From: Nanobdellota archaeon
GTDB lineage: Archaea > Nanobdellota > Nanobdellia > Woesearchaeales > UBA11576
DNA: 58,678 bases
Assembly: GCA_018830225.1 (NCBI GenBank)
Contig: JAHJSS010000067.1
Location: 1 to 58,678, forward strand
Reading direction: 5' to 3'
Position numbers and translations under genes: made by a program
Shown here: in pieces, positions 1-58,678 of the stretch
How positions within the stretch are numbered: position 1 is the stretch's first letter
How the letters are laid out: every line of letters begins with the position of its first letter
The notes under the pieces: generated by a model
Database searches by the model: none
Told to the model about the DNA's origin: nothing
The model's input: the letters and a program-made list of their open reading frames with translations, nothing else

Positions 1-150
1 CTTTAGGCGCCGCGCAAGCGGCGCGCGGCTATGGTCACTTCTAAAGAAGAATGAGAATATAACGTCTGCGGCGGCCTTTCAACTGCGGGTCTTCGCTAAC
101 CGCTCAGCCCACGCAGAATTCCCGGCCGCACGAATTAATAATACTGACAG
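1..150. other. Hairpin-rich GC segment at left edge
   Basis: A perfect 7-bp stem closed by a GCAA tetraloop lies at 7-24 (GCGCCGC-GCAA-GCGGCGC). A second imperfect stem pairs CTGCGGG near 95 with CCCACGCAG near 110-118. No convincing reading frame covers this stretch. It resembles the other hairpin-rich intergenic stretches of this window. It could be the end of a structured RNA cut by the window edge, but no family was recognised with confidence. Confidence 0.45.
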
Positions 151-172
151 GTTTCTGAATCGCGGTGTCATC

Positions 173-559
173 ATGCGGGTGAAGGAGATAATGAAGAAGG
201 CGGTGAATATCAGCTCAGAGTCTTCGCTGCAGGCTGCCGCAAGGATTATGGTCAAAGAGCATATAGGGTCACTTATCATCATGTCAGGAAATGAGATAAG
301 CGGCATAATAACTGAGCGGGATATACTCAAAAGGGTTTCTGAAGACAGCAAGAGCCTGGAACGCCCTGTGGCTGAAGTGATGTCCAGGGATGTCATCACG
401 ATAGGCTCTAAGAGGTTCATCGATGATGCCGCGTCAGTCATGAGCCAGAACAAGATAAAGAAGCTGCCGGTAGTGGATGATGGCAAGCTGGTGGGGATAA
501 TAACCTCTACTGATATTGTGGCCCATTCAGAAGATATGGGTGAATTCAGCCTGTTCTAG
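173..559 (+). CDS. Two-CBS-domain protein
   Basis: A 128-residue protein made only of two CBS repeats, at about residues 7-60 and 68-125, each with the typical alternation ending in G-I-I-T-x-x-D (GIITERDIL in the first, GIITSTDIV in the second). CBS pairs form a Bateman module that binds adenosine nucleotides and usually regulates a partner enzyme or transporter. No partner domain is fused and the ligand cannot be read from sequence. The ATG at 173 follows a GGTG ribosome-binding stretch. It stands alone, 71 nt before the next gene. An adenine-nucleotide sensor would fit the nucleotide-signalling genes further along, but that link is speculation. Confidence 0.85.
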   Translation: MRVKEIMKKAVNISSESSLQAAARIMVKEHIGSLIIMSGNEISGIITERDILKRVSEDSKSLERPVAEVMSRDVITIGSKRFIDDAASVMSQNKIKKLPVVDDGKLVGIITSTDIVAHSEDMGEFSLF

Positions 560-630
560 GGCCAGAGATGTATTCGCCATGTAGTAGTTCTCCTAAAGTT
601 TTATAAATCTGTTTTGTCTGCTGGGATTCC

Positions 631-1194
631 ATGCACAAGCTTGAGGAAAAAAGAGGGAAGCGTACGGTCACGCATCATTTCAGTCACGTGACTGAGAAGG
701 ATGGCAGCAAGAAGCATGTCTATCTGGGGACTGACCCGAAGCAGGCCAAGGAGAGGCTTACGAAGCTGCAGGTTGAGAGGATGCGCTCTGACAACAGGCT
801 GGTCAATGATATGGCTGCTGTCCAGAAGAGGCTGGAGAGGCTCGGGCATCATAACCGTCCTTACGATTCTGTCGTTGATGACATGAGGTGGCGTTACCAT
901 AAGCAGAAGCAGGCTGAGAAGATGCTGAGCCAGGAGACAAGGGAGAATTTCCCTTTCTCTGCTTACATCCTGGTGATTACCGCAGTGCTGATTCTGGGAG
1001 TCTCTTTTTATTATATGCTTAGCGATCCGACAGTCACCGGTGCCGCTGTTGAGGGTGTGTCAAAGCTCGCCACGAACCAGGTGATGTCCACTGCGTCCGG
1101 CATGCTGGTGGTCATCGCGATACTCGGCCTTGTCCTGCACGCAGCAGAGTACAGGCACAGGCACAGGCATGACAAGTTTAAGCCACCTCACTAA
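631..1194 (+). CDS. Small two-helix membrane protein with basic cytoplasmic head
   Basis: A 187-residue protein of unknown function. The first 105 residues are charged, mostly helical and probably cytoplasmic. Hydrophobic segments lie at about 109-130 and 154-172, and the tail is His/Arg-rich. Between the helices sits P-T-V-T-G-A-A-V (133-140), resembling the P-T-L-T-G-Y-V-V segment of the membrane protein at 45066-46121, a pattern I associate with DPANN envelope proteins. A TATA box (AGTTTTATAAATC, 597-609) lies about 26 nt before the ATG, so the mRNA is probably leaderless. No catalytic motif is visible. Confidence 0.75.
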   Translation: MHKLEEKRGKRTVTHHFSHVTEKDGSKKHVYLGTDPKQAKERLTKLQVERMRSDNRLVNDMAAVQKRLERLGHHNRPYDSVVDDMRWRYHKQKQAEKMLSQETRENFPFSAYILVITAVLILGVSFYYMLSDPTVTGAAVEGVSKLATNQVMSTASGMLVVIAILGLVLHAAEYRHRHRHDKFKPPH

Positions 1195-1206
1195 TGGGAA
1201 CCAGAA

Positions 1207-1938
1207 TCAATGGCTTGCCTTGTTCCATAATATCTCGAACTGTTTTCTATAGCCGTCTGCAACGACTTTGTCTTTGATCAGGACTCCGTATGGGTTCTCT
1301 GTGAATATTGCAATACCAACGTAATCCCCGATAATGACCGTCTCTTGCAACTGCGCATGCTCTTTAGAGAGAAATCTGATATTTGTCAGGGGCTTTTTGT
1401 TAAGTGCATCGCCAAACTTTCTGATTGTCTCATCAAAGACCTGTCTGCACGGGATTTTTTTGGCAATTCTTTTTGCATGGAGGTTTTTCCACCAGGTCTC
1501 GCCCATGACATCATAAGTGACCTGTGACCCTCCTCCGAAAGTATTGTACTCCTTGCCGCCGGAGTTGAGCAGAGTCAGGTACATCTGGTTTATTCCTCTT
1601 TTTCCTTTGAAGATCTCTCCAAAAGTTATTTTTCTGGCCAGTTTCTGTTTCTGTTTTAATTCAGGGAGTATCTCATCGAACCTTTTCTTTTTGGCTTCGA
1701 TGAAGTCATAGAAATTCTCAGGATCTATTGCTTGGTAGATCTTTCTCTTGCCTTCAAGTATGAAGCTGATTAGCCCTTTTTCTATCAGGCTGTTTAAAGC
1801 GCGATGAACTACAGAGTTCTGCAGTCCTGATTTTTCAAGGATCTGGCCAGCCGAGCTGGTTCCCAGCTCCAATAGTGACATATAAACCTTGATTTCAGCT
1901 CGTGTAAGCCCCAGATCTTCCAGTATCGAAGTATCCAT
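1207..1938 (-). CDS. TrmB-like transcriptional regulator
   Basis: A 243-residue protein with an N-terminal winged helix-turn-helix (about residues 1-75: L-G-L-T-R-A-E-I-K-V-Y at the start, then a recognition-helix region and a wing) followed by an effector-type domain, as in archaeal TrmB/Sugar-TrmB regulators of sugar or metabolite genes. The chosen start gives M-D-T-S-I-L-E-D-L-G-L, the usual beginning of this family; the frame extends 40 codons upstream, but that would cover the divergent promoter. It is divergent to the ligase/radical SAM pair with 77 bp between starts, so it is a candidate regulator of that pair. The effector is unknown. Confidence 0.75.
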   Translation of the reverse strand: MDTSILEDLGLTRAEIKVYMSLLELGTSSAGQILEKSGLQNSVVHRALNSLIEKGLISFILEGKRKIYQAIDPENFYDFIEAKKKRFDEILPELKQKQKLARKITFGEIFKGKRGINQMYLTLLNSGGKEYNTFGGGSQVTYDVMGETWWKNLHAKRIAKKIPCRQVFDETIRKFGDALNKKPLTNIRFLSKEHAQLQETVIIGDYVGIAIFTENPYGVLIKDKVVADGYRKQFEILWNKASH

Positions 1939-2015
1939 ACAGAACAGTGGAAAGAGGTTGTTTATAATCATTTCTGTTATAGTCTCATTTGGGAGGATAA
2001 ATATTATTATACTTA

Positions 2016-2981
2016 ATGAGTCACTACTATCGCATGATAAACAAGTACGTTCCGACAAAGGAAGGGGAACTAATCAAGCAAGGCTCACACATAGAAGCGA
2101 GCCAAAAGATTGAAAGCATTGATGAATTATTTGAATCCGAGATAATCGGTGAATTTGTAAAGGGCTCAGGTCAATATGTAATCTTGCCAAAAGGAACAAG
2201 TATACTAAATGGGCTATGTCGGTTGATTGATGAGTATGTTAAAGAAGCAGCAGGTTTTGAGGAAGTGGTGCTTCCGAAGATCGCTCCAGTTGATTCATTC
2301 AGGAAAGCGGATATTCTCGGAAGATGGGACGACTACCTGATCTCTGCTAAGCCATTCTCCAGCACTAAAGGTGTCAAAGAAGAGTATATTATGGACCCCC
2401 TCCAATGTACTGCGTTCTATCAATTTCATGAGAACATGAAGGTTGACGTAAGCAGAGGGCCTAGGAGATGGTATGACCATTCTGGCCCGACATACAGGAA
2501 TGAAGACATTGAAAAGATAGTCCCAAGCGTGAAACAAAGGGAATTTCATAGAGCTGAATTTATGTATTTGGGTACGAGGGAACAAGTGATACAGACAAGG
2601 GAGAGGTGTCTTGCTCAACTGGAAAGATTATGTGATGATCTGGGATTAAGGTATCGTATTGTTGTTGGAAGCGGTTGTTATCAATTAAAGGATGGAGAGC
2701 TGAAGATGCCAGAATCATTGGAAGATATTCCCATTAAAGATTTGGAGATATATTGTCCAGGATACAGGAACAAAGATGGAGAGCCATACCTAGAGGTTGT
2801 TGGAAGCTCGGTCCTTGCGGATACTATGACCTCCAGGTTTAACATCAGGGGACAGGACGGTGAAGAATTATGGAGTGGTTGCACTGGTATTGGTCTGAAT
2901 AGGTTGATGTATGCCATAATCTCCACTTATGGGACTGGCCTGGAGGATATGCCACCTAGACTGCGGGAGGCTTGGAGATGA
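2016..2981 (+). CDS. Standalone class II synthetase-like protein, methanogen-type SerRS/amino acid:carrier-protein ligase relative
   Basis: A 321-residue catalytic core of a class II aminoacyl-tRNA synthetase. Motif 2 is around 157-186 (GPTYRNED then REFHRAEF) and motif 3 is S-G-C-T-G-I-G-L-N-R (287-296). Cys131, Glu176 or Glu181, and Cys289 are positioned like the Cys-Glu-Cys zinc site of methanogen-type SerRS, a site also kept by the stand-alone amino acid:[carrier protein] ligases. The N-terminal tRNA-binding domain of SerRS is absent, as in those ligases. It probably activates an amino acid as adenylate and transfers it to something other than a canonical tRNA. The start ATG lies just after an AT-rich promoter. 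The next gene, a radical SAM enzyme, overlaps its stop codon, so they are translationally coupled. Codon use looks more AT-rich than in the neighbours, suggesting transfer. No carrier protein is visible nearby. Confidence 0.7.
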   Translation: MSHYYRMINKYVPTKEGELIKQGSHIEASQKIESIDELFESEIIGEFVKGSGQYVILPKGTSILNGLCRLIDEYVKEAAGFEEVVLPKIAPVDSFRKADILGRWDDYLISAKPFSSTKGVKEEYIMDPLQCTAFYQFHENMKVDVSRGPRRWYDHSGPTYRNEDIEKIVPSVKQREFHRAEFMYLGTREQVIQTRERCLAQLERLCDDLGLRYRIVVGSGCYQLKDGELKMPESLEDIPIKDLEIYCPGYRNKDGEPYLEVVGSSVLADTMTSRFNIRGQDGEELWSGCTGIGLNRLMYAIISTYGTGLEDMPPRLREAWR

Positions 2982-3664
2982 AAGGAAAGATTGTTTATAG
3001 GTTTGAAACGCCAGTTTATCCTGCGAATATTTTGTATGTCAATCTTATTGCATCTTATAGTTGTGTGAATGACTGCCTGTTCTGTAGCAGGCCAAGAGAT
3101 GAAAAGCAGATCGGTAAGCCAAATATATACGAAAGAAAAGCAGGGTCTTTCCTCTTTTTGCCACAAAACCCGTCGATAGACAAAGTCATGGGCTCTATTG
3201 AATCTGAAATCCGGCAGGATGATTCAGAGCTTGCAATCATCGGGCTGGGTGAGCCTTTGATTTATCTTCCTAAGGTGGTCGAAGTTATCAGAAGAGTGAA
3301 AGAAAGATATGGTATAAGGACAAGGGTTGATACGAATGGTCTAGTAAAATGTATGTATGATGATCCGGCAGACCGATTGAGAGAAGCGGGCCTCGACGAG
3401 ATTAGGATATCGCTTAATGCGATTAATGAGCCCGAATATGAAATGTTATGTCAGCCAAAGCTCACTAATGCCTTCCCGAACCTGATTGGTTTTGTCAGAG
3501 AGTGCGTGGATTCTGGTATCGATACTTATGTCAGTTTTGTGGTTGGTTTTGAGAGAGAAAGAATAAGGAAAAGAACTAAAGAAGAGTATGCACGATTCGC
3601 AGAATCTTTGGGAATACGACCAGACCATATAATACTAAGAGTATATGTAGAACCGCTAAGATGA
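2978..3664 (+). CDS. Radical SAM protein, TatD-associated-like
   Basis: A 228-residue radical SAM enzyme. The [4Fe-4S] ligands are C29-x3-C33-x2-C36 (CVNDCLFC) and a GLGEP segment follows as the SAM-binding GGE-like motif. The short length and C-x-x-D/N-C-x-F-C pattern resemble the small radical SAM proteins associated with TatD-family proteins. The ATG at 2978 overlaps the TGA of the ligase gene (ATGA) and follows GGGAGG at 2965-2970, so I prefer it to the upstream TTG at 2972. The product is iron-sulfur dependent and cytoplasmic. The substrate is unknown; tight coupling suggests it acts on the same substrate or product as the ligase-like protein. Confidence 0.75.
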   Translation: MKGKIVYRFETPVYPANILYVNLIASYSCVNDCLFCSRPRDEKQIGKPNIYERKAGSFLFLPQNPSIDKVMGSIESEIRQDDSELAIIGLGEPLIYLPKVVEVIRRVKERYGIRTRVDTNGLVKCMYDDPADRLREAGLDEIRISLNAINEPEYEMLCQPKLTNAFPNLIGFVRECVDSGIDTYVSFVVGFERERIRKRTKEEYARFAESLGIRPDHIILRVYVEPLR

Positions 3665-3676
3665 CACAGCAGCGTC

Positions 3677-4891
3677 TCACATCACTCCATAATAATCCTC
3701 AAGCACGAGCTTGTCTATCTCCTTCAGGTCCTTGACTACGTAGAGCTTGCCTCTTCCTATGCTGACGAGCTTCTCTGCCAGCTTCTTTCCTTTGCTGTCG
3801 AGGTTTATGCCGATGACTGATATTGTTATCCCTCTTGACCTGGCCATGGATGCTGCCTCTAGAGTGGCTTTCTCCGGGTCTTCTCCTTTCGTAGGCAGCG
3901 CATCGCTGAGTATGAGCAGGTGTTTGGTGGCGTCTGTGGTAGGGAAGAGCTCTACCGCCTTGCTTATGGTAGATGCCATGTCAGTCTCTGCCGCAGCCTT
4001 TACGCGGGCTATGGAGGTGAGCAGCAGTGAAAAATCTGTGGTGGGCGCTATGGCCTCCTTGATGTCTGTGCCGAATACTATGAGCCCTACCTTGTCCCTT
4101 TCTTTTATCGCCTTGTATGCCAGTGCGACCCCTGCTTTCTTGCAGGTGCCTATCTTCTCGCCTTTCATGCTTCCTGAAGAGTCGAGCGCGTAGATGATAT
4201 ACACCTCTCCCTTGCTCTGCCGCTCATGCACCTTGAGGTCATCGATGCCTATCTGCCCATGCCCTCGTCTTATTGCTGTCTTTGCGGATTTCTTTATCGC
4301 AACGTCCTTGTACCTGTCCCCCTTCCTGTAATCGCGCACATCAAGCTTGTCACCGTATATGTATGCCTTCTTGTGTATCCTCTCGCCGTGTATGCCTTTA
4401 GGGATTATGTTGTCGAGCTCCTGGACGCACATTATGAGCGACGCGAGCTCTATGCCTTTCTCTGTTATCGTGCCCTGCTTGTCCAGCACGCCGTCATGTT
4501 TGAACCTGTCGAGCCTGTCCTTTATCTTTTTCTTGAGCTCGCGCTGGAATTCTGGTATGCCTATGTTCTTTTCCAGGTATTCAGGGTCGTAGCCTGAGAC
4601 CACACGTATGAGCGTCTCTCCGAACAGGCTCTTTGTCATCATGAAGTTCTTGACGAGCTTCTCGAACATCATGTCGGGAGTGAACGCCCCTATCCCCCTG
4701 TTCAGCGCCTCCTCTATCATCATGCCTTCATCTATTGATTCCTTGTCGTTCTCGAGCACAGAATGCATGAGCTTGTCGTCTACATTCTCGAGCTTGAGCT
4801 TGCCTTCCAGCTCTTCTATGGTTGAGAAGTGAGAGATGTCTGTCTTTGCTTTGCCCTTGTCTTTATTCTCGTGGGTGCTAGGGTACTTCAC
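3677..4891 (-). CDS. VWA-domain protein, MoxR partner
   Basis: A 404-residue protein whose C-terminal von Willebrand A domain (from about 230) carries the metal-ion-dependent adhesion motif D-S-S-G-S (237-241) with later conserved Thr and Asp positions (TDMAS, LSDALP). The N-terminal half is helical and charged. VWA proteins of this type work with MoxR AAA+ ATPases in chaperone or metal-insertion roles, as in ChlI/ChlD. The start is GTG at 4891, overlapping the end of the MoxR gene by 14 nt, which argues for coupled translation. No signal peptide or membrane helix is present, so it is cytoplasmic. The client protein is unknown. Confidence 0.85.
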   Translation of the reverse strand: MKYPSTHENKDKGKAKTDISHFSTIEELEGKLKLENVDDKLMHSVLENDKESIDEGMMIEEALNRGIGAFTPDMMFEKLVKNFMMTKSLFGETLIRVVSGYDPEYLEKNIGIPEFQRELKKKIKDRLDRFKHDGVLDKQGTITEKGIELASLIMCVQELDNIIPKGIHGERIHKKAYIYGDKLDVRDYRKGDRYKDVAIKKSAKTAIRRGHGQIGIDDLKVHERQSKGEVYIIYALDSSGSMKGEKIGTCKKAGVALAYKAIKERDKVGLIVFGTDIKEAIAPTTDFSLLLTSIARVKAAAETDMASTISKAVELFPTTDATKHLLILSDALPTKGEDPEKATLEAASMARSRGITISVIGINLDSKGKKLAEKLVSIGRGKLYVVKDLKEIDKLVLEDYYGVM

Positions 4892-5909
4892 CCTGTTCTG
4901 ACTCTCCTGAGATGCCTTGCTGCTGCATGAACTCCTTGAGCTTCTCCTGTACGAGTTCCTGCGGCGTCTGGAGGTACTGGGCTGATGGCTTGAGCTTTAT
5001 CCTGTGGCTGAGCACCGAGACCATGACATCCTGGACGTCTTTCCACGTGACTTTCTGTCTTCCTTTGACTATCGCGTTTGTCTGCGCCCTCTCGTAGAGG
5101 CCGATGGATGCCCTGACGCTCGGCAGCTTCTCTAGCCTGTCAGACTCCCTGAGCAGCCTTACGAACAGTACTGCCAGCCTTTTTACATCCGCAGGGAATT
5201 CTGCGAAGTGCTGTGACCTCTCCTCTACGATGCGTTCCTCGTTCTCGAGCGTCTCTGGGTAGTCCATGTATGCTACGTCGAACCTGTCCAGCAGCACGTC
5301 AGACAGCGGTTCCGTGCTCGTGTCTTCAGGGTTCATCGTCGCTATGAATATGAAGTTGGCCTCAAGGTCCACGTCATAGCTCCCTATCGTGACTGCCCTC
5401 TCCTGCAGCGCCTGGAGGAGCGCGTTCTGAAGCTTCTCTGGCGCCCTGTTGAGCTCGTCGAAGAAGAGAACTCCGTTGTTCGCCTTGAATATCTTTCCAG
5501 GGGTGAATGCCTCTATGGACAGTGGGCCGTGCTTGATTGCCCGTGCAGGGTCGATGTCTCCGATGAGGTCCTCTGCTGTGAGGTCAGGGCTTCCCTGCAC
5601 CCTCACGAACCTCTGGGCTCCGGATATCTTTTTCTTCTTCTTTGTCTGGCCTGCCCTGCATGTGGGGCATACAGGCCTTTTCGGGCTGCAGTGGTATTCG
5701 CAGTCATTGACCTCTATCTCGGGCAGCAGGAGGGATACGTTCTTTGCGAGTGTTGTCTTGCCTATGCCTGGCGGCCCGACTATGAGGATGTGCCTTCCTG
5801 CGATGAGCGCTGACTTGACCTGCTGCTTTGCAGCATCCTGCCCTATGATCTCGTCGAATCCTTTTCCTTTCTCGATGAATGCTTTTTTGAGTTGTTCTTG
5901 GAGCTCCAT
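4878..5909 (-). CDS. MoxR/ChlI-type AAA+ ATPase with Cys-rich insertion
   Basis: A 343-residue AAA+ ATPase. Walker A is GPPGIGKT (45-52), Walker B is GVLFFDEL (146-153), and a sensor-1-like ATMNPED and an arginine-finger region follow (LLDRFD). Between Walker A and B there are four cysteines (70, 74, 81, 84) followed by a Lys-rich run, which looks like a zinc-binding insertion; this is not part of the core MoxR fold. The related magnesium-chelatase subunit I family remodels metal-binding clients. It is first in an operon with the VWA gene. Upstream are two TATA-like boxes. Product cytoplasmic; the client is not identifiable. Confidence 0.87.
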   Translation of the reverse strand: MELQEQLKKAFIEKGKGFDEIIGQDAAKQQVKSALIAGRHILIVGPPGIGKTTLAKNVSLLLPEIEVNDCEYHCSPKRPVCPTCRAGQTKKKKKISGAQRFVRVQGSPDLTAEDLIGDIDPARAIKHGPLSIEAFTPGKIFKANNGVLFFDELNRAPEKLQNALLQALQERAVTIGSYDVDLEANFIFIATMNPEDTSTEPLSDVLLDRFDVAYMDYPETLENEERIVEERSQHFAEFPADVKRLAVLFVRLLRESDRLEKLPSVRASIGLYERAQTNAIVKGRQKVTWKDVQDVMVSVLSHRIKLKPSAQYLQTPQELVQEKLKEFMQQQGISGESEQGEVP

Positions 5910-5929
5910 GGTCCAGGAAATATGGAGAA

Positions 5930-5965
5930 AGAGGTTTATATAGCTTTGCGGGAACGTTTATATAT
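5930..5965 (-). promoter_or_regulatory. Promoter region of the MoxR-VWA operon
   Basis: On the minus strand two TATA-like boxes (AAATATATAAACG near 5953-5965 and GCTATATAAACC near 5934-5945) precede the ATG at 5909. The nearer one is at the usual distance for a short-leader or leaderless archaeal mRNA. Confidence 0.55.
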
Positions 5966-5999
5966 TTCCGCGTCTTAACTTAGACGTTTTGGCTGCAGT

Positions 6000-6557
6000 T
6001 CAGTTCTCGAAGAAAGAGGGCCTTGTCTTCTTCACTCTCTTGTTGAGCTTCTTTATGAATTCGCATTCGAGCTTTAGTTTCAGTATCCTTATGCCGGTGT
6101 CTGCGCAGCGGTATGCCTTTATGCTCACCAGATAGTTGTCGTCGATTGCCCCTGACAATCGTTTGTCTTTCTTGTCGTATGCCCATGGCTCGTAATGGTC
6201 TGTCTCTTCTATCGAGACGAGGATGGATATCCCTGTGCCGCTCTCCCTTATGTCGTTCATGTCGTGCTTGCTGAGCTTGGCAGGTCCTTTGGGGTGGGAG
6301 TGGAACTCTCCGATGTACCTGTACCCTTTGAGGAAGTTTATGGATTCGATGAGCCTTTTCTCGCTTTTCCTGGTGACAGAGACGTCGTTCTTTGTCCTTA
6401 TTGTGGACTGGTGAGGTACTGCATATTCGATGTAGAAGTCTTTTTTCCTCTTCTTGCCGAGGAGCATCCCGTATGTCTCCTTGTCGTACACCTCTGCTGC
6501 GCCTGCCAGCATCATGACGAACGCTTCTTCGCTTATTATTACCTTGTTCATCCTCAC
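6000..6557 (-). CDS. JAMM/MPN-type metalloprotease
   Basis: A 185-residue single-domain JAB1/MPN/Mov34 protein. It has a complete JAMM zinc site: Glu27 upstream, then H86-S-H88-P followed after seven residues by S96-x-x-D99. Enzymes with this motif remove ubiquitin-like modifiers or hydrolyse isopeptide-like bonds; archaeal versions can act on SAMP conjugates. No ubiquitin-like protein or E1 is seen in the window, so the target is open. The ATG overlaps the TGA of the nucleotidyltransferase gene (6554-6557), making it the third gene of an operon led by the CCA-adding enzyme. Confidence 0.85.
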   Translation of the reverse strand: MRMNKVIISEEAFVMMLAGAAEVYDKETYGMLLGKKRKKDFYIEYAVPHQSTIRTKNDVSVTRKSEKRLIESINFLKGYRYIGEFHSHPKGPAKLSKHDMNDIRESGTGISILVSIEETDHYEPWAYDKKDKRLSGAIDDNYLVSIKAYRCADTGIRILKLKLECEFIKKLNKRVKKTRPSFFEN

Positions 6558-7294
6558 CTCCTGCTGAATATCTGCCTTGCCTCCTCGAGCTGCTCGTGCG
6601 AGCCGATGTCGTACCAGTGTTCCTCGAAATCATAGGCGAACACGTCCCGTACTGTCATAAGATGCTTGACGAAGTCGCCGGTGTTGTCGGGCATTCCCAC
6701 TTTCTTTATGTGGTTCTCGAGCTCTTCGATGTCCTTCTTGGTGTACATGTAGACGCATGTCGCTGCAAGCGATGATCTTGGTCTTTCTGGCTTCTCCTCG
6801 AAGCTGATTATCTTGTTGGTGCTGTCCATCTCTATCGTGCCGAATTTCTTGGCCAGTTTCGCTGGATCCCCGAGGTCCCTTGCCGCGACGACAGGTCCTT
6901 TCTTGGCGTTGAACAGAGAGTACATGCCGAGCAGGCTGAAGTCGAACAGGTTGTCTCCGCCTACTATGACCACATCGTCGTCTATCTTGGCGTTCTGCAG
7001 CACGAAATGGACGTCTCCTATCGCGCCGAGCCTGTCCTCATTCGTCTTTGTCCTGTCATTGTGGATCATTATGTTCTTGGTGCTGGGGAACCCATTCCTC
7101 CACTCGACGAAATTTCTGTAGAACTTGTCGTTAGTCACTATGTGTATCTCATCGACCGCATCAAGCTCCTCTATCTTATGCATTATGTGCTCCACCATCC
7201 TCTTCTTCCCCACCTCGAGCAGCGGCTTGGGCGTGTCGAGAGTGAGCGGGTAGAGCCTTGTCGCGTACCCTGCGGCAAGTATTATCGCCTTCAT
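6554..7294 (-). CDS. Sugar-phosphate nucleotidyltransferase
   Basis: A 246-residue NTP-transferase-family protein (glucose-1-phosphate thymidylyl/uridylyltransferase type). The N-terminal signature begins M-K-A-I-I-L-A-A-G and continues with T-R-L-Y-P-L-T and T-P-K-P-L-L-E-V; the metal-binding GGDNLFD segment is near residue 115. It would make an activated NDP-sugar for glycan or glycolipid synthesis. The C-terminal left-handed helix domain of acetyltransferase-fused relatives is missing. Its ATG overlaps the CCA-enzyme stop by 4 nt and its stop overlaps the JAMM start. The sugar and nucleotide cannot be determined from sequence. Confidence 0.87.
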   Translation of the reverse strand: MKAIILAAGYATRLYPLTLDTPKPLLEVGKKRMVEHIMHKIEELDAVDEIHIVTNDKFYRNFVEWRNGFPSTKNIMIHNDRTKTNEDRLGAIGDVHFVLQNAKIDDDVVIVGGDNLFDFSLLGMYSLFNAKKGPVVAARDLGDPAKLAKKFGTIEMDSTNKIISFEEKPERPRSSLAATCVYMYTKKDIEELENHIKKVGMPDNTGDFVKHLMTVRDVFAYDFEEHWYDIGSHEQLEEARQIFSRR

Positions 7295-8529
7295 CGTCTC
7301 ACCACCTTCTTCACTTTTTCATACAGGTAATTGTCATTCCTTATGATGTCGTCTATAAGCTCCTCTGCCTTGACATATCTTCTCTTGACGTATGTGCATA
7401 TCCTGCCTTTCTCTGTGAATGTCTTCGTGTGCTTCTCCTTGAAGTTCTGCACCCTTTCTTTCTCTTCGAACGGCGGGCCGACCCATTTCTTTATCTGCAC
7501 CAGGTCTTTGGGTTCCAGGATGTACCAGAACATAGCCGTGTCCTTCTTGTCCCAGCTCCAGCCCGCTCCCTTGATCGCGAAGTCATAGAACTTCAGCTGG
7601 TTGTGTATCTGCTGGTATGCCTTGAGCAGTTTCGCCCCTATGACATCCTCTTTCCCTGTGAATGGGGTGACGTCGAGGATTATGAGCTTGTCCTTTCCTG
7701 CCTCATTCTTGAGGCCCTCGACGGTCTTCTGCTTGACAATGAAGTGTTCTTGTGACGGTTTGTTGACGAATTCCGCTGCTGCCTTCTTGAAAAGCGCGAG
7801 CTTCTCGTATGAGAGCGCCGCTGCTGCGTTCCTCTCCGGCAGGACAGGGTCTATGATTATTATCGGGCTGTCTGTCTTTGACCTGTTCAGCTTCTGCAGC
7901 GCGTCCTTCTTGTAGAACTTCTCAGGGTCGATGACTTCCTTGTCTTTCCATTTCTGGGATGCCTTCAGCAGCTTGACGAACCCGCCGTAGTGTATCACGA
8001 GTATGTCGAGCACATGTCCTGAGAACCCCTTGATGTACGACTCTGCACCATAGACGTGCGCTGCTTTGCAGAACTGCTTGGCGAGCCTTATCTCGTCGTT
8101 GAATCCTGGGTGCTTCCTGACCCATTCGACATGCAGGGGGCTCATGTCAGTGACATTGACAGCGTCTTTCGGGTCCTTGATGTCGAGCACAGGCACGACC
8201 TCGTAGTTTATCATGTTCTTGACGCGGTAGTAGTCCCTGCTCCCGTGCACGAGCTCAGGTTTGAAAGGCTTGAGTATCTTCGCGAGCATGCTGGATATGT
8301 CTTTTTCCTTGTAGGAGTAGTCGAACTTCACGAAGATGTCGCAGTCATGGTCTCCCTTGAGGAATGTGTCCTTTGCTATGGAACCGCCGACGACTGCCTT
8401 TGCCTTTGTCTTGCTCTTCTTGATCTCAGAATTGAGCTTTTTCAGGAACTCATCTATCTCCTTGAACAGCTTATTGTCTGTGGACTTTATCTGCCCTAGT
8501 ACGCTGTCTAGCAGCTTTCTTGTTACCAT
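7291..8529 (-). CDS. cca: Archaeal CCA-adding tRNA nucleotidyltransferase
   Basis: A 412-residue class I CCA-adding enzyme, close to the usual archaeal length. The nucleotidyltransferase signature GGSIAKDT (48-55) is followed by GDHDCDIF (59-66) with the catalytic acidic residues Asp62 and Asp64. It builds or repairs the CCA 3' end of tRNAs; the tRNA gene at 41828-42013 indeed does not encode CCA. It is the first gene of a three-gene operon with 4-nt overlaps. The TATA box (GCTTTATAAAATAAG on the minus strand, 8548-8562) lies close enough to the ATG to give a very short leader. Confidence 0.93.
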   Translation of the reverse strand: MVTRKLLDSVLGQIKSTDNKLFKEIDEFLKKLNSEIKKSKTKAKAVVGGSIAKDTFLKGDHDCDIFVKFDYSYKEKDISSMLAKILKPFKPELVHGSRDYYRVKNMINYEVVPVLDIKDPKDAVNVTDMSPLHVEWVRKHPGFNDEIRLAKQFCKAAHVYGAESYIKGFSGHVLDILVIHYGGFVKLLKASQKWKDKEVIDPEKFYKKDALQKLNRSKTDSPIIIIDPVLPERNAAAALSYEKLALFKKAAAEFVNKPSQEHFIVKQKTVEGLKNEAGKDKLIILDVTPFTGKEDVIGAKLLKAYQQIHNQLKFYDFAIKGAGWSWDKKDTAMFWYILEPKDLVQIKKWVGPPFEEKERVQNFKEKHTKTFTEKGRICTYVKRRYVKAEELIDDIIRNDNYLYEKVKKVVRR

Positions 8530-8575
8530 ACATCTGTTATTGCCCTGCTTATTTTATAAAGCTTATGCTTGTTTA

Positions 8576-8805
8576 GGCTCTGTCTAGGGAGTAGGCAGCA
8601 CGCCGCTTTAGCGTCCCTAGGAAAAGAGAAGCAGAGACCCGCCCAATAGCCACCAGGTCAGCTGTCGCCGTGAGGCTCATCATTTTCAACGTCGCTGGAT
8701 GCGGGCAAATCGAGTTAGCAGCGCGGCGCTGGTTCAGGCTCTGCATGAACCCAGCAAAGCAGAGCTTTGCGCTGCCAAGATTGATCTGAGTCTCGGGACA
8801 GAGCC
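8576..8805. repeat. Hairpin-rich intergenic element A with terminal inverted repeat
   Basis: A 230-bp block in a geneless 356-bp stretch. It is bounded by GGCTCTGTC (8576-8584) and its exact inverse GACAGAGCC (8797-8805). Inside, CTAGGGA pairs with TCCCTAG, GGTTCA with TGAACC and CAAAGC with GCTTTG around a 3-nt AGA loop. The right end (GAGTCTCGGGACAGAGCC) is identical to the right end of the element at 24561-24823, and both left ends read GGCTCTGT followed by GGCAGC. No reading frame is credible. It may be a small mobile element or a family of structured RNAs. Confidence 0.6.
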
Positions 8806-8885
8806 GCTTGTTCCAGGCAGTTTTCCGTCAGAAAAAGAAGCGAAAGAGAAGTAAAAAAGAATTGAAAGAAAAGATGAAAATATTT

Positions 8886-9632
8886 TCAGATATTTCCTGC
8901 TGCGACAGCTGCTGTCGGCTTCTCATACTGTCCTTGGCAGCAGTAGTGTTCAGGCATATAGTCCCTATGTCTATCGAGAGGTACAATCTTGCAGCCATAC
9001 CCTGGCCGCGCGTCAGGCCTTGCGCAGTCCCAGCGCAGCTCTTTGCCGTCGGTGCTTTGGACCAGGTCTCCTCTGAAATAGACTCTTATCGGGCCTTTTG
9101 TCCCGTCTTCAGCATTCTCGCCGAGGGTCATTATCACGACTTCAGGGAATTTCTTTGTCGCCCACAATGCGCTGGCGGCCCTCATCCCCAGGTCTTCATT
9201 CTCTGCATAGCCCATGAAGTCCGCGACAAGGCAGTTGAGGCCGTATGCTGAGCTCATCTCGACCGTGTCGAGCGGCAGAGCGACGTTCGCGCCTATCACA
9301 TTGCCGTATGGGTCTGATACCATGGCTGCGTCCCTGTGCCTCTTATTGGCAATCACTCCAGGCGTGTCAGGGTCCTTGACATTGTGCATGACCCCGTTGA
9401 ACGGCCTTGCCTGCTTGAGGTATTCCTCGAAAAGGCTTGGTCTGCCGTCCCACACTACCATCGTCACGCCGTGCCCGTCAGAGCTTTCCCTGACCTGTTC
9501 CATTGTCTTGTACCACTCGCACACAAGATCGCAGAATTCTTTCTGTCTCTCTGTCGTTTGCGGCATCCTTGTCGTTATTGTCTGCAGGACATCATCTAGT
9601 GTTCCTGCAATGCTTCCTACACCGTCTGTCAT
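8886..9632 (-). CDS. Diadenylate cyclase (DisA_N/DacZ)-like protein, degenerate motifs
   Basis: A 248-residue protein whose C-terminal two thirds resemble a DAC domain. DAAMVSDPYGNVIGANVALP (from about residue 101) aligns with the DGA...D-G-x-I-x-x-A-N motif region of DisA/DacZ, and LGMRAASA (about 148-155), then VVIMTLGE and IRVYFRGDLV, align with the GTRHRAA region and the following beta-strands. Diadenylate cyclases make c-di-AMP from two ATP. Here DGA is DAA and the RHR triad is RAA, so activity is uncertain and it could be a sensor or an altered cyclase. The ATG at 9632 is preferred over a GTG at 9641 because GAGGTG (9644-9639) is a good Shine-Dalgarno for it. The leader folds into two hairpins. 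Confidence 0.5.
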   Translation of the reverse strand: MTDGVGSIAGTLDDVLQTITTRMPQTTERQKEFCDLVCEWYKTMEQVRESSDGHGVTMVVWDGRPSLFEEYLKQARPFNGVMHNVKDPDTPGVIANKRHRDAAMVSDPYGNVIGANVALPLDTVEMSSAYGLNCLVADFMGYAENEDLGMRAASALWATKKFPEVVIMTLGENAEDGTKGPIRVYFRGDLVQSTDGKELRWDCARPDARPGYGCKIVPLDRHRDYMPEHYCCQGQYEKPTAAVAAGNI

Positions 9633-9638
9633 CGCCGA

Positions 9639-9680
9639 CACCTCAAAACTTGTTTTGAGGTTTACAGACTTTTAGTCTGT
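9639..9680 (-). promoter_or_regulatory. Two-hairpin mRNA leader sequestering the ribosome-binding site
   Basis: On the minus strand, hairpin 1 is ACAGACT-AAA-AGTCTGT (9680-9664, 7 perfect pairs). Three nt later comes hairpin 2, CCTCAAAAC-AA-GTTTTGAGG (9660-9641, 9 perfect pairs). The 3' arm of hairpin 2 contains the GAGG of the Shine-Dalgarno GAGGTG that serves the ATG at 9632. Folding would block initiation. The antiporter gene at 53285-54553 has a leader of the same design. Confidence 0.65.
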
Positions 9681-10040
9681 TTCACCTCTTAAACTCCGAA
9701 ACTCACGGAAAAAAGCCTTAAATGGCCTTTTCAAATAATCCATCTGGTTTTTTTTGCCTCTGAAGTTGAAAAAAGAAGACGAATTCTCCTCTTTTCACGT
9801 TTTAACTATATATTTACTATTATCGAACCCCTATTTAAAGGTTTTGGTTTTATGTTTCAGAAAATGCCTGCAGGGATCAAGAACCACCCCACATTAGTAT
9901 AAAATACAAGGAAAGTATCGCTAAGAAGCACCACAAAAAATTAATATAACTGGATGATAACCCCATAATCTATTAGTTAGGGAGCTTCTGGAGACGATTA
10001 TTGCACGCGGAAAAACAAGCTGAAACAGCCCGCAAAAAGG
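9681..10040. other. AT-rich intergenic stretch without recognised gene
   Basis: About 360 bp between the diadenylate-cyclase-like gene and the GAF-cyclase gene, read divergently. It contains AT-rich promoter-like sequence for the minus-strand gene (for example ATAGTTAAAACG and CCATTTAAGGC read on that strand). I found no tRNA, no credible reading frame and no repeat shared with other parts of the window. Confidence 0.5.
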
Positions 10041-10044
10041 AAAA

Positions 10045-10081
10045 CTTTAAATATCACTTATAATTATCACTAACCAGTGAT
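10045..10081 (+). promoter_or_regulatory. Cyclase promoter with palindromic operator
   Basis: A BRE/TATA stretch GGAAAACTTTAAATA ends at 10053. The inverted repeat ATCACT-AACC-AGTGAT (10066-10081) covers the expected transcription start about 26 nt downstream. A further ATCACT half-site lies at 10053-10058. The core ACTAACCAGTG is identical over 11 nt to the site upstream of the gene at 36339-36833. Confidence 0.6.
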
Positions 10082-10099
10082 TATATAGAGCTCCTAAAA

Positions 10100-11734
10100 A
10101 TGGCATCTGCTGACAAGGTCAAAAAGCTGGTAGCGAAGATAAAGGCTCAGGCAGCCAGGCTGCAGGTTCTCAATGAGCTTATCGAGATAGAGACAGCCAC
10201 AAAGGACAAGTACCAGATGCTGAAGGAGATACTTCTCCTGACAGTCAAGTCGCTTTCTGTTGAGCAGGGTTTCATAATCCTGTACAACAAGGACAGCAAG
10301 AACCCTTTCGAGTATGGCGCCACGAACACTTCTGATCAGTTCGAGGACAAGACCCTGGTCAGGGACATCTGCGACAACATAATCAAGACCAGGAAGCCCG
10401 TCATCATAAACGACACAAGGCTCCACAAGAGGCTCAGGAGATGCAAGATAAGGAACATAATCGCGCTTCCGCTGCTCTACGGCAAGAACCCTGTGGGTGT
10501 CTTCCTGGTGATGAACAAGAACAAGCAGCTCTTCAAGAAGCGTGACCTGATACTCTTCACCATGATATGCAAGTTCACGGCGTCCGCGATAGAGCACGCC
10601 AACGAATACACCGAGCTTGATGACAAGAGCAAGGAGCTGACCACCATATACGCTATAGACCGCATCAGGGACACCATCAAGGATTTCAACACCATGATGG
10701 AAGCTGTGCTCCAGGAGCTCACGCAGGTGATAAGCGCGAAGCTCGCGTTCTTCCTGCTCTACAACAAGAAGACCAACAAGACAGAGCTCAAGATCTCAGG
10801 ACAGCTCAAGTCTTCGACATTCGTCCACAACAATGCGGAATACATCTACGAGATATCACGTTCCACACTTAACCACGGCGAGCTGATGGAGTTCAACGAC
10901 GTCAGCAAGGAGATCAAGTCAGCCATGTGCACGCCCATAATCGTAAGCGACGACACCATGGGTGTCTTCGGCGTCATCAACTCCAATGCCCTGAGCGGTT
11001 TCAGCAAGGTCGACAAGAGGCTTCTTGACGCCATAGCTAAGCAGTCTGACTCAGCGGTCTTCGAGGACATGGAGAGGAACGTGCTCAAGAGCGCGTTCCA
11101 GCGCTATGTCAGCCCAGATGTCATCGAGGAGATACTGTCCGAGCCTGACAAGGATTTCATGAAGACTGACAAGAGGGAGATGACTGTCATGTTCTCTGAC
11201 CTGAGGGGCTTCACAGCCATGTCTGAGAAGCTGAAGCCTGAGCAGGTCGTCGAGATACTCAACGAGCACTTTGAGGCCATGTCAGAGATAATACTCAAGC
11301 AGCGCGGGACTCTCGACAAGTTTGTCGGCGATGAGATCATGGCGCTCTTCGGCGCTCCGGTCTATACCGAGTCGCACGCCCTCAAGGCGATCAAGACTGC
11401 GCTGGATATGCAGAAGGCGCAGGCCGAGCTCTCGAAGAAGCTCAAGAAGAAGTTCGGCATCGACCTCGATGTAGGCATCGGCATAAACACTGGTGAGATG
11501 ATCGTCGGCAATATCGGATGCAAGCAGCGCACGGACTACACAGTCATAGGGGATAGCGTGAACATCGCTTCAAGGCTCTGCTCTGCCGCGACGCCTAGCC
11601 AGATTCTCATAAGCGAGACTACCTATGCAGAGGTCAAGAAGCTCGTCAAGGTCCAGGAGCTCGAGCCGATAAAGGTCAAGGGCAAGTCAAAGCCCATCCA
11701 GATATATAATGTCACAGGGCTTGTCAAGCAGTGA
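10100..11734 (+). CDS. GAF-GAF-class III nucleotidyl cyclase
   Basis: A 544-residue soluble protein: N-terminal helix, GAF domain 1 (about 30-165), GAF domain 2 (about 185-322) and a class III adenylate/guanylate cyclase domain (about 355-540). The catalytic domain looks intact: metal-binding Asp367 in FSDLRGFT, Asp411 in KFVGDE, adenine-selecting Lys407 and Asp479 (DYTVIGDS), and transition-state Asn488 and Arg492. Lys/Asp at the base-selecting positions predicts ATP as substrate, hence cAMP. The GAF domains would sense a small ligand or redox signal. Class III cyclases of this canonical type are uncommon in archaea, so transfer from bacteria is plausible. No cAMP-binding CRP-type protein is seen in the window; CBS or tandem Lrp proteins could respond. 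Confidence 0.9.
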   Translation: MASADKVKKLVAKIKAQAARLQVLNELIEIETATKDKYQMLKEILLLTVKSLSVEQGFIILYNKDSKNPFEYGATNTSDQFEDKTLVRDICDNIIKTRKPVIINDTRLHKRLRRCKIRNIIALPLLYGKNPVGVFLVMNKNKQLFKKRDLILFTMICKFTASAIEHANEYTELDDKSKELTTIYAIDRIRDTIKDFNTMMEAVLQELTQVISAKLAFFLLYNKKTNKTELKISGQLKSSTFVHNNAEYIYEISRSTLNHGELMEFNDVSKEIKSAMCTPIIVSDDTMGVFGVINSNALSGFSKVDKRLLDAIAKQSDSAVFEDMERNVLKSAFQRYVSPDVIEEILSEPDKDFMKTDKREMTVMFSDLRGFTAMSEKLKPEQVVEILNEHFEAMSEIILKQRGTLDKFVGDEIMALFGAPVYTESHALKAIKTALDMQKAQAELSKKLKKKFGIDLDVGIGINTGEMIVGNIGCKQRTDYTVIGDSVNIASRLCSAATPSQILISETTYAEVKKLVKVQELEPIKVKGKSKPIQIYNVTGLVKQ

Positions 11735-11762
11735 GGATAAGATAGAAAAATAATTTTATTAT

Positions 11763-12197
11763 TCATTCTTCTTCAACCATATCTGCCAAGGAGGATTCTA
11801 CATTTTCATAGTCAAGCAGGGTGTAACCCAGCGTGTCTGAACCTCGCACGGTTATTCTGTACTTCTTTCCAGGAACCATATCATCCATCCTGGTGTTTGG
11901 GAAGAGCTTGCCATCAAGCACGCTCTGTCCATCGCAGACATGGAGTTCAGAGCCGTCAGAGGCTTGAAGATCTGCACAAGCGAGTATTCCATGCGTACCT
12001 AAAAGCAGGACATTATTGCGTTCTCTTACCGTTGCTACATATTGCTTCTGTGGCTGATTCATGACATATTCAAGCCCTGCCTGAAAGGGAATAACCGCAG
12101 CATTGAATGCAACTGTGATTCCTACATAAGCCAGGAATAGTGAACTGCACCCTTTCAACAGCTCACCAGTCCTCTTCATTCTTTGTTTGAAACTCAT
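11763..12197 (-). CDS. Small membrane-anchored protein of unknown function
   Basis: A 144-residue protein with one hydrophobic helix near residues 17-38 and a soluble C-terminal domain containing two cysteines in strand-like surroundings (LLGTHGILACADL, ELHVCDG) that could form a disulfide outside the cell. The basic N-terminus (KQRMKRTGELLKG) predicts an inside-to-outside orientation. The ATG at 12197 with GGGGTG 6 nt upstream is preferred over an in-frame GTG at 12206. It converges with the cyclase gene and diverges from the tandem Lrp regulator, with an operator-like inverted repeat between TATA and start. No family recognised. Confidence 0.65.
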   Translation of the reverse strand: MSFKQRMKRTGELLKGCSSLFLAYVGITVAFNAAVIPFQAGLEYVMNQPQKQYVATVRERNNVLLLGTHGILACADLQASDGSELHVCDGQSVLDGKLFPNTRMDDMVPGKKYRITVRGSDTLGYTLLDYENVESSLADMVEEE

Positions 12198-12222
12198 TTG
12201 TTTCACCCCTCAACACCGTAAT

Positions 12223-12252
12223 TACTTAATAGTAGTTTTTACCAAATATTTA
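12223..12252 (-). promoter_or_regulatory. Promoter with operator-like inverted repeat
   Basis: Read on the minus strand, a TATA-like TTTAAATAT (12252-12244) is followed by TACT-ATTA-AGTA (12234-12223) at the expected transcription start of the gene starting at 12197. It matches the YACT-N4-AGTR pattern seen at 10066, 30123 and 36836. The divergent tandem Lrp regulator gene starts about 85 bp away. Confidence 0.4.
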
Positions 12253-12319
12253 AAATTATTCATTAATATATTTGACAAAATAATAAAATTTATATATAAA
12301 TTACAATTATTTAAAATAC

Positions 12320-13303
12320 ATGCACGCAGGCAACATAAAGCTTGATGAGAAGGACAGGAAGATTCTTGCTGAGCTTGACAGGAACGCGAGACAGACAGAT
12401 TCAGAGATAGCCAAGAAGACAGGCATAAGTAAGCAAGTTGCAAATTATAGAATCCAACGCCTCAAAGAACAGGGCATAATATCAAACTTCTATACACTTG
12501 TCAATGTAGGGGCATTAGGTCTGAACACGTACTATGTGTTTTTTCAGTTCCAAGGGATAAACAAGGAAAAGGAGAGAGCGCTGCTGGATAAGATAAACTC
12601 ACTCAACTATGTCGGTTGGCTGATCAGCGGTACTGGCAGGTGGGACGCAGCGGTCCTCATCTACGCAGATTCGACTGGCACCTTTGATCGACTTCTGAAC
12701 GAAGTCATAAATCTCTGCGGGGATAATCTTCACGAATACAACTTCACGACAATGGTCAGTGCAGAGCACATAAGTTACAAGTTCCTTGAAAAAACAGGCG
12801 GCACTGGCAGCGTCAAGCAGACAGAGAAAGCAGGAACGATCAAACTAGATGAAAAAGATAAGAAGATTCTAGAATGCATCTCCCAAAATGCACGCCTGCC
12901 GATAACAGATATCGCGGCTAAGACAGGACTGCCGCTTCACATCGTAAATTATCACCTGAAAAGTCTTATCAAGCGGAAGATTATTGAAGGTTTCAAACCT
13001 AAGATCAATGTGAACAAACTAGGTTACCAGTGGCATCTCCTGCTCATCCAGCTGCAGCGGACGTCTGAAGCAAGGAAGAGAGAGTTCATGAGTTTCTGCA
13101 AGCAGTATAAGAGGATATATTACGTGACCAATACTGTAGGCCTATACAACATAATGTTAGACATACATGTAAATAGCGCGGAAGAGTTCAAAGAAGTCCT
13201 TCTTGAGCTGAAAGACAAGTTCTCCGACATAATAAAACTTTACGAGTCGATGATAATATTCGACGAGCATAAGATAAGCTATGTCCCAAAAGCACTAATA
13301 TAA
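12320..13303 (+). CDS. Tandem Lrp/AsnC-type transcriptional regulator
   Basis: A 327-residue protein made of two Lrp/AsnC units: helix-turn-helix 1 (about 6-60, I-K-L-D-E-K-D-R-K-I-L) plus a ligand-binding-like segment, then helix-turn-helix 2 (about 174-230, again I-K-L-D-E-K-D-K-K-I-L) plus a second such segment. Single Lrp proteins are about 150 residues and act as dimers, so this is an internal duplication giving a covalent pseudo-dimer. Such regulators bind palindromic DNA and amino acids or other small ligands. It is divergent to the 11763-12197 gene, and the AT-rich gap holds a TATA (AATTTATATATAAATT) and a palindrome, making it a candidate to bind the YACT-N4-AGTR sites. Confidence 0.88.
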   Translation: MHAGNIKLDEKDRKILAELDRNARQTDSEIAKKTGISKQVANYRIQRLKEQGIISNFYTLVNVGALGLNTYYVFFQFQGINKEKERALLDKINSLNYVGWLISGTGRWDAAVLIYADSTGTFDRLLNEVINLCGDNLHEYNFTTMVSAEHISYKFLEKTGGTGSVKQTEKAGTIKLDEKDKKILECISQNARLPITDIAAKTGLPLHIVNYHLKSLIKRKIIEGFKPKINVNKLGYQWHLLLIQLQRTSEARKREFMSFCKQYKRIYYVTNTVGLYNIMLDIHVNSAEEFKEVLLELKDKFSDIIKLYESMIIFDEHKISYVPKALI

Positions 13304-13309
13304 GGAGTC

Positions 13310-13669
13310 TCACAACACTATCAGCAGCACTATCCCAACGATGAACATCACGTTCCCGAGCACGACCAGGGCGTACGATATCTGTTCGTCCTGTTTCTGG
13401 CTGCCCCACCACACAGGGGACTCTTTCAGCACAGGGCCCATGTTCTTGAAGAAGTAGGGTACTTTCTTCCCGAAGAAGTCGTTGAAGAAGAGGTTGACCG
13501 CTTTAAGGTACATGTTGAAGTCGAACTTCTTCGCTCCACTATCAGAAGGCGCTGCTCCTGGCGTGATGCCTGCTCTCGCAGAAGGAGGTGCTGCTCTTGG
13601 CTTTGCCTCGGGCATCTTCGCGCCTGTCGCCTTGCCTATCTTCTCGAATATGCTCCCGATACCAGGCAT
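13310..13669 (-). CDS. Tail-anchored small membrane protein in the ATPase cluster
   Basis: A 119-residue protein with an Ala/Pro-rich flexible N-terminal half (about 20-45), an amphipathic aromatic segment (NLFFNDFFGKKVPYFFKNMG) and a single C-terminal membrane helix (about 98-118), so it is probably tail-anchored with the bulk in the cytoplasm. A ribosome-binding AAGAGGTG sits 4 nt before the ATG. It lies 12 bp after the secretion-type ATPase gene, very likely in one transcript. The Ala/Pro-rich segment recalls the coiled-coil protein at 16184-16750. Function unknown; membrane adaptor for the ATPase is a guess. Confidence 0.65.
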   Translation of the reverse strand: MPGIGSIFEKIGKATGAKMPEAKPRAAPPSARAGITPGAAPSDSGAKKFDFNMYLKAVNLFFNDFFGKKVPYFFKNMGPVLKESPVWWGSQKQDEQISYALVVLGNVMFIVGIVLLIVL

Positions 13670-13681
13670 GGTTCACCTCTT

Positions 13682-16015
13682 TTAGTACCCTAATCCGTAT
13701 GGGTTGAATTCGGTTCCGCCTTTATTAAGCTTTCTTTTCTTCAGCTCCCTCTCGAGCCAGCTCACCCATCGCCTCTTTATCTCCTGCGTGTCGAGCTTGC
13801 CTTTCGCTTCCTTGACCTCTTCTGACAGGAGGTGGAACTTGTCGTTGCTCTTTATGACGAACGGTGCTTCGAGCAGGTCAGGGTCATTGTTCTCTATCGA
13901 CTTCTTGACAAGCATCTCCTTCAGCTCCCCTCTTAGCATTACGTTGTCCCACACCGCGTCCCAGTTGCCTGCGAAGTCAGGTATGTTCGCGGCTATCGCC
14001 TTAAGGACCTCTGAGTCCCCGTCAAGAAGCTCATCCGTCGGCACCAGCTGGTCTGTCTTTGGCTCGTATTTCATGAGGTCCACGAAGCCGTGCTCGAGCA
14101 TCGGATCCTCCTGCCACAGCTTCCTTATCTCAGTTATCTCTGTCACGCGCCTGAACCTGTGCAGGCCGTCTGCGGATTTTATCGGGTTTGCCACGACTAT
14201 TATGTCTGTCGCCTTGAAGCTTGTCTTCGGGATGCCGATGTCGTTGACGACCCTGTCGAACAGCCCGAACGGCGAATCCGCGTGTATCGTGCCTGCGACG
14301 ACGTTTGCCGCAGCACCCACCCTCATCGCCTCGTACAGTGCCTTCGCCTCTCCGCTCCTTACCTCTCCGACGATGAGTGCGCTGTCACCGAGCCTGAGCG
14401 TGCTCCTTATTCCGTCTGCCGCGCTCATCTCGCTGCTGCCCTTCGCCAGCGCCGAGGCGACTTTCATGGGCTGTATGTTGAAGCCGAGCTTCCTCATCGA
14501 CCCTGTCGGCAGCTCCAGCGTGTCTTCGACTGTTATTATCCTGTACCTCCTCATTATCTCTATGAGCAGGGCGCTGAGGAAGCTTGACTTTCCGCTTGAC
14601 CTCGTCCCGCAGACCATCATGCTCCTCGTGCCGTCGATGAGGAAGCTGAGCAGGCCTGCTGCGAGCGGGGTGATCATCTTGTATTTCATGAAGAGAGGCA
14701 GCGTCCAGGGCTTGTCCCTGTGCCTCCTGAATGAGAACGCAAGCCCTGACGGGTCGAGCGGCTTCGTTATCGTGGATACCCTTACAGATGCTCCAGGGAG
14801 CTCCAGCTCGGTGTCGAGTATCACGTTCGCCTCGTCGAGCGGCCTTCCGGATATCATCCTGAGCTTTGTCGCCCAGCTCTCTGCCTCTATGCTGGTCGGT
14901 ATGATGTTCGTTACGCAGTCGGCATAGTCCCCGTGAACTATGAATATGGGCAGCCTCCCCTGGGGGCTGTTGACCGAGATGTCCTGTATCTTCTCGTCCT
15001 GCAGCAGGACCTCGACGAGCCCGAAGCCGATAGTGTACCTGACGAGGACCTTTGCGAGCTTGTCCATCTCTTCCTCTGACATGCTGAGGTTCTTGTACGC
15101 GACCAGCTCACCTATCAGGTCCCTGCCGACGTTGATGAATACCTCTCTCATCCTTTCGGGGTCCGTGAACTCCTGTCTCGTAGGCTTGTGCTCTGCGAGT
15201 ATGTTCCTTGCGAGGTCCAGTATCTCGTACTGGTCCTCAGAGAGCTTGAACTCAGGGGGGGTCATGTGGTAGATGTACTGGACAGACTCAGGCAGCTTGA
15301 ATACGGTTATCTCTGTGTCCTCACCTATGGTGTAGCTGTCCATCTCCTCCCCTTCCGGCGGGAAGTTGGCCATCAGCTTCGTCCACATGAAGTCAGGCTT
15401 TATTATCGGGTGGAAGAAGTTCCTGTATACATCCCTGTCGCCTATCTTGTATCCTGCAAGGAAGGGCTTGGCTATGGTTATGAGCCTTGTCTTTTCCAGC
15501 AGGTCGAGCAGGTATGAGAGCAGCTGCATGTAGTGCTCTATCCCCGGCTTGAGCTTCTCGTCGACAATCTTGAGGTAGGCCACCCTCTCTTCCCTGAGGC
15601 TCCTCTTGAGCTCGACATACATGCCTATTGGGTCCGACCTGATGAGCTGGTACACCAGCTTCTGTATCTCCGTGTACCATCTCTTCGCGAACTGTTTGGA
15701 CGGCTCGTCAATCTGCATCGCCTGCAGCGTGAACATCTCTTTCTGCCTGGACAGCTTGTCGTAGATCAGCGCGACTTCCCTCAGCAGCGTTGTCTGGTTG
15801 TAATCGTACTCGTATTCCCTTTTCTGCAGGAAGATTATCTTCGTTGCATTCTTCGATTCTATGAGATTGTCGCAGGTCCTGGCCATGACTGTAGGGTTGT
15901 CCTCTATGGAAGGGACTATCGGCGCGCCTTCGTAGTTCACGCGCATTACATTATCTTCTCCCTCCTTCACGACCTCATAGCCGTAGATCGGGAGGTTCCC
16001 TTGGAACAGGGCCAT
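13682..16015 (-). CDS. Type II/IV secretion (PilB/VirB11/FlaI-like) ATPase with long N-terminal extension
   Basis: A 777-residue ATPase of the secretion superfamily. The C-terminal motor has Walker A CGTRSSGKSS (about 468-477), an Asp-box-like T-V-E-D-T-L-E-L-P, a Walker B region LIVGEVRSGEA and the His-box AGTIHADSP. About 330 N-terminal residues precede the typical N2-like region, making it longer than archaellum FlaI (about 550). These ATPases power pilus, archaellum or secretion assembly at the membrane. No pilin, prepilin peptidase or FlaJ/TadC platform protein was found in the window. It is followed by a tail-anchored membrane protein and is divergent to a coiled-coil protein, so it probably belongs to a larger envelope cluster. 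Confidence 0.88.
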   Translation of the reverse strand: MALFQGNLPIYGYEVVKEGEDNVMRVNYEGAPIVPSIEDNPTVMARTCDNLIESKNATKIIFLQKREYEYDYNQTTLLREVALIYDKLSRQKEMFTLQAMQIDEPSKQFAKRWYTEIQKLVYQLIRSDPIGMYVELKRSLREERVAYLKIVDEKLKPGIEHYMQLLSYLLDLLEKTRLITIAKPFLAGYKIGDRDVYRNFFHPIIKPDFMWTKLMANFPPEGEEMDSYTIGEDTEITVFKLPESVQYIYHMTPPEFKLSEDQYEILDLARNILAEHKPTRQEFTDPERMREVFINVGRDLIGELVAYKNLSMSEEEMDKLAKVLVRYTIGFGLVEVLLQDEKIQDISVNSPQGRLPIFIVHGDYADCVTNIIPTSIEAESWATKLRMISGRPLDEANVILDTELELPGASVRVSTITKPLDPSGLAFSFRRHRDKPWTLPLFMKYKMITPLAAGLLSFLIDGTRSMMVCGTRSSGKSSFLSALLIEIMRRYRIITVEDTLELPTGSMRKLGFNIQPMKVASALAKGSSEMSAADGIRSTLRLGDSALIVGEVRSGEAKALYEAMRVGAAANVVAGTIHADSPFGLFDRVVNDIGIPKTSFKATDIIVVANPIKSADGLHRFRRVTEITEIRKLWQEDPMLEHGFVDLMKYEPKTDQLVPTDELLDGDSEVLKAIAANIPDFAGNWDAVWDNVMLRGELKEMLVKKSIENNDPDLLEAPFVIKSNDKFHLLSEEVKEAKGKLDTQEIKRRWVSWLERELKKRKLNKGGTEFNPYGLGY

Positions 16016-16183
16016 TGTATCACCGTTTTTTGCCGTACATTTAATATACCACTAATCCATGCTAACATAATCTTATAATATAGGTTAACAAAACCTGATG
16101 TTGTCTGGGATTAATTAGTCACAGAATGGGGCGTTTTATAAAAATTGTGATATTTGCGCTGAAACAAAAAGGGTTGTTTAAAA

Positions 16184-16750
16184 ATGGCTGATGATAACGC
16201 TGTTCCGCCTGGGATGCTCCCTCCTGGAGGAGCTGGTGCTGCTCCGCCGCCTCCGAAGAAGAGCGGGGGCCTTTTCGCGCCGAAACCTAAGCCGGGCGGG
16301 GACCTTACCAAGTCTGTTTCTGACCTTGCTGGCGAGCTCAATAACATAAGCAGGAGGCTTATGGTGCTTGAGGAGAGGTATACCAGCCTGCGGAAGAAGA
16401 CCCAGGTCACTGACCAGAACATGCTCAACAGCAACAAGAAGTTCATGACCGAGGTCCAGACCAGCCATGCGGAGATGGATGAGCTCAAGAAGCAGATAAG
16501 TGACATTATCGAGAAGATGAAGATAATCGTGAGGGAGCTCAAGGAATGCGCCAAGCGCCAGGAGGTCGAGGTGCTCCAGAAGTACATCAACATCTGGCAG
16601 CCGGTCAATTTCGTGACAAGGGATACTGTCATGAAGATGGTCAGGGACCAGGTCGAGGCTCAGTTCAAGGACCTGAACATCCGCCTGCAGGAAGAGGATT
16701 ACATAAAGGAGCAGATAAGGATTGCGTTGAAGGACCTTAAGCTGGAGTGA
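16184..16750 (+). CDS. Pro-rich coiled-coil protein of the envelope cluster
   Basis: A 188-residue soluble protein with a Pro/Gly/Ala-rich N-terminus (residues 1-40, with PPGMLPPGGAG and APPPPKK) and long heptad-rich helices (about 45-125), then a mixed region with IWQPVNFVTRDT near 145. It resembles in layout the archaellum accessory proteins FlaC/FlaD/FlaE, but I see no diagnostic motif, so homology is not claimed. A TATA (GTTTTATAAAAATT, 16132-16145) lies in the gap shared with the divergent ATPase. The pairing suggests a cytoplasmic partner of the ATPase. Confidence 0.6.
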   Translation: MADDNAVPPGMLPPGGAGAAPPPPKKSGGLFAPKPKPGGDLTKSVSDLAGELNNISRRLMVLEERYTSLRKKTQVTDQNMLNSNKKFMTEVQTSHAEMDELKKQISDIIEKMKIIVRELKECAKRQEVEVLQKYINIWQPVNFVTRDTVMKMVRDQVEAQFKDLNIRLQEEDYIKEQIRIALKDLKLE

Positions 16751-16776
16751 GTCATTTCTTCTTTTCAGTGACTTTT

Positions 16777-17223
16777 TCAGTCACTCTTTGACAAGAATAT
16801 GCCTATGAACAGGAGTATTGACGCAATTATGTAGATTACCTGGTCTATTATCTGAGGGTATTCCGGGATGGTGAACGTCAATGCTCCAAGCTTGTGCAGT
16901 GTAGGCACTGTGACCAGTATTATTATGATTATGCCTGATATTATTGATACCCACCGCATAGGGCCTTCTTCATGGACTCCCTCCATTATGAGGCTTCGCG
17001 CCGTGAAGACTACGACAACAGCGACGACATATTTTATTATGCCGGCCTCACCGAACGTGAAGCTGAGGACATTAAGCGTATAGAGTATAGGGATAAGCCC
17101 TAACGCGAAAAGGAAAAGGCCATGGATTACGTATCTTATCTTTTTTGGGAGGGCAAAAGTTCCTACAATGACTGAAAGGAATAATATGGTGACGGTGTTA
17201 GTGACAAAAGCTTCGGATACCAT
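16777..17223 (-). CDS. Multi-pass membrane protein
   Basis: About 148 residues and nearly all hydrophobic: four or five membrane helices with one short charged loop (SLIMEGVHEEGPMRW). The ATG at 17223 gives a start just after the HerA-like gene ends (17247); the frame also extends upstream to 17289 overlapping that gene, but those 22 residues are charged and probably not used. Likely co-transcribed with the HerA-type ATPase gene. Could form a membrane base or channel. No family recognised. Confidence 0.6.
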   Translation of the reverse strand: MVSEAFVTNTVTILFLSVIVGTFALPKKIRYVIHGLFLFALGLIPILYTLNVLSFTFGEAGIIKYVVAVVVVFTARSLIMEGVHEEGPMRWVSIISGIIIIILVTVPTLHKLGALTFTIPEYPQIIDQVIYIIASILLFIGIFLSKSD

Positions 17224-17246
17224 GATGAAAGAAAAATAACCTCCTA

Positions 17247-18602
17247 TCAGTCTTCCTTTATCGCTGAGGGGCTTGCTCCTCCGTGCCACGTGAACCTCGG
17301 CCTGACGCGTATCATCATGATCTTCTCGTTGAGGTCGTCGAACACGACTGCAGTTCCTTTGACCGTTGGCAGGTCATTCATCGCCCTTTCTATCCCATGC
17401 TCCATGTAGCTCTGCGCAAGCAGGCCCAATGCCTGCACGTCGAGCCTCGCGGTTATCCTGTGGGACATGACCATGTCTGCCTGGGTCATGACGTCTGTAT
17501 GTATCTTCCCGGGCTGCTGAGTAGCGACAACAAGGCATATGCCTGGCTGCCTTCCTTCCCTCATTATTATCTTGAGAGGCTCTGTCGCCGCGTTGGCCGC
17601 TGCCTCGTCTTTCGGCAGGAACTCGTGGGCCTCGTCGATGACCAGCCATACCAGCGGCATCTCCTGCTTCTGCGCCTCTGCGGCAGTCGTTTCCTCGAAG
17701 TATCTCTCAAGGTATTTTATCTCTGATAGCTCCTCTTCCTTCCTGTATGACATCCTCGTGATGAATAGGTGACGTGAGACGATGCCGACGACGAGCGCCT
17801 TGACATCCCAGCCGCCAGGCATCGTGGCGTAGCAGCTGACATCCAGCACTGTTATCTGTCCGCCTTTCGCGAGGTCCTCTATGGGCGTCCCCTTCTCCGA
17901 GAAGACCCCCCAGCCCTGCGCTGTGGTGAACATGTTCCTGGCCGCGGCCCTTGTCAGCTGGTCTGCCTCTTTGTCATTCTCTATGAAGTCGAGTATGTCC
18001 TTCATGAAGTACTTGCCTTTCTTCTCGCTCAGCTGCTCGACTATCTTCTGCAGGTATAGGCCGTTGGGTGAGTACTTGTCCTGCTTGAACGCTACGCACC
18101 AGTCCTCGCCGGTTATCTGTTGAGGCTCTATCGAGAAAGGCACATCTGTGCGTATGCCTTTCTTCTTGTATTCATGATAATATTTCTCTGGCGTGAATAT
18201 CTTGAGCTCTACAGGGCGGGGCTTGATTCCGTACGGTTCGAGCAGCTCTTTCTCCTTCTGGTTGGCGTGGCCCATGGTCCAGTATATGCCCATGGTGTCG
18301 AGGAGTATTATGCTGAGGTTCTGCTTGACCTCTGGCTCCAGGAGTGACAGCCCTTCTGCTATGACCCCCATGGTGTAGCTCTTGCCTCCTCCCCTCTTCC
18401 CGCAGATGAGCACTACGTGTGCGCCTGAGACATCCATGTATACATTGTTCTCGAGGAAAAGCCTGTCGAGCCTCTCGACATATTGCTTGCCTAGAAGTAT
18501 GGCTCCTTTTGTCCCGAACTTCTGCACGTCTTTCGGGCTCCGCCCTATGACCACAGGCGCTTTCTCCTCTTTCTTTACCTCTTTTTTCTGCTCCTCTGGC
18601 AT
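17247..18602 (-). CDS. HerA/VirB4-type FtsK-HerA superfamily ATPase, cluster version
   Basis: A 451-residue P-loop ATPase: Walker A CGKRGGGKSYT (67-77), Walker B VWLVIDEAHEFLP and a glutamine-rich sensor segment VATQQPG followed by an arginine-containing MSHRITARLD. These mark the HerA/FtsK superfamily, which pumps DNA or peptides through hexameric rings. It lacks the N-terminal beta-barrel of the canonical HerA at 37733-39274 and begins with a short Lys/Glu-rich segment. Sitting between membrane-protein genes and coiled-coil proteins, it may energise a membrane process rather than DNA-end resection. That role is inferred from context. Confidence 0.82.
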   Translation of the reverse strand: MPEEQKKEVKKEEKAPVVIGRSPKDVQKFGTKGAILLGKQYVERLDRLFLENNVYMDVSGAHVVLICGKRGGGKSYTMGVIAEGLSLLEPEVKQNLSIILLDTMGIYWTMGHANQKEKELLEPYGIKPRPVELKIFTPEKYYHEYKKKGIRTDVPFSIEPQQITGEDWCVAFKQDKYSPNGLYLQKIVEQLSEKKGKYFMKDILDFIENDKEADQLTRAAARNMFTTAQGWGVFSEKGTPIEDLAKGGQITVLDVSCYATMPGGWDVKALVVGIVSRHLFITRMSYRKEEELSEIKYLERYFEETTAAEAQKQEMPLVWLVIDEAHEFLPKDEAAANAATEPLKIIMREGRQPGICLVVATQQPGKIHTDVMTQADMVMSHRITARLDVQALGLLAQSYMEHGIERAMNDLPTVKGTAVVFDDLNEKIMMIRVRPRFTWHGGASPSAIKED

Positions 18603-18660
18603 TTATCCACCTTTTTATCATGTCTTGATTCTGGATTATTTAAATGTTTTTCAGATATGA

Positions 18661-18819
18661 CCATATTGAAAAGCTGTGGTGCTGCCAATGCTGCGAGCGC
18701 CTTTTGCAAAGAGTATCACGCGAGGCGGGGGACGTCCCTTACGGGGTGCCGAGCTTTAATCAAATTGGTTGTGGCGCGAGCCGGCAGCACCCGAGCGGAG
18801 CGAGAGCTTTTCAATATGG
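18661..18819. repeat. 159-bp element D with nested terminal inverted repeats
   Basis: The ends are perfect 15-bp inverses: CCATATTGAAAAGCT (18661-18675) and AGCTTTTCAATATGG (18805-18819). Just inside is a second perfect 9-bp pair, GGTGCTGCC (18678-18686) and GGCAGCACC (18783-18791). TTCAGATAT before and TTCAGACAT after could be a degenerate target duplication. The interior TTGGTTGTG...CCCGAGC...GCGAG resembles element B at 24561-24823. Small open frames across it look fortuitous. Confidence 0.65.
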
Positions 18820-18930
18820 CTTCAGACATCCAACACACATTCTTTTCTCTGCACCCACTCTTGAATGCTGCGAAACATTTAAAAACACCATTCGCTATTG
18901 TTCAGGCACTGTTTGGTTTAGTGATTCAAC

Positions 18931-19530
18931 ATGCCTGAGGATACTCCTACCGAAGCTGTTTTGAGCATGAGGCAGCAGGGCCTGACCAATAACCAGGTCA
19001 TCGCTGCTCTTCAGAGGCAGGGCTATAACACTAACCATATCCTTGATGCGATGAACCAGGCAGATATTAGGATGCAGACGAGAAGACCGTTTGATGTTGA
19101 AGGTGGTAAGATGGCGAATCAGAATGTTCCTGAGGGCATGCCCCCTGGCGCTTATCCCTCTCCTGGCGAGGAGCTTCCTCCTATGGATATGGGAGTTGAC
19201 ACCGGCAGGATTGAGGAGATTGCGGAGGCCATAATCGAGGAGAAGTGGACCGACCTGATGGAGAACATAAACCGTATTGTTGAGTGGAAGGACAAGACAG
19301 AGTCTAGGATCACCCAGATGGAGACGATGATGAAGTCCATCAAGGATGATTTTGACAAGATCCATACTTCTGTGCTTGAGAGGGTCGGCGAGTATGACAG
19401 GCACATAGGCGATGTCGGCACAGAGGTCAAGGCCCTTGAGAAGGTCTTCCAGAAGGTGCTGCCGGGCTTCATCGAGAATATCTCTGAGCTGTCAAGGATA
19501 ACTGAAGACCTGAAGAAGCAGCAGAAGTAA
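18931..19530 (+). CDS. UBA-like N-terminal plus coiled-coil protein
   Basis: A 199-residue soluble protein. Residues 5-45 form a three-helix UBA-like unit (M-R-Q-Q-G-L-T then V-I-A-A-L-Q-R-Q-G-Y-N). A Pro/Gly-rich linker (about 70-88) leads to an extended coiled coil (about 95-195). A similar helical unit closes the membrane protein at 45066-46121. Overall layout (flexible linker then coiled coil) parallels the 16184-16750 protein. It is divergent to the HerA-type gene and convergent with the membrane-paralogue operon. Probably an adaptor linking cytoplasmic partners to the membrane machine; function unproven. Confidence 0.65.
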   Translation: MPEDTPTEAVLSMRQQGLTNNQVIAALQRQGYNTNHILDAMNQADIRMQTRRPFDVEGGKMANQNVPEGMPPGAYPSPGEELPPMDMGVDTGRIEEIAEAIIEEKWTDLMENINRIVEWKDKTESRITQMETMMKSIKDDFDKIHTSVLERVGEYDRHIGDVGTEVKALEKVFQKVLPGFIENISELSRITEDLKKQQK

Positions 19531-19573
19531 TGCCAGTTATCTGGAATATTTTAGGATTTGGTTCTTTATTCTC

Positions 19574-20161
19574 TTATTTTGGCGCCGAAGCGAGAAGCTT
19601 TATCGCCAGCGAGCCTATCATGAGCAGAAGCACCATTCCTAATGTCTTCGGATGGAAGATTACCCTTCCCACATTGCTGTTGAAGTCGCCAGTGTCTGTG
19701 CTGGTGCCCTCTACGCCCTCTTGCGTGACGTTGACTGACTCGCTGCCAGCGGTCTCTTCTGTGGAGTAGGGGAGCATCGCCTGACCGTAGACATGGCCGA
19801 GCGCCCCTATGAATATTATGAGCCCTATCACGAGCAGGAACCAGTGGGGCGTCCCCCAGCTCCCTGCGACGCCGACTATCTTGTCCCAGGGCGTCCCGAA
19901 CGCCAGGAGCAGCAGGAAGAAGAAGAATACCAGGAGGAAGATGAGCACGAACCATGGCGCCATGTATCCTATGACCTGGATCACGCCGGGCACGAAAAGG
20001 AGCATCATGGCTATGCATAGTGCTATCAGCGAATGCAGCCCTTTGTTCTCGCCCAGTATCTTCGATTTCTCAAGTAGCGCGAATACGATGACGAACACGA
20101 GGAGTACAGGGAATATCACTGAGAAGTGCTGTGCCAGCCCTATGTCCAAAAATGTTGCCAT
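19574..20161 (-). CDS. Multi-pass membrane protein, paralogue 1 of 3
   Basis: A 195-residue protein with about five membrane helices and one exposed Ser/Thr/Gly-rich loop (about 132-165) that is probably outside. The N-terminal segment FPVLLVFVIVFALLEKSKIL is shared with the next two genes (consensus LPFxLxFTIVFAIMxKxKxxG), so the three arose by duplication. It is last in a three-gene operon, each gene with its own Shine-Dalgarno. No known transporter motif is present. Context suggests membrane core subunits of the ATPase cluster. Confidence 0.68.
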   Translation of the reverse strand: MATFLDIGLAQHFSVIFPVLLVFVIVFALLEKSKILGENKGLHSLIALCIAMMLLFVPGVIQVIGYMAPWFVLIFLLVFFFFLLLLAFGTPWDKIVGVAGSWGTPHWFLLVIGLIIFIGALGHVYGQAMLPYSTEETAGSESVNVTQEGVEGTSTDTGDFNSNVGRVIFHPKTLGMVLLLMIGSLAIKLLASAPK

Positions 20162-20216
20162 CGTTTACCTCTTTTATCAATATGCCATGAAAGATAAAAA
20201 ATAAAAGATAAATTGA

Positions 20217-20858
20217 TTATTTGCCGCCCTTGGCGCCGCCGAAGAGCTCACCCCATGAGTCCCTGAACTTCTCGACGGTGGTCGCTTTGGTAGCATCCCT
20301 CGGCTCTTTGGTTATGTACCATATGATTATCGCGAATATGGCCACGACTATGAGCATCGCCTGGGTGTCGGGGTTGTCCAGCCAGTAGAGCCAGCTCGGC
20401 AGGTAATAGAACCATCCTGCAGCCCTTCCGAAGATGTACACGACCAGGATGAATGCAAAGAATGCTACCCAGCCTGAGAGCGCTCCGCCCCACTGCGCCT
20501 TGCCGCCGAAAAGGCCGACGATGAGCAGCACCATGAGGATCGCGACGAGCACTATCGAGACCTGCGGTAGCGCTGCGTTTATGATGTTGACTATGTCAGC
20601 GCCGGGCGGGTAGTATCCGAGCACGTGCGGTATGATCACTGCCAGCGCCATCACGAGTGAGATGACCACGTTGAACGACTTGTTCTGGGCCGTGCCTTCG
20701 CCCAGCGGCTTCACCTTCTGCATTATCGCGAATACAATGGTGAAGATGAGGATGAACGGCAGAATGACGTCGGTGAGGCCCCACATTTCAAGCCTCTGGA
20801 TTATATTGTAGAAATAACCGCCGCCGCCTCCATAACCAGTAGCGTAAGGATATGCCAT
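20217..20858 (-). CDS. Multi-pass membrane protein, paralogue 2 of 3
   Basis: A 213-residue protein with a Tyr/Gly-rich N-terminus (residues 3-17), the shared segment LPFILIFTIVFAIMQKVKPL (about 34-53), about five membrane helices and a charged C-terminal tail after YITKEPRDATK, similar to the YWIVREPKREE end of paralogue 3. GGAGG lies 8-12 nt before the ATG. Same operon as its paralogues. The C-terminal basic tail is probably cytoplasmic and could meet the ATPases. Function unknown. Confidence 0.68.
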   Translation of the reverse strand: MAYPYATGYGGGGGYFYNIIQRLEMWGLTDVILPFILIFTIVFAIMQKVKPLGEGTAQNKSFNVVISLVMALAVIIPHVLGYYPPGADIVNIINAALPQVSIVLVAILMVLLIVGLFGGKAQWGGALSGWVAFFAFILVVYIFGRAAGWFYYLPSWLYWLDNPDTQAMLIVVAIFAIIIWYITKEPRDATKATTVEKFRDSWGELFGGAKGGK

Positions 20859-20919
20859 TTTTTAAACCTCCTTTTTGAGTGTTAGTTTTTTGTTTTTTAA
20901 TTTAAGATTTGCTTTGAGA

Positions 20920-21474
20920 TCATGATTCTGACTTTGTCTCTTCTCTCTTGGGCTCCCTGACTATCCAGTACACGAAGCCGACCATCGCTGCGACAAGGAG
21001 TATTGACGCGACCACTGTGCTGTCATAGTGCTGGAGGAGCCAGTTCCATGCGGGCTCGAGCCAGCCGAGGGCATTCGTGAATATGACTACAATGCCGACG
21101 AACATGAGCACCATGAAGAATTTTGCCCAGCCGCCCTGGAGGAACACCCCTTCCTTAGTCTCCTTCATGAAGCTTCCGATGAGTATCAGGAAGCAGACGC
21201 TCATTATCAGGAGAAGGACCATGTTGGCCATTGTCTCGTTTATGACCGCTACAAGCCTTGATGATGCCACCACAAGGAATGCGACCACAAAAGCGACCAT
21301 CGCGTTGAGGTTCTTTCTTGTGAACTCCCCTTGACTTGTCTTCTCTGTGCCGAACACCTTGCTTTTCTCCATTATCGCGAACACGATGGTGAAAACAAGA
21401 AGGAAAGGGAGGACTACATCATAGATTCCCAACCTGACAAAAAATTCTAATACACCTCTAAACGTGCTTACCAT
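20920..21474 (-). CDS. Multi-pass membrane protein, paralogue 3 of 3
   Basis: A 184-residue protein, first in the operon. It has the shared segment LPFLLVFTIVFAIMEKSKVF (about 23-42), about five membrane helices and a charged tail YWIVREPKREETKSES. A minus-strand TATA (GATTTATATACTC, near 21499-21511) precedes the ATG by about 26 nt. It is divergent to the translin gene across a 129-bp promoter region. No family recognised. Confidence 0.68.
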   Translation of the reverse strand: MVSTFRGVLEFFVRLGIYDVVLPFLLVFTIVFAIMEKSKVFGTEKTSQGEFTRKNLNAMVAFVVAFLVVASSRLVAVINETMANMVLLLIMSVCFLILIGSFMKETKEGVFLQGGWAKFFMVLMFVGIVVIFTNALGWLEPAWNWLLQHYDSTVVASILLVAAMVGFVYWIVREPKREETKSES

Positions 21475-21603
21475 ATAAGCGTCCTAAGGTCAAGTAGAGT
21501 ATATAAATCTTTCGCTTGGTTCTGGACGTCAAATTACCGAGTTAAGCCTCAAAACGTAAGATTTATAATGACACAGCTTCACTATAAAAAGCGGTGTTAT
21601 CTT

Positions 21604-22182
21604 ATGCTTGACAAGAAGGATTTGGAAAAGATTAGGCGCGGCATCGATGCGTTCGCGAAGGACAGGGACACGGTCATACGGACATCGAGGGATGTTATAC
21701 AGCTCTCAAAGAAGACCATCTATGCATTGCACAGGAATGATATCAAGTCTGCTGGGAAGGCCGCGGCTGAGATGGGTGCTGCTTTCAGGAAGCTCTCTCT
21801 TGCTGCGAAGCACCCGAAGCTCGTCACTTCCGGCTCTTACAAAGTGGCTGTCCAGGAGTTTGTGGAAGCTCTGTCTTTCTATGAGCTGATGAAGAACAAC
21901 AGGATCCCTCCGAACTCAAAGCTGAAGCTTGACCCGGAGTTCTACCTTATGGGCCTGATAGACCTGACCGGCGAGCTTGTCAGGAAGGCTATCAATTCTG
22001 CGATCAAGGGGGACTACAAGACATCTGTCAAGCTTAAGGACCTTGTCTCAGAGCTCTATGATGAGCTCATGCTCTTTGATTTCGCCGGCGGCGAGCTCAG
22101 GAAGAAGTTCGACTCGATCAAGTATGACCTGAAGAAGCTTGATGACCTTGTCCTGAGCCTCAAGCTAAGCAAGAAGATCTGA
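21604..22182 (+). CDS. Translin family protein
   Basis: A 192-residue all-helical protein with the translin signatures: a mid-protein V-Q-E-F-V-E-A-L-S-F-Y segment and the downstream M-G-L-I-D-L-T-G-E-L-V-R-K-A motif. Archaeal translin homologues form octameric shells that bind single-stranded nucleic acid; some have Trax-like nuclease activity. The ATG at 21604 (M-L-D-K-K-D) with GGTG upstream is chosen; an upstream ATG at 21568 would add residues unlike the family and sits in the promoter. It is followed 54 bp later by a membrane/coiled-coil gene. Its link to that cluster is unclear. Confidence 0.85.
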   Translation: MLDKKDLEKIRRGIDAFAKDRDTVIRTSRDVIQLSKKTIYALHRNDIKSAGKAAAEMGAAFRKLSLAAKHPKLVTSGSYKVAVQEFVEALSFYELMKNNRIPPNSKLKLDPEFYLMGLIDLTGELVRKAINSAIKGDYKTSVKLKDLVSELYDELMLFDFAGGELRKKFDSIKYDLKKLDDLVLSLKLSKKI

Positions 22183-22236
22183 GGCATAGTCAGGCAGCGG
22201 TCGATGGTGGGCGCTTCTGCGCTCTAAAAGAGGAAT

Positions 22237-23403
22237 ATGCCGTTCGAGACTCTCAACAATGTCCTGGATAACATAGCCACAGGAGAGTGGGCTGTGGATA
22301 TGGGCCCTGCTTCTGTCAAGACAGTCATATCACTTGGTGTCGTGCTGATAATTCTATGCGTAGTGCTTGACGTGATGTGGAACCACCACAAGAGAAGGGG
22401 GCACTTCACGCACCCGACTGCGCATCCTGAGCAGCACATCGGTGACATAGTCCACCTGATAAACGCAGTCATCCAGCAGCTTTATGACAGGCACCATCTA
22501 AGCGGTCCTGGTGTCAAACCTTCTGACATCACGCTCAGGAAAGGGGGGCTTTCCTCAGGTTTTTTTTCTCCCAGGGTCTGGCAGTTCCACCTGAACCCGC
22601 CAAACGAGGTAGCGAAGGGAAGCTTCGGCAGGATTGTCCTCAACATGCACTTCTTTGCTGAGAGGCTCCGCCGCCACCGTTACGCCATGAACATCGCTGC
22701 GCAGCTTTTCTATTTCCAGAGGCTTGCAATGTCAGGAAAGGACCCTCGGGAGATACAGCACAACAACAGCGCAATAAAGAAAGGCGGCGATATAGTGCTT
22801 GCGCAGGCAGGGCTTCTTGACGCTGCGAATTCTTTGAGGGATGGTGTGACTTTCAGCCTGATTAGGCATGACAGGAAGGTTGATGAGAAGATTGCCCAGG
22901 CGCTTGACCTTGCAGACAATGACGCGAGGGGTATCGAAGGCGCACTGAAAGGCAAGGTTGTGTCTGCCTCTTCTGACAAGGAGAGGATGCTGCACTGGAT
23001 CAACCATGAGGTATCGCACCTTAAGCGCCTGCTTGAGCTGATGGCAGACAAGAAGAGGACGATGGAGAAGCTGCTCGCTGAAGAGAAGAAAGTCAGCCAG
23101 GAGACTTGGAGGCTCAAGGGAATCATAGACCAGTGGGAGCTGGACATGACCCGCATAAGATGGATCATTGATGCGCTGGAGAAGATCCGTGAAAGCAGGG
23201 ACAGGTGGTCTTTCGGCGTCAGTAGCCTGCACAATCTTGAGAGGATGAGGAAGCGCGACCTCAATGATGCTGCCGGCAAGCTTGACATAGAGAGCGTCAA
23301 GGGCACGATAAACATCAACAGGGTCCAGTCTATAGTCACTTCTTTCACTGCTGAGCGCGGCAGGATAATGCAGCTTATGCACGAGGAAGAGGCCGCCGCA
23401 TGA
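22237..23403 (+). CDS. Membrane-anchored coiled-coil protein
   Basis: A 388-residue protein with one N-terminal membrane helix (about 27-48), a His-rich stretch (HHKRRGHFTHPTAHPEQH) directly after it, a globular middle part and long charged helices from about 195 on. The helical part is probably cytoplasmic. An AGAGG site precedes the ATG. The stop overlaps the start of the M20 peptidase gene (ATGA at 23400-23403), so they are co-translated. The His cluster next to the membrane might bind metal. No family recognised. Confidence 0.65.
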   Translation: MPFETLNNVLDNIATGEWAVDMGPASVKTVISLGVVLIILCVVLDVMWNHHKRRGHFTHPTAHPEQHIGDIVHLINAVIQQLYDRHHLSGPGVKPSDITLRKGGLSSGFFSPRVWQFHLNPPNEVAKGSFGRIVLNMHFFAERLRRHRYAMNIAAQLFYFQRLAMSGKDPREIQHNNSAIKKGGDIVLAQAGLLDAANSLRDGVTFSLIRHDRKVDEKIAQALDLADNDARGIEGALKGKVVSASSDKERMLHWINHEVSHLKRLLELMADKKRTMEKLLAEEKKVSQETWRLKGIIDQWELDMTRIRWIIDALEKIRESRDRWSFGVSSLHNLERMRKRDLNDAAGKLDIESVKGTININRVQSIVTSFTAERGRIMQLMHEEEAAA

Positions 23404-24548
23404 CTGTCCCTGAAGAGTTCATCAACCAAAGGAAAGGGCTGTACATCAAGATTCTCTGCGACCTGATAAGCGCCAAGACAGTCAACCCTCCGGGTGACGA
23501 GTATCTTGCCGCAAAGATAATCAAGAAGCGCCTCTCGAAGATAGGTGCGTGGTACAAGCTTTATGATAAGAAGAGGCACAGGACAAATGTCGTCGCGAAG
23601 ATCGGGAACGAGAAAGGCAGGAAGATACTCATATCAACGCACCTGGATGTGGTGCCTGCCGGAGAGGGTTGGGAGACAGACCCTTTCACCCCTGTGATCA
23701 AGGACGGCGTCCTCTACGGCAGGGGAGCATGCGACAACAAGGGCCAGGCCGCTGCCGCGCTTCTTGTGCTTGACTACCTGAAGAGCGTGGAGAAGCAGCT
23801 GAAGAACCAGTACATCTTTGTCTTTGCTGCTGATGAGGAGCAAGGCTCTCAGTTGGGCCTGAAGTACCTTCTCAGCGAGAGGAAAGTCGAGGCGGATTAT
23901 GCCATAGTGGTCGATGTCGCCGGTGCGATGCAGAAGGTGACGGTCGCTGAGAAGGGCGTGCTGAACATCAAGGTTACAGCGAAGGGCAGGCAGGCGCACG
24001 GCTCCACCCCCCAGAAGGGCGTCAGCGCCATAGCTGGAATGGCTAAGTTCATATCAAAGCTCGACCACTACATACTCAAGCACCAGCTGCACAAGTACCT
24101 TACGCGGCCGACGATAAACTTCGGCACGATAAAGGGCGGCTCTGCCCCGAACACTGTCGCTGCGCATTGCGAGTGCGTGATAAACATAAGATACCTCCCA
24201 AGCCAGTCCCCGAAGGACATTGTCGAGGAGCTCAAGAGGCTGTCTGAGCGTTTCGGCGAGTTTGAGTTCGATATACTGGTGAATGCCCCTCCGACAGAGG
24301 TGAATGAGCATAACCTGTTGGTCGAGACCATCAGGCACGTCGCTGAGAGGAGGGAGATGAATCTTAAGCTGAAGGGCCTGAGCGGCGCCACTGACACCAA
24401 GTCTTTCATCCTGAATGACATAACTGCTGTGGGATTTGATTTCGCTGATGATTACGTAGCGCACAACGCGAACGAGTACTGCAGGCTGGACAATCTCTTT
24501 AAGTTCTGCAGCGTCTTGATTGATGTCTGCCTGGAATTGAATAAGTGA
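23400..24548 (+). CDS. M20-family metallopeptidase (ArgE/DapE/CPG2 type)
   Basis: A 382-residue zinc amidohydrolase. It has the first metal-ligand motif S-T-H-L-D-V-V-P (about 79-86), then G-R-G-A-C-D-N-K-G (about 108) with the bridging Asp, the catalytic Glu-Glu in AADEEQGS (about 142) and an inserted dimerisation domain (residues about 180-295). Family members cleave N-acyl amino acids or dipeptides such as N-acetylornithine, succinyl-diaminopimelate or carnosine-like substrates. The substrate cannot be told here, and no arginine or lysine pathway genes adjoin it. Translationally coupled to the membrane coiled-coil gene upstream. Confidence 0.9.
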   Translation: MTVPEEFINQRKGLYIKILCDLISAKTVNPPGDEYLAAKIIKKRLSKIGAWYKLYDKKRHRTNVVAKIGNEKGRKILISTHLDVVPAGEGWETDPFTPVIKDGVLYGRGACDNKGQAAAALLVLDYLKSVEKQLKNQYIFVFAADEEQGSQLGLKYLLSERKVEADYAIVVDVAGAMQKVTVAEKGVLNIKVTAKGRQAHGSTPQKGVSAIAGMAKFISKLDHYILKHQLHKYLTRPTINFGTIKGGSAPNTVAAHCECVINIRYLPSQSPKDIVEELKRLSERFGEFEFDILVNAPPTEVNEHNLLVETIRHVAERREMNLKLKGLSGATDTKSFILNDITAVGFDFADDYVAHNANEYCRLDNLFKFCSVLIDVCLELNK

Positions 24549-24560
24549 TGCCGCACTACT

Positions 24561-24823
24561 GGCTCTGTTCTGAGAGCAGGCAGCGCCCATTTGTGAGGCC
24601 AATTAGTAATGTTCATCGCGAGCGTTGTCGGGGGATGCATCCAGCGAGCTGGATGCACTCAAACTGCGAAGCAGTTTGGTGTGCCAAAGCAGGACTGCTT
24701 TGAGCATTCCGACCGCGCGTAGCAAGGTCGATAGCCCCTACGGGGAGGCAGCTCCTTCGCTTGGTTGTGCGCTGGCCGAACCTGGCGCTGCCCGAGCCGT
24801 TAGGCGAGTCTCGGGACAGAGCC
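24561..24823. repeat. Hairpin-array element B
   Basis: A 263-bp block in a geneless 337-bp stretch. Its ends are GGCTCTGT (24561-24568) and its inverse ACAGAGCC (24816-24823), like element A. Three perfect hairpins stand back to back: TGCATCCAG-CGAG-CTGGATGCA (24636-24657), CAAACTGC-GAA-GCAGTTTG (24660-24678) and CAAAGCAG-GA-CTGCTTTG (24685-24702). A CGACC...GGTCG stem and a CCCC-TAC-GGGG stem follow. The right end GAGTCTCGGGACAGAGCC equals that of element A. No gene is credible inside. Confidence 0.65.
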
Positions 24824-24885
24824 TGCACAACCAAAAACTTAATATTCTCAACCCTCTTCACCTTGACCGTACGGGGGTGTGTGCC

Positions 24886-25530
24886 ATGAACGTTGGTAAT
24901 GTTGAGATAACTTGGCTCGGGCATTCTGGTTTCAGGATAACTGATGTGCTTGAGAACAGGGTGCTTTACATAGATCCTTACCAGGTAGGGAAGGCAGACC
25001 CTGCTGATGCAATACTGATTACGCATTCGCATTATGACCATTGCTCTATCGAAGACCTGAAGAAGATATCCACCCCAAAGACAGTCATCATCGCTCCACC
25101 TGACTGCCAGAGCAAGTTCCAAGGCAAGATTGACATGAGGACCAGCGTCATCATAACCCCTGGCAAGAGCATTGTCATGGGCAACATCCATGTCGAGGCA
25201 GTGCCTGCGTACAACACAGACAAGAACTTCCATCCGAAGGCGAATGAGTGGGTGGGCTACATCATAGGCATTAACAGCAAGCGTATCTACCACAGCGGTG
25301 ATTCTGATGCCATCCCTGAGATGTCTAAGCTGCACAAGATTGATGTCGCTCTCATGGCTGTCTCAGGCACATATGTGATGACTGCAGAAGAGGCGGCAAA
25401 AGCTGTAGAGACCTTCAAGCCTAAGCTCGCGATACCAATGCATTACGGTGCCATCGTCGGCGACAGTAACGACGCTGAAAAGTTCAAGAAGCTGAGCAAG
25501 GTGCCGGTGCAGATCCTCGAGAAGGAATAG
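24886..25530 (+). CDS. Metal-dependent hydrolase, UPF0173/metallo-beta-lactamase fold
   Basis: A 214-residue metallo-beta-lactamase-fold protein with the metal motif T-H-S-H-Y-D-H-C (HxHxDH), further His and Asp positions in HSGDSDAIP and a late MPMHYG-like I-P-M-H-Y-G. The opening W-L-G-H-S-G-F-R-I is typical of the UPF0173 family of small hydrolases related to UlaG/RomA. The ATG at 24886 follows GGGGGTG at a good distance; the same frame runs further upstream into the hairpin element, but that part has no family similarity. The substrate is unknown. Confidence 0.87.
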   Translation: MNVGNVEITWLGHSGFRITDVLENRVLYIDPYQVGKADPADAILITHSHYDHCSIEDLKKISTPKTVIIAPPDCQSKFQGKIDMRTSVIITPGKSIVMGNIHVEAVPAYNTDKNFHPKANEWVGYIIGINSKRIYHSGDSDAIPEMSKLHKIDVALMAVSGTYVMTAEEAAKAVETFKPKLAIPMHYGAIVGDSNDAEKFKKLSKVPVQILEKE

Positions 25531-25559
25531 AGTATGGTTAAGTGAGCGCTTTTTGTTGT

Positions 25560-26057
25560 CTAAGGCACAGCTATTGTCCAGTATTTCCAGTGCGGTTTCT
25601 GCCACCATGAATGGAACCTGAGGTGCACCCTTCCTTTGAAGGATATCTCCATGAAGTGGTGGTCCAGAACTGTTCTCAGTATTGAACGTCTTGGCTCTGG
25701 CAGTGCAGGGTCATAAGGGTCGACACCTGTTCCCAACATCACCATCCTTCCGATGCCATCCTCGGTTGGTATGATCCTTTCATAACCGAGCGAGAATCCT
25801 TTCGGATAGTCTTTAAGCGGAAAATGAAATGCTTCCTCTGCATCGATGAGCATGTAAAGGCCTGACTTGTTCTTCCTGAAGTCAAGGGTCCTGCCTTCGA
25901 GATTCTCGCTGACTTTTTGCATCCCTTGGGCACGGTATTTCCCGTCCTCGCGTACTCCGCCGCAGTCCCTGATCTGTATCCTTTCAGCGATGTAATTATC
26001 CAAACACATCCTGAGGTTCCTTGAGTCCAGCCTCTTAGGCATCCAGTACTGTTCCAT
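25560..26057 (-). CDS. Hypothetical protein with aromatic-rich C-terminus
   Basis: A 165-residue soluble protein of unknown family. The N-terminal part is basic and helical; the C-terminal part alternates strands and ends with a Trp/His-rich run (FHSWWQKPHWKYWTIAVP). Acidic and His residues (DHHFMEI) are present but no known catalytic motif. It lies between the metallo-hydrolase (convergent) and TGT (same strand, 50 bp beyond), without overlap. I cannot assign a function. Confidence 0.6.
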   Translation of the reverse strand: MEQYWMPKRLDSRNLRMCLDNYIAERIQIRDCGGVREDGKYRAQGMQKVSENLEGRTLDFRKNKSGLYMLIDAEEAFHFPLKDYPKGFSLGYERIIPTEDGIGRMVMLGTGVDPYDPALPEPRRSILRTVLDHHFMEISFKGRVHLRFHSWWQKPHWKYWTIAVP

Positions 26058-26107
26058 TATTAAGGATGTTAGTCAGGACCGGGTGATAAATGCTTGGAGC
26101 GAGAATT

Positions 26108-27253
26108 TTATCTTTTTGCAGAAATCTTTCTCTTGACGTATCTCTCGTTGAATTCCTTCCTGAACTCCTCGAACTCTCCTTTGTCTATCGCTGCGCGTAT
26201 CCTTTCCAGGAACTTGACGACCCAGTACACATTGTGGTAAGAAAGATAGCGGTGATGCGTCCATTCAAAACTGCGCGAGAGGTGATGCAGGTACGCGCGT
26301 GAGAAGTTCTTGCATACATAGCAGTCGCAGTCAGGGTCCAATGGAGACATATCCTTGCTGTACCTTCCCCTGTCCAGCTTTATGGTGCCCTTGCGGGTGA
26401 ACACGTGGCAGTGCCTTGCGTTCTGCGTCGGGTATATCGAGTCGAAGCAGTCCACTCCGAGCGATACTGCCTCTATTATGTCTTCAGGGCTTCCGACACC
26501 CATCAGGTATCTTGGTTTCTCTTTGGACAGGTGAGGGAGCTGCCACTTCGCTGCCTTGAACATCTCTTCCTTTGATTCTCCTATGCATAGTCCGCCTATC
26601 GCGAGCCCGTCGAAGTCAAGCGCGTCGATTGCTTTCGCGCTCTTCTCCCTGAGCTCTTTTGAGAGTCCTCCCTGCGCTATGCCGAAAAGCAGCTGCCTCT
26701 TTCCGTATATGTTCTTGCTGTCATGCGCATCGTGGTACTTCTTGCACCTTTCTGCCCACACATGCGTCCTTCTTACCGCTTCTGCGATGTCCTCTTCTTT
26801 GGACTTTACCGCAGGCACATGGTCGAGGCACATCGCCACATCGCTTCCCATCTCGCGCTCGATCCGTATCACGTCTTCTGGTTTAAGGAAGTGCGCCCTG
26901 TTCGCGAAAGGGTCGTGGAAACTGACTCCCTTGTCGCTGACCTCTTTGAGGAATGATTCAGAGAGCATCTGGAACCCTCCGCTGTCTGAGAATATTGTCC
27001 TGTTGAAGTTCATGAGCCTGTGCACCCCGCCAACCTCCTTTATCAGCTCCATGCCTGGCTTGAGGTAGGTTACGTATGCGTTGGTTATGACTGCCTGGCC
27101 GCCCATCTGCTCGAGCTCCATCGGCGTCACGTGCTTTATCGTCAGCTTGGTGGCTACAGGCATGAAGAAAGGAGTCTTGGCCGTGCCATGGGCTGTCTTC
27201 AGCTCTCCGGTCCTCGCCTGTGTGGACGGGTCTGTATTTTTTATATTGAACAT
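26108..27253 (-). CDS. tgt: Bacterial-type tRNA-guanine transglycosylase
   Basis: A 381-residue TGT, the usual bacterial/eukaryotic length and without the PUA domain of archaeal archaeosine TGT. Seen: base-binding S-D-S-G-G-F-Q with Asp90, G-I-A-Q-G-G, A-I-G-G-L-C-I-G-E (218-226), the nucleophile region C-F-D-S-I-Y-P-T with Asp271, and zinc ligands C309-x-C311-x2-C314 plus a later His. These enzymes insert queuine or preQ1 at wobble G34 of tRNA Asp, Asn, His and Tyr, whereas archaea normally make archaeosine at position 15. Base choice cannot be fixed. It is divergent to a bacterial-type AspRS, whose tRNA is a TGT substrate, across a palindromic promoter region. Likely horizontal transfer. 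Confidence 0.9.
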   Translation of the reverse strand: MFNIKNTDPSTQARTGELKTAHGTAKTPFFMPVATKLTIKHVTPMELEQMGGQAVITNAYVTYLKPGMELIKEVGGVHRLMNFNRTIFSDSGGFQMLSESFLKEVSDKGVSFHDPFANRAHFLKPEDVIRIEREMGSDVAMCLDHVPAVKSKEEDIAEAVRRTHVWAERCKKYHDAHDSKNIYGKRQLLFGIAQGGLSKELREKSAKAIDALDFDGLAIGGLCIGESKEEMFKAAKWQLPHLSKEKPRYLMGVGSPEDIIEAVSLGVDCFDSIYPTQNARHCHVFTRKGTIKLDRGRYSKDMSPLDPDCDCYVCKNFSRAYLHHLSRSFEWTHHRYLSYHNVYWVVKFLERIRAAIDKGEFEEFRKEFNERYVKRKISAKR

Positions 27254-27294
27254 GGGCTTGATGATTAGATGGGGATTTAAAAAATCTTGCCTTG

Positions 27295-27328
27295 TTTTCG
27301 TTCGAAGAACGAAAAACTATATAAATAC
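27295..27328 (+). promoter_or_regulatory. Palindromic operator abutting the aspS TATA box
   Basis: TTTTCGTTC-GAA-GAACGAAAA (27295-27315) is a perfect 9-bp inverted repeat directly upstream of the TATA box CTATATAAATAC (27317-27328). The ATG of aspS at 27349 is about 26 nt after TATA, so the mRNA is probably leaderless. The palindrome covers the BRE position and lies between the divergent tgt and aspS genes, so one regulator could control both. Confidence 0.6.
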
Positions 27329-27348
27329 GGGTTCTGGTCATTCTGTGC

Positions 27349-29100
27349 ATGAGACGTACACATAATTGCGGTGAGCTGAGGAAGAAGAATGTCGGTAAGA
27401 GCGTGACGCTTCAGGGCTGGGTGAACAAGAACCGGAACCATGGAGGTGTCATATTCATCGACATCAGGGACAGGTATGGACTGACGCAGCTTGTGGTCAG
27501 GCCCGGAAGCAAGTTCTTCAAGACTGCTGAGGAGCTGAGGAGGGAGTCTGTCATCGAGGCGACCGGCAAGGTCGTTGAGCGTGAGCAGAAGAATCCTAAC
27601 ATGCCCACCGGCGATGTCGAGGTTGTTGTCGAGAATCTTGTCGTGCTTTCGGCCGCGAGCCCGCTTCCTGTGGATTATGAGGATCCTTCCAACATAACAG
27701 AGGACAACAGGTTGAAGTACAGGTATCTTGACCTACGCAGGCCTGAGATGCAGGAGAAGCTGAGGTTGCGTCATGTCGCTGCGCAGGCTGCCCGTGAGTT
27801 CATGTCTTCGCAGAACTTCTTGGAGATTGAGACTCCATTCCTTATTGTTTCGACACCTGAGGGCGCGAGGGATTATGTCGTGCCCAGCAGGGTGAATCCT
27901 GGCAGGTTCTATGCCTTGCCGCAGTCGCCGCAGATTTTCAAGCAGATATTGATGGTGTCTGGCTTTGACCGTTATTTCCAGCTTGCGAGGTGCATGAGGG
28001 ATGAGGACCTTAGGAAGGACCGGCAGCCCGAGCACACGCAGATCGATCTTGAGATGAGCTTCCCTACGCTCGACGACCTTTTCGGCGTCGCAGAGGGCCT
28101 GATGAAGAACATCTGGAAGAGGACGCTGGGCATAGACATCAAGACGCCTTTCCCGAGGATATCCCATCATGAGTCCGTGGCGAAGCACGGCTGCGACAAG
28201 CCCGACCTGAGGTTCGGCCTTGAGCTTTCTGATGTGAGCGACATCGCAGAGAGTTCTGATTTCAATGTGTTCAAGGGAATCGTGAAGTCAGGCGGGGTCG
28301 TAAAGGCGGTCTGTCCTGCTGCGCAGTTCACGAGGAAGGACGTCGAGGATTTCGAGAAGATGGTCAAGCAGGAGGGTGGCAAGGGCCTCGTGGCCCTGAA
28401 GGTCGCTGGCAAGGGCGTCGAGGGCAGCGCTGCCAAGTTCTTCAATGCAGAGCTGCAGAAGAAGCTGCTGAAGCGCACTGGCGCAAAGGATAATGATACT
28501 ATCTTTATCGTGGGTGACAAGGCTTCAGTGGCAAATGCTTGCCTCGCGAAGCTGAGGAACGAGCTCGGCAGGAGGCTTGAGCTATTCAATCCCAAGGAGT
28601 TCTCTTTCTGCTGGATAACTGACTTCCCGCTCTATGAGTGGAATGCTGAGGAGAACAAGTGGGACATGGGACACAATCCTTTCTCCATGCCTAAGGAGAA
28701 GGACATCGACCTTATAGAGACTGATCCTGGTAAGGTGTTCTGCTACCAGTATGACCTGGTGCTGAATGGCGTCGAGATAGGCTCAGGCAGCATACGCAAC
28801 ACCGACCCCGAGCTTCAGGCCCGCGTCCTTAAGGTCGTCGGCCACTCGATGGAGGATGTCAAGAGGAAGTTCGGTTTCATGCTTGAGGCTTTCAGCTATG
28901 GCGTGCCGCCTCACGGAGGCATGGGCCTTGGCTTCGACAGGATTGTCGCGATACTGTGCGGGCTCGAGGACATCAGGGAGGTCATTGCCTTCCCGAAGAA
29001 CAAGTCTGCGCAGAACCCTATGGACGGCAGCCCGGGTGACATCTCAGCGCAGCAGTTGAAAGAGCTGAACATAAGGATTGACATTCCGAAGAAAAGTTAG
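27349..29100 (+). CDS. aspS: Aspartyl-tRNA synthetase, bacterial type
   Basis: A 583-residue class II synthetase. Length and layout are bacterial: OB-fold anticodon domain (1-105, L-Q-G-W-V-N-K-N-R), catalytic core starting around 140, a GAD-type insertion (about 290-410) and the bacterial C-terminal segment Y-G-V-P-P-H-G-G-M-G-L-G-F-D-R with V-I-A-F-P-K-N. Archaeal AspRS is about 430 residues without that insertion. Seen motifs: R-C-M-R-D-E-D-L-R (motif 2) and G-L-G-F-D-R (motif 3). Charges tRNA-Asp; whether it also mischarges tRNA-Asn cannot be decided. Divergent to bacterial-type TGT. Confidence 0.95.
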   Translation: MRRTHNCGELRKKNVGKSVTLQGWVNKNRNHGGVIFIDIRDRYGLTQLVVRPGSKFFKTAEELRRESVIEATGKVVEREQKNPNMPTGDVEVVVENLVVLSAASPLPVDYEDPSNITEDNRLKYRYLDLRRPEMQEKLRLRHVAAQAAREFMSSQNFLEIETPFLIVSTPEGARDYVVPSRVNPGRFYALPQSPQIFKQILMVSGFDRYFQLARCMRDEDLRKDRQPEHTQIDLEMSFPTLDDLFGVAEGLMKNIWKRTLGIDIKTPFPRISHHESVAKHGCDKPDLRFGLELSDVSDIAESSDFNVFKGIVKSGGVVKAVCPAAQFTRKDVEDFEKMVKQEGGKGLVALKVAGKGVEGSAAKFFNAELQKKLLKRTGAKDNDTIFIVGDKASVANACLAKLRNELGRRLELFNPKEFSFCWITDFPLYEWNAEENKWDMGHNPFSMPKEKDIDLIETDPGKVFCYQYDLVLNGVEIGSGSIRNTDPELQARVLKVVGHSMEDVKRKFGFMLEAFSYGVPPHGGMGLGFDRIVAILCGLEDIREVIAFPKNKSAQNPMDGSPGDISAQQLKELNIRIDIPKKS

Positions 29101-29188
29101 TTTTTGTTGGTTTTGTCAGGGGACACTTAAAGAAACAATTAAATAATACAGACTGTTATCATCAACCATTCAAAGAGGGGTGTGTCTA

Positions 29189-29548
29189 ATGGCATGGTTT
29201 TCGAAAAAAGAGGATACTCGTTACATAAAGGAGTTTGATGATGCCCTGTTGCAGATAGATGCTCTTGCGAAGCAGTTCAGGGATTCTCATTTCGATTCTC
29301 TTGCTCTTTTTGAGAAGAACTTCCAGAAGGAGAAGTCTCCGTCGGACCTCCAGAAGGAGCGTGAGCTGTTCGAGAGCCATCTTGATGTACTCCAGAAGCT
29401 GAAGTTCCAGACTGACCTCCTGATTGATGAGGCGTTCAAGATTGTCAGGAACGAGACTGCGCTGACAGAGAAGGACCGTGTCGAGATGAAGAGGATGCTT
29501 CAGCCAGGCGGTTCGCAGAAGACAGGCATAAAGGTCGGCAAGAAATAG
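29189..29548 (+). CDS. Small helical protein, unknown
   Basis: A 119-residue charged, helical protein beginning M-A-W-F-S-K-K-E-D, with a Lys-rich tail (TGIKVGKK). The ATG at 29189 follows GAGGGGTG; an in-frame GTG at 29180 falls inside that site and is not used. The amphipathic start with Trp/Phe resembles the N-terminus of the 30278-31177 protein (M-G-L-L-N-W-F-S), which might mark peripheral membrane contact. No catalytic motif and no known family. Confidence 0.6.
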   Translation: MAWFSKKEDTRYIKEFDDALLQIDALAKQFRDSHFDSLALFEKNFQKEKSPSDLQKERELFESHLDVLQKLKFQTDLLIDEAFKIVRNETALTEKDRVEMKRMLQPGGSQKTGIKVGKK

Positions 29549-29560
29549 GCTGTTGTTCTC

Positions 29561-30118
29561 TTATTTTTTATCTTCCACTACAGTGTTGTACCCTTCATTG
29601 GCTTCCAGGAGAGCCTCATCCTCAAATGCCCTCAGCCTTACGTTCACGCGCCATTCTCTGACCCTGTAAGACCATCTTCCGCGCCATGTCCTCCTGTACT
29701 CATTTATGCGTTCAGGCTCTGACAGTTTGGGAAGCCCTATCTCGTATCTGAAAAGGTGCATCGCGACAGACTTGATCCTGTCTCTCAGCAGGGTTCTGCG
29801 GGGTTCATACCGGTAGAAGTAGACCATTGATATGTACAGGAAATCCTTGTATCTTTGGAGGTCACGATTCTCGAAATCCAAGAAGGGTGTTCCGCATAAG
29901 TCCAGGCCGAGAAGCTCTCCGGCAGCGCTCAGTGATGATGTTTCCCCCAGAGCTTTCTCTGTCTCTGCAGCGATCTGTTCAAGGAAAGACAGGCCTTTCT
30001 TTTGCTCGCCGAAGAGCTTCTGCTCAAGCCTCTGAAGTTTATCATATGCCAGGTCCTTTTCAGGGCCTTCTGTATGCTGCTGCCTAAACTCTGCTAGACT
30101 GACTATCTTACCCCTCAT
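29561..30118 (-). CDS. Hypothetical protein under a palindromic operator
   Basis: A 185-residue, mostly helical and Arg-rich protein (R-R-T-W-R-G-R-W-S-Y-R near residue 145). No recognised domain. The promoter is notable: minus-strand TATA (GTATAAAAAT, 30150-30141) followed at once by the perfect inverted repeat AACTACT-N4-AGTAGTT, ending 4 nt before the ATG, which suggests tight repression. Converges with the small gene at 29189-29548. Function unknown. Confidence 0.6.
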   Translation of the reverse strand: MRGKIVSLAEFRQQHTEGPEKDLAYDKLQRLEQKLFGEQKKGLSFLEQIAAETEKALGETSSLSAAGELLGLDLCGTPFLDFENRDLQRYKDFLYISMVYFYRYEPRRTLLRDRIKSVAMHLFRYEIGLPKLSEPERINEYRRTWRGRWSYRVREWRVNVRLRAFEDEALLEANEGYNTVVEDKK

Positions 30119-30122
30119 ATTA

Positions 30123-30150
30123 AACTACTAAACAGTAGTTATTTTTATAC
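30123..30150 (-). promoter_or_regulatory. TATA plus operator AACTACT-N4-AGTAGTT
   Basis: A perfect 7-bp inverted repeat with a 4-nt spacer (30123-30129 and 30134-30140) sits between the minus-strand TATA at 30141-30150 and the start codon at 30118. Its core TACT-N4-AGTA matches the sites at 10066, 12223 and 36836. Confidence 0.6.
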
Positions 30151-30277
30151 TTTTCTGAAATTCCGTGAAAAAGCCATGGAACCAGCCATTATCAAAGGAA
30201 AACTTTTTAAAGAGAAAAAGCGTATCCTTGCGGAATAATAGTTATCAGTACATCAAAAACTCAAAAGAGGTCATAAA

Positions 30278-31177
30278 ATGGGATTGCTCAACTGGTTTTC
30301 TGGTCTTTTCGCTTCTAAAGATGTAAAGGAAGCTATGGCTGAAGGAGATAGGATAATCAAGGCCAAAGAGGAAGAGGAGAGGAAGAACGCTCTCTCAATG
30401 AAAGATTACAGGTCTGAGATGCGGTCAGGCGGCAAGGCTGTCGATGCCCAGGCCAGGAAGGTGCAGGAGCTCGCGGAAGTCGCGAGAGAGGAGCTGAAGA
30501 AAGTCCCCAGACCTGGCATACCTATGAGGAAGAAGGATGAGGCTGCCTGGTTCAAGAGCATGAAGACAGATGCGCAGAGAGAAGCAGAGATCATAAGGCA
30601 GATTGAGAAGTCCGGGAAGCCCATGAAGACTGACGCTTTCCAGCGCCAGGCCGAGAGCATCTCCAAGTTCCTTGACGTGATGGGGAAGAGCCTCAGGGAA
30701 GCGGAGAAGGTATCGTTGAGGGTGTCCCAGCAGGTCACTGCACAGGAGGACGAGATTGAGAGTCTCTCCAATCTTCTCGCCGAGAGGGCCAGCCTAAGCG
30801 CGCAGCTTAACGAGGTCGTGGAGAGGAAGCTGCAGACATTCGATAAGGAACTGATAAGGACCGAGCAGAGGCTGATAACTCAGCTCGGTAGGAAGGACAA
30901 GGAAATATTCTCTTCTTTCCAGAGGATAACGACCATGGCTTCTGCAGGCTCCCCGCTCAGGAGTGATATTGATTTCATATTCCAGATACTGGCGCCCGTA
31001 GCAGTGGACGCTCCGGAGCTGAACAGGCGGGTGAAGGATGAGATCGCCTATGCCAAGAAGCTTCTCAAGTTCCAGGGGGCTCTCCTTGCCGCGATGAAGC
31101 CAGCACTTAAGGCAAAGAAGACAGAGATAGAGAGGGCGCAGACATTCATCGAGCAGCTGCAGAAGGAAGCCGCGTAA
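30278..31177 (+). CDS. Coiled-coil protein with amphipathic N-terminus
   Basis: A 299-residue protein. The first 13 residues (MGLLNWFSGLFAS) form a short amphipathic helix likely to touch the membrane. The rest is almost entirely charged helix with heptads (about 55-250), followed by a compact helical C-terminus. Layout is similar to the 278-residue coiled-coil protein at 36900-37736. Upstream, AAAGGAAAACTTTTTAAAG (near 30198) matches the BRE/TATA stretch of the cyclase promoter. It has its own AAGAGGT site. No enzymatic motif. A structural or membrane-scaffold role is only a guess. Confidence 0.6.
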   Translation: MGLLNWFSGLFASKDVKEAMAEGDRIIKAKEEEERKNALSMKDYRSEMRSGGKAVDAQARKVQELAEVAREELKKVPRPGIPMRKKDEAAWFKSMKTDAQREAEIIRQIEKSGKPMKTDAFQRQAESISKFLDVMGKSLREAEKVSLRVSQQVTAQEDEIESLSNLLAERASLSAQLNEVVERKLQTFDKELIRTEQRLITQLGRKDKEIFSSFQRITTMASAGSPLRSDIDFIFQILAPVAVDAPELNRRVKDEIAYAKKLLKFQGALLAAMKPALKAKKTEIERAQTFIEQLQKEAA

Positions 31178-31274
31178 ATTTTTTCAGATCTTTCTTTTTA
31201 TCATAATATAGTCAGGATAGGTTTTAGACGGTATTTTTGCGTTAAGTTTTTAAATGAGAGGATATTCTCACGGG

Positions 31275-31661
31275 ATGATGCCTACTATATTGTTGTCCGG
31301 TTGTGCGATTCTGAAGAATGATAAGGTGCTGCTTATTCGCAAGAAGGACAAGGAGATCTGGGAGCTTCCTGGCGGCATCGTCAAGTCAAAGACAGGCCTG
31401 GAGGACGCTGCTGTCCAGAAGACAGACGAGCAGATCGGCGTCAAGCCTGAGATAATCCAGCACTTCACGATTCTCGAATACCAGAAGGCAGGCAACAATG
31501 TCGAGGCCACGATCTTTGAGTGCGACCTGGACCCTGAATCGACTTTCACTCCTGGAGAGAATGTTGAGGAGGTCAAGTGGTTCGTGATCTCTGACCTAAA
31601 GAAAGATGAGATGGCTGACAAGATAGGTGAAGATGTCAAGACCATCCTTGATGAGATCTGA
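31275..31661 (+). CDS. Nudix-fold protein with degenerate Nudix box
   Basis: About 128 residues. The fold is recognisable: L-L-S-G-C-A-I-L-K-N-D-K-V-L-L-I-R then W-E-L-P-G-G-I-V. The Nudix box should read G-x5-E-x7-R-E-U-x-E-E-x-G-U, but the corresponding segment is AAVQKTDEQIGV, so the catalytic R-E is Q-K and the E-E pair is E-Q. It is probably not an efficient pyrophosphohydrolase and may bind nucleotides instead. ATGs at 31254, 31275 and 31278 are all possible; the TTTTTAAAT box near 31250 favours 31275 as a leaderless start. Confidence 0.72.
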   Translation: MMPTILLSGCAILKNDKVLLIRKKDKEIWELPGGIVKSKTGLEDAAVQKTDEQIGVKPEIIQHFTILEYQKAGNNVEATIFECDLDPESTFTPGENVEEVKWFVISDLKKDEMADKIGEDVKTILDEI

Positions 31662-31681
31662 AACATCCTGGTTTCAGGCTT

Positions 31682-32887
31682 TCAGAATATCTTCTCCATC
31701 TCCGCGATTATCCTTGCTTCGTAGTCTGACTGCTTCTCGCCTTCGCCTTTCTCCTTGTCGAGGACTGTCATGAGTTGATGAACCAGCGCTTTCTCTGCTT
31801 CAGGTGTCAGCTCAAGCGACTTTACCTGTCCTACATGCTCTTCGACAACGAGCCTCTCCGCCTCTTCTGTCGTGTCTGCCTTGACCTTGACCTCTTCGAA
31901 CTTCTTTGACACGAGCTTGCTGGTGTTCTTCATCACGAAGTACGTCCCTCTCTCGTGCATGAGCTCTATGACCCTGTTCATGTCTATCTCTGAGGTCTTT
32001 CCTGTCTCGAGCTTGCCGGATAGCCTGAGCAGGACTATCGCGTCTTTCATGTTCTTCTTGCGCATCTCGTCGAGGATGGCTTCTGTGGCCTGCTGCGGCG
32101 TCTTGTGTCTACAGTCGATGCTTATGGTCAGCACAGGGCACAGGTCAATCCGCTCATGGCTCAGCTTGCCGTCATCATAGATGTAGAACCCGCCGCACCC
32201 GAGCTTCTCCAGCTCTGTGAAGCTGTTGGGGAATGTGGGTCCTGGGTAGACTATGTTCTTGTGGTCGGCCATGCTCGCCTCCTTCACGATGTGCACATGT
32301 CCGCCTGCGTAATAGTCGAACCCGCGTGGGAGAAGGGACAGCGGCGCCGCTTCCATCTGCTCCATATCTTCAGGCTTCAGCTCTGAAAGCGCTGTGTGGA
32401 ACATGAATATCTTGAATCCTGTCTCCTGCTCGAGGTTGGTATGCAGAAGGTCTTCATAGTATCTCTTCTCAAGCATGCCTTTCTTGCCTATCATGCCTGT
32501 TATCTTCGCTCCTGTCTTCTTGTCTGTTGTGAAGTGCAACTTGAGCTTGCCTCCTTCCACCTCTCCTTTGCAGGCATTCCTCAAGAGCTCTGCCTCTTCA
32601 AGCACTTCGAGCATGGTCTTTCCTGATGGTGAGAAGTCATGGCTTCCTGCGATCGTGTACACGGGTATGCCTGCGTCCTTGAGCCTCTTCAGCTCAATCA
32701 CTGCGAGCTTGAGGCTTTCGATTGGAGGGATGCTTGTGTTGAACAGGTCGCCTGCAAGAAGCACGAAATCGACACTGTTGGACAGGCATCTGCTGACCGC
32801 CTCAACAAAGGCCCGGGTGTTGAGTTCCCTTAGCTTGGGCTCTCTCCAGCTTCCCAGGTGCACATCTGCAATATGGGCAAATTTCAT
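31682..32887 (-). CDS. Mre11/SbcD-type DNA repair exonuclease
   Basis: A 401-residue calcineurin-fold phosphoesterase. Seen: motif I H-I-A-D-V-H-L-G (4-11), motif II A-G-D-L-F, motif III A-G-S-H-D, then M-F-H-T-A-L and the late G-G-H-V-H. Motif III usually reads GNHD; Ser replaces the metal-binding Asn. The C-terminal region would cap the active site. Mre11 works with Rad50 on DNA ends, but no Rad50 or NurA gene is in the window; a canonical HerA lies 5 kb away on the same strand. Convergent with the Nudix gene. Confidence 0.87.
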   Translation of the reverse strand: MKFAHIADVHLGSWREPKLRELNTRAFVEAVSRCLSNSVDFVLLAGDLFNTSIPPIESLKLAVIELKRLKDAGIPVYTIAGSHDFSPSGKTMLEVLEEAELLRNACKGEVEGGKLKLHFTTDKKTGAKITGMIGKKGMLEKRYYEDLLHTNLEQETGFKIFMFHTALSELKPEDMEQMEAAPLSLLPRGFDYYAGGHVHIVKEASMADHKNIVYPGPTFPNSFTELEKLGCGGFYIYDDGKLSHERIDLCPVLTISIDCRHKTPQQATEAILDEMRKKNMKDAIVLLRLSGKLETGKTSEIDMNRVIELMHERGTYFVMKNTSKLVSKKFEEVKVKADTTEEAERLVVEEHVGQVKSLELTPEAEKALVHQLMTVLDKEKGEGEKQSDYEARIIAEMEKIF

Positions 32888-33015
32888 GTCCTCAGGGAAT
32901 ATAACGCCGTTTTTTTAATGTTCCGGCGTTTAAAAACCGCTTAAAAATAAAACGAAACATTTAAATATTAAAGATGTTCAACATTGATAAGTAATAACTA
33001 TTTCGGGGGGAATAG

Positions 33016-33492
33016 ATGACTGCTGATAAGACAGATAGACGTGATGCAGGGCTTGTCGATAAGCTATACGGAGCAATACTCCGCCCGAAAGACATCTCTG
33101 ATTCTTCAACTTACATCGAAGCGCTGATGGTCTTGAAATACATGCTCAACCACTACGAGCTGGCCAAAGAGCAGGATAAGCCAGACTCATTCCAGCTTCC
33201 CGAAGCCTTCGCCCCTTTGGAACAGATGAAGGGGCTTTTCAAGCAGGCTTCTCCATTGGGGGAGTACGGGTGGTCAGAAGAGCAGCTTGTGGAAGAGCAT
33301 GACAAGTGCAGCGCGCTCTATTCGCGTTGCAGGAAGATAGCAAACAGTGATCGCTCCACTATCGAACAAAAAATCGAGGGCATCTACACTTTGGTAAAAG
33401 GTCTTCGTCAGGACTGTGCTGAGAAGCACGGGAACCACGGCCGTATTGTGAGCTCAGCCGACACTACTTCCCATGGCTGCAGGTGCTATTGA
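33016..33492 (+). CDS. Hypothetical helical protein with His/Cys tail
   Basis: A 158-residue helical soluble protein with a C-terminal His/Cys-rich tail (KHGNHGRIV then SHGCRCY). No domain recognised. GGGGGGAATAG stands as ribosome-binding site before the ATG, and CATTTAAATATT (about 32957-32968) is the TATA. It is divergent to Mre11 across 128 bp. The tail could bind a metal. Function unknown. Confidence 0.6.
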   Translation: MTADKTDRRDAGLVDKLYGAILRPKDISDSSTYIEALMVLKYMLNHYELAKEQDKPDSFQLPEAFAPLEQMKGLFKQASPLGEYGWSEEQLVEEHDKCSALYSRCRKIANSDRSTIEQKIEGIYTLVKGLRQDCAEKHGNHGRIVSSADTTSHGCRCY

Positions 33493-33515
33493 GAAGCAGT
33501 TATGATTGTGGTAAG

Positions 33516-36233
33516 TCAGAAAGCGAAACCTTCTTTCTCAAGGTTGTATATCCCGCCGCGGCCTTTTATTTCGCGCATCTTCTCTACAGATTTGTTGAGT
33601 GCCGTCCGTATGTGATTGACTCCTTCCGGCGTGGTATGCATTATCGGCTTACCGAAGCCGGCATAGCCCGCAGTCGTGCCGAGCCTTATGACCCTGCCTG
33701 TCTTTAATCTGCTGGATGCGCCTCCTGAAAGGATCTTGACAGTCTCCTCGAAGAGCATCGATGAGTAGATGAATGCCTTCGGCCCGAACTGGCCTTCTCC
33801 ATCCACCTGCCTCGCAGGGTTGAGCGTCTTCCAGTCCTTGAATCCTTCTTCCTTGTTGGAGCTGACTATCTTGCTGAACGCGAAGTATCCTCCGAAGATT
33901 CTCTCAGCGGTCTCAGGCGTGACTTTAAGATGGCCGTCTGATTGGGGTCTGTCTCCGGTGAACCTGCTGTTGTCGACGTAGTATGTCTGCTTGGCTTTGC
34001 TGAAGCAGTTCCTGAGATGCATCTGCGTGAGCATCTTGTTCTCTATGCGGTAGGGTATCCAGTCTATGGTCCTGAGGTTGGGGACTTGCAGCCCCTCATT
34101 CATTGACAAGCTTACAAGCGACCTTTGGACTCGCTCGAGGAACCTGCTGTGGTCGTCCTCCTCCACTTTTCCTCTCTCGGAGTTCAGGGGATAGCTCAGC
34201 CATATCTCGTCGCCCTGCTTCACCATGCGCGGCTTTATCCTGTATGATTCTGCAGCTTTGTTGTTGAATGTTTCGTCAAAATGGGTGAGTATCATCTTAA
34301 GCACGGAATGGTAGTAGGTATCCTGGCTGTCCGGCCTGTACATCTTGTTGAACGCGTTGAAACCGTCGAGCTCGAAGAATGTCATGACCTGCGGCCCCTC
34401 AATCAGTATCATGGCTGCAAGGACCTGGTCGAAGGAGTCCTCGCGCAGTGATGCAGGGAACCTCAGGTCATAGCTTTTTGCCAGGTGTCGTTTCTGCAGT
34501 ACATCGAGATAGAACCTCTCCTTGAGATCTTGGAGCTTTTTTGCATCCTCTGGCTCGAGCTTCCCGTCTTTTTTCTTCTGTCTCGCCTCCTCGAGGAGCC
34601 CGAACAGCTCTTTGGTGAGATGGTTATCGAGTCCTATCTGGTGGGCGACCCTGTTTATCATCTTGCCCTCGAACTCCTCCTCAGGGATGTAGTTCAGCCC
34701 CACCCATGCCGACTGCGGCTCGACCTTGCGGTCATAGATGACGACTGAAGGGAAATCCGCGAGCACTTCACGTTCGATTGCCCTTATCCTTGCGACGAAG
34801 ATAGGGGTCTCGATGGGAGGTATGTTCTCTTCTTCCATGCGCCTCTCGATCTCTCCGAGTTTCCTCCCTTCATAATCAGGGAGGAACTTCTTCTCGAGGT
34901 ATTCAGCCTTCGCTGCTGCATGCTTTATTGCGGTGTCTATCTTCAGCGCGATATCTCTCTCCGCCTGCTTCAGTTCAGCCATTATCCTTTCGCGTTCTAT
35001 TTTTTCGTCGAGCTCTCCCGTGTAAGGGATGAAGAGGCTCTTCAGGTAGCTGTCGGTGCTTACTCTGAGACTTAAGAGTTTCAAAACGAAATTCATGCTT
35101 TCTTGACCTACATCCATCTCTTCATAGCCTGCAAGGAGGCTCGTGTTTAGGTGGTCCAGCCTTTCGCGGTCCTTTCCGTGGAACTCACTTCCAAAAGCGT
35201 TCTGCAGATGCTTCAGCACAATAGGCGGTATCTCCTTGAGTGCCTTTTCAAGCTCTTGCTTAGGGACCCCGACGATCTTGAACCTCGTCCTGCCGAGGAT
35301 AGTGACCACGCCTTTGCCCTCAATCTTTGAAGAACCCTCATCAATACCAGTCTTAGTGAAGTCTCTCCGCAGCCTTCTGTCGAGCTCCTCGTATATCTTC
35401 TTCATCAGGGCATTGCCAAGATTATGTGATTCGTCAAGCGTGTTGCACGCGGTCATGTCCACATTGATGATCACTATAGATACCTTATTGCCGAGAGCGG
35501 TTATCTCCTTGGTCGGCTGGATGGCAAGGTTCAGTGCGAGCTCTGTCCCCAGCTGGGATGCCTGCTCGTCATTGGCGAAGCTCTTGTGGTAAGAGTCGAG
35601 CAGGTCCTTGATCTCCTTCTTCAACTGCGCGACTTCCTCGTCACTGGCCTCTCCCAACCTTGAGACAAGTACCTCTATCTTAGGGACCAGCGTCTCCCAC
35701 TCGTTCCAGAAAGGGGTTATGCCCTGCAGTATCCTGAACTCTGTCTCTGCAAGGCTTCTGACATCGACTTCGACATAGGCCTGCTTCCCTGCGCCTTGTT
35801 TTTTCACAGAATCAAGCTTCTTTTTCTGTTCACTCAGGTCTAAGAAGAGTTTTCGGAGCAGTTCGAGGAGCTTCTCTGTGTCGAGTTCCTCTTTCTTCAC
35901 CAGCTCGCCGGCTATTGTCGCGAATGAGAAGTGTGATTTGACCAGCGATGCATAGTCCAGGTGCTTGTCGAGCATTCCTGCGGATTCCCTTATCTCTGTG
36001 TCCTGCTGCCTTATGAGCTCAGAGAGCTGGGATACTGCGCCTATCTGCTGGTCGACGACTTCAAGGGTCCTGTTGAACAGCTGCTCTACCTTTTCGACAC
36101 CGCCTTTGTTGAACTCTTCCCGCCAGTCTACAGCCAGCTCCTGTTTCTTCTCATTGAAAAGCTGGTAGAGAGAGTGGCACAGTGCCACTATCTTTGACCT
36201 TTGCTCTATCTCCTCTTTTTCGAACCTGCGCAT
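33516..36233 (-). CDS. Large protein with two GGDEF-like regions
   Basis: A 905-residue soluble protein. Residues 1-240 are helical/coiled coil. Residues 251-325 (V-S-I-V-I-I-N-V-D then LGRTRFKIV) and 616-682 (TFFELDGFNAFN then K-Q-G-D-E-I-W-L-S) each look like a nucleotidyl-cyclase-type GGDEF fold: a beta-strand ending in x-x-D with following F/N, and about 52-55 residues later a second strand carrying the signature. In the first copy GGDEF is GRTRF (probably inactive). In the second it is QGDEI with acidic residues kept at 621, 623, 675 and 676. GGDEF enzymes make c-di-GMP or related nucleotides and are very rare in archaea. Between the copies lie helices. No homologue is recognised, so this is fold-level inference only. 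Confidence 0.5.
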   Translation of the reverse strand: MRRFEKEEIEQRSKIVALCHSLYQLFNEKKQELAVDWREEFNKGGVEKVEQLFNRTLEVVDQQIGAVSQLSELIRQQDTEIRESAGMLDKHLDYASLVKSHFSFATIAGELVKKEELDTEKLLELLRKLFLDLSEQKKKLDSVKKQGAGKQAYVEVDVRSLAETEFRILQGITPFWNEWETLVPKIEVLVSRLGEASDEEVAQLKKEIKDLLDSYHKSFANDEQASQLGTELALNLAIQPTKEITALGNKVSIVIINVDMTACNTLDESHNLGNALMKKIYEELDRRLRRDFTKTGIDEGSSKIEGKGVVTILGRTRFKIVGVPKQELEKALKEIPPIVLKHLQNAFGSEFHGKDRERLDHLNTSLLAGYEEMDVGQESMNFVLKLLSLRVSTDSYLKSLFIPYTGELDEKIERERIMAELKQAERDIALKIDTAIKHAAAKAEYLEKKFLPDYEGRKLGEIERRMEEENIPPIETPIFVARIRAIEREVLADFPSVVIYDRKVEPQSAWVGLNYIPEEEFEGKMINRVAHQIGLDNHLTKELFGLLEEARQKKKDGKLEPEDAKKLQDLKERFYLDVLQKRHLAKSYDLRFPASLREDSFDQVLAAMILIEGPQVMTFFELDGFNAFNKMYRPDSQDTYYHSVLKMILTHFDETFNNKAAESYRIKPRMVKQGDEIWLSYPLNSERGKVEEDDHSRFLERVQRSLVSLSMNEGLQVPNLRTIDWIPYRIENKMLTQMHLRNCFSKAKQTYYVDNSRFTGDRPQSDGHLKVTPETAERIFGGYFAFSKIVSSNKEEGFKDWKTLNPARQVDGEGQFGPKAFIYSSMLFEETVKILSGGASSRLKTGRVIRLGTTAGYAGFGKPIMHTTPEGVNHIRTALNKSVEKMREIKGRGGIYNLEKEGFAF

Positions 36234-36338
36234 AGCGAGGAAACAGTCAAATGGTGTTTAAATAGGTTTCGCACAAAAATGTTCTGTCCCGAATTTAGTC
36301 AGCATCCATTTGTAAGGCGCTTCGAGAAGAAGTAGGAT

Positions 36339-36833
36339 TCAGTGTTCCGTGAGTATTGTCGGATAGCAGCTGTGCGTCCTGCTTCCGGTAAATGCGTAAC
36401 CTTTCTTGTCTGCGCACAATGCCAGGATGTCGTCTGCGCTGAATCCTTCGAGCGTGCCCAATGATTCGAAAAGCTCTGTGCTGTCTGAAGCGACCCTTGC
36501 TCTGGCTCCGTTCTTCTTCAGGTGCGCTAAGAGAAGCAGGAGATTCATGACCACGTGCGTGTCGCCTTCAGCATAGCACGGTCTGGGCGGCTGGGTCTCG
36601 CGTGAGTACAAGGTGCGTCCTATCTCTGCTTTCACCATTGCGCGCTCTTCCAGCAGGCCGCCGCAAGGCTCACAGCGGTGATATGCACTGACATAATATA
36701 CATGCCATTCGACATGCTCGTTAAGGGTGCCTTCCAGAGAATCCCACACCTCTTTGTCCAAGGCTAGCTCTAGCTCGCTGCCACCAAGCTCGATTTCCGA
36801 GAACCTGACAGTTATATGAGCTATTCCCCCCAT
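36339..36833 (-). CDS. Hypothetical protein with CxxC motif under shared operator
   Basis: A 164-residue soluble protein. It has C-E-P-C near residue 55 and further Cys and His residues (CYAEGDTH, HSCYP), possibly a metal site. No known family. The ATG at 36833 is preferred over a GTG at 36842 inside the operator. TATA (CTTTATATAG, minus strand, 36868-36859) is followed by the palindrome TAACCA-C-TGGTTA, so transcription would begin almost at the ATG and be controllable by a repressor. Function unknown. Confidence 0.6.
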   Translation of the reverse strand: MGGIAHITVRFSEIELGGSELELALDKEVWDSLEGTLNEHVEWHVYYVSAYHRCEPCGGLLEERAMVKAEIGRTLYSRETQPPRPCYAEGDTHVVMNLLLLLAHLKKNGARARVASDSTELFESLGTLEGFSADDILALCADKKGYAFTGSRTHSCYPTILTEH

Positions 36834-36835
36834 CG

Positions 36836-36868
36836 TAACCACTGGTTAGTCATTAAAACTATATAAAG
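36836..36868 (-). promoter_or_regulatory. TATA plus operator sharing 11 nt with the cyclase promoter
   Basis: On the minus strand TATA (36868-36859) is followed by GACTAACCAGTGGTTA. The palindrome TAACCA-C-TGGTTA spans 36836-36848, and ACTAACCAGTG is identical to the cyclase operator at 10066-10081. Confidence 0.6.
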
Positions 36869-36899
36869 ATTTTGGTTCAGAAGAGTATAAAAAGGCGTT

Positions 36900-37736
36900 T
36901 CAGGCCCTGAAGCCCGCTCTCTGCTGTTCTTCGCGTTCCAGCATCTTGCCTATGATTATTTCCATCAGCCTGGCGCTGTGCTGACTCACATTTACCAGCT
37001 TCTGCTCCTGTTCTGCCTTTTCGACCAGATTGTCTATCTGGCCTTCCACATACTTGACATGCTCAAGGATCTTCCTGAAGTCGATGTGCTGCGCGTCCTT
37101 GCCCCTGACCTTGGCCTCCACCTTCCTCATCTCATCATCTATCATCCGCTCTATCTCTATCGAGTCCTTCTCATACGCAGTCGCTATTGCTTCGAACATG
37201 GGCTTTATCTGGTGCAGCGCGCCCTGTATGTTTGTCGCCTCGTTCATCAGTTGGGTCACGTTCGGCATCTGCTTCACGCGCCCTTCGCGCTTCAGCCCTT
37301 CGTGGAATTCTTTCAGGAGCGCGAGTATCTTCAGCTCGTCATTGTAGAACATCCTGAGGTTCTTCCCCATAACAACCATCATGTGCTTGCCTGCCTTAAG
37401 CTTGTTCAGCAGGTCTGCTGTCTTGGCCTCGAGCTCGTATGTTATCTTGCTCAGCCTATCAAACTCTTTTTGATGCTCTGGTTTCTTCCTGATTTCCTCT
37501 GCGAGCTCCCATGACTCGTGGAGCAGGTCATATATCCCAGCGAGTTCCTGTTTCAGCGACTGCCCGAACAGCTTGTGCTTCTTTAGGAACTTGAGGAATA
37601 TCTTGACATCAAGTTGCTCTGCCTCGCCTGCAGCCCTCTTCGCAAGGGGGAATGCTGATTCAAGGTTCTTTCTGAAGTTCGGTTGTTCTGAGTATATTCC
37701 CAGCTTGATCACCTTTGTTTTGCTGAGAGTAGTCAA
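36900..37736 (-). CDS. Coiled-coil protein coupled to HerA
   Basis: A 278-residue, almost purely helical charged protein, no catalytic motif. The TTG start at 37736 overlaps the HerA stop (37733-37735); GTG at 37712 preceded by AAAGG is an alternative. The same transcript carries HerA, so it may be a HerA accessory protein in place of the NurA nuclease, but it shows no NurA motifs. The layout is like the 30278-31177 protein. Function unknown. Confidence 0.6.
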
Positions 37737-39274
37737 GACAGGCTGACTCCCTCGAAGCTCGGATGTCCCTCTGGTTTATTATCTTTTTGGCTTTTCTGGC
37801 TCTGCTTTATATGGTTGGTGAAAAGAGGGACTTTTATCGGTGTGGCGAACTTGACGAAGTTGCTTGTGACTATGGCCTCCCCCTTGTCTAGTGATGCTAT
37901 GTTCCTGTCGTCAGTGGACAGGTCCTGCGATGCCGATTCGATTATGGCCTGCCTTTCAGGCTTCATCTCTATGCCTAGTATTATCTTGGTGTTCATGTTC
38001 GCAAGCACTTCCCGGGGGATCAGCGAAGGCAGCTGCGTTATCGCCGTGAGCCCCACCTTGAACTTCCTTCCCTCTCTTGCGATCGTGCTGAATATGTTGG
38101 GCCCTGATTCCAGCACCTCTTTGCCCAGCACCCTCGGAGCCTCCTCGAGCACTATGGACACGACCGGCTTGCTGTCGAGCTGGCCTTTTGTCTTGTAGCT
38201 CCTGTACCTGTTGAATATCTCTGTCGTGACCATGCTGCCTATCATTATCTCGACCGCTCCTGAGAATCCTGATGTGTCTATTATGACTGTCTTGGCCTGC
38301 TCTGCCTCGCCTGCGATGTCCTTTATAGTGGTCTCTCCTGCGCTGAGGTCGAACACGCCGTTGCAGTACAGCTGGCTCCCGTCGAAGTCTAGGTCGAGCA
38401 GGTGCATGAGCCTTCTCTTGAGCACACCCACGGTCGCTTCCTGGAACTCGACCTTGAGCGGCTTCTCAAGGACGACAGCCTCGACCCATCTCTTTCCGTA
38501 CTCCTTGTAGTAGGCGCTCATCGCCTGGACCTGCGCATCAGAGAAGTTCACTGCGCCCCTGAAGTGGTCAGGCTTAACCTGCTTGAGGTTTATCTTGAGT
38601 GTCTTTGCTCCAGGCGGAGCGTCCCTCGGTGTGTAATATATCACGTTTTCGGAGGAAGGGTGCGTCTTCAGCCCTGGTCCGTTCCTTCCGTAGTATTCGT
38701 CATGCGGGTCGAGCACGATGGCTCCGCAATAGCCCTTGTCGACTACGCTCCACAGCATTACCTTGACTAGGTTGCTCTTCCCTCTGCCTGTGGTTGATGT
38801 TATGAGCACGTGGTGCGAGAACACCTTGTCGCCGGGGATGCTTATCGGCACGTCCAGCATCTTCGATCCTGACCTGAGATTGCCGAGGAACAGCGGATTG
38901 GGCGGCGTGATCATGAATTTCAGGTCTGCCTCTTCCACCTGCCTGACCTCCCCGAAGAATATGGGCAGCTGCTTGCATAGCTGTACCTCTGCGCCGCGTA
39001 TTATCGCTATTGGCTTCGCTGAGGCGAGGGTGTAGTTGCGCACGTTCCCGTCAAAGAATGATATGTCTGTGTTGTCCTCAAGCTTCATGCCTGAGATGAG
39101 CTCCAGGTTCTGCTGTGATATCTGGCTTCCGTAGTTGAGGTCATACACCTGGAGGAGTATCTTCTGCCTTTCGTTACCGCTGACAAGGAGCTCGCCTATC
39201 TCGAGGCAGGCGTCGGACTTCTGCCTTATGCATACCTTTCCGAGCTCTCCCCCCACTACCTGTCCTTTTATCAT
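37733..39274 (-). CDS. herA: HerA-type helicase/translocase
   Basis: A 513-residue ATPase with an N-terminal beta-barrel (HAS) domain (1-110) and a RecA-like motor: Walker [10 protein letters not shown] (160-168), an [10 protein letters not shown] segment after it, Walker [10 protein letters not shown] and the sensor AITQLPS. Canonical HerA is a hexameric DNA translocase that works with NurA and Mre11-Rad50 in end resection. Mre11 is 5 kb away; no NurA is visible. The downstream coiled-coil gene overlaps it by 4 nt. A TATA (TTTTATATAACAC, minus strand) precedes the ATG by about 25 nt. Confidence 0.88.
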
Positions 39275-39367
39275 ATGAGGGGAATAATCTTGAGTGTTAT
39301 ATAAAATTTTGTTTTGGCAGAAGCAGTTGTTTAAAAAAGAAAAAAAAAGAAAAAAGTTGGTCAGAAT

Positions 39368-39706
39368 TTATTTCTTCTTCGCCTTTTTCTTGGCCTTCTT
39401 GGCCTTCTTGGCGACCTTTTTCTTGGCCTTCTTCTTCACTGCTTTCTTCTTCGCTTTCTTGGCCTTCTTCTTTCTCTTGGCTCCGCCTCTTACCATCTTT
39501 GCACAGGATATGTCACCCTGCTTGTCGATGAAATAGAGGAAGCCACCCTTCTTCTTGACGCCAACCTTGGCGACTTTCTTGACAGCGCCGGCCTTCTTTC
39601 CTTTGCCGCGGGCCATCTTTGCGCAGGATACATCGCCCTGTCTATCGACGAAGTAGAGGTATCCCGCCTGTTTCTTGACACCTACTTTTGCAACTTTTTG
39701 CGCCAT
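39368..39706 (-). CDS. Duplicated-domain basic protein with H1-like Lys/Ala tail
   Basis: A 112-residue protein. Two near-identical units stand in tandem: KVAKVGVKKQAGYLYFVDRQ (from residue 4) and KVAKVGVKKKGGFLYFIDKQ (from about 39), each ending G-D-V/I-S-C-A-K-M. A Lys/Ala-rich tail of about 40 residues follows, like linker histone H1. Probably binds DNA or RNA and may compact the chromosome. The ATG at 39706 with GGAGG upstream is used; the longer frame would read through the promoter. The palindrome AATACTAGTATT (39752-39763) adjoins the TATA. One Cys per unit could bind metal or bridge. Confidence 0.75.
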   Translation of the reverse strand: MAQKVAKVGVKKQAGYLYFVDRQGDVSCAKMARGKGKKAGAVKKVAKVGVKKKGGFLYFIDKQGDISCAKMVRGGAKRKKKAKKAKKKAVKKKAKKKVAKKAKKAKKKAKKK

Positions 39707-39794
39707 TTTATTTGACCTCCTTTTCTCGAATGAGAATCCATTAACCTTACGAATACTAGTATTTAAATGTTTTGTTTTCGCCGTCGATGAGGCT

Positions 39795-40526
39795 TCAAGA
39801 ATCGTCTTTTTCTGGACGAGAGACAGCATTGACCGGTGTACTGGTCTCGATCCTGACCAGGTCGTTGAGCTCCTGCCTGGACAATGCGCAGCCGTGGAGT
39901 TTCACACCCCACAGTAATGACTCGACGAGTGTCCTTGCTGCATCCTCTCCATCAGGAAGGTACTTGTTGAATATGCCTTTCTCATACGCCACCATCACGA
40001 GCTCCACTGAGCGTATTATTTTTATGCCCTTTGTCCAGTTCTTTATCTTGTTGAGGTTGGCCTGGTTGGTGTATACCTTCGAGCCCATGTGCTTCTCGAG
40101 CATCCTGGCGAGTCCTGACTGGTCTTCGATGATGAGCTTTGTCGTCCTCTCGTCAATCACGACTGCTGAGGCGTTAAGGACAGATGCTGCGGCGATGACC
40201 TCCATCTCTGCATAGTGGGCTATCCTCAGCCAGTTGCCCCTGATCTTGAACGAGTGGTTGGCCAGCTCGAGGAGCTCTTCCGCGAGAATCTTTATCTTCT
40301 GCTCTTCCACTACAGTCAACACCCCTTTTTTTATCCTGAATCCCACCTGCAGGGCCTCGAACTTGAACTTCTTCGACGCCAGCGGCCGGTCGACCAGCTC
40401 TACCTTGACTGCCTGCGGTATATAGAAATCTCCTTTGAATATGTCCTTCAGGTAGTCCAGTGTCCAGAGAAGGTTGTTGGTCGTGAGGCTTATTACAGGT
40501 CCTGCATCGAATATTAGGGATTTCAT
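39795..40526 (-). CDS. PIN-domain protein
   Basis: A 243-residue protein. The N-terminal 150 residues look like a PIN nuclease: I-F-D-A-G-P (Asp7), I-P-Q-A-V-K-V-E-L (Glu43), and A-V-V-I-D-E-R-T-T (Asp about 124) supply the acidic cluster. PIN enzymes cut RNA in toxins or in rRNA/tRNA processing. The C-terminal 90 residues are helical with no known match. It follows an HTH-containing gene by 14 bp in the same direction, an arrangement seen in toxin-antitoxin pairs, although both proteins are larger than most VapBC members. Confidence 0.75.
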   Translation of the reverse strand: MKSLIFDAGPVISLTTNNLLWTLDYLKDIFKGDFYIPQAVKVELVDRPLASKKFKFEALQVGFRIKKGVLTVVEEQKIKILAEELLELANHSFKIRGNWLRIAHYAEMEVIAAASVLNASAVVIDERTTKLIIEDQSGLARMLEKHMGSKVYTNQANLNKIKNWTKGIKIIRSVELVMVAYEKGIFNKYLPDGEDAARTLVESLLWGVKLHGCALSRQELNDLVRIETSTPVNAVSRPEKDDS

Positions 40527-40540
40527 CTTGTCCTCTCTGT

Positions 40541-41101
40541 CTACTCAAAGAGCTGCCTGGCCAGGTTGAGCCTCTGCGCGACGTCAGTAGGCACTGCTGC
40601 CTCGTCGTATATCCTTGTCTTGCCTATGTAGCTCAGCAGCTCCCATTGTCCTATGCCCAGCATCTCGGCGGCTCTTGCCGCGCTTATGCCGTGCTCGTAG
40701 AGCCTGCTCCCTTTCTTCACCCTGGCCTTCTCTATGACCTTGTCTATGTATAGCTTGAACTCCTTCTCGACAGAAGCTGTGAACTCGAACACCTTCTTCA
40801 TCTTGTCGCGGTATTCGTCAAGCCGGTTCTGTTCCAGCGAGAATTGCGCGCTGCCGAGCAGGTTCCTTGCCTGGTCCGCATACTCTGACTCGAAGCCCCA
40901 TCTCTCGAGAAGCTTTGATATAGCATATACTATGACTGCGATTGAGAGGGAGTCTGGATCCTGGAACACGCTTGCGTTGCGTATTGTCGCGTCGCTGAGG
41001 ATCTTCAGCTTATTCGAGTCTCCGCTGTTTATATTCCTCTGCGCCTTCTTCAGGACGCGGAGTATCTCCTTCTTGACAGAATTGGGCATCTCTTTTTCCA
41101 T
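40541..41101 (-). CDS. Helical protein with C-terminal helix-turn-helix, partner of the PIN protein
   Basis: A 186-residue helical protein whose C-terminal part has a helix-turn-helix-like segment (ARAAEMLGIGQWELLSYIGK, about 142-161), as in UPF0175-type antitoxin-like regulators. The central part is coiled coil. An ATG at 41101 is preferred over 41122 because the minus-strand TATA (TTTTATATAA, 41133-41124) sits about 26 nt before it, giving a leaderless mRNA. Co-directional with the PIN gene 14 bp downstream. Likely a regulator or antitoxin-type partner; not proven. Confidence 0.65.
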   Translation of the reverse strand: MEKEMPNSVKKEILRVLKKAQRNINSGDSNKLKILSDATIRNASVFQDPDSLSIAVIVYAISKLLERWGFESEYADQARNLLGSAQFSLEQNRLDEYRDKMKKVFEFTASVEKEFKLYIDKVIEKARVKKGSRLYEHGISAARAAEMLGIGQWELLSYIGKTRIYDEAAVPTDVAQRLNLARQLFE

Positions 41102-41235
41102 GATGAGAAAGTCCTGCGCCATTTATATAAAAGTTTCTATGCTGCCCTTCGTGCGCCAGGCATTTTAATGCTTTTAAAGGGGTGAGGCAAAGTTTTTTAA
41201 ACCCTCTCAGCATATTGTCGGGACTAGGTGATCGA

Positions 41236-41733
41236 ATGTTCATAAAAGATTTGCAGCCGAGACAGACCAATGTTGATGTCGAAGGCGAAGTTATTGAGAT
41301 GAGTGATGTCCGCGAATTCAGCAAGTTCGGGAGGCAAGGCAAGGTCGCGAACGCGCTGATAAAGGACGGCACTGGCAAGGTAAAGCTTTCTTTGTGGAAC
41401 GAGCAGATAGAGAAGGTGCGTGTAGGTGACAAGGTCAAGATCCAAAAGGGCTATGTCGGTGAGTTCCAGGGCGAGCTCCAGCTGACGACCGGCAAGTTCG
41501 GTACGCTTGACATCGTGAGTGGAGAGGGCGGGCCGCAGGAAGCGGAAGGTCCTGGAGTTGCTGCGAAGCCTGAACCGGCGCCTGCCGAGGAGAAGGCAGA
41601 GCCAAAGGAGGAACCAGCCTCAGCGGATAAGCCTGACGATTTCTCATACGGTGATGAGGAAAAGGACGAGGCGCCGAAGAAAGGGGGCGCTCCTGAGGAT
41701 TCCATTGATGTCGAGGAAGAGGACCTCAGCTGA
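41236..41733 (+). CDS. OB-fold single-strand nucleic-acid-binding protein with acidic tail
   Basis: A 165-residue protein with an N-terminal OB fold of the RPA/hSSB1-like type (about 1-95: V-D-V-E-G-E-V, G-K-V-A-N-A-L-I-K-D, K-V-K-L-S-L-W-N, V-K-I-Q-K-G-Y) and a Pro/Ala/Glu-rich linker ending in an acidic tail (DVEEEDLS). OB fold plus flexible acidic tail is the plan of SSB proteins. It probably covers single-stranded DNA or RNA. The ATG at 41236 follows AGGTGATC; the upstream frame reads through the promoter. It stands before the tRNA gene, transcribed the same way. Confidence 0.85.
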   Translation: MFIKDLQPRQTNVDVEGEVIEMSDVREFSKFGRQGKVANALIKDGTGKVKLSLWNEQIEKVRVGDKVKIQKGYVGEFQGELQLTTGKFGTLDIVSGEGGPQEAEGPGVAAKPEPAPAEEKAEPKEEPASADKPDDFSYGDEEKDEAPKKGGAPEDSIDVEEEDLS

Positions 41734-41737
41734 CCAC

Positions 41738-41752
41738 CAAAAGTTATATAAA
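41738..41752 (+). promoter_or_regulatory. TATA box upstream of the tRNA-Phe gene
   Basis: AAAAGTTATATAAATC lies about 80 nt before the mature tRNA 5' end. Transcription would start near 41771, leaving a 5' leader of about 57 nt, longer than usual for archaeal tRNAs. I see no second TATA closer to the tRNA. Confidence 0.5.
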
Positions 41753-41827
41753 TCAATCAGATTCTTCGTATGACCACCCAGATTGTCGAGGCTTTATGCC
41801 GATGAGAGACAAAAAAGAGCAATCGAT

Positions 41828-42013
41828 GGGACGGTAGCTCAATCTGGGACCTGCCGAGCTTGCGAGGCTCGCGGCAGTAAAGAGCACACGGCTGAAGGCC
41901 GTTTCATGCCATACGGTATGATGCCCGCAAGGGGATGATTGTCAGATACCGTGGGGTTCGGGGTTCAAATTGCAGAAGCTCCTTGCTGATGCATGGAAGT
42001 CCCCGCCGTCCCA
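41828..42013 (+). tRNA. tRNA-Phe(GAA) with three apparent introns
   Basis: Exon pieces assemble to a standard 74-nt tRNA: acceptor GGGACGG (41828-41834) with CCGTCCC (42006-42012) and discriminator A; D stem GCTC (41837-41840) with GAGC (41882-41885); anticodon stem CACGG (41887-41891) with CCGTG (41949-41953); loop CTGAAG (41892-41897) plus A41948, anticodon GAA; variable loop GGGTT; T stem CGGGG (41959-41963) with CCCCG (42001-42005), T loop TTCAAAT. Inserts: about 32 nt in the D loop (near 41850-41881, forming CTGCCG...CGGCAG), 50 nt at the canonical 37/38 site (41898-41947) and 30 nt at the T-loop/T-stem border (41971-42000). A15-T48 gives an acceptable Levitt pair. CCA is not encoded. 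Confidence 0.85.
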
Positions 42014-42023
42014 TTAAAGAAAG

Positions 42024-42059
42024 GGATTTTGCCGATAAAGTCGGCAAAATCCGTTTTTT
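42024..42059 (+). terminator. Hairpin with T-run downstream of tRNA-Phe
   Basis: GGATTTTGCCGA-TAAAG-TCGGCAAAATCC (42024-42052) is a perfect 12-bp stem followed by G and six T. It looks like an intrinsic terminator for the tRNA transcript. Confidence 0.7.
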
Positions 42060-42066
42060 AATGCTC

Positions 42067-42160
42067 AATAATGCCGATGACTGAAAGGAGTCGGCATTAT
42101 TTTTGTATTAAAGAAAGGCAAAACATCGATGACCGCAGGGAGTCGGGATTATCTTTTCAT
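42067..42160 (+). terminator. Second terminator-like hairpin and a degenerate third copy
   Basis: AATAATGCCGA (42067-42077) pairs with TCGGCATTATT (42091-42101), followed by a T-run. Downstream, CGATGACCGCAGGGAGTCGG (from about 42128) repeats the second copy's CGATGAC...GGAGTCGG with a broken stem. ATTAAAGAAAGG occurs before the first and third copies, so the segment is a tandem repeat. Confidence 0.5.
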
Positions 42161-42186
42161 TCTTTATCTTAAATTATAAGAACCAG

Positions 42187-42582
42187 TCACTTATGCTTCT
42201 CGCCCAGCTCCCTTCTCCTCTGGAAGGTCTCTGGTATGTCTATCATGTACTTGCCTTCTGCGAGCTTGAAGACTATGGGCTTGTCCTTGTTGAACAGCTG
42301 CACGAGGTCGAGCTCGAACTTGCCCGGCTCTGTGATGCGTATCGACTCGAGGTCTAGCACCACAGGCTCGTCAGGGTTTGTCTCGCCTATTATCTCGAGG
42401 ACGTCCTCCTCGATCTGCGCCTTCTGCTCTGGTGTGAGACTGGTCGTTATGGTCTTCGCCTTGTCTATGGACTCTTTCTTGACAAAGAACCAGAGCCTTG
42501 ACCCGCACGAGCAGCCCTTCTGCAGGAGCGTTGAATCTCCATCATCATGGAACTTTCCGCATCTGACGCATTGGTGGGGCAT
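42187..42582 (-). CDS. Archaeal Zn-ribbon protein (DUF2072-like)
   Basis: A 131-residue protein starting M-P-H-Q-C-V-R-C-G, with a second pair in C-S-C-G, forming an N-terminal zinc ribbon (residues 5-27), followed by a helical linker and a small C-terminal alpha/beta part. This matches the archaeal Zn-ribbon family usually linked to a DUF2073 protein and an Era-like GTPase, as here. A role in ribosome or RNA biology is commonly inferred from that association but not shown. Last gene of the trio. Confidence 0.8.
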   Translation of the reverse strand: MPHQCVRCGKFHDDGDSTLLQKGCSCGSRLWFFVKKESIDKAKTITTSLTPEQKAQIEEDVLEIIGETNPDEPVVLDLESIRITEPGKFELDLVQLFNKDKPIVFKLAEGKYMIDIPETFQRRRELGEKHK

Positions 42583-42590
42583 GGTGTATC

Positions 42591-43016
42591 TTAACCCTTG
42601 GATTTCTTCTTGGCCTTCTTCGGTCTGGACCTGCCGTCTGTCGTGAACAGCTGTATCTTGTTAGGGTCTTTCTTTATCTCCTTGACTATGGAGGCTGGGC
42701 CTATTATCGTCAGCCCTTGCCTGTCTCCGAGGAGCATGTTGATGAACTGCTGCTTCAGCTTCTTGAACGCTACCATGTTGTGCGCCGCAGGGTATACCAC
42801 CGCCAGCTCGATGCCCCTGAACTCCGCGTTTATCTCTTCCATCGTTGTCTTGATGAGCTCGGTCTCCTCTTCCTTCTTGAGCCGCCCTTCCAGCAGCACT
42901 ATCTTGTCCTCTTTGACTGCGTTGAGCAGCTTCCTGATCCTGCCTATCGAGCTCAGGTTCTCGATTTCCATGTAAGGAATGAATTGTAATGTGAGTCCCA
43001 TTTTCCGAAACCTCAT
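42591..43016 (-). CDS. DUF2073-family protein
   Basis: A 141-residue alpha/beta protein with a basic Lys-rich tail (RPKKAKKKSKG) that suggests RNA contact. It matches the archaeal DUF2073 family in length and position, between Zn-ribbon and GTPase genes. Its ATG overlaps the GTPase TGA (ATGA, 43013-43016), so that start is preferred over the internal ATG at 43001. Predicted cytoplasmic. The exact function is not known. Confidence 0.75.
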   Translation of the reverse strand: MRFRKMGLTLQFIPYMEIENLSSIGRIRKLLNAVKEDKIVLLEGRLKKEEETELIKTTMEEINAEFRGIELAVVYPAAHNMVAFKKLKQQFINMLLGDRQGLTIIGPASIVKEIKKDPNKIQLFTTDGRSRPKKAKKKSKG

Positions 43017-43645
43017 CCTGCTACGACGAACAATGATTCGTAAAACTCTTCCATGTTCGTGCCTTTCTTCGCTGATATCCCTATGACCTCGTATTGCGGG
43101 AAAGCTGCCTTGATCTTCTTTATGCTCGCCTTCCTCAGGTCTGTCTTGTTGCCCACGACAAGGACAGGTATGTCCCTTGCTGCGAGGTTGCCTATTATTG
43201 TTATGTTCACCTGGGAGTATGGGTCTTTTGTGGCGTCAAGCACGACTATGACCACGTCCATGTTGTCGAGCCATCTTATCGCGTCGATGACTCCTTTTGT
43301 GGCCTCCTTTGCGCGCTTCTTGGACTCTGATTCTGTGAGTCCTTTCTTCATGAAGTCCTCGTAGTCTATCTTCGTGGCTATGCCTGGCGTGTCTACAAGG
43401 CTGAAAGAAAGCTCGTGGTTGTCCTTCTTGACGGTTATGCGCTCCTTTATCTGGACCTCTCTTGTCTCGTGCTCGATGTTGGAGACGCTTCCCATCTCCT
43501 CGCCGAGCCAGTCGAGGCAGAGCCTGTTGGCGAGCGTGGTCTTGCCGCCGTTCGGCGGGCCGTAAAGGCCTATCTTCAGGGCTTTTCGTTTCCTGAATAT
43601 GTCCCTGAACACCTTCTTTATGAATTTTCCGACAAATTTTATCAT
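43013..43645 (-). CDS. Era/Obg-like small GTPase
   Basis: A 210-residue GTPase with G1 GPPNGGKTT, G3 D-T-P-G, G4 N-K-T-D and G5 S-A-K-K-G. The N-terminus is basic and amphipathic (MIKFVGKFIKKVFRDIFRKR), good for membrane or RNA contact. It belongs to the archaeal Era-like group found with DUF2073 and Zn-ribbon genes. Likely acts in ribosome assembly. The ATG at 43645 with GGTGA upstream is chosen. First gene of the trio. Confidence 0.87.
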   Translation of the reverse strand: MIKFVGKFIKKVFRDIFRKRKALKIGLYGPPNGGKTTLANRLCLDWLGEEMGSVSNIEHETREVQIKERITVKKDNHELSFSLVDTPGIATKIDYEDFMKKGLTESESKKRAKEATKGVIDAIRWLDNMDVVIVVLDATKDPYSQVNITIIGNLAARDIPVLVVGNKTDLRKASIKKIKAAFPQYEVIGISAKKGTNMEEFYESLFVVAG

Positions 43646-43790
43646 CAGTTCACCGTCTTTGTTTGTTTTGTCCTGCCTCAAAAATTCGTGTTTTGTTTAT
43701 ATAACTTTCGGTTGTTATTTTCAGTTGCCTGTGCAGTATAGAATGGCATTTCTCTGTCTTTGCACAGCAATTTTTGAGCGACTATGTGCC

Positions 43791-44966
43791 TCATACCTTG
43801 AGGCTCTCCTTGACTATCTGCTTGACCAGTGCCACGTCTTTTTCAGCCACTTCGTCCCTTAGCTCTGCGCGCGCGGAGGCTTTCGCGAGCCTTGTGAAGC
43901 CGACGACCATCCTCGGCGATATCTCGACGAGGTATTTCTTCTCGTTCTCCTTTATGTCTGATATGAAATCGATTATCTCCTGCTCGAATTTCTTGGGCAG
44001 TTTTATTTCTCCGAGCGAGTGGGCATGATTTATGTAGCTCTTGAGGAATGCCTGCTCCTTGCTGCTGAGCTCCTGCTTGCTCTTCTGCAGCAGGGCCTTT
44101 GTTATCTTCTTGAACTCCTCGATGTCGTGCTTCTTTACCATGAATGTGAGGTGGAACCTTGTCAGCAGCGCTGCGTCGAACGGCAGCTGTTTCTTCAGCT
44201 CGCTGACGGTGGTGCCTGTGAACTTGTCTCCTTTCGGGTTTGCTGTCGCGAGCACCGAGACCCTCGCGTCGAACTTGTATGAGTGTCCTCCCTTGTCATA
44301 GCTGACAAAGCCTTTCTCCATGGCGTTGTACAGGCTGGCCCTTGACTCCTCTTTCATGAGGTTGAGCTCGTCGATTGCGCACAGCCCCCTGTCAGCCATG
44401 GGCAGCAGGCCTTTGATGACCTCTTTGCCCTTGACAGTGACTGCGAGGCCGACTCCTGACGTTCCTGAGCCGAGCCCCATCGATGCTATTGGCGCAAGTT
44501 CTGTTGCTGAGCTGAGTATCTGTGTCTTCCCTGTTCCCGGGTCGCCGAGCAGGAGTATGTGTATGCGTTCTGGTGAGAGCAGCTGCAGCGCGACTGCCTT
44601 CTTGACCGTCTCAAACCCGACTATGTTAGGCGCGATTATCTGTGAGCACTTGTCGTGTATGACTTTGGAGAACTCTGTGAAGAGAGTCTTCTTTGTCTTC
44701 TCGTCTATCGCTGTGTTGATGTCTGCTATGATCTGTTCTGTCTCTGCGCTTTTCTTCTTCGCGACAAGCTTTGGCAGGCTGAGGTTCTCTATGAGTCCGC
44801 CGAGTGAGAATGATTCGGTCTCTATGGCTATCTTCTTCTCCTTGAACAGTCCTCTGACAAGGCATTTCTGCTTTTCAGACACGTACCAGTCAAGGGAATC
44901 CAGGGATTTTTCCTCTTCTGTGGAGAGCTTTCGCATCCTCCTTATGACATCTATGAGATCTGCCAT
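43791..44966 (-). CDS. MCM-family AAA+ ATPase lacking the N-terminal domain
   Basis: A 391-residue AAA+ protein. Walker A is GDPGTGKT (141-148), followed by A-S-M-G-L-G-S-G-T-S-G-V-G-L, which matches the MCM pre-sensor helix-2 insert, Walker B L-C-A-I-D-E-L (194-200), sensor-1 ATANPKG and an arginine-finger-like LLTRFH. Replicative MCM is about 650 residues with an OB/zinc N-terminal domain; here only about 110 unrelated residues precede the motor. So it is a divergent MCM relative, perhaps not the replicative helicase. The TATA lies about 26 nt upstream. Confidence 0.85.
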   Translation of the reverse strand: MADLIDVIRRMRKLSTEEEKSLDSLDWYVSEKQKCLVRGLFKEKKIAIETESFSLGGLIENLSLPKLVAKKKSAETEQIIADINTAIDEKTKKTLFTEFSKVIHDKCSQIIAPNIVGFETVKKAVALQLLSPERIHILLLGDPGTGKTQILSSATELAPIASMGLGSGTSGVGLAVTVKGKEVIKGLLPMADRGLCAIDELNLMKEESRASLYNAMEKGFVSYDKGGHSYKFDARVSVLATANPKGDKFTGTTVSELKKQLPFDAALLTRFHLTFMVKKHDIEEFKKITKALLQKSKQELSSKEQAFLKSYINHAHSLGEIKLPKKFEQEIIDFISDIKENEKKYLVEISPRMVVGFTRLAKASARAELRDEVAEKDVALVKQIVKESLKV

Positions 44967-45065
44967 GTTTACCCCCTATGTGCTTTTCATTTATATGCCT
45001 TGTTTGTCAGAAAGAGTATAAAAAGCTTGTTGTGTTTGTTTTTATATTGAGAGAGTTTGCGTCTT

Positions 45066-46121
45066 CTACTGCTGCTGCAGCTGTTGCTGCGCCTCTCCGA
45101 TTATCTGTTCTGCTGTCTGGTAGTCCCAGCCTATCTCGAGGAGATGTGACCTTACCTCTTCGATGTCGTATCCTTCTGAGATGACCTGCTGGACATAGTT
45201 CCTGAGATCTGTTATCTGGGGGCTTTCTGTCGGCTGTGCTGGCTGGCCGTACCCTGTCCGCATCTCAGGCATCGCTGCTCCTGGTGCTGCTTCTGCTCCT
45301 GCAGGCATTCCAGTCGGCATGCCCGGCATGCCTGTTCCTGGCATCGAGGCTGCAGTCTTTGACGGTGCTTTGCCGCCTTTGTGTCCCATCATAACCCCTG
45401 CGACTATGCCGACGATCACAAGGATTACGACTGCGAGGATTATTATGCTTGTCGTCATGCTCATGCCTGCTATTGTCGCAGGCTGCTGGAGAACCCCCAT
45501 CTCGTCTTGGTAGTTCCCTTGCTTCAGGTGCTGCTCGAGGAGCTTCTTCTCTGCCCTGGTGAGCTTGTCTAGGCAGCATGCGAGGTCCCCGTCTATGAGC
45601 TGGTTGGGGGTCGCCATGTTCTTGAGGGAGTCGCAGTACTTGACCCTGAATGCTGCGTCGCAGACCACATTGCCTCCTAGCTCGACGTATCTTGACTGGA
45701 GTATCTCGAAGTCCCTGTTTATCGCGCCATTGGCGAGGTTCCTCGGAGAGGGGTCATCCACCATCTTTGAGAATGAGTCATAGTCCTTGAACTGCACTAT
45801 CACATCCTCTGACGTGAAGCCTGAGCACATCCCTCGCATCTCAGAGACAGTCCATCCTGTGCTCGTCTTGGATGCCTGCAGGGACAGCGGCAGTTCGGGG
45901 TCGTTTATGACTACGCAGATGCTCGACTGGGCGATCTGGCTGAAGACTGCTGAGCTTGACAGTGCGCTTTCGAGCTTTGCTTTTGCAGTGCCTGCGTCGA
46001 GGACGACGTATCCTGTAAGTGTCGGTGATGCTGATACTATGAAGTACAGCCCGAGAATTATTATGATTATGAATACTGAATGCGTTAGGAAGGACTTGGC
46101 TTTTTCACCTGCTTTTTCCAT
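45066..46121 (-). CDS. Two-helix membrane protein with extracellular Cys domain and UBA-like tail
   Basis: A 351-residue protein. Helix 1 is about residues 15-33, then P-T-L-T-G-Y-V-V (33-40). An outside domain of about 180 residues has six Cys in its length (C-V-V, M-C-S, V-C-D, Y-C-D, C-C) that may form disulfides. Helix 2 is about 220-243. The cytoplasmic part is Met/Pro/Gly/Ala-rich and ends with a UBA-like three-helix unit (I-S-E-G-Y-D-I-E-E-V then L-E-I-G-W-D-Y) and a poly-Gln tail. That unit resembles the N-terminus of the 18931-19530 protein. Possible envelope receptor or anchor; function unknown. Confidence 0.7.
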   Translation of the reverse strand: MEKAGEKAKSFLTHSVFIIIIILGLYFIVSASPTLTGYVVLDAGTAKAKLESALSSSAVFSQIAQSSICVVINDPELPLSLQASKTSTGWTVSEMRGMCSGFTSEDVIVQFKDYDSFSKMVDDPSPRNLANGAINRDFEILQSRYVELGGNVVCDAAFRVKYCDSLKNMATPNQLIDGDLACCLDKLTRAEKKLLEQHLKQGNYQDEMGVLQQPATIAGMSMTTSIIILAVVILVIVGIVAGVMMGHKGGKAPSKTAASMPGTGMPGMPTGMPAGAEAAPGAAMPEMRTGYGQPAQPTESPQITDLRNYVQQVISEGYDIEEVRSHLLEIGWDYQTAEQIIGEAQQQLQQQ

Positions 46122-46179
46122 GTTTTTCCTTTTTCTTTTTTTTCCTTTTTTTCCTTCTTCGGGTCCAGCTGATGGTTTC

Positions 46180-47781
46180 CTATCTCTTTATGTCCTTGAA
46201 CTGCATCTCTCCTGTGACGAGCTTCCTGAGGGTCTCTTTCAGGTCATTTATCTTGACCCTTGCCTGCTCTGTGGTTTCCCTTTCCCTTATCGTGACATCC
46301 TCTTTCTCTAGCGAATCGAAGTCGACAGTGACGCAGAATGGCGTGCCTAGCTCGTCCATCCTTGCATATCTTCGTCCTATGCTTCCTGATCGGTCATAGA
46401 AGCAGAACAGGTCGTTCTTGAGCATTCCATAGACCTCTTTTGCCTTGTCCTCGAGCTTGTTGACGAGCGGGAGTACCGCGGCCTTTATGGGTGCGAGCTT
46501 CGGATGCAGGTGCAGGACGATGTTTCCTCTTTTCTTGTCGTCGTCGTATGCGTCGAACATGAATACCAGGAAGCTCCTGTCCACTCCGAGGCTTGGCTCT
46601 GCGACCACATGGGGGACTACCTTCTCTTTTGTCTCCTCGTCGTATATGCTCATGTCTTTCTTGCTGTGCTTCATGTGCTGCTGGAGGTCGAAGTCGCTCC
46701 TGTCCGCTATCCCTTCCAGCTCTTTCCAGCCCCACGGGAACCTGTACTCGAGGTCCCAGCAGTCTGATGAGTAGTGTGCAAGCTCGTCTTTCTTGTGCTG
46801 CCTTATCCTGAAGTTCTCCCTGCGCGCACCCAGGTTGAGGAACCACTTCTGTTCTGTCGCGAGCCAGTATGCGTGCCAGGGGCTCTTGAAGACTTTCTTG
46901 GCGAGCGCGTCCTTGACAGTCATCTCTTTTGCTTCCTGTTTCTTCTCCTGCATCTCTGCGGAATAGACCATGAGCTTCTCTGCCATGGCCTCATCTATGT
47001 AGGGGCATTCGCCGTGCTTCTTCGGGTGTATGAAGTATTCTATCTCCATCTGCTCGAATTCCCTGCACCTGAACAGGAAGTGTCTCGGCGCTATCTCGTT
47101 CCTGAACGCCTTTCCCATCTGCGCTATGCCGAACGGCAGCTTGAGCCTTGATGTCTCGAATACGTTCTTGAACTCTGTGAATATTATCTGTGCTGTCTCT
47201 GCCCTGAGGTATGCTTTTGACTCCTCGCTCTGTACCGGGCCGACGTTTGTCGTGAACATGAGGTTGAATTTCCGAGGTTCAGACAGGGAGTTGCCTTTTG
47301 GCGACTTGACATTGTTCTCCTTGATGAGCTTGCCGAGGTCTTCTGCGCTCAGGCCGTCTGCCTGTATCTTGAGCGCTTCCTCGATGAGGACGTCTGCCCT
47401 GTATCTTTCGTGTGTCTTGAGGTCCTCGACGAGTATGTCTCCGAACTGCTCTGCGTGGCCTGACGCGACCCATACTTTCGGGTTGGATATTATGCTGCCG
47501 TCTATGCCTACTATATCTTCGCGTGACTGGACATGGGACTTCCACCATTCGTTCTTTAGGTTGTTCTTGAGCTCTGTGCCGTAAGGGCCGTAGTCGAAGA
47601 ATCCAGCCATGCCGCCGTAGATCTCAGAGCTTGGGTAGACTAATCCTTTGCGTTTGCAGAATACGGCCATGTCCTCTATGCTGAGGCTTTTAGAAGGTCC
47701 TTCTTTTGGCAGCGGCTTGTCCTGCCTTGTCTCTTTGTTTGCCTCTTTCTTTGTCTCTTTCTTTGCCTCTTTTCCGCTCAT
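46180..47781 (-). CDS. glyS: Glycyl-tRNA synthetase (alpha2 type)
   Basis: A 533-residue class II synthetase of the archaeal/eukaryotic homodimeric type. Seen: the N-terminal Y-G-G-M-A-G-F-F-D-Y-G-P-Y-G signature, motif 2 G-K-A-F-R-N-E-I-A-P-R and E-F-E-Q-M-E, motif 3 E-P-S-L-G-V-D-R and a C-terminal anticodon domain (about 435-533). A Lys/Glu-rich N-terminal extension of about 30 residues is extra. Charges tRNA-Gly. It follows 58 bp before the membrane-protein gene on the same strand. Confidence 0.96.
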   Translation of the reverse strand: MSGKEAKKETKKEANKETRQDKPLPKEGPSKSLSIEDMAVFCKRKGLVYPSSEIYGGMAGFFDYGPYGTELKNNLKNEWWKSHVQSREDIVGIDGSIISNPKVWVASGHAEQFGDILVEDLKTHERYRADVLIEEALKIQADGLSAEDLGKLIKENNVKSPKGNSLSEPRKFNLMFTTNVGPVQSEESKAYLRAETAQIIFTEFKNVFETSRLKLPFGIAQMGKAFRNEIAPRHFLFRCREFEQMEIEYFIHPKKHGECPYIDEAMAEKLMVYSAEMQEKKQEAKEMTVKDALAKKVFKSPWHAYWLATEQKWFLNLGARRENFRIRQHKKDELAHYSSDCWDLEYRFPWGWKELEGIADRSDFDLQQHMKHSKKDMSIYDEETKEKVVPHVVAEPSLGVDRSFLVFMFDAYDDDKKRGNIVLHLHPKLAPIKAAVLPLVNKLEDKAKEVYGMLKNDLFCFYDRSGSIGRRYARMDELGTPFCVTVDFDSLEKEDVTIRERETTEQARVKINDLKETLRKLVTGEMQFKDIKR

Positions 47782-47880
47782 TTGTATGCCTCAACGCAAA
47801 TCTGACTACTTTAAACAGTGTTTTGGGGTTTTGTATTTATATAGTTTGTGCTAAAAGACGCTATGCCAAAAACCACGTTG

Positions 47881-48032
47881 GCACCAGAACTGCCACCTAG
47901 CGAGCTGGCGGTAGAAGTAGCAGATAGAAATGCAGTTGGCACAAGCTTTGCTTGTGACATTACACACCGAAGGTTTGAAATGGGCAACAAGAAGCGGCCC
48001 GATACTCAAAGCGAGCGTGGCAGTTGTGGTGC
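47881..48032. repeat. 152-bp element E with near-perfect terminal inverted repeat
   Basis: GCACCAGAACTGCCAC (47881-47896) and GTGGCAGTTGTGGTGC (48017-48032) are inverse with one mismatch in 16. Inside, CACAAGC-TTT-GCTTGTG (near 47950) is a perfect hairpin. The whole 301-bp gap between GlyRS and RFC-L holds no credible gene; small frames across it look fortuitous. Similar in size and form to the element at 18661-18819 but with different ends. Confidence 0.5.
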
Positions 48033-48082
48033 AAAACCAGATATTTTGACCTGTCTGCTAAAAGAAAAAGGGTTGCTTCACT

Positions 48083-49306
48083 CTACCTCTTAAGGTATTC
48101 TATCTCCTCGTTGTCGAGGTCGAGCTTGTCTGCTATGGCAGATATCATCTCCCTGTCTTTGCCTTTCCTGAATATCTCCTTGATGTATGGGTAGGTGTCC
48201 TTGACGACTTCTTTCTTGGAGCTGTGTGTCGCTGCGGCTATCTTCTCGCATATCGCGAGCCTTTTCTGGTATTTCCTGTTTGCTATGTATATCTTGAGCA
48301 GCCTCTGCGTCTGCTCGTAATCGACTATCTTCTTGTATTTCTCGTCTTTTGACACCGCGACCCCTGCGCTGAGGTAGTCGTTGACATAGACCAGGAATCG
48401 CCAGTGCTGCCATCGCATTATGCGCCGGTTCATTATGTCTGCCTTGGAGACGAAATCATATGCCCTGGCAAGGTCTGCAGGCTTCTCATATTCTTTGGGC
48501 AGGTTCTCGTCTACCCATAGCAGGCATGCCTTGAGGTCTTCGCTGACTGTATCGAATGACTGTCTTGCTATGAGCGGGTCTGTTGTCTTGAATACTTTCG
48601 TAAGCGCTGTGGATATCTCTTCTTTCTTTTCCCTGTCTGACAGGGCTTCAAGGTCTTTCTTGGTCAATGTCCCGGTTGCACTGAGCATCTGCAGGTCGTT
48701 GACCGCTGCCCTGGCGTCGCCTCCGACCCGCCTGGCTATCGACTTGAGCGCATCTTCCTCGTACTTTATCTTCTCGAGCTCTGCTACGCGCTTAATCGCC
48801 TCGAAGACCTCTGTGTACTGCAGCGGTTCGAACTCTATCATCGCCGCCCTCTTGCGGAGGTCTGAGAACTTCTTGTCGAATGGGTCGTTCGCTGTCATGA
48901 CTATCGGGAATGCTGTCCCTTCTATCATGCGCGCAAGCTCTGGGATGCCTCCCCTGTCCTGTGTGCCTGAGACTCCGTCTATCTCGTCTACAAGTATTAT
49001 CTTGCTTTTGAAGAACAGGGACATCTGCTTTGATGCGTTGCCTACGATGGATGATATTCCTTCTGCGTTCCTGAAGTCTGATGCGTTCAGCTCGACTATT
49101 TCGAGTCCGAGCTCGTTGGCTATCGCATACACCGCGCAGGTCTTCCCGCTTCCTGTTGGGCCGTGGATGATCGCTGCCTTCTTCTTCTCCTTCCTGAAGT
49201 TGACCACGAATCTCTTAAGCTCTGCTATGGCCTTGTCCTGGCCTACGATATCCTTTATCTTCTTTGGAGAATGCTGCTGTGTCCAGGGCTTTGTCCTTTC
49301 TGCCAT
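48083..49306 (-). CDS. rfcL: Replication factor C large subunit
   Basis: A 407-residue clamp-loader subunit. Walker A is G-P-T-G-S-G-K-T (about 49-56), Walker B I-I-L-V-D-E-I-D-G (about 107), sensor region M-T-A-N-D and the RFC collar domain in the C-terminal part. The large archaeal subunit carries this T-G-S-G-K-T version. Loads the PCNA clamp together with the small subunit, which is not in the window. It reads away from the hairpin-rich region 49307-49786. Confidence 0.94.
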   Translation of the reverse strand: MAERTKPWTQQHSPKKIKDIVGQDKAIAELKRFVVNFRKEKKKAAIIHGPTGSGKTCAVYAIANELGLEIVELNASDFRNAEGISSIVGNASKQMSLFFKSKIILVDEIDGVSGTQDRGGIPELARMIEGTAFPIVMTANDPFDKKFSDLRKRAAMIEFEPLQYTEVFEAIKRVAELEKIKYEEDALKSIARRVGGDARAAVNDLQMLSATGTLTKKDLEALSDREKKEEISTALTKVFKTTDPLIARQSFDTVSEDLKACLLWVDENLPKEYEKPADLARAYDFVSKADIMNRRIMRWQHWRFLVYVNDYLSAGVAVSKDEKYKKIVDYEQTQRLLKIYIANRKYQKRLAICEKIAAATHSSKKEVVKDTYPYIKEIFRKGKDREMISAIADKLDLDNEEIEYLKR

Positions 49307-49329
49307 TAAGCGAAAAAAAGCTGTGTTCG

Positions 49330-49620
49330 TTTATTAATTTTGTTGTGATAGTCCAGGCAGTACCACCGCGTTCGCGTCGGTCTTGCAGAAGATGCGGAGA
49401 CCGGCACAGCATAAGAGATATGTGCAAGGCGCAGGCCTGTAGATGTTTGTTCAGCATTCCCTTGCCGGCAAAGCAAGCTACTTCAGGACGCGAAGCGGCC
49501 TGAAATCTTACAGCGCCGAAGGTGCTGAAAGAGCCGCGCGGCACTGCCGATTATAGCAGCGTGGCAGCCGCCACTCGAGGTATAGCAGCGTGACGTTGCA
49601 GACTGGAAATGGTTTTGCTG
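49330..49620. other. Hairpin-rich geneless stretch
   Basis: Part of a 480-bp gap. Stems seen: TTCAGG-N11-CCTGAA (near 49481), CAGCGCC-GAA-GGTGCTG (near 49511, one G-T pair) and a TTGCCGGCAA palindrome. GGCAGT near 49357 has its inverse ACTGCC near 49546, and TATAGCAGCGTG is repeated directly near 49553 and 49582. The pattern recalls elements A and B. No gene or RNA family is recognised. Confidence 0.5.
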
Positions 49621-49642
49621 CGAAGACAATACCCAAAACAAA

Positions 49643-49694
49643 AAATACCCACAATGTAAGTATCATTTATAAATAAATACCCACAATGTAAGTA
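49643..49694. repeat. 20-bp direct repeat upstream of the kinase-like gene
   Basis: AAATACCCACAATGTAAGTA occurs at 49643-49662 and again at 49675-49694, a 32-bp period (about three helix turns). It stands about 65 bp before the TATA (ATATTAAATAC, near 49758) of the next gene and could bind a regulator as two side-by-side sites. Confidence 0.65.
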
Positions 49695-49786
49695 AAAACC
49701 AGCAGGGTTTTGACCTGAACCCCCAGCCAGCATACAGCAAAAAAGGTCTAACAAAAGAATATTAAATACAAAGACCGTTAGACAGT

Positions 49787-50716
49787 ATGATGGACTTAAA
49801 GATTAACAGGAATCATATACAATCCTTGCTCAAACAGCATGGCCTTGGAAAGCTTGATTCATTGAAAATGATAAAAAGTGGTTTGAGCAATCCGGCGTTC
49901 TATGTCAATGACGATCTTGTTTTAAGGATCAGCTCTGAACCGACTGGAAAAAGCTTTGAAAAAGAGAAGTTCTTGTTTGGGCTTGTGAAGAAAAAGACAG
50001 GTCTTCCTGTTCCGCAAGTAGTTGCAATAGATCATTGTAAGGGCGTAATACCCCACACATACTTTCTGTTGAGACGCATTCCCGGCAGAATCTTGAGTGA
50101 TTGTGCTGGCGAGTATTCTGAAAAGCAGAAGAAAGAAAGCATGCGACAGATAGGGTCTGCATTGGGAAGATTGCATACTATCAAGTTCAAACATTTTGGT
50201 AATTTCCAAGGTAGCTCACTTGTTGCCGAGGATTCGTGGAAATCGATGATTATGAAGAGATACAGTGAAAACTTCAGTCTGGTGAAGGCAAGAAAGTTGA
50301 TGGACAGAAGACTTCTGGCTCAAGTCAGCAAATTTGTTGCTGCTAATGTTTATCTTCTGGATTTGAAGGTCACACCTTCTTTGGTTCACTCAGACTATTC
50401 TCAGAGCAACATCCTATTTGAGAAAGGAAAGCTCACAGGCATTATTGACTTCGAGTGGTCTTATTCAGGCCATTCCGAGTGCGACCTTCGAAACTTTGAT
50501 TCAAAGTTCGATAAGCTGCTTGATTACCGGCCATTCTTACTTGAAGGATATAATTCAATCATTCGTAGACCGAAGGAATATTCAAAATTTGAGTCATTCT
50601 ATGGCATCATACAGAACCTCAGGATGCTCGTTTGGGTAGATTTGACAAAACCTGCCCTGAACCCGGCAAAATACATCAAGATGACGCAAAAATATCTTTC
50701 AGAAGCGAATTTTTAA
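49787..50716 (+). CDS. Aminoglycoside phosphotransferase/choline kinase-like protein
   Basis: A 309-residue kinase-like protein. The N-lobe ends in F-L-L-R-R-I-P-G; the catalytic loop is V-H-S-D-Y-S-Q-S-N-I-L (HxDxxxxN) and the metal site I-I-D-F-E-W-S. Family members phosphorylate hydroxyl groups of small molecules. The catalytic His-x-Asp-x4-Asn and Asp are kept, so it may be active, but the substrate is unknown. Codon use is more AT-rich than neighbours, consistent with transfer. TATA to ATG spacing suggests a leaderless mRNA. Confidence 0.83.
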   Translation: MMDLKINRNHIQSLLKQHGLGKLDSLKMIKSGLSNPAFYVNDDLVLRISSEPTGKSFEKEKFLFGLVKKKTGLPVPQVVAIDHCKGVIPHTYFLLRRIPGRILSDCAGEYSEKQKKESMRQIGSALGRLHTIKFKHFGNFQGSSLVAEDSWKSMIMKRYSENFSLVKARKLMDRRLLAQVSKFVAANVYLLDLKVTPSLVHSDYSQSNILFEKGKLTGIIDFEWSYSGHSECDLRNFDSKFDKLLDYRPFLLEGYNSIIRRPKEYSKFESFYGIIQNLRMLVWVDLTKPALNPAKYIKMTQKYLSEANF

Positions 50717-50803
50717 ACAGATGTCAATGAATCATACGCAAAGCATTTTGCAGCCAGCGTTATAACCTAAAACTTTAAATACAGACTTGAAATCCAAAAC
50801 ACC

Positions 50804-53269
50804 ATGGAAGACAAGGAAAAGCCTCAGAACTATGACCCTTTGGTAGAAGAGCCGAAATGGCAGAAGTTCTGGGAAGACAAAAAGATATACCACTTTGACC
50901 CCGAGTCAAAAGCAGAGATATACTCAGTGGACACGCCTCCGCCGACAGTGTCCGGCAAGATGCATCTTGGTCATTCATTCTCTTACTCGCAGCAGGACTT
51001 CATAGTACGCTTCCAGCGCATGATAGGTAAGAACGTGTTCTATCCTTTCGGCACTGATGACAATGGCCTGGCTACAGAGCGCCTCATAGAGAAGACAAAA
51101 GGCGTGAGGGCAAAGGACATGAACCGTGAGGATTTCGTCAAGCTCTGCCTCGATACCCTTGAGAAAGAGCTGAGGCCCAAGTACATCTCTGACTGGAAGA
51201 GGATAGGCATGAGCTGTGAATGGAGCATATTCTACACAACAATAAACGAGCACTGCCAGCGCATCTCGCAGCGCGAGTTCATAAGGCTCTACAAGATGGA
51301 GAGGGCATACAGGAAGGACGCGCCGACGATGTGGTGCCCTGAGTGCCACACAGGCATCTCGCAGGTGGAGTGCGTCGACCAGGAGATAGCGTCAAACTTC
51401 TGCGATATAGTGTTCAAGTCAGGCGACAAGGACCTCATCATCGCAACAACAAGGCCAGAGCTCCTTCCTGCGTGCGTCGCTGTATTCTATCATCCTGAAG
51501 ACAAGCGCTACCAGAGTCTGAAGGGCAAGAATGCAAAGGTGCCGTTGTTCGGCTTCGAGGTCCCTATACTGGAGGACGAGCGCGCTGACCCTGAGAAAGG
51601 GACAGGCCTTGTTATGTGCTGCACCTTCGGCGACCAGACCGACATGGAATGGCAGAAGGCCCACAACCTGCCGATAAAGGAAGCGATAACTCACGACGGC
51701 AGGATGACTGCTCTCGCAGGCAAGTTCCAGGGCGAGCAGATCAAGAAGGCCAGGAAGATGATAATAGAGGACATGAAAGAGCAGGGTCTGCTCCTGTCCA
51801 TGAAGCCTATCAAGCACGCTGTGAATGTGCACGAGAGATGCGGTACAGAGATTGAGTTCATAAAGGCGAAGCAGTGGTTCATAAGGTATCTTGACCTCAA
51901 GGAGGACATGCTCAAGTGGGGCGAGCAGCTGAACTGGTATCCGCCGCACATGAGGAACAGGTATGAGAACTGGGTGAAGGGCCTGCAGTGGGACTGGCTT
52001 GTCTCGAGGCAGAGGTATTCCGGCGTGCCTTTCCCTGTCTGGTACTGCTCTAAGTGCGATGAGGTTGTGATGGCTGACGAAAAGGACCTGCCTGTCGATC
52101 CTCTGGACAGCAAGCCTCCTGTCAAGAAATGCCCGAAGTGCGGCAATGCTGATTTCATCCCTGAGAAGGATATCCTTGATACATGGGCGACGTCCTCGCT
52201 GACCCCTCGCCTCGCTGTCGAGCTGATGCCTAAGAAGCTCTGGCCAAAGCTGTTCCCTATGACATTGAGGCCGCAGGCGCATGACATCATAACATTCTGG
52301 CTTTTCAACACTACTTTCAGGTCTAACATTGGCTTCGACTGCAACCCCTGGAGAGACTGCGTCATTTCAGGCTGGGCCTTGGACCCTCACGGCAAGAAGA
52401 TGTCGAAGTCAAAAGGCAACGTGATAGAGCCGCAGGTGATGATCGACAAGTATGGCGCTGACGCTCTGAGGTTCTGGGCTGGTGGCTCCAAGCTGGGCGA
52501 TGACCTTCCTTTCCAGGAGAAGGACCTCGTGACAGGAAAGAAGATGGTGAACAAGCTGTGGAACGCCTCCAGGTTCTCCATCATGCACCTCTCTGGTTTC
52601 GACCCGTCGAGAGGGAAGAAGGATGCCAAGCAGGTTAAGCTTGAGGTGATGGATAGGTGGATCCTGTCAAAGCTCCAGAAGCTGGTGAAGGACTGCACAG
52701 ATACGTTCAGCAATTATGAGTACGCAAAGTCAAAGGCAGAGACAGAGAAGTTCTTCTGGAGCACCATCTGCGACAACTATCTGGAGGTCTGCAAGGACCG
52801 TCTTTACAATCCTGACAAGAGGGGCGCTGAGGCCAAGGCCGCTGCGCAGTTCACGCTGTACCAGCTGCTGCTCAACACGCTCAAGCTTGTCGCTCCTATA
52901 ATGCCGCACGTGACAGAGGCGGTGTACCAGTCTTATTTCGCAGACAAGGAGAAAGCCAGGTCTATACACATCTCGCGCTGGCCGAAGGTCGATGAGAGAT
53001 TGATTGATGAGGATGCTGAGAAGACCGGTGAGCTGGTCATTGCGATCATCGGCGCTGTGCGTAAGTTCAAGTCAGAGCAGAAGGTCTCTCTCAAGAAGCC
53101 TGTGAAGCTTGTCGTGGAGTGCGATGATGACCAGAGGAAGAGGATAGAGTCTGCGCTTGAGGACCTGACCTCGACTGCGAATGCTGTCAGCCTGGAGTTC
53201 GGCAAAGGCAGCATCGAGATTCCAGAGCACAAGGTCAAGGTGGGTGTGGAGCTGGCCGAGGAGAACTGA
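50804..53269 (+). CDS. valS: Valyl-tRNA synthetase
   Basis: An 821-residue class I synthetase. Seen: P-T-V-S-G-K-M-H-L-G-H (HIGH motif, near 50), the editing-domain entry I-A-T-T-R-P-E-L-L-P-A, two Cys-pair zinc knuckles (WCPECH and YCSKCD), K-M-S-K-S-K-G-N (near 530) and the anticodon domain in the last 200 residues. Charges tRNA-Val and edits Thr. The TATA (AACTTTAAATAC, about 50771-50782) is about 27 nt before the ATG, so leaderless. Stands alone. Confidence 0.96.
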   Translation: MEDKEKPQNYDPLVEEPKWQKFWEDKKIYHFDPESKAEIYSVDTPPPTVSGKMHLGHSFSYSQQDFIVRFQRMIGKNVFYPFGTDDNGLATERLIEKTKGVRAKDMNREDFVKLCLDTLEKELRPKYISDWKRIGMSCEWSIFYTTINEHCQRISQREFIRLYKMERAYRKDAPTMWCPECHTGISQVECVDQEIASNFCDIVFKSGDKDLIIATTRPELLPACVAVFYHPEDKRYQSLKGKNAKVPLFGFEVPILEDERADPEKGTGLVMCCTFGDQTDMEWQKAHNLPIKEAITHDGRMTALAGKFQGEQIKKARKMIIEDMKEQGLLLSMKPIKHAVNVHERCGTEIEFIKAKQWFIRYLDLKEDMLKWGEQLNWYPPHMRNRYENWVKGLQWDWLVSRQRYSGVPFPVWYCSKCDEVVMADEKDLPVDPLDSKPPVKKCPKCGNADFIPEKDILDTWATSSLTPRLAVELMPKKLWPKLFPMTLRPQAHDIITFWLFNTTFRSNIGFDCNPWRDCVISGWALDPHGKKMSKSKGNVIEPQVMIDKYGADALRFWAGGSKLGDDLPFQEKDLVTGKKMVNKLWNASRFSIMHLSGFDPSRGKKDAKQVKLEVMDRWILSKLQKLVKDCTDTFSNYEYAKSKAETEKFFWSTICDNYLEVCKDRLYNPDKRGAEAKAAAQFTLYQLLLNTLKLVAPIMPHVTEAVYQSYFADKEKARSIHISRWPKVDERLIDEDAEKTGELVIAIIGAVRKFKSEQKVSLKKPVKLVVECDDDQRKRIESALEDLTSTANAVSLEFGKGSIEIPEHKVKVGVELAEEN

Positions 53270-53284
53270 AAGATTGAGAGATTC

Positions 53285-54553
53285 TTAATTCTTCTTGCTC
53301 TTCTTCTTGAGTTTCTTGACGCTTTTGGCTTTCTTGGCAGTGCTGCCTGCTGCGCTATGTGCCGGAGCTGGCTTGACTATGTCGACCTGCAGGAAGAATC
53401 TTGACATCTTTATGACGACTGTCGCAAGGACGATGGAGTATAGTATGAATGCGAGCCCGTAGTCGAGTATCTGAGTAAGACCTGGTATCGCATAGGTGCT
53501 CAGCAGGAATATCACTACCGCGGTCGCTATGCCTTTGGGCGCATTTATCGTCATGAATATCTTCTCTTTCAGGGTGTATTCGCTCCAGAAGCTTATGTGT
53601 ATCGAGAGGAGCCTGATCAGCAGGAACACGAAGAACAGGGCCAGGGACTTTATCAGGAATGACACACTCCAGTCTATGTCAATCAGCAGCCCGAGAAGTA
53701 CGAAGACGAGTATCTGCAGGAACTCGGAGAACGTGGAGGAGAACTTGTCGAGGGTCTCCTTGTGCTTGAGGTAGATGTTGCCTACTATGACTGCCATAGT
53801 GGTCACTGCTAGCACTCCATTGCCTCCGATGTTCTCAGCCAGGACGTAAGTTATCAGCGCTGCCGCGACTATCGCGATAGGTGATACTTTCTCTGAGTAC
53901 AGCCTGCTCATGAGCTTGAAGACCACCACTCCGACCAGGAGTCCTGCTCCGAGGCCTATGACTATCTGCTGTAGGAATGGCACGAACTGCTGCACGACAG
54001 TGTCGAATGAGACATCTGTCATGCTCTTCATGAGGTCTACTATTATGAAAGGCAGCAGCACCAGTGGAGGCGTGTTGACGATCGATTCTATCTCGAGGAA
54101 CTCTGCTATCTTGTTCTTGGCTCCTCCCAGCAAGGACATCGCCGTGTCGGGTGAAGTGCCTGCCATGAATGAGGCGAATAGGACCGCCAGGTAGACGCTT
54201 ATGTCAAGCATGTATCTTGATGTGAGCGTGAACAGGAACAGCGTGAGGATGATGAAGAAAGTCGTGAGCTTCAGCGCCCTGAAGAACAGTGCGTCTATCT
54301 CCTTGAGCTTGAAAGTGGATGCCGAGTCGTACACGACCATGATAAGGGTCAGCACCCCGAGCGTTAGGATGAAGTTCTGTGGTATCGCGAACAGCGGCTC
54401 TCCCTGGTACTTGACGTATTTGAGGAGTATGCCCACGATTATTAGCAGCAGCACGTTAGGTATCTTGAGCTTTGATGATATCATCGTGCAGATGAGCCCG
54501 ACTAGAAGTAGCACTCCAAGATAAGTCAGGTATGCCAGGGCATCTGCTGCCAT
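53285..54553 (-). CDS. Cation/proton antiporter of the NhaP/Kef type
   Basis: A 422-residue membrane protein with about 12 helices and a Lys-rich tail. The core sites are visible: T-S-P-D-T (133-137) in place of T-D-P and E-S-I-V-N-T (156-161) in place of E-S-L-x-N-D. CPA1 exchangers use the N-D pair for transport; the Asp is Thr here, so ion coupling may differ, or transport may need Asp136. It would exchange Na+ or K+ for H+ across the cell membrane. The leader has the two-hairpin design found before the diadenylate-cyclase-like gene. Confidence 0.85.
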   Translation of the reverse strand: MAADALAYLTYLGVLLLVGLICTMISSKLKIPNVLLLIIVGILLKYVKYQGEPLFAIPQNFILTLGVLTLIMVVYDSASTFKLKEIDALFFRALKLTTFFIILTLFLFTLTSRYMLDISVYLAVLFASFMAGTSPDTAMSLLGGAKNKIAEFLEIESIVNTPPLVLLPFIIVDLMKSMTDVSFDTVVQQFVPFLQQIVIGLGAGLLVGVVVFKLMSRLYSEKVSPIAIVAAALITYVLAENIGGNGVLAVTTMAVIVGNIYLKHKETLDKFSSTFSEFLQILVFVLLGLLIDIDWSVSFLIKSLALFFVFLLIRLLSIHISFWSEYTLKEKIFMTINAPKGIATAVVIFLLSTYAIPGLTQILDYGLAFILYSIVLATVVIKMSRFFLQVDIVKPAPAHSAAGSTAKKAKSVKKLKKKSKKN

Positions 54554-54557
54554 ATTT

Positions 54558-54600
54558 CACCTCTTTTCTTTGAAAAGAGACCAGCAGACCGGAGGTCTGC
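54558..54600 (-). promoter_or_regulatory. Two-hairpin mRNA leader sequestering the antiporter ribosome-binding site
   Basis: On the minus strand hairpin 1 is GCAGACC-TCC-GGTCTGC (54600-54584) and, 4 nt later, hairpin 2 is CTCTTTTC-AAA-GAAAAGAG (54579-54561) whose 3' arm provides the GAG of GAGGTG (54563-54558); the ATG follows 4 nt on. Hairpin 1 shares CAGAC/GTCTG with the leader at 9664-9680. Confidence 0.65.
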
Positions 54601-54647
54601 GCTGCCTCTTTTTGTTAAGATAAGCTGTTATAGTATAAAAATTTATT

Positions 54648-56063
54648 TCAAATCTTTTCGAGCTGCGGTCCTTCTGGCGTGTCTTTGACAGCGAAACCTG
54701 CCTTTGCTATCTTGTCCCTGAGCTCGTCTGCCTTTGCCCAGTCCTTTGCCTTCCTCGCTTTCTCGCGTTCATCGAGCAGCTTCTGGACTTCTGCAGGCAC
54801 TTTCACCTTCTCCCTTTCCCATGCTGCGATGCCGAGTCCCAGCACCTTGTCGAATTCGAGCAGGAGCTTGAGCTTTTCCCTGTCTGATATCTCCTCGTCG
54901 CGCAGGACTGACCATGTTATCGCGAGTGCCTTCGGAGTGTTGAGGTCGTCATTGAGCGCCTCTTTGAACTCCGCGTCATAGGTGTGTTCCTTTTCCGCAT
55001 CCTCGTGTTCCTTCTTGGATGCGTTCTCTTTTATCTCGAGGGTTTTTTCCTTGAGCCTGTTGATGGTGTTCGCTGCGCCGTCCATGCCGTCCCAGTTGAA
55101 CTTGAGCTGCTGCCGGTAGTGCGCTCCGAGGCAGAAGTACCTGTACACGATAGGGTCGTAGCCCTTGTCTGTCAGTGTCTTCATCCTCAGGGACTCTCCT
55201 GATGATTTGGCCATCTTTCCCTTGTCCATGACAAGGAACTCGTTGTGCAGCCAGTATTTGACCCAGGGGTGCTTGCCTGTAGCCGCTTCGCTCTGCGCAA
55301 TCTCGTTAGTATGATGGATTGGTATGTGGTCTATGCCTCCGCAGTGTATGTCGAACTGTTCTCCGAGGTATTTGATCGACATCGCGCTGCACTCGAGGTG
55401 CCAGCCAGGGAATCCTCGTCCCCATGGGCTGTCCCACTGCATCTCCTGGTTGCCGAACTTGCTGCGCGTGAACCAGAGCACGAAGTCTGCCTTGTTCTTC
55501 TTTGCCTGGTCCTCTTCGACCCTTGCCTTGGTCTGCTCTTCTTCGGGCGCGTGGCCTGTGAGCTCATAGTACCTGTCAAACTTAGAGGTGTCGAAGTAGA
55601 TGTTGCCTTCTGCCTCATATGTGTAGCCGTTCTTCTCTATGCGCTTGACAAGCTCGACCATCTCCTTGATGTGTTCTGTCGCCCTGCAGACTGTGTGTGG
55701 CCTGAGTATGTTGAGCTGTTTCGTGTCGTTGAAGAATGCTTCCTCGTAGAACTTGGCCACTTCCCAGACAGTCTTTCCCTCGCGCTTCGCTCCTTTGAGC
55801 ATCTTGTCCTCGCCTTCGTCAGCATCGCTGGTCAAGTGGCCTACGTCTGTTATGTTCATGACGTGCTTTACTGCATAGCCATTGAGCTCGAGCACCCTCC
55901 TGAGCACATTATTGAAGATGTATGCCCTTAGGTTACCTATGTGCGCGTAGTTGTAGACTGTCGGCCCGCAGCAGTACATGCCGACCTTGCCTTTCAAGAT
56001 AGGCTTGAACTCTTCCCTGTTCCGTTTGAGTGTGTTATATAGTCTCAACAATTGCCCCACCAT
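54648..56063 (-). CDS. cysS: Cysteinyl-tRNA synthetase
   Basis: A 471-residue class I synthetase. Seen: [12 protein letters not shown] (HIGH motif, near 34-45), zinc site with Cys and W-H-L-E-C-S, and K-M-A-K-S-S-G-E in place of KMSKS. The C-terminal helical anticodon-binding part is of normal length. Charges tRNA-Cys. Its start overlaps the end of the TIM-barrel gene by 19 nt on the same strand. Confidence 0.95.
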
Positions 56064-56827
56064 TTGAGCAGCTTATTTCTAGAGTAGAGGAACGCGTTCT
56101 GTCGGCGTTTCCCCCTCATGAAAAAGGTTTCTAGCGTTATGGTTCCATCATAGCCGTATTTCTTTAATAATCTTATTGTTTTCAGCCAGGGTACCGCTCC
56201 CTCTCCCAGTGCATAGTGGTTGTCTTTCCTCCCGAGGTTGTCAGAGAAGTGCACGTGCTCTATTCTGTCGCCGTAGTTCTTCAGGAACCATGACACCATG
56301 TCTTTTTTTGGTCTGAGGTAGCAGTGCCCTATGTCCAGGTGAAGCTTGAGCTTAGGGTATCTTTTGAATATGCCTCGGTAGAATCTTATGTATTCATCTG
56401 TGTTGAGCCAGTTTTCGAGCATGACTTTGATTTTGTATTTTCTTGCTAGGGGCATTACAACATCAAGAAGTTCTGAGTAGTGCTCTATCGCTTTTCTGGG
56501 ATCTATGCGGTCTTTGAAAGGTGAATGTATGTTCATGTTGGGAGAACCGACTTTGTGGAGGAACACAAGGTATTTTTTCAGCTCTTTTGATGCTGCATCC
56601 CTGATTTCCTTGTGCAGGTGTGTGAAAGGCAGGTGGGGGCTTGTGTGCCCGGTCATGCCCAAATCGTATTTTTTTAGGAGAAGTCGTATCTTTTTAGGGT
56701 CCATCGCCTCTGCTGTTGCGCAGGGCGGTTCCATGCTGAGGTCGACGAAACCGAATTTGTTTTTTCCGATCCAATCTATCTGGGGTATCGTCGGTTTTTC
56801 GCGGTAGGTCATGACACCGATTTTCAT
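56045..56827 (-). CDS. TIM-barrel sugar isomerase/AP-endonuclease-2 family protein
   Basis: A 260-residue xylose-isomerase-like TIM barrel. Metal-ligand regions are visible: M-L-E-N-W (Glu), L-H-L-D-I-G-H (Asp and His), E-H-V-H-F-S-D-N and a late T-L-E-T-F. The family covers sugar isomerases/epimerases and endonuclease IV-like enzymes; I cannot choose. Stop overlaps the cysS start. The next gene upstream, fibrillarin, is 8 bp away. Confidence 0.82.
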   Translation of the reverse strand: MKIGVMTYREKPTIPQIDWIGKNKFGFVDLSMEPPCATAEAMDPKKIRLLLKKYDLGMTGHTSPHLPFTHLHKEIRDAASKELKKYLVFLHKVGSPNMNIHSPFKDRIDPRKAIEHYSELLDVVMPLARKYKIKVMLENWLNTDEYIRFYRGIFKRYPKLKLHLDIGHCYLRPKKDMVSWFLKNYGDRIEHVHFSDNLGRKDNHYALGEGAVPWLKTIRLLKKYGYDGTITLETFFMRGKRRQNAFLYSRNKLLKWWGNC

Positions 56828-56835
56828 TTTGTTCC

Positions 56836-57513
56836 TTATTTCTTCTTGCAGATGAATATGCAGTGGTCCTTCTCAAAGGGATCCAGCTCACGATAATCGA
56901 CGATGGTGATGTTCTTCTCAATGTATGCCCTGACCTCGTTGAATACCTGCTTGGGCTTCTTCGCCACATCGACGCTCCTTGCCTTGACCGCGAGTATGCC
57001 GAACCCTCCTTTCTTGAGGAATGCATTGCAGTTCTTTATGAATATCTCTGCCTGGTCCCTCTGCGCTATGTCCTGGAACACCGTGTCGACGAGAGTGACG
57101 TATTGTGCGTACTGTTCAGGACGCCTTGCGTCCCCGAGTATAGGAGTCATGTTCTTCCTCTGCTCGCAAAGGTAGACGAGTTCGCGGGTCGTGCGTGGCG
57201 CGAAGTCCAGCGCGAACACAAAACCTTCCTCCCCGACCACATCTGATACATGGCTTGATGTCGTTCCTGTGCTCGCTCCGAGGTAGAGCACCTTGCTGCC
57301 AGGGTATATCCCCAGCTGGGATATGTTCTTGGCGAGTGCCGCCCCCAGCTTTGATCTCGTGAGTGACCATTCCCTGTACTCATCATTCCCCTCTCTATAT
57401 GTCTCTTCGCCGTAGACTGTCTTGCCTGGCGTGAGGTTCTTGGTCACGAATGCTATTCTTTTACCTTTCTTGACTGTGTACACGCCTTTGAACTTGTGTG
57501 GTTGTATCCCCAT
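56836..57513 (-). CDS. flpA: Fibrillarin-like rRNA/tRNA 2'-O-methyltransferase
   Basis: A 225-residue Rossmann methyltransferase. SAM-binding L-Y-L-G-A-S-T-G-T-T (about 75-84) and F-A-L-D-F-A-P are typical fibrillarin, and D-T-V-F-Q-D-I-A-Q follows; catalytic Lys is expected in A-V-K-A-R-S-V-D. It methylates ribose 2'-OH guided by C/D box RNAs with Nop5 and L7Ae. It is 12 bp downstream of nop5, the usual archaeal operon. Confidence 0.95.
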   Translation of the reverse strand: MGIQPHKFKGVYTVKKGKRIAFVTKNLTPGKTVYGEETYREGNDEYREWSLTRSKLGAALAKNISQLGIYPGSKVLYLGASTGTTSSHVSDVVGEEGFVFALDFAPRTTRELVYLCEQRKNMTPILGDARRPEQYAQYVTLVDTVFQDIAQRDQAEIFIKNCNAFLKKGGFGILAVKARSVDVAKKPKQVFNEVRAYIEKNITIVDYRELDPFEKDHCIFICKKK

Positions 57514-57525
57514 GTTCTTACGTTC

Positions 57526-58554
57526 TTATCTTCGTTTGAGCTTTTCTGGCATGTCGGGTTTTTTCTTCTTTTCCAACTTGCTAATCGCATCCATCTTCTC
57601 TTCGAGCTGCTTGCGGAGCTGGTCTCCCCTGAACTCGCCCTTGAAGTAGTCTATTTTGGCTGCTATCGATATCTTGTCCGCCAGCATCCTTGCTGCCCTG
57701 CCTTTATCTGCCTGCTTGGCCTTTGCGACCAGCGGGTGGTTGATTATGACCCCGAACTTTGGAGGCTTTGCTCCTGTCTTTATGTGCCTGAACAGTGCTT
57801 TCTCAGCGCCCAGCAGCTGTATCGTCGATGCCGGGAACATCACGAGCTTCTCGAAGCTTCCTGCTATGGAAAGTAATTTTGCACCTATCATCGAGCCGCA
57901 TATCGCGTTTACATTGGGCATTGTCTTCTGCATCGCGTCCTCTATGTATTCTGCCTGCCTTGCCCTCAGCGAGTACAGCGCGCTTATGCCTTTCGCGAGT
58001 TCCATGACTGGCGCGAGGTCTTTCTTGTCGATGTCTGCGCCCATGGATTCCTCTTTTGATGACCCTGCCTCTTTCAGCAGCTCTTCTCTTGTCTTATTCT
58101 GGATGAGCTCTGCGAACTTCTCGTGCGACTCGATGGACCTTGAGAACTCAGGGTTGTACAGCTCGTACCATTCCCTCAGCCGCTTTGCGAGGTTGTTCGC
58201 AACCTTGTCTATCTCGTCGACGTTGTTTGACGCCTGGATTATGAGGTTGTCGACATGGACCGATGCCGCGACCTTTCTCTTGGTCACCAGCATTATTGCG
58301 TCGCTCATCTTCTTGAGGTATTTCTCCTGGCTGAAGAATTCGAGGGCCCATGCAGGGGGCACGGTCTTCTTTCCGAGCACCTCAGCTCCTGGATATTTCT
58401 TTAGGGATGCCTTCTCTGGCTCTATCTGTTCTTGCTTCTCCAGCTGTGCGCAATACTTGGTTATCTCATGCTTGCTGAACAGCTTCTCCTCTACAATCTT
58501 CTTGTCCAGGAAGACGAATGTCCCTATGCAGTTCGAGCAGATTGCGTGTGCCAT
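57526..58554 (-). CDS. nop5: Nop5/Nop56/58-family C/D RNP core protein
   Basis: A 342-residue protein with an N-terminal fibrillarin-binding domain (1-115), a coiled coil (about 120-200) and the Nop domain with P-N-V-N-A-I-C-G-S-M-I-G-A-K-L-L and later G-A-E-K-A-L-F. A Lys-rich tail ends it. It bridges L7Ae-bound guide RNA and fibrillarin. First gene of the operon with fibrillarin. The minus-strand TATA (GGTATATAAACA, about 58584-58594) precedes the ATG. Confidence 0.95.
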   Translation of the reverse strand: MAHAICSNCIGTFVFLDKKIVEEKLFSKHEITKYCAQLEKQEQIEPEKASLKKYPGAEVLGKKTVPPAWALEFFSQEKYLKKMSDAIMLVTKRKVAASVHVDNLIIQASNNVDEIDKVANNLAKRLREWYELYNPEFSRSIESHEKFAELIQNKTREELLKEAGSSKEESMGADIDKKDLAPVMELAKGISALYSLRARQAEYIEDAMQKTMPNVNAICGSMIGAKLLSIAGSFEKLVMFPASTIQLLGAEKALFRHIKTGAKPPKFGVIINHPLVAKAKQADKGRAARMLADKISIAAKIDYFKGEFRGDQLRKQLEEKMDAISKLEKKKKPDMPEKLKRR

Positions 58555-58583
58555 TGTGTGTTACGTGTTTCAAAAGGAATTTT

Positions 58584-58626
58584 GTTTATATACCTTTTTG
58601 TTTGTCTTATTCGAGGTTTATAAGCC
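58584..58626. promoter_or_regulatory. Divergent promoter region of nop5 and a right-edge gene
   Basis: Minus-strand TATA GGTATATAAACA serves nop5. Plus-strand GGTTTATAAGCC (58615-58626) is placed to serve an ATG at 58656. Confidence 0.5.
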
Positions 58627-58655
58627 ATGTTGCGCTGGATTTAAGCGATTTGACC

Positions 58656-58678
58656 ATGTTTGAGTTAGTAGAAAAATA
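58656..58678 (+). CDS. Start of a gene cut by the window end
   Basis: ATG at 58656 opens a frame M-F-E-L-V-E-K that runs off the window. A TATA-like box stands about 35 nt upstream. Too short to identify. Confidence 0.35.

Follow-up and report, generated by a model that had tools for sequence, protein, structure and literature searches.

Canonical (37/38) and non-canonical bulge-helix-bulge (BHB) introns occurring together, up to three in a single tRNA gene, are best known from the Thermoproteales such as Pyrobaculum calidifontis, where introns are gained and lost rapidly (PMC8450103, PMC3218864). There are 0.84 introns per tRNA gene in the Thermoproteales against 0.21 in all archaea studied, and P. 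calidifontis carries 71 introns in 46 tRNA genes (PMC8450103). According to the prevailing view, only (alpha-beta)2 and epsilon2 splicing endonucleases remove relaxed BHB introns efficiently, using the CSL or ASL loops that are held to co-evolve with intron-rich tRNA genes; alpha4 enzymes have two arginines where the broad-specificity types have an arginine and a tryptophan (PMC6379350, PMC12397907). A tRNA gene with introns in the D, anticodon and T arms has been described in Cyanidioschyzon merolae (tRNA-Ile(UAU); PMC9602550), where the gene is eukaryotic and nuclear and the enzyme multi-subunit. In archaea, the intron of pre-tRNA-Trp acts as a C/D guide for C34 and U39 (Cm34, Um39; PMC2584109), and a pre-mRNA BHB intron has been published for crenarchaeal cbf5 (PMC2738675).

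Within a 58,678-nt stretch of DNA from a Woesearchaeales genome (here called the window), sequence analysis confirmed positions 41828-42013 as the only tRNA-Phe(GAA) gene that could be detected in that genome. All of its parts lie on the forward strand. Exon 1 (41828-41848) supplies the 5′ strands of the acceptor and D stems and the D loop as far as G20, where intron 1 (41849-41880; 32 nt) enters the D loop at 20/21. Exon 2 (41881-41897) holds A21, the 3′ strand of the D stem, the 5′ strand of the anticodon stem and CUGAAG with the anticodon GAA, followed by intron 2 (41898-41947; 50 nt) at the canonical 37/38 site. Exon 3 (41948-41969) runs from A38 through the 3′ strand of the anticodon stem, the variable loop and the 5′ strand of the T stem to position 59 of the T loop; intron 3 (41970-41999; 30 nt) then separates 59 from 60, and exon 4 (42000-42013) completes the tRNA with U60, the 3′ strands of the T and acceptor stems and the discriminator A73. 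Joining the four exons yields GGGACGGTAGCTCAATCTGGGAGAGCACACGGCTGAAGACCGTGGGGTTCGGGGTTCAAATCCCCGCCGTCCCA, the 74-nt tRNA that the original prediction had expected to remain once three inserts were removed, and ARAGORN reads it as tRNA-Phe(gaa) with the acceptor, D, anticodon and T stems all paired. Neither ARAGORN nor Rfam returned a tRNA from the unspliced window. The likeness to the C. merolae gene, with its introns in the same three arms, is convergent.

The borders were defined with a purpose-written parser, in which a tRNA-Phe template is threaded through the DNA and jumps are allowed only across BHB-like sites. The locus scored 70.8 with three introns, one canonical and two non-canonical as had been proposed, while 38.9 was the highest score among 300 parses of a control where the first 21 nt were kept and the remainder was dinucleotide-shuffled. 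Each junction shows 3-nt bulges and a 4-bp central helix, with three of the four pairs formed at intron 1 here and all four in the sister genome. At intron 1 the central helix UCUG/CAGU (41843-41846 with 41875-41878) contains a U.U mismatch, and there are two extra bases beside the D stem. At intron 2 the central helix CUGA/UCAG (41892-41895 with 41942-41945) is fully paired, the outer helix being the anticodon stem and the inner helix h′ weak. Intron 3 has a strict motif, in which UUCA/UGGA (41964-41967 with 41994-41997) forms all four pairs, h is the T stem and h′ is UGCA/UGCA. The inserts as originally drawn (41850-41881, 41898-41947 and 41971-42000) leave the same mature RNA, but the first and third would be cut one base off the BHB position; the shift by one that had been allowed for is settled because the BHB motif fixes 41849-41880 and 41970-41999. 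Similarly, the fold CTGCCG...CGGCAG noted for the D-loop insert does exist within intron 1, but the fold relevant to splicing is the pairing of 41843-41846 with 41875-41878. Group I or group II introns are unlikely at 30-50 nt, and Rfam gave no match.

Comparison with close relatives indicates that the splice helices are maintained, because the changes seen in them preserve the BHB pairs. The sister genome G001 has UCUG/CAGA at 20/21 and UUCA/UGAA at 59/60, where the window has the U.U mismatch and a G.U pair, and in G004 the central helix at 20/21 is CCUG/CAGG, with one pair altered on both sides. These observations bear on the idea that the locus is a degenerate pseudogene or an assembly error and that a working tRNA-Phe lies elsewhere. 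The genome is a metagenome-assembled genome (MAG) of 81 contigs and 92.6% completeness, so that a second tRNA-Phe could be missing from it, and the window copy has both the mismatch at 20/21 and a damaged D′ box (see below); yet searches of this MAG found no second tRNA-Phe, such as the separate intact gene that had been named in advance as the observation able to overturn the proposal, the independently assembled G001 has the identical three intron sites, the stems of the spliced tRNA are all intact and the intron changes keep the BHB pairs. We regard a pseudogene or misassembly as very improbable. Instead, we put the probability at roughly 0.94 that this is a functional tRNA-Phe(GAA) gene with three protein-spliced BHB introns, at 20/21, 37/38 and 59/60, a reading that draws on the mature tRNA, the BHB pairings, the conservation of the spliced form through intron gain and loss, the single EndA and the presence of RtcB, all of them visible in the DNA; the splicing itself, like the enzyme assembly and methylation considered below, is inferred from sequence.

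Throughout the family, tRNA-Phe is preceded by an OB-fold nucleic-acid-binding gene (41182-41733, forward strand; Pfam PF01336), whose named relatives are Woesearchaeota MAGs and which serves as the upstream synteny anchor of the locus. Among the family members in which the locus could be read, its intron content is 20/21, 37/38 and 59/60 in the genome under study (G000) and G001; 37/38 and 59/60 in G002; 27/28 and 37/38 in G003; 20/21 and 37/38 in G004; 37/38 alone in G005; and 30/31, 37/38 and 59/60 in G008. G006, G007 and G009 have no introns, and in these three relatives ARAGORN calls an intronless tRNA-Phe(gaa) at the locus. Across the order, in a sample that under-counts D-loop introns because the sampling pattern required an intact D arm, tRNA-Phe is interrupted at 20/21, 27/28, 30/31, 37/38, 44/45, 46/47, 53/54 and 59/60, and nine loci carry three introns. 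Four-intron parses scoring below about 57 were rejected as beam-pruning artefacts at loci whose variable loop is atypical (at L086 and L149, for instance, there is plainly no intron), and an impression by eye of four introns at L107 was replaced by the three that the parser gives.

Several features adjoin the tRNA-Phe genes. At L061, L069, L087 and L177 a partial tRNA-Phe 3′ end, and at L065 a 5′ end, lies next to the gene and resembles the remnant of an integrating element. Downstream of tRNA-Phe in the window (42017-42160) there is a strong hairpin with a T run, together with AT-rich units bearing CGATGA...GTCGG motifs, and motifs like these also lie behind several further tRNA genes in the same genome. 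Genes for OapC and OapB (origin-associated protein) adjoin on the opposite strand (42187-43016).

The interruption of tRNA-Phe is one of many in this genome. Among the type-I tRNAs found by the Rfam tRNA model or represented by the present locus, 20 were parsed and contain 25 introns, 13 of them non-canonical, i.e. away from 37/38, with three introns each in Phe(GAA), Gly(TCC) and Arg(CCT). This amounts to about 1.25 introns per tRNA gene over the 20 type-I tRNAs, a density comparable to that of the Thermoproteales. The original prediction had associated multiple non-canonical introns mostly with that group; they are indeed best known there (PMC8450103, PMC3218864), but here they prove widespread in the Woesearchaeales. 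The tRNA finder used misses the interrupted gene, and MAGs of this kind can therefore seem to lack tRNA-Phe.

The Thermoproteales and the Woesearchaeales differ in their splicing endonuclease, the latter having one alpha-type EndA gene without a CSL loop. Exactly one EndA gene was found in the genome under study (L001:1474-2142, minus strand) and one in each of 38 relatives, and none of these 39 genomes yielded a second subunit or fused units. The same search detected tandem two-subunit EndA loci in several genomes of a family of the same class (f94), and it is therefore able to detect a second subunit. The Woesearchaeal protein aligns over its full length with the alpha4 EndA of M. jannaschii, matches the catalytic subunit of Nanoarchaeum best, and its catalytic positions are occupied by tyrosine, histidine and lysine. 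None of 29 aligned Woesearchaeal EndAs has an insertion of CSL length between YG and LSL, and in the alignment the stretch corresponding to the ASL falls 1-2 residues short of ARMAN-2's own short ASL and has no Tyr-Lys pair. The arginine of NRVAHS and a C-terminal tryptophan are kept in all 29 and align with R275 and W384 of ARMAN-2. The ARMAN-2 epsilon2 enzyme, likewise from an ultra-small archaeal lineage, thus has the same Arg/Trp pair for bulge recognition (PMC12397907, PMC6379350), but the Woesearchaeal EndA has neither the ARMAN-specific loop nor the three-unit fusion. It resembles the self-assembling alpha4 type, and by sequence would thus combine an alpha4-like build with the Arg/Trp pair of the broad types.

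It had been argued that such introns need an endonuclease of relaxed specificity. The central helices of introns 2 and 3 are complete at 4 bp, intron 1 forms three of its four pairs, and the single alpha-type EndA lacks CSL and ASL; some introns nevertheless look relaxed on one side, and the Arg/Trp pair is present, so such a need is only partly supported. A relaxed (alpha-beta)2 enzyme could do the cutting in place of an alpha4 enzyme if a second EndA subunit had gone unseen: among solved relatives the nearest is the catalytic subunit of Nanoarchaeum, and this acts with a second subunit; moreover, a partner gene could have been missed in an assembly that is incomplete. We consider this improbable, given exactly one EndA gene in all 39 genomes, the recovery of tandem loci in f94 by the same search and an L10-type loop (VDDEGDV) in the Woesearchaeal EndA that is absent from Nanoarchaeum alpha. 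Under the alpha4 reading, the single EndA would assemble as a homotetramer and cut each BHB, with the D, anticodon and T stems as the outer helices, and RtcB would then join the tRNA-Phe exons.

Several families share a conserved 3′ part of the 37/38 intron. When 288 genomes of the order were searched with a covariance model of it, 59 gave matches; apart from one locus outside tRNA genes (see below), the matches inspected were 37/38 introns of tRNA-Phe, tRNA-Leu(UAG) and tRNA-Cys(GCA). Each copy consists of 7-8 nt able to pair with the final bases of the intron plus the 3′ exon, followed by AUGA or CUGA, a 3-bp hairpin and NAUGA. In the window (forward strand), the putative guide element occupies 41913-41920 of intron 2; it is complementary to the end of intron 2 and the 3′ exon, and its fifth base from D′ pairs with tRNA position 39. 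Alignment places a putative D′ box remnant, ATG, at 41921-41923, one A short of the AUGA or CUGA present in 39 of 48 family members, and a putative C′ box, GAUGA, at 41934-41938; between the two, covariation supports a 3-bp hairpin spacer, CCC-GCAA-GGG, at 41924-41933. Over 49 sequences the guide helix is 99.5% paired and the spacer hairpin 98.0%. Covariation in the guide helix is 0.550 against 0.165 after shuffling, and one of its pairs changes on both sides (A-U in 24 sequences, G-C in 24, C-G in 1). An alternative K-turn reading of the core (CAGA with UGAUG) was discarded, its helix being just 73.5% paired over the 49 sequences; the AGA that closes the intron pairs with C32 and U33 as part of the BHB, which accounts for it.

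In 48 of 48 aligned introns, from three tRNA species, the fifth base upstream of the D′-like box faces tRNA position 39. A mean of 6.38 of 7 pairs forms in this register and at most 3.33 in any other, a test that is biased because the 48 introns came from a model containing the guide helix; position 39 was assigned from tRNA anatomy. The tRNA-Trp intron of the same genome has a guide (UUGGAGCG), AUGA, a hairpin and GAUGA in the same order, and when its pairing is read by hand the fifth guide base lies opposite C34. As in the pre-tRNA-Trp guide, the putative guide element is intron-borne, sits upstream of a D′-type box, pairs with part of the intron as well as with its host tRNA, and would have 39 as a target (PMC2584109). 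It differs from that system in its hosts (tRNA-Phe, -Leu(UAG) and -Cys), in having one short guide and a hairpin spacer, and in that inspection of the introns recognised no C and D boxes with a terminal stem.

The 37/38 intron thus probably descends from a guide intron, and its D′/C′ element would in the family at large direct 2′-O-methylation at position 39 of its own tRNA. The methylation would precede splicing, like that directed by the tRNA-Trp intron at 34 and 39. For the window copy our confidence in a guide function is lower: with its D′ box one A short and no C/D box recognised, this copy may no longer guide, and it may be decaying. The same core could instead be a splicing-control fold with no guide role, which would mask the 3′ splice site and compete against formation of the anticodon stem. 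The guide helix does span the 3′ splice site, it cannot form together with the anticodon stem, and only D′-like and C′-like boxes are visible where clear C and D boxes are absent; but the guide rule is matched by the D′/C′ consensus, by the spacer hairpin and by a spacing from position 39 that stays constant in tRNA-Phe, -Leu and -Cys, and the tRNA-Trp intron of this genome also fits that rule with C34. We therefore think a purely splicing-related role unlikely and favour the guide reading. At one locus seen in two genomes of one genus (L268 and L270; G105:C32 and G027:C7), an AUGA-hairpin-GAUGA core occurs outside any tRNA in a short conserved RNA-like stretch and is possibly a free-standing C/D sRNA.

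The genome encodes RtcB, and the rtcB gene is itself interrupted. A 32-nt insert (L200:1438-1469, on G000:C79) has a strict BHB exactly at the junction, and its removal restores MPDAHIGYGLPMG. BHB inserts of 29-33 nt lie in the same rtcB motif, the MPDxH..GYG site, in five more genomes from other families (L231, L232, L233, L234 and L235). In two of these, L233 and L235, rtcB has a second insert (31 and 12 nt) ahead of INCGM or GFDINCG; in G002, of the same genus as the genome under study, rtcB is uninterrupted (L236). In the part of the literature that we covered we found no published BHB intron in rtcB; compared with the cbf5 intron (PMC2738675), the intron here sits in the splicing ligase itself.

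Other features of the rtcB loci were also observed. Just upstream of the interrupted rtcB of L200 there is an ORF (231-1195) that by eye resembles a LAGLIDADG homing endonuclease and adjoins a stray MPDFHVG fragment of an RtcB motif, and L234 has a similar LAGLIDADG-like ORF ahead of its interrupted rtcB. In six genomes (G085, G086, G111, G093, G035 and G066) rtcB is divided by long in-frame insertions, with open frames of up to about 1000 aa, which are probably inteins. Three assemblies of the family gave no rtcB match (G001, G003 and G007), one of them 93% complete.

The interrupted tRNA-Phe gene itself varies a known type; it stands in an order that is rich in introns but has a single EndA without loops, in which guide-like introns occur in three more tRNAs and the ligase gene rtcB can itself be interrupted. 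We tentatively propose, at slightly worse than even odds, that the whole order splices its interrupted tRNAs and its rtcB mRNA with a single alpha4-type EndA that carries the Arg/Trp pair and no loops, and that introns in tRNA-Phe, -Leu and -Cys guide methylation of position 39 in their own tRNAs. Being intron-rich with one loop-less EndA gene, the Woesearchaeales seem to break the correlation between endonuclease loops and introns, and this orthologous locus, with intron numbers that range from zero to three, offers a natural series for the study of intron gain, loss and recognition. If the guide reading is true, intron-encoded self-methylation is not peculiar to tRNA-Trp; and should the rtcB introns prove real, the ligase mRNA would depend for its maturation on the ligase itself, a possible feedback loop.
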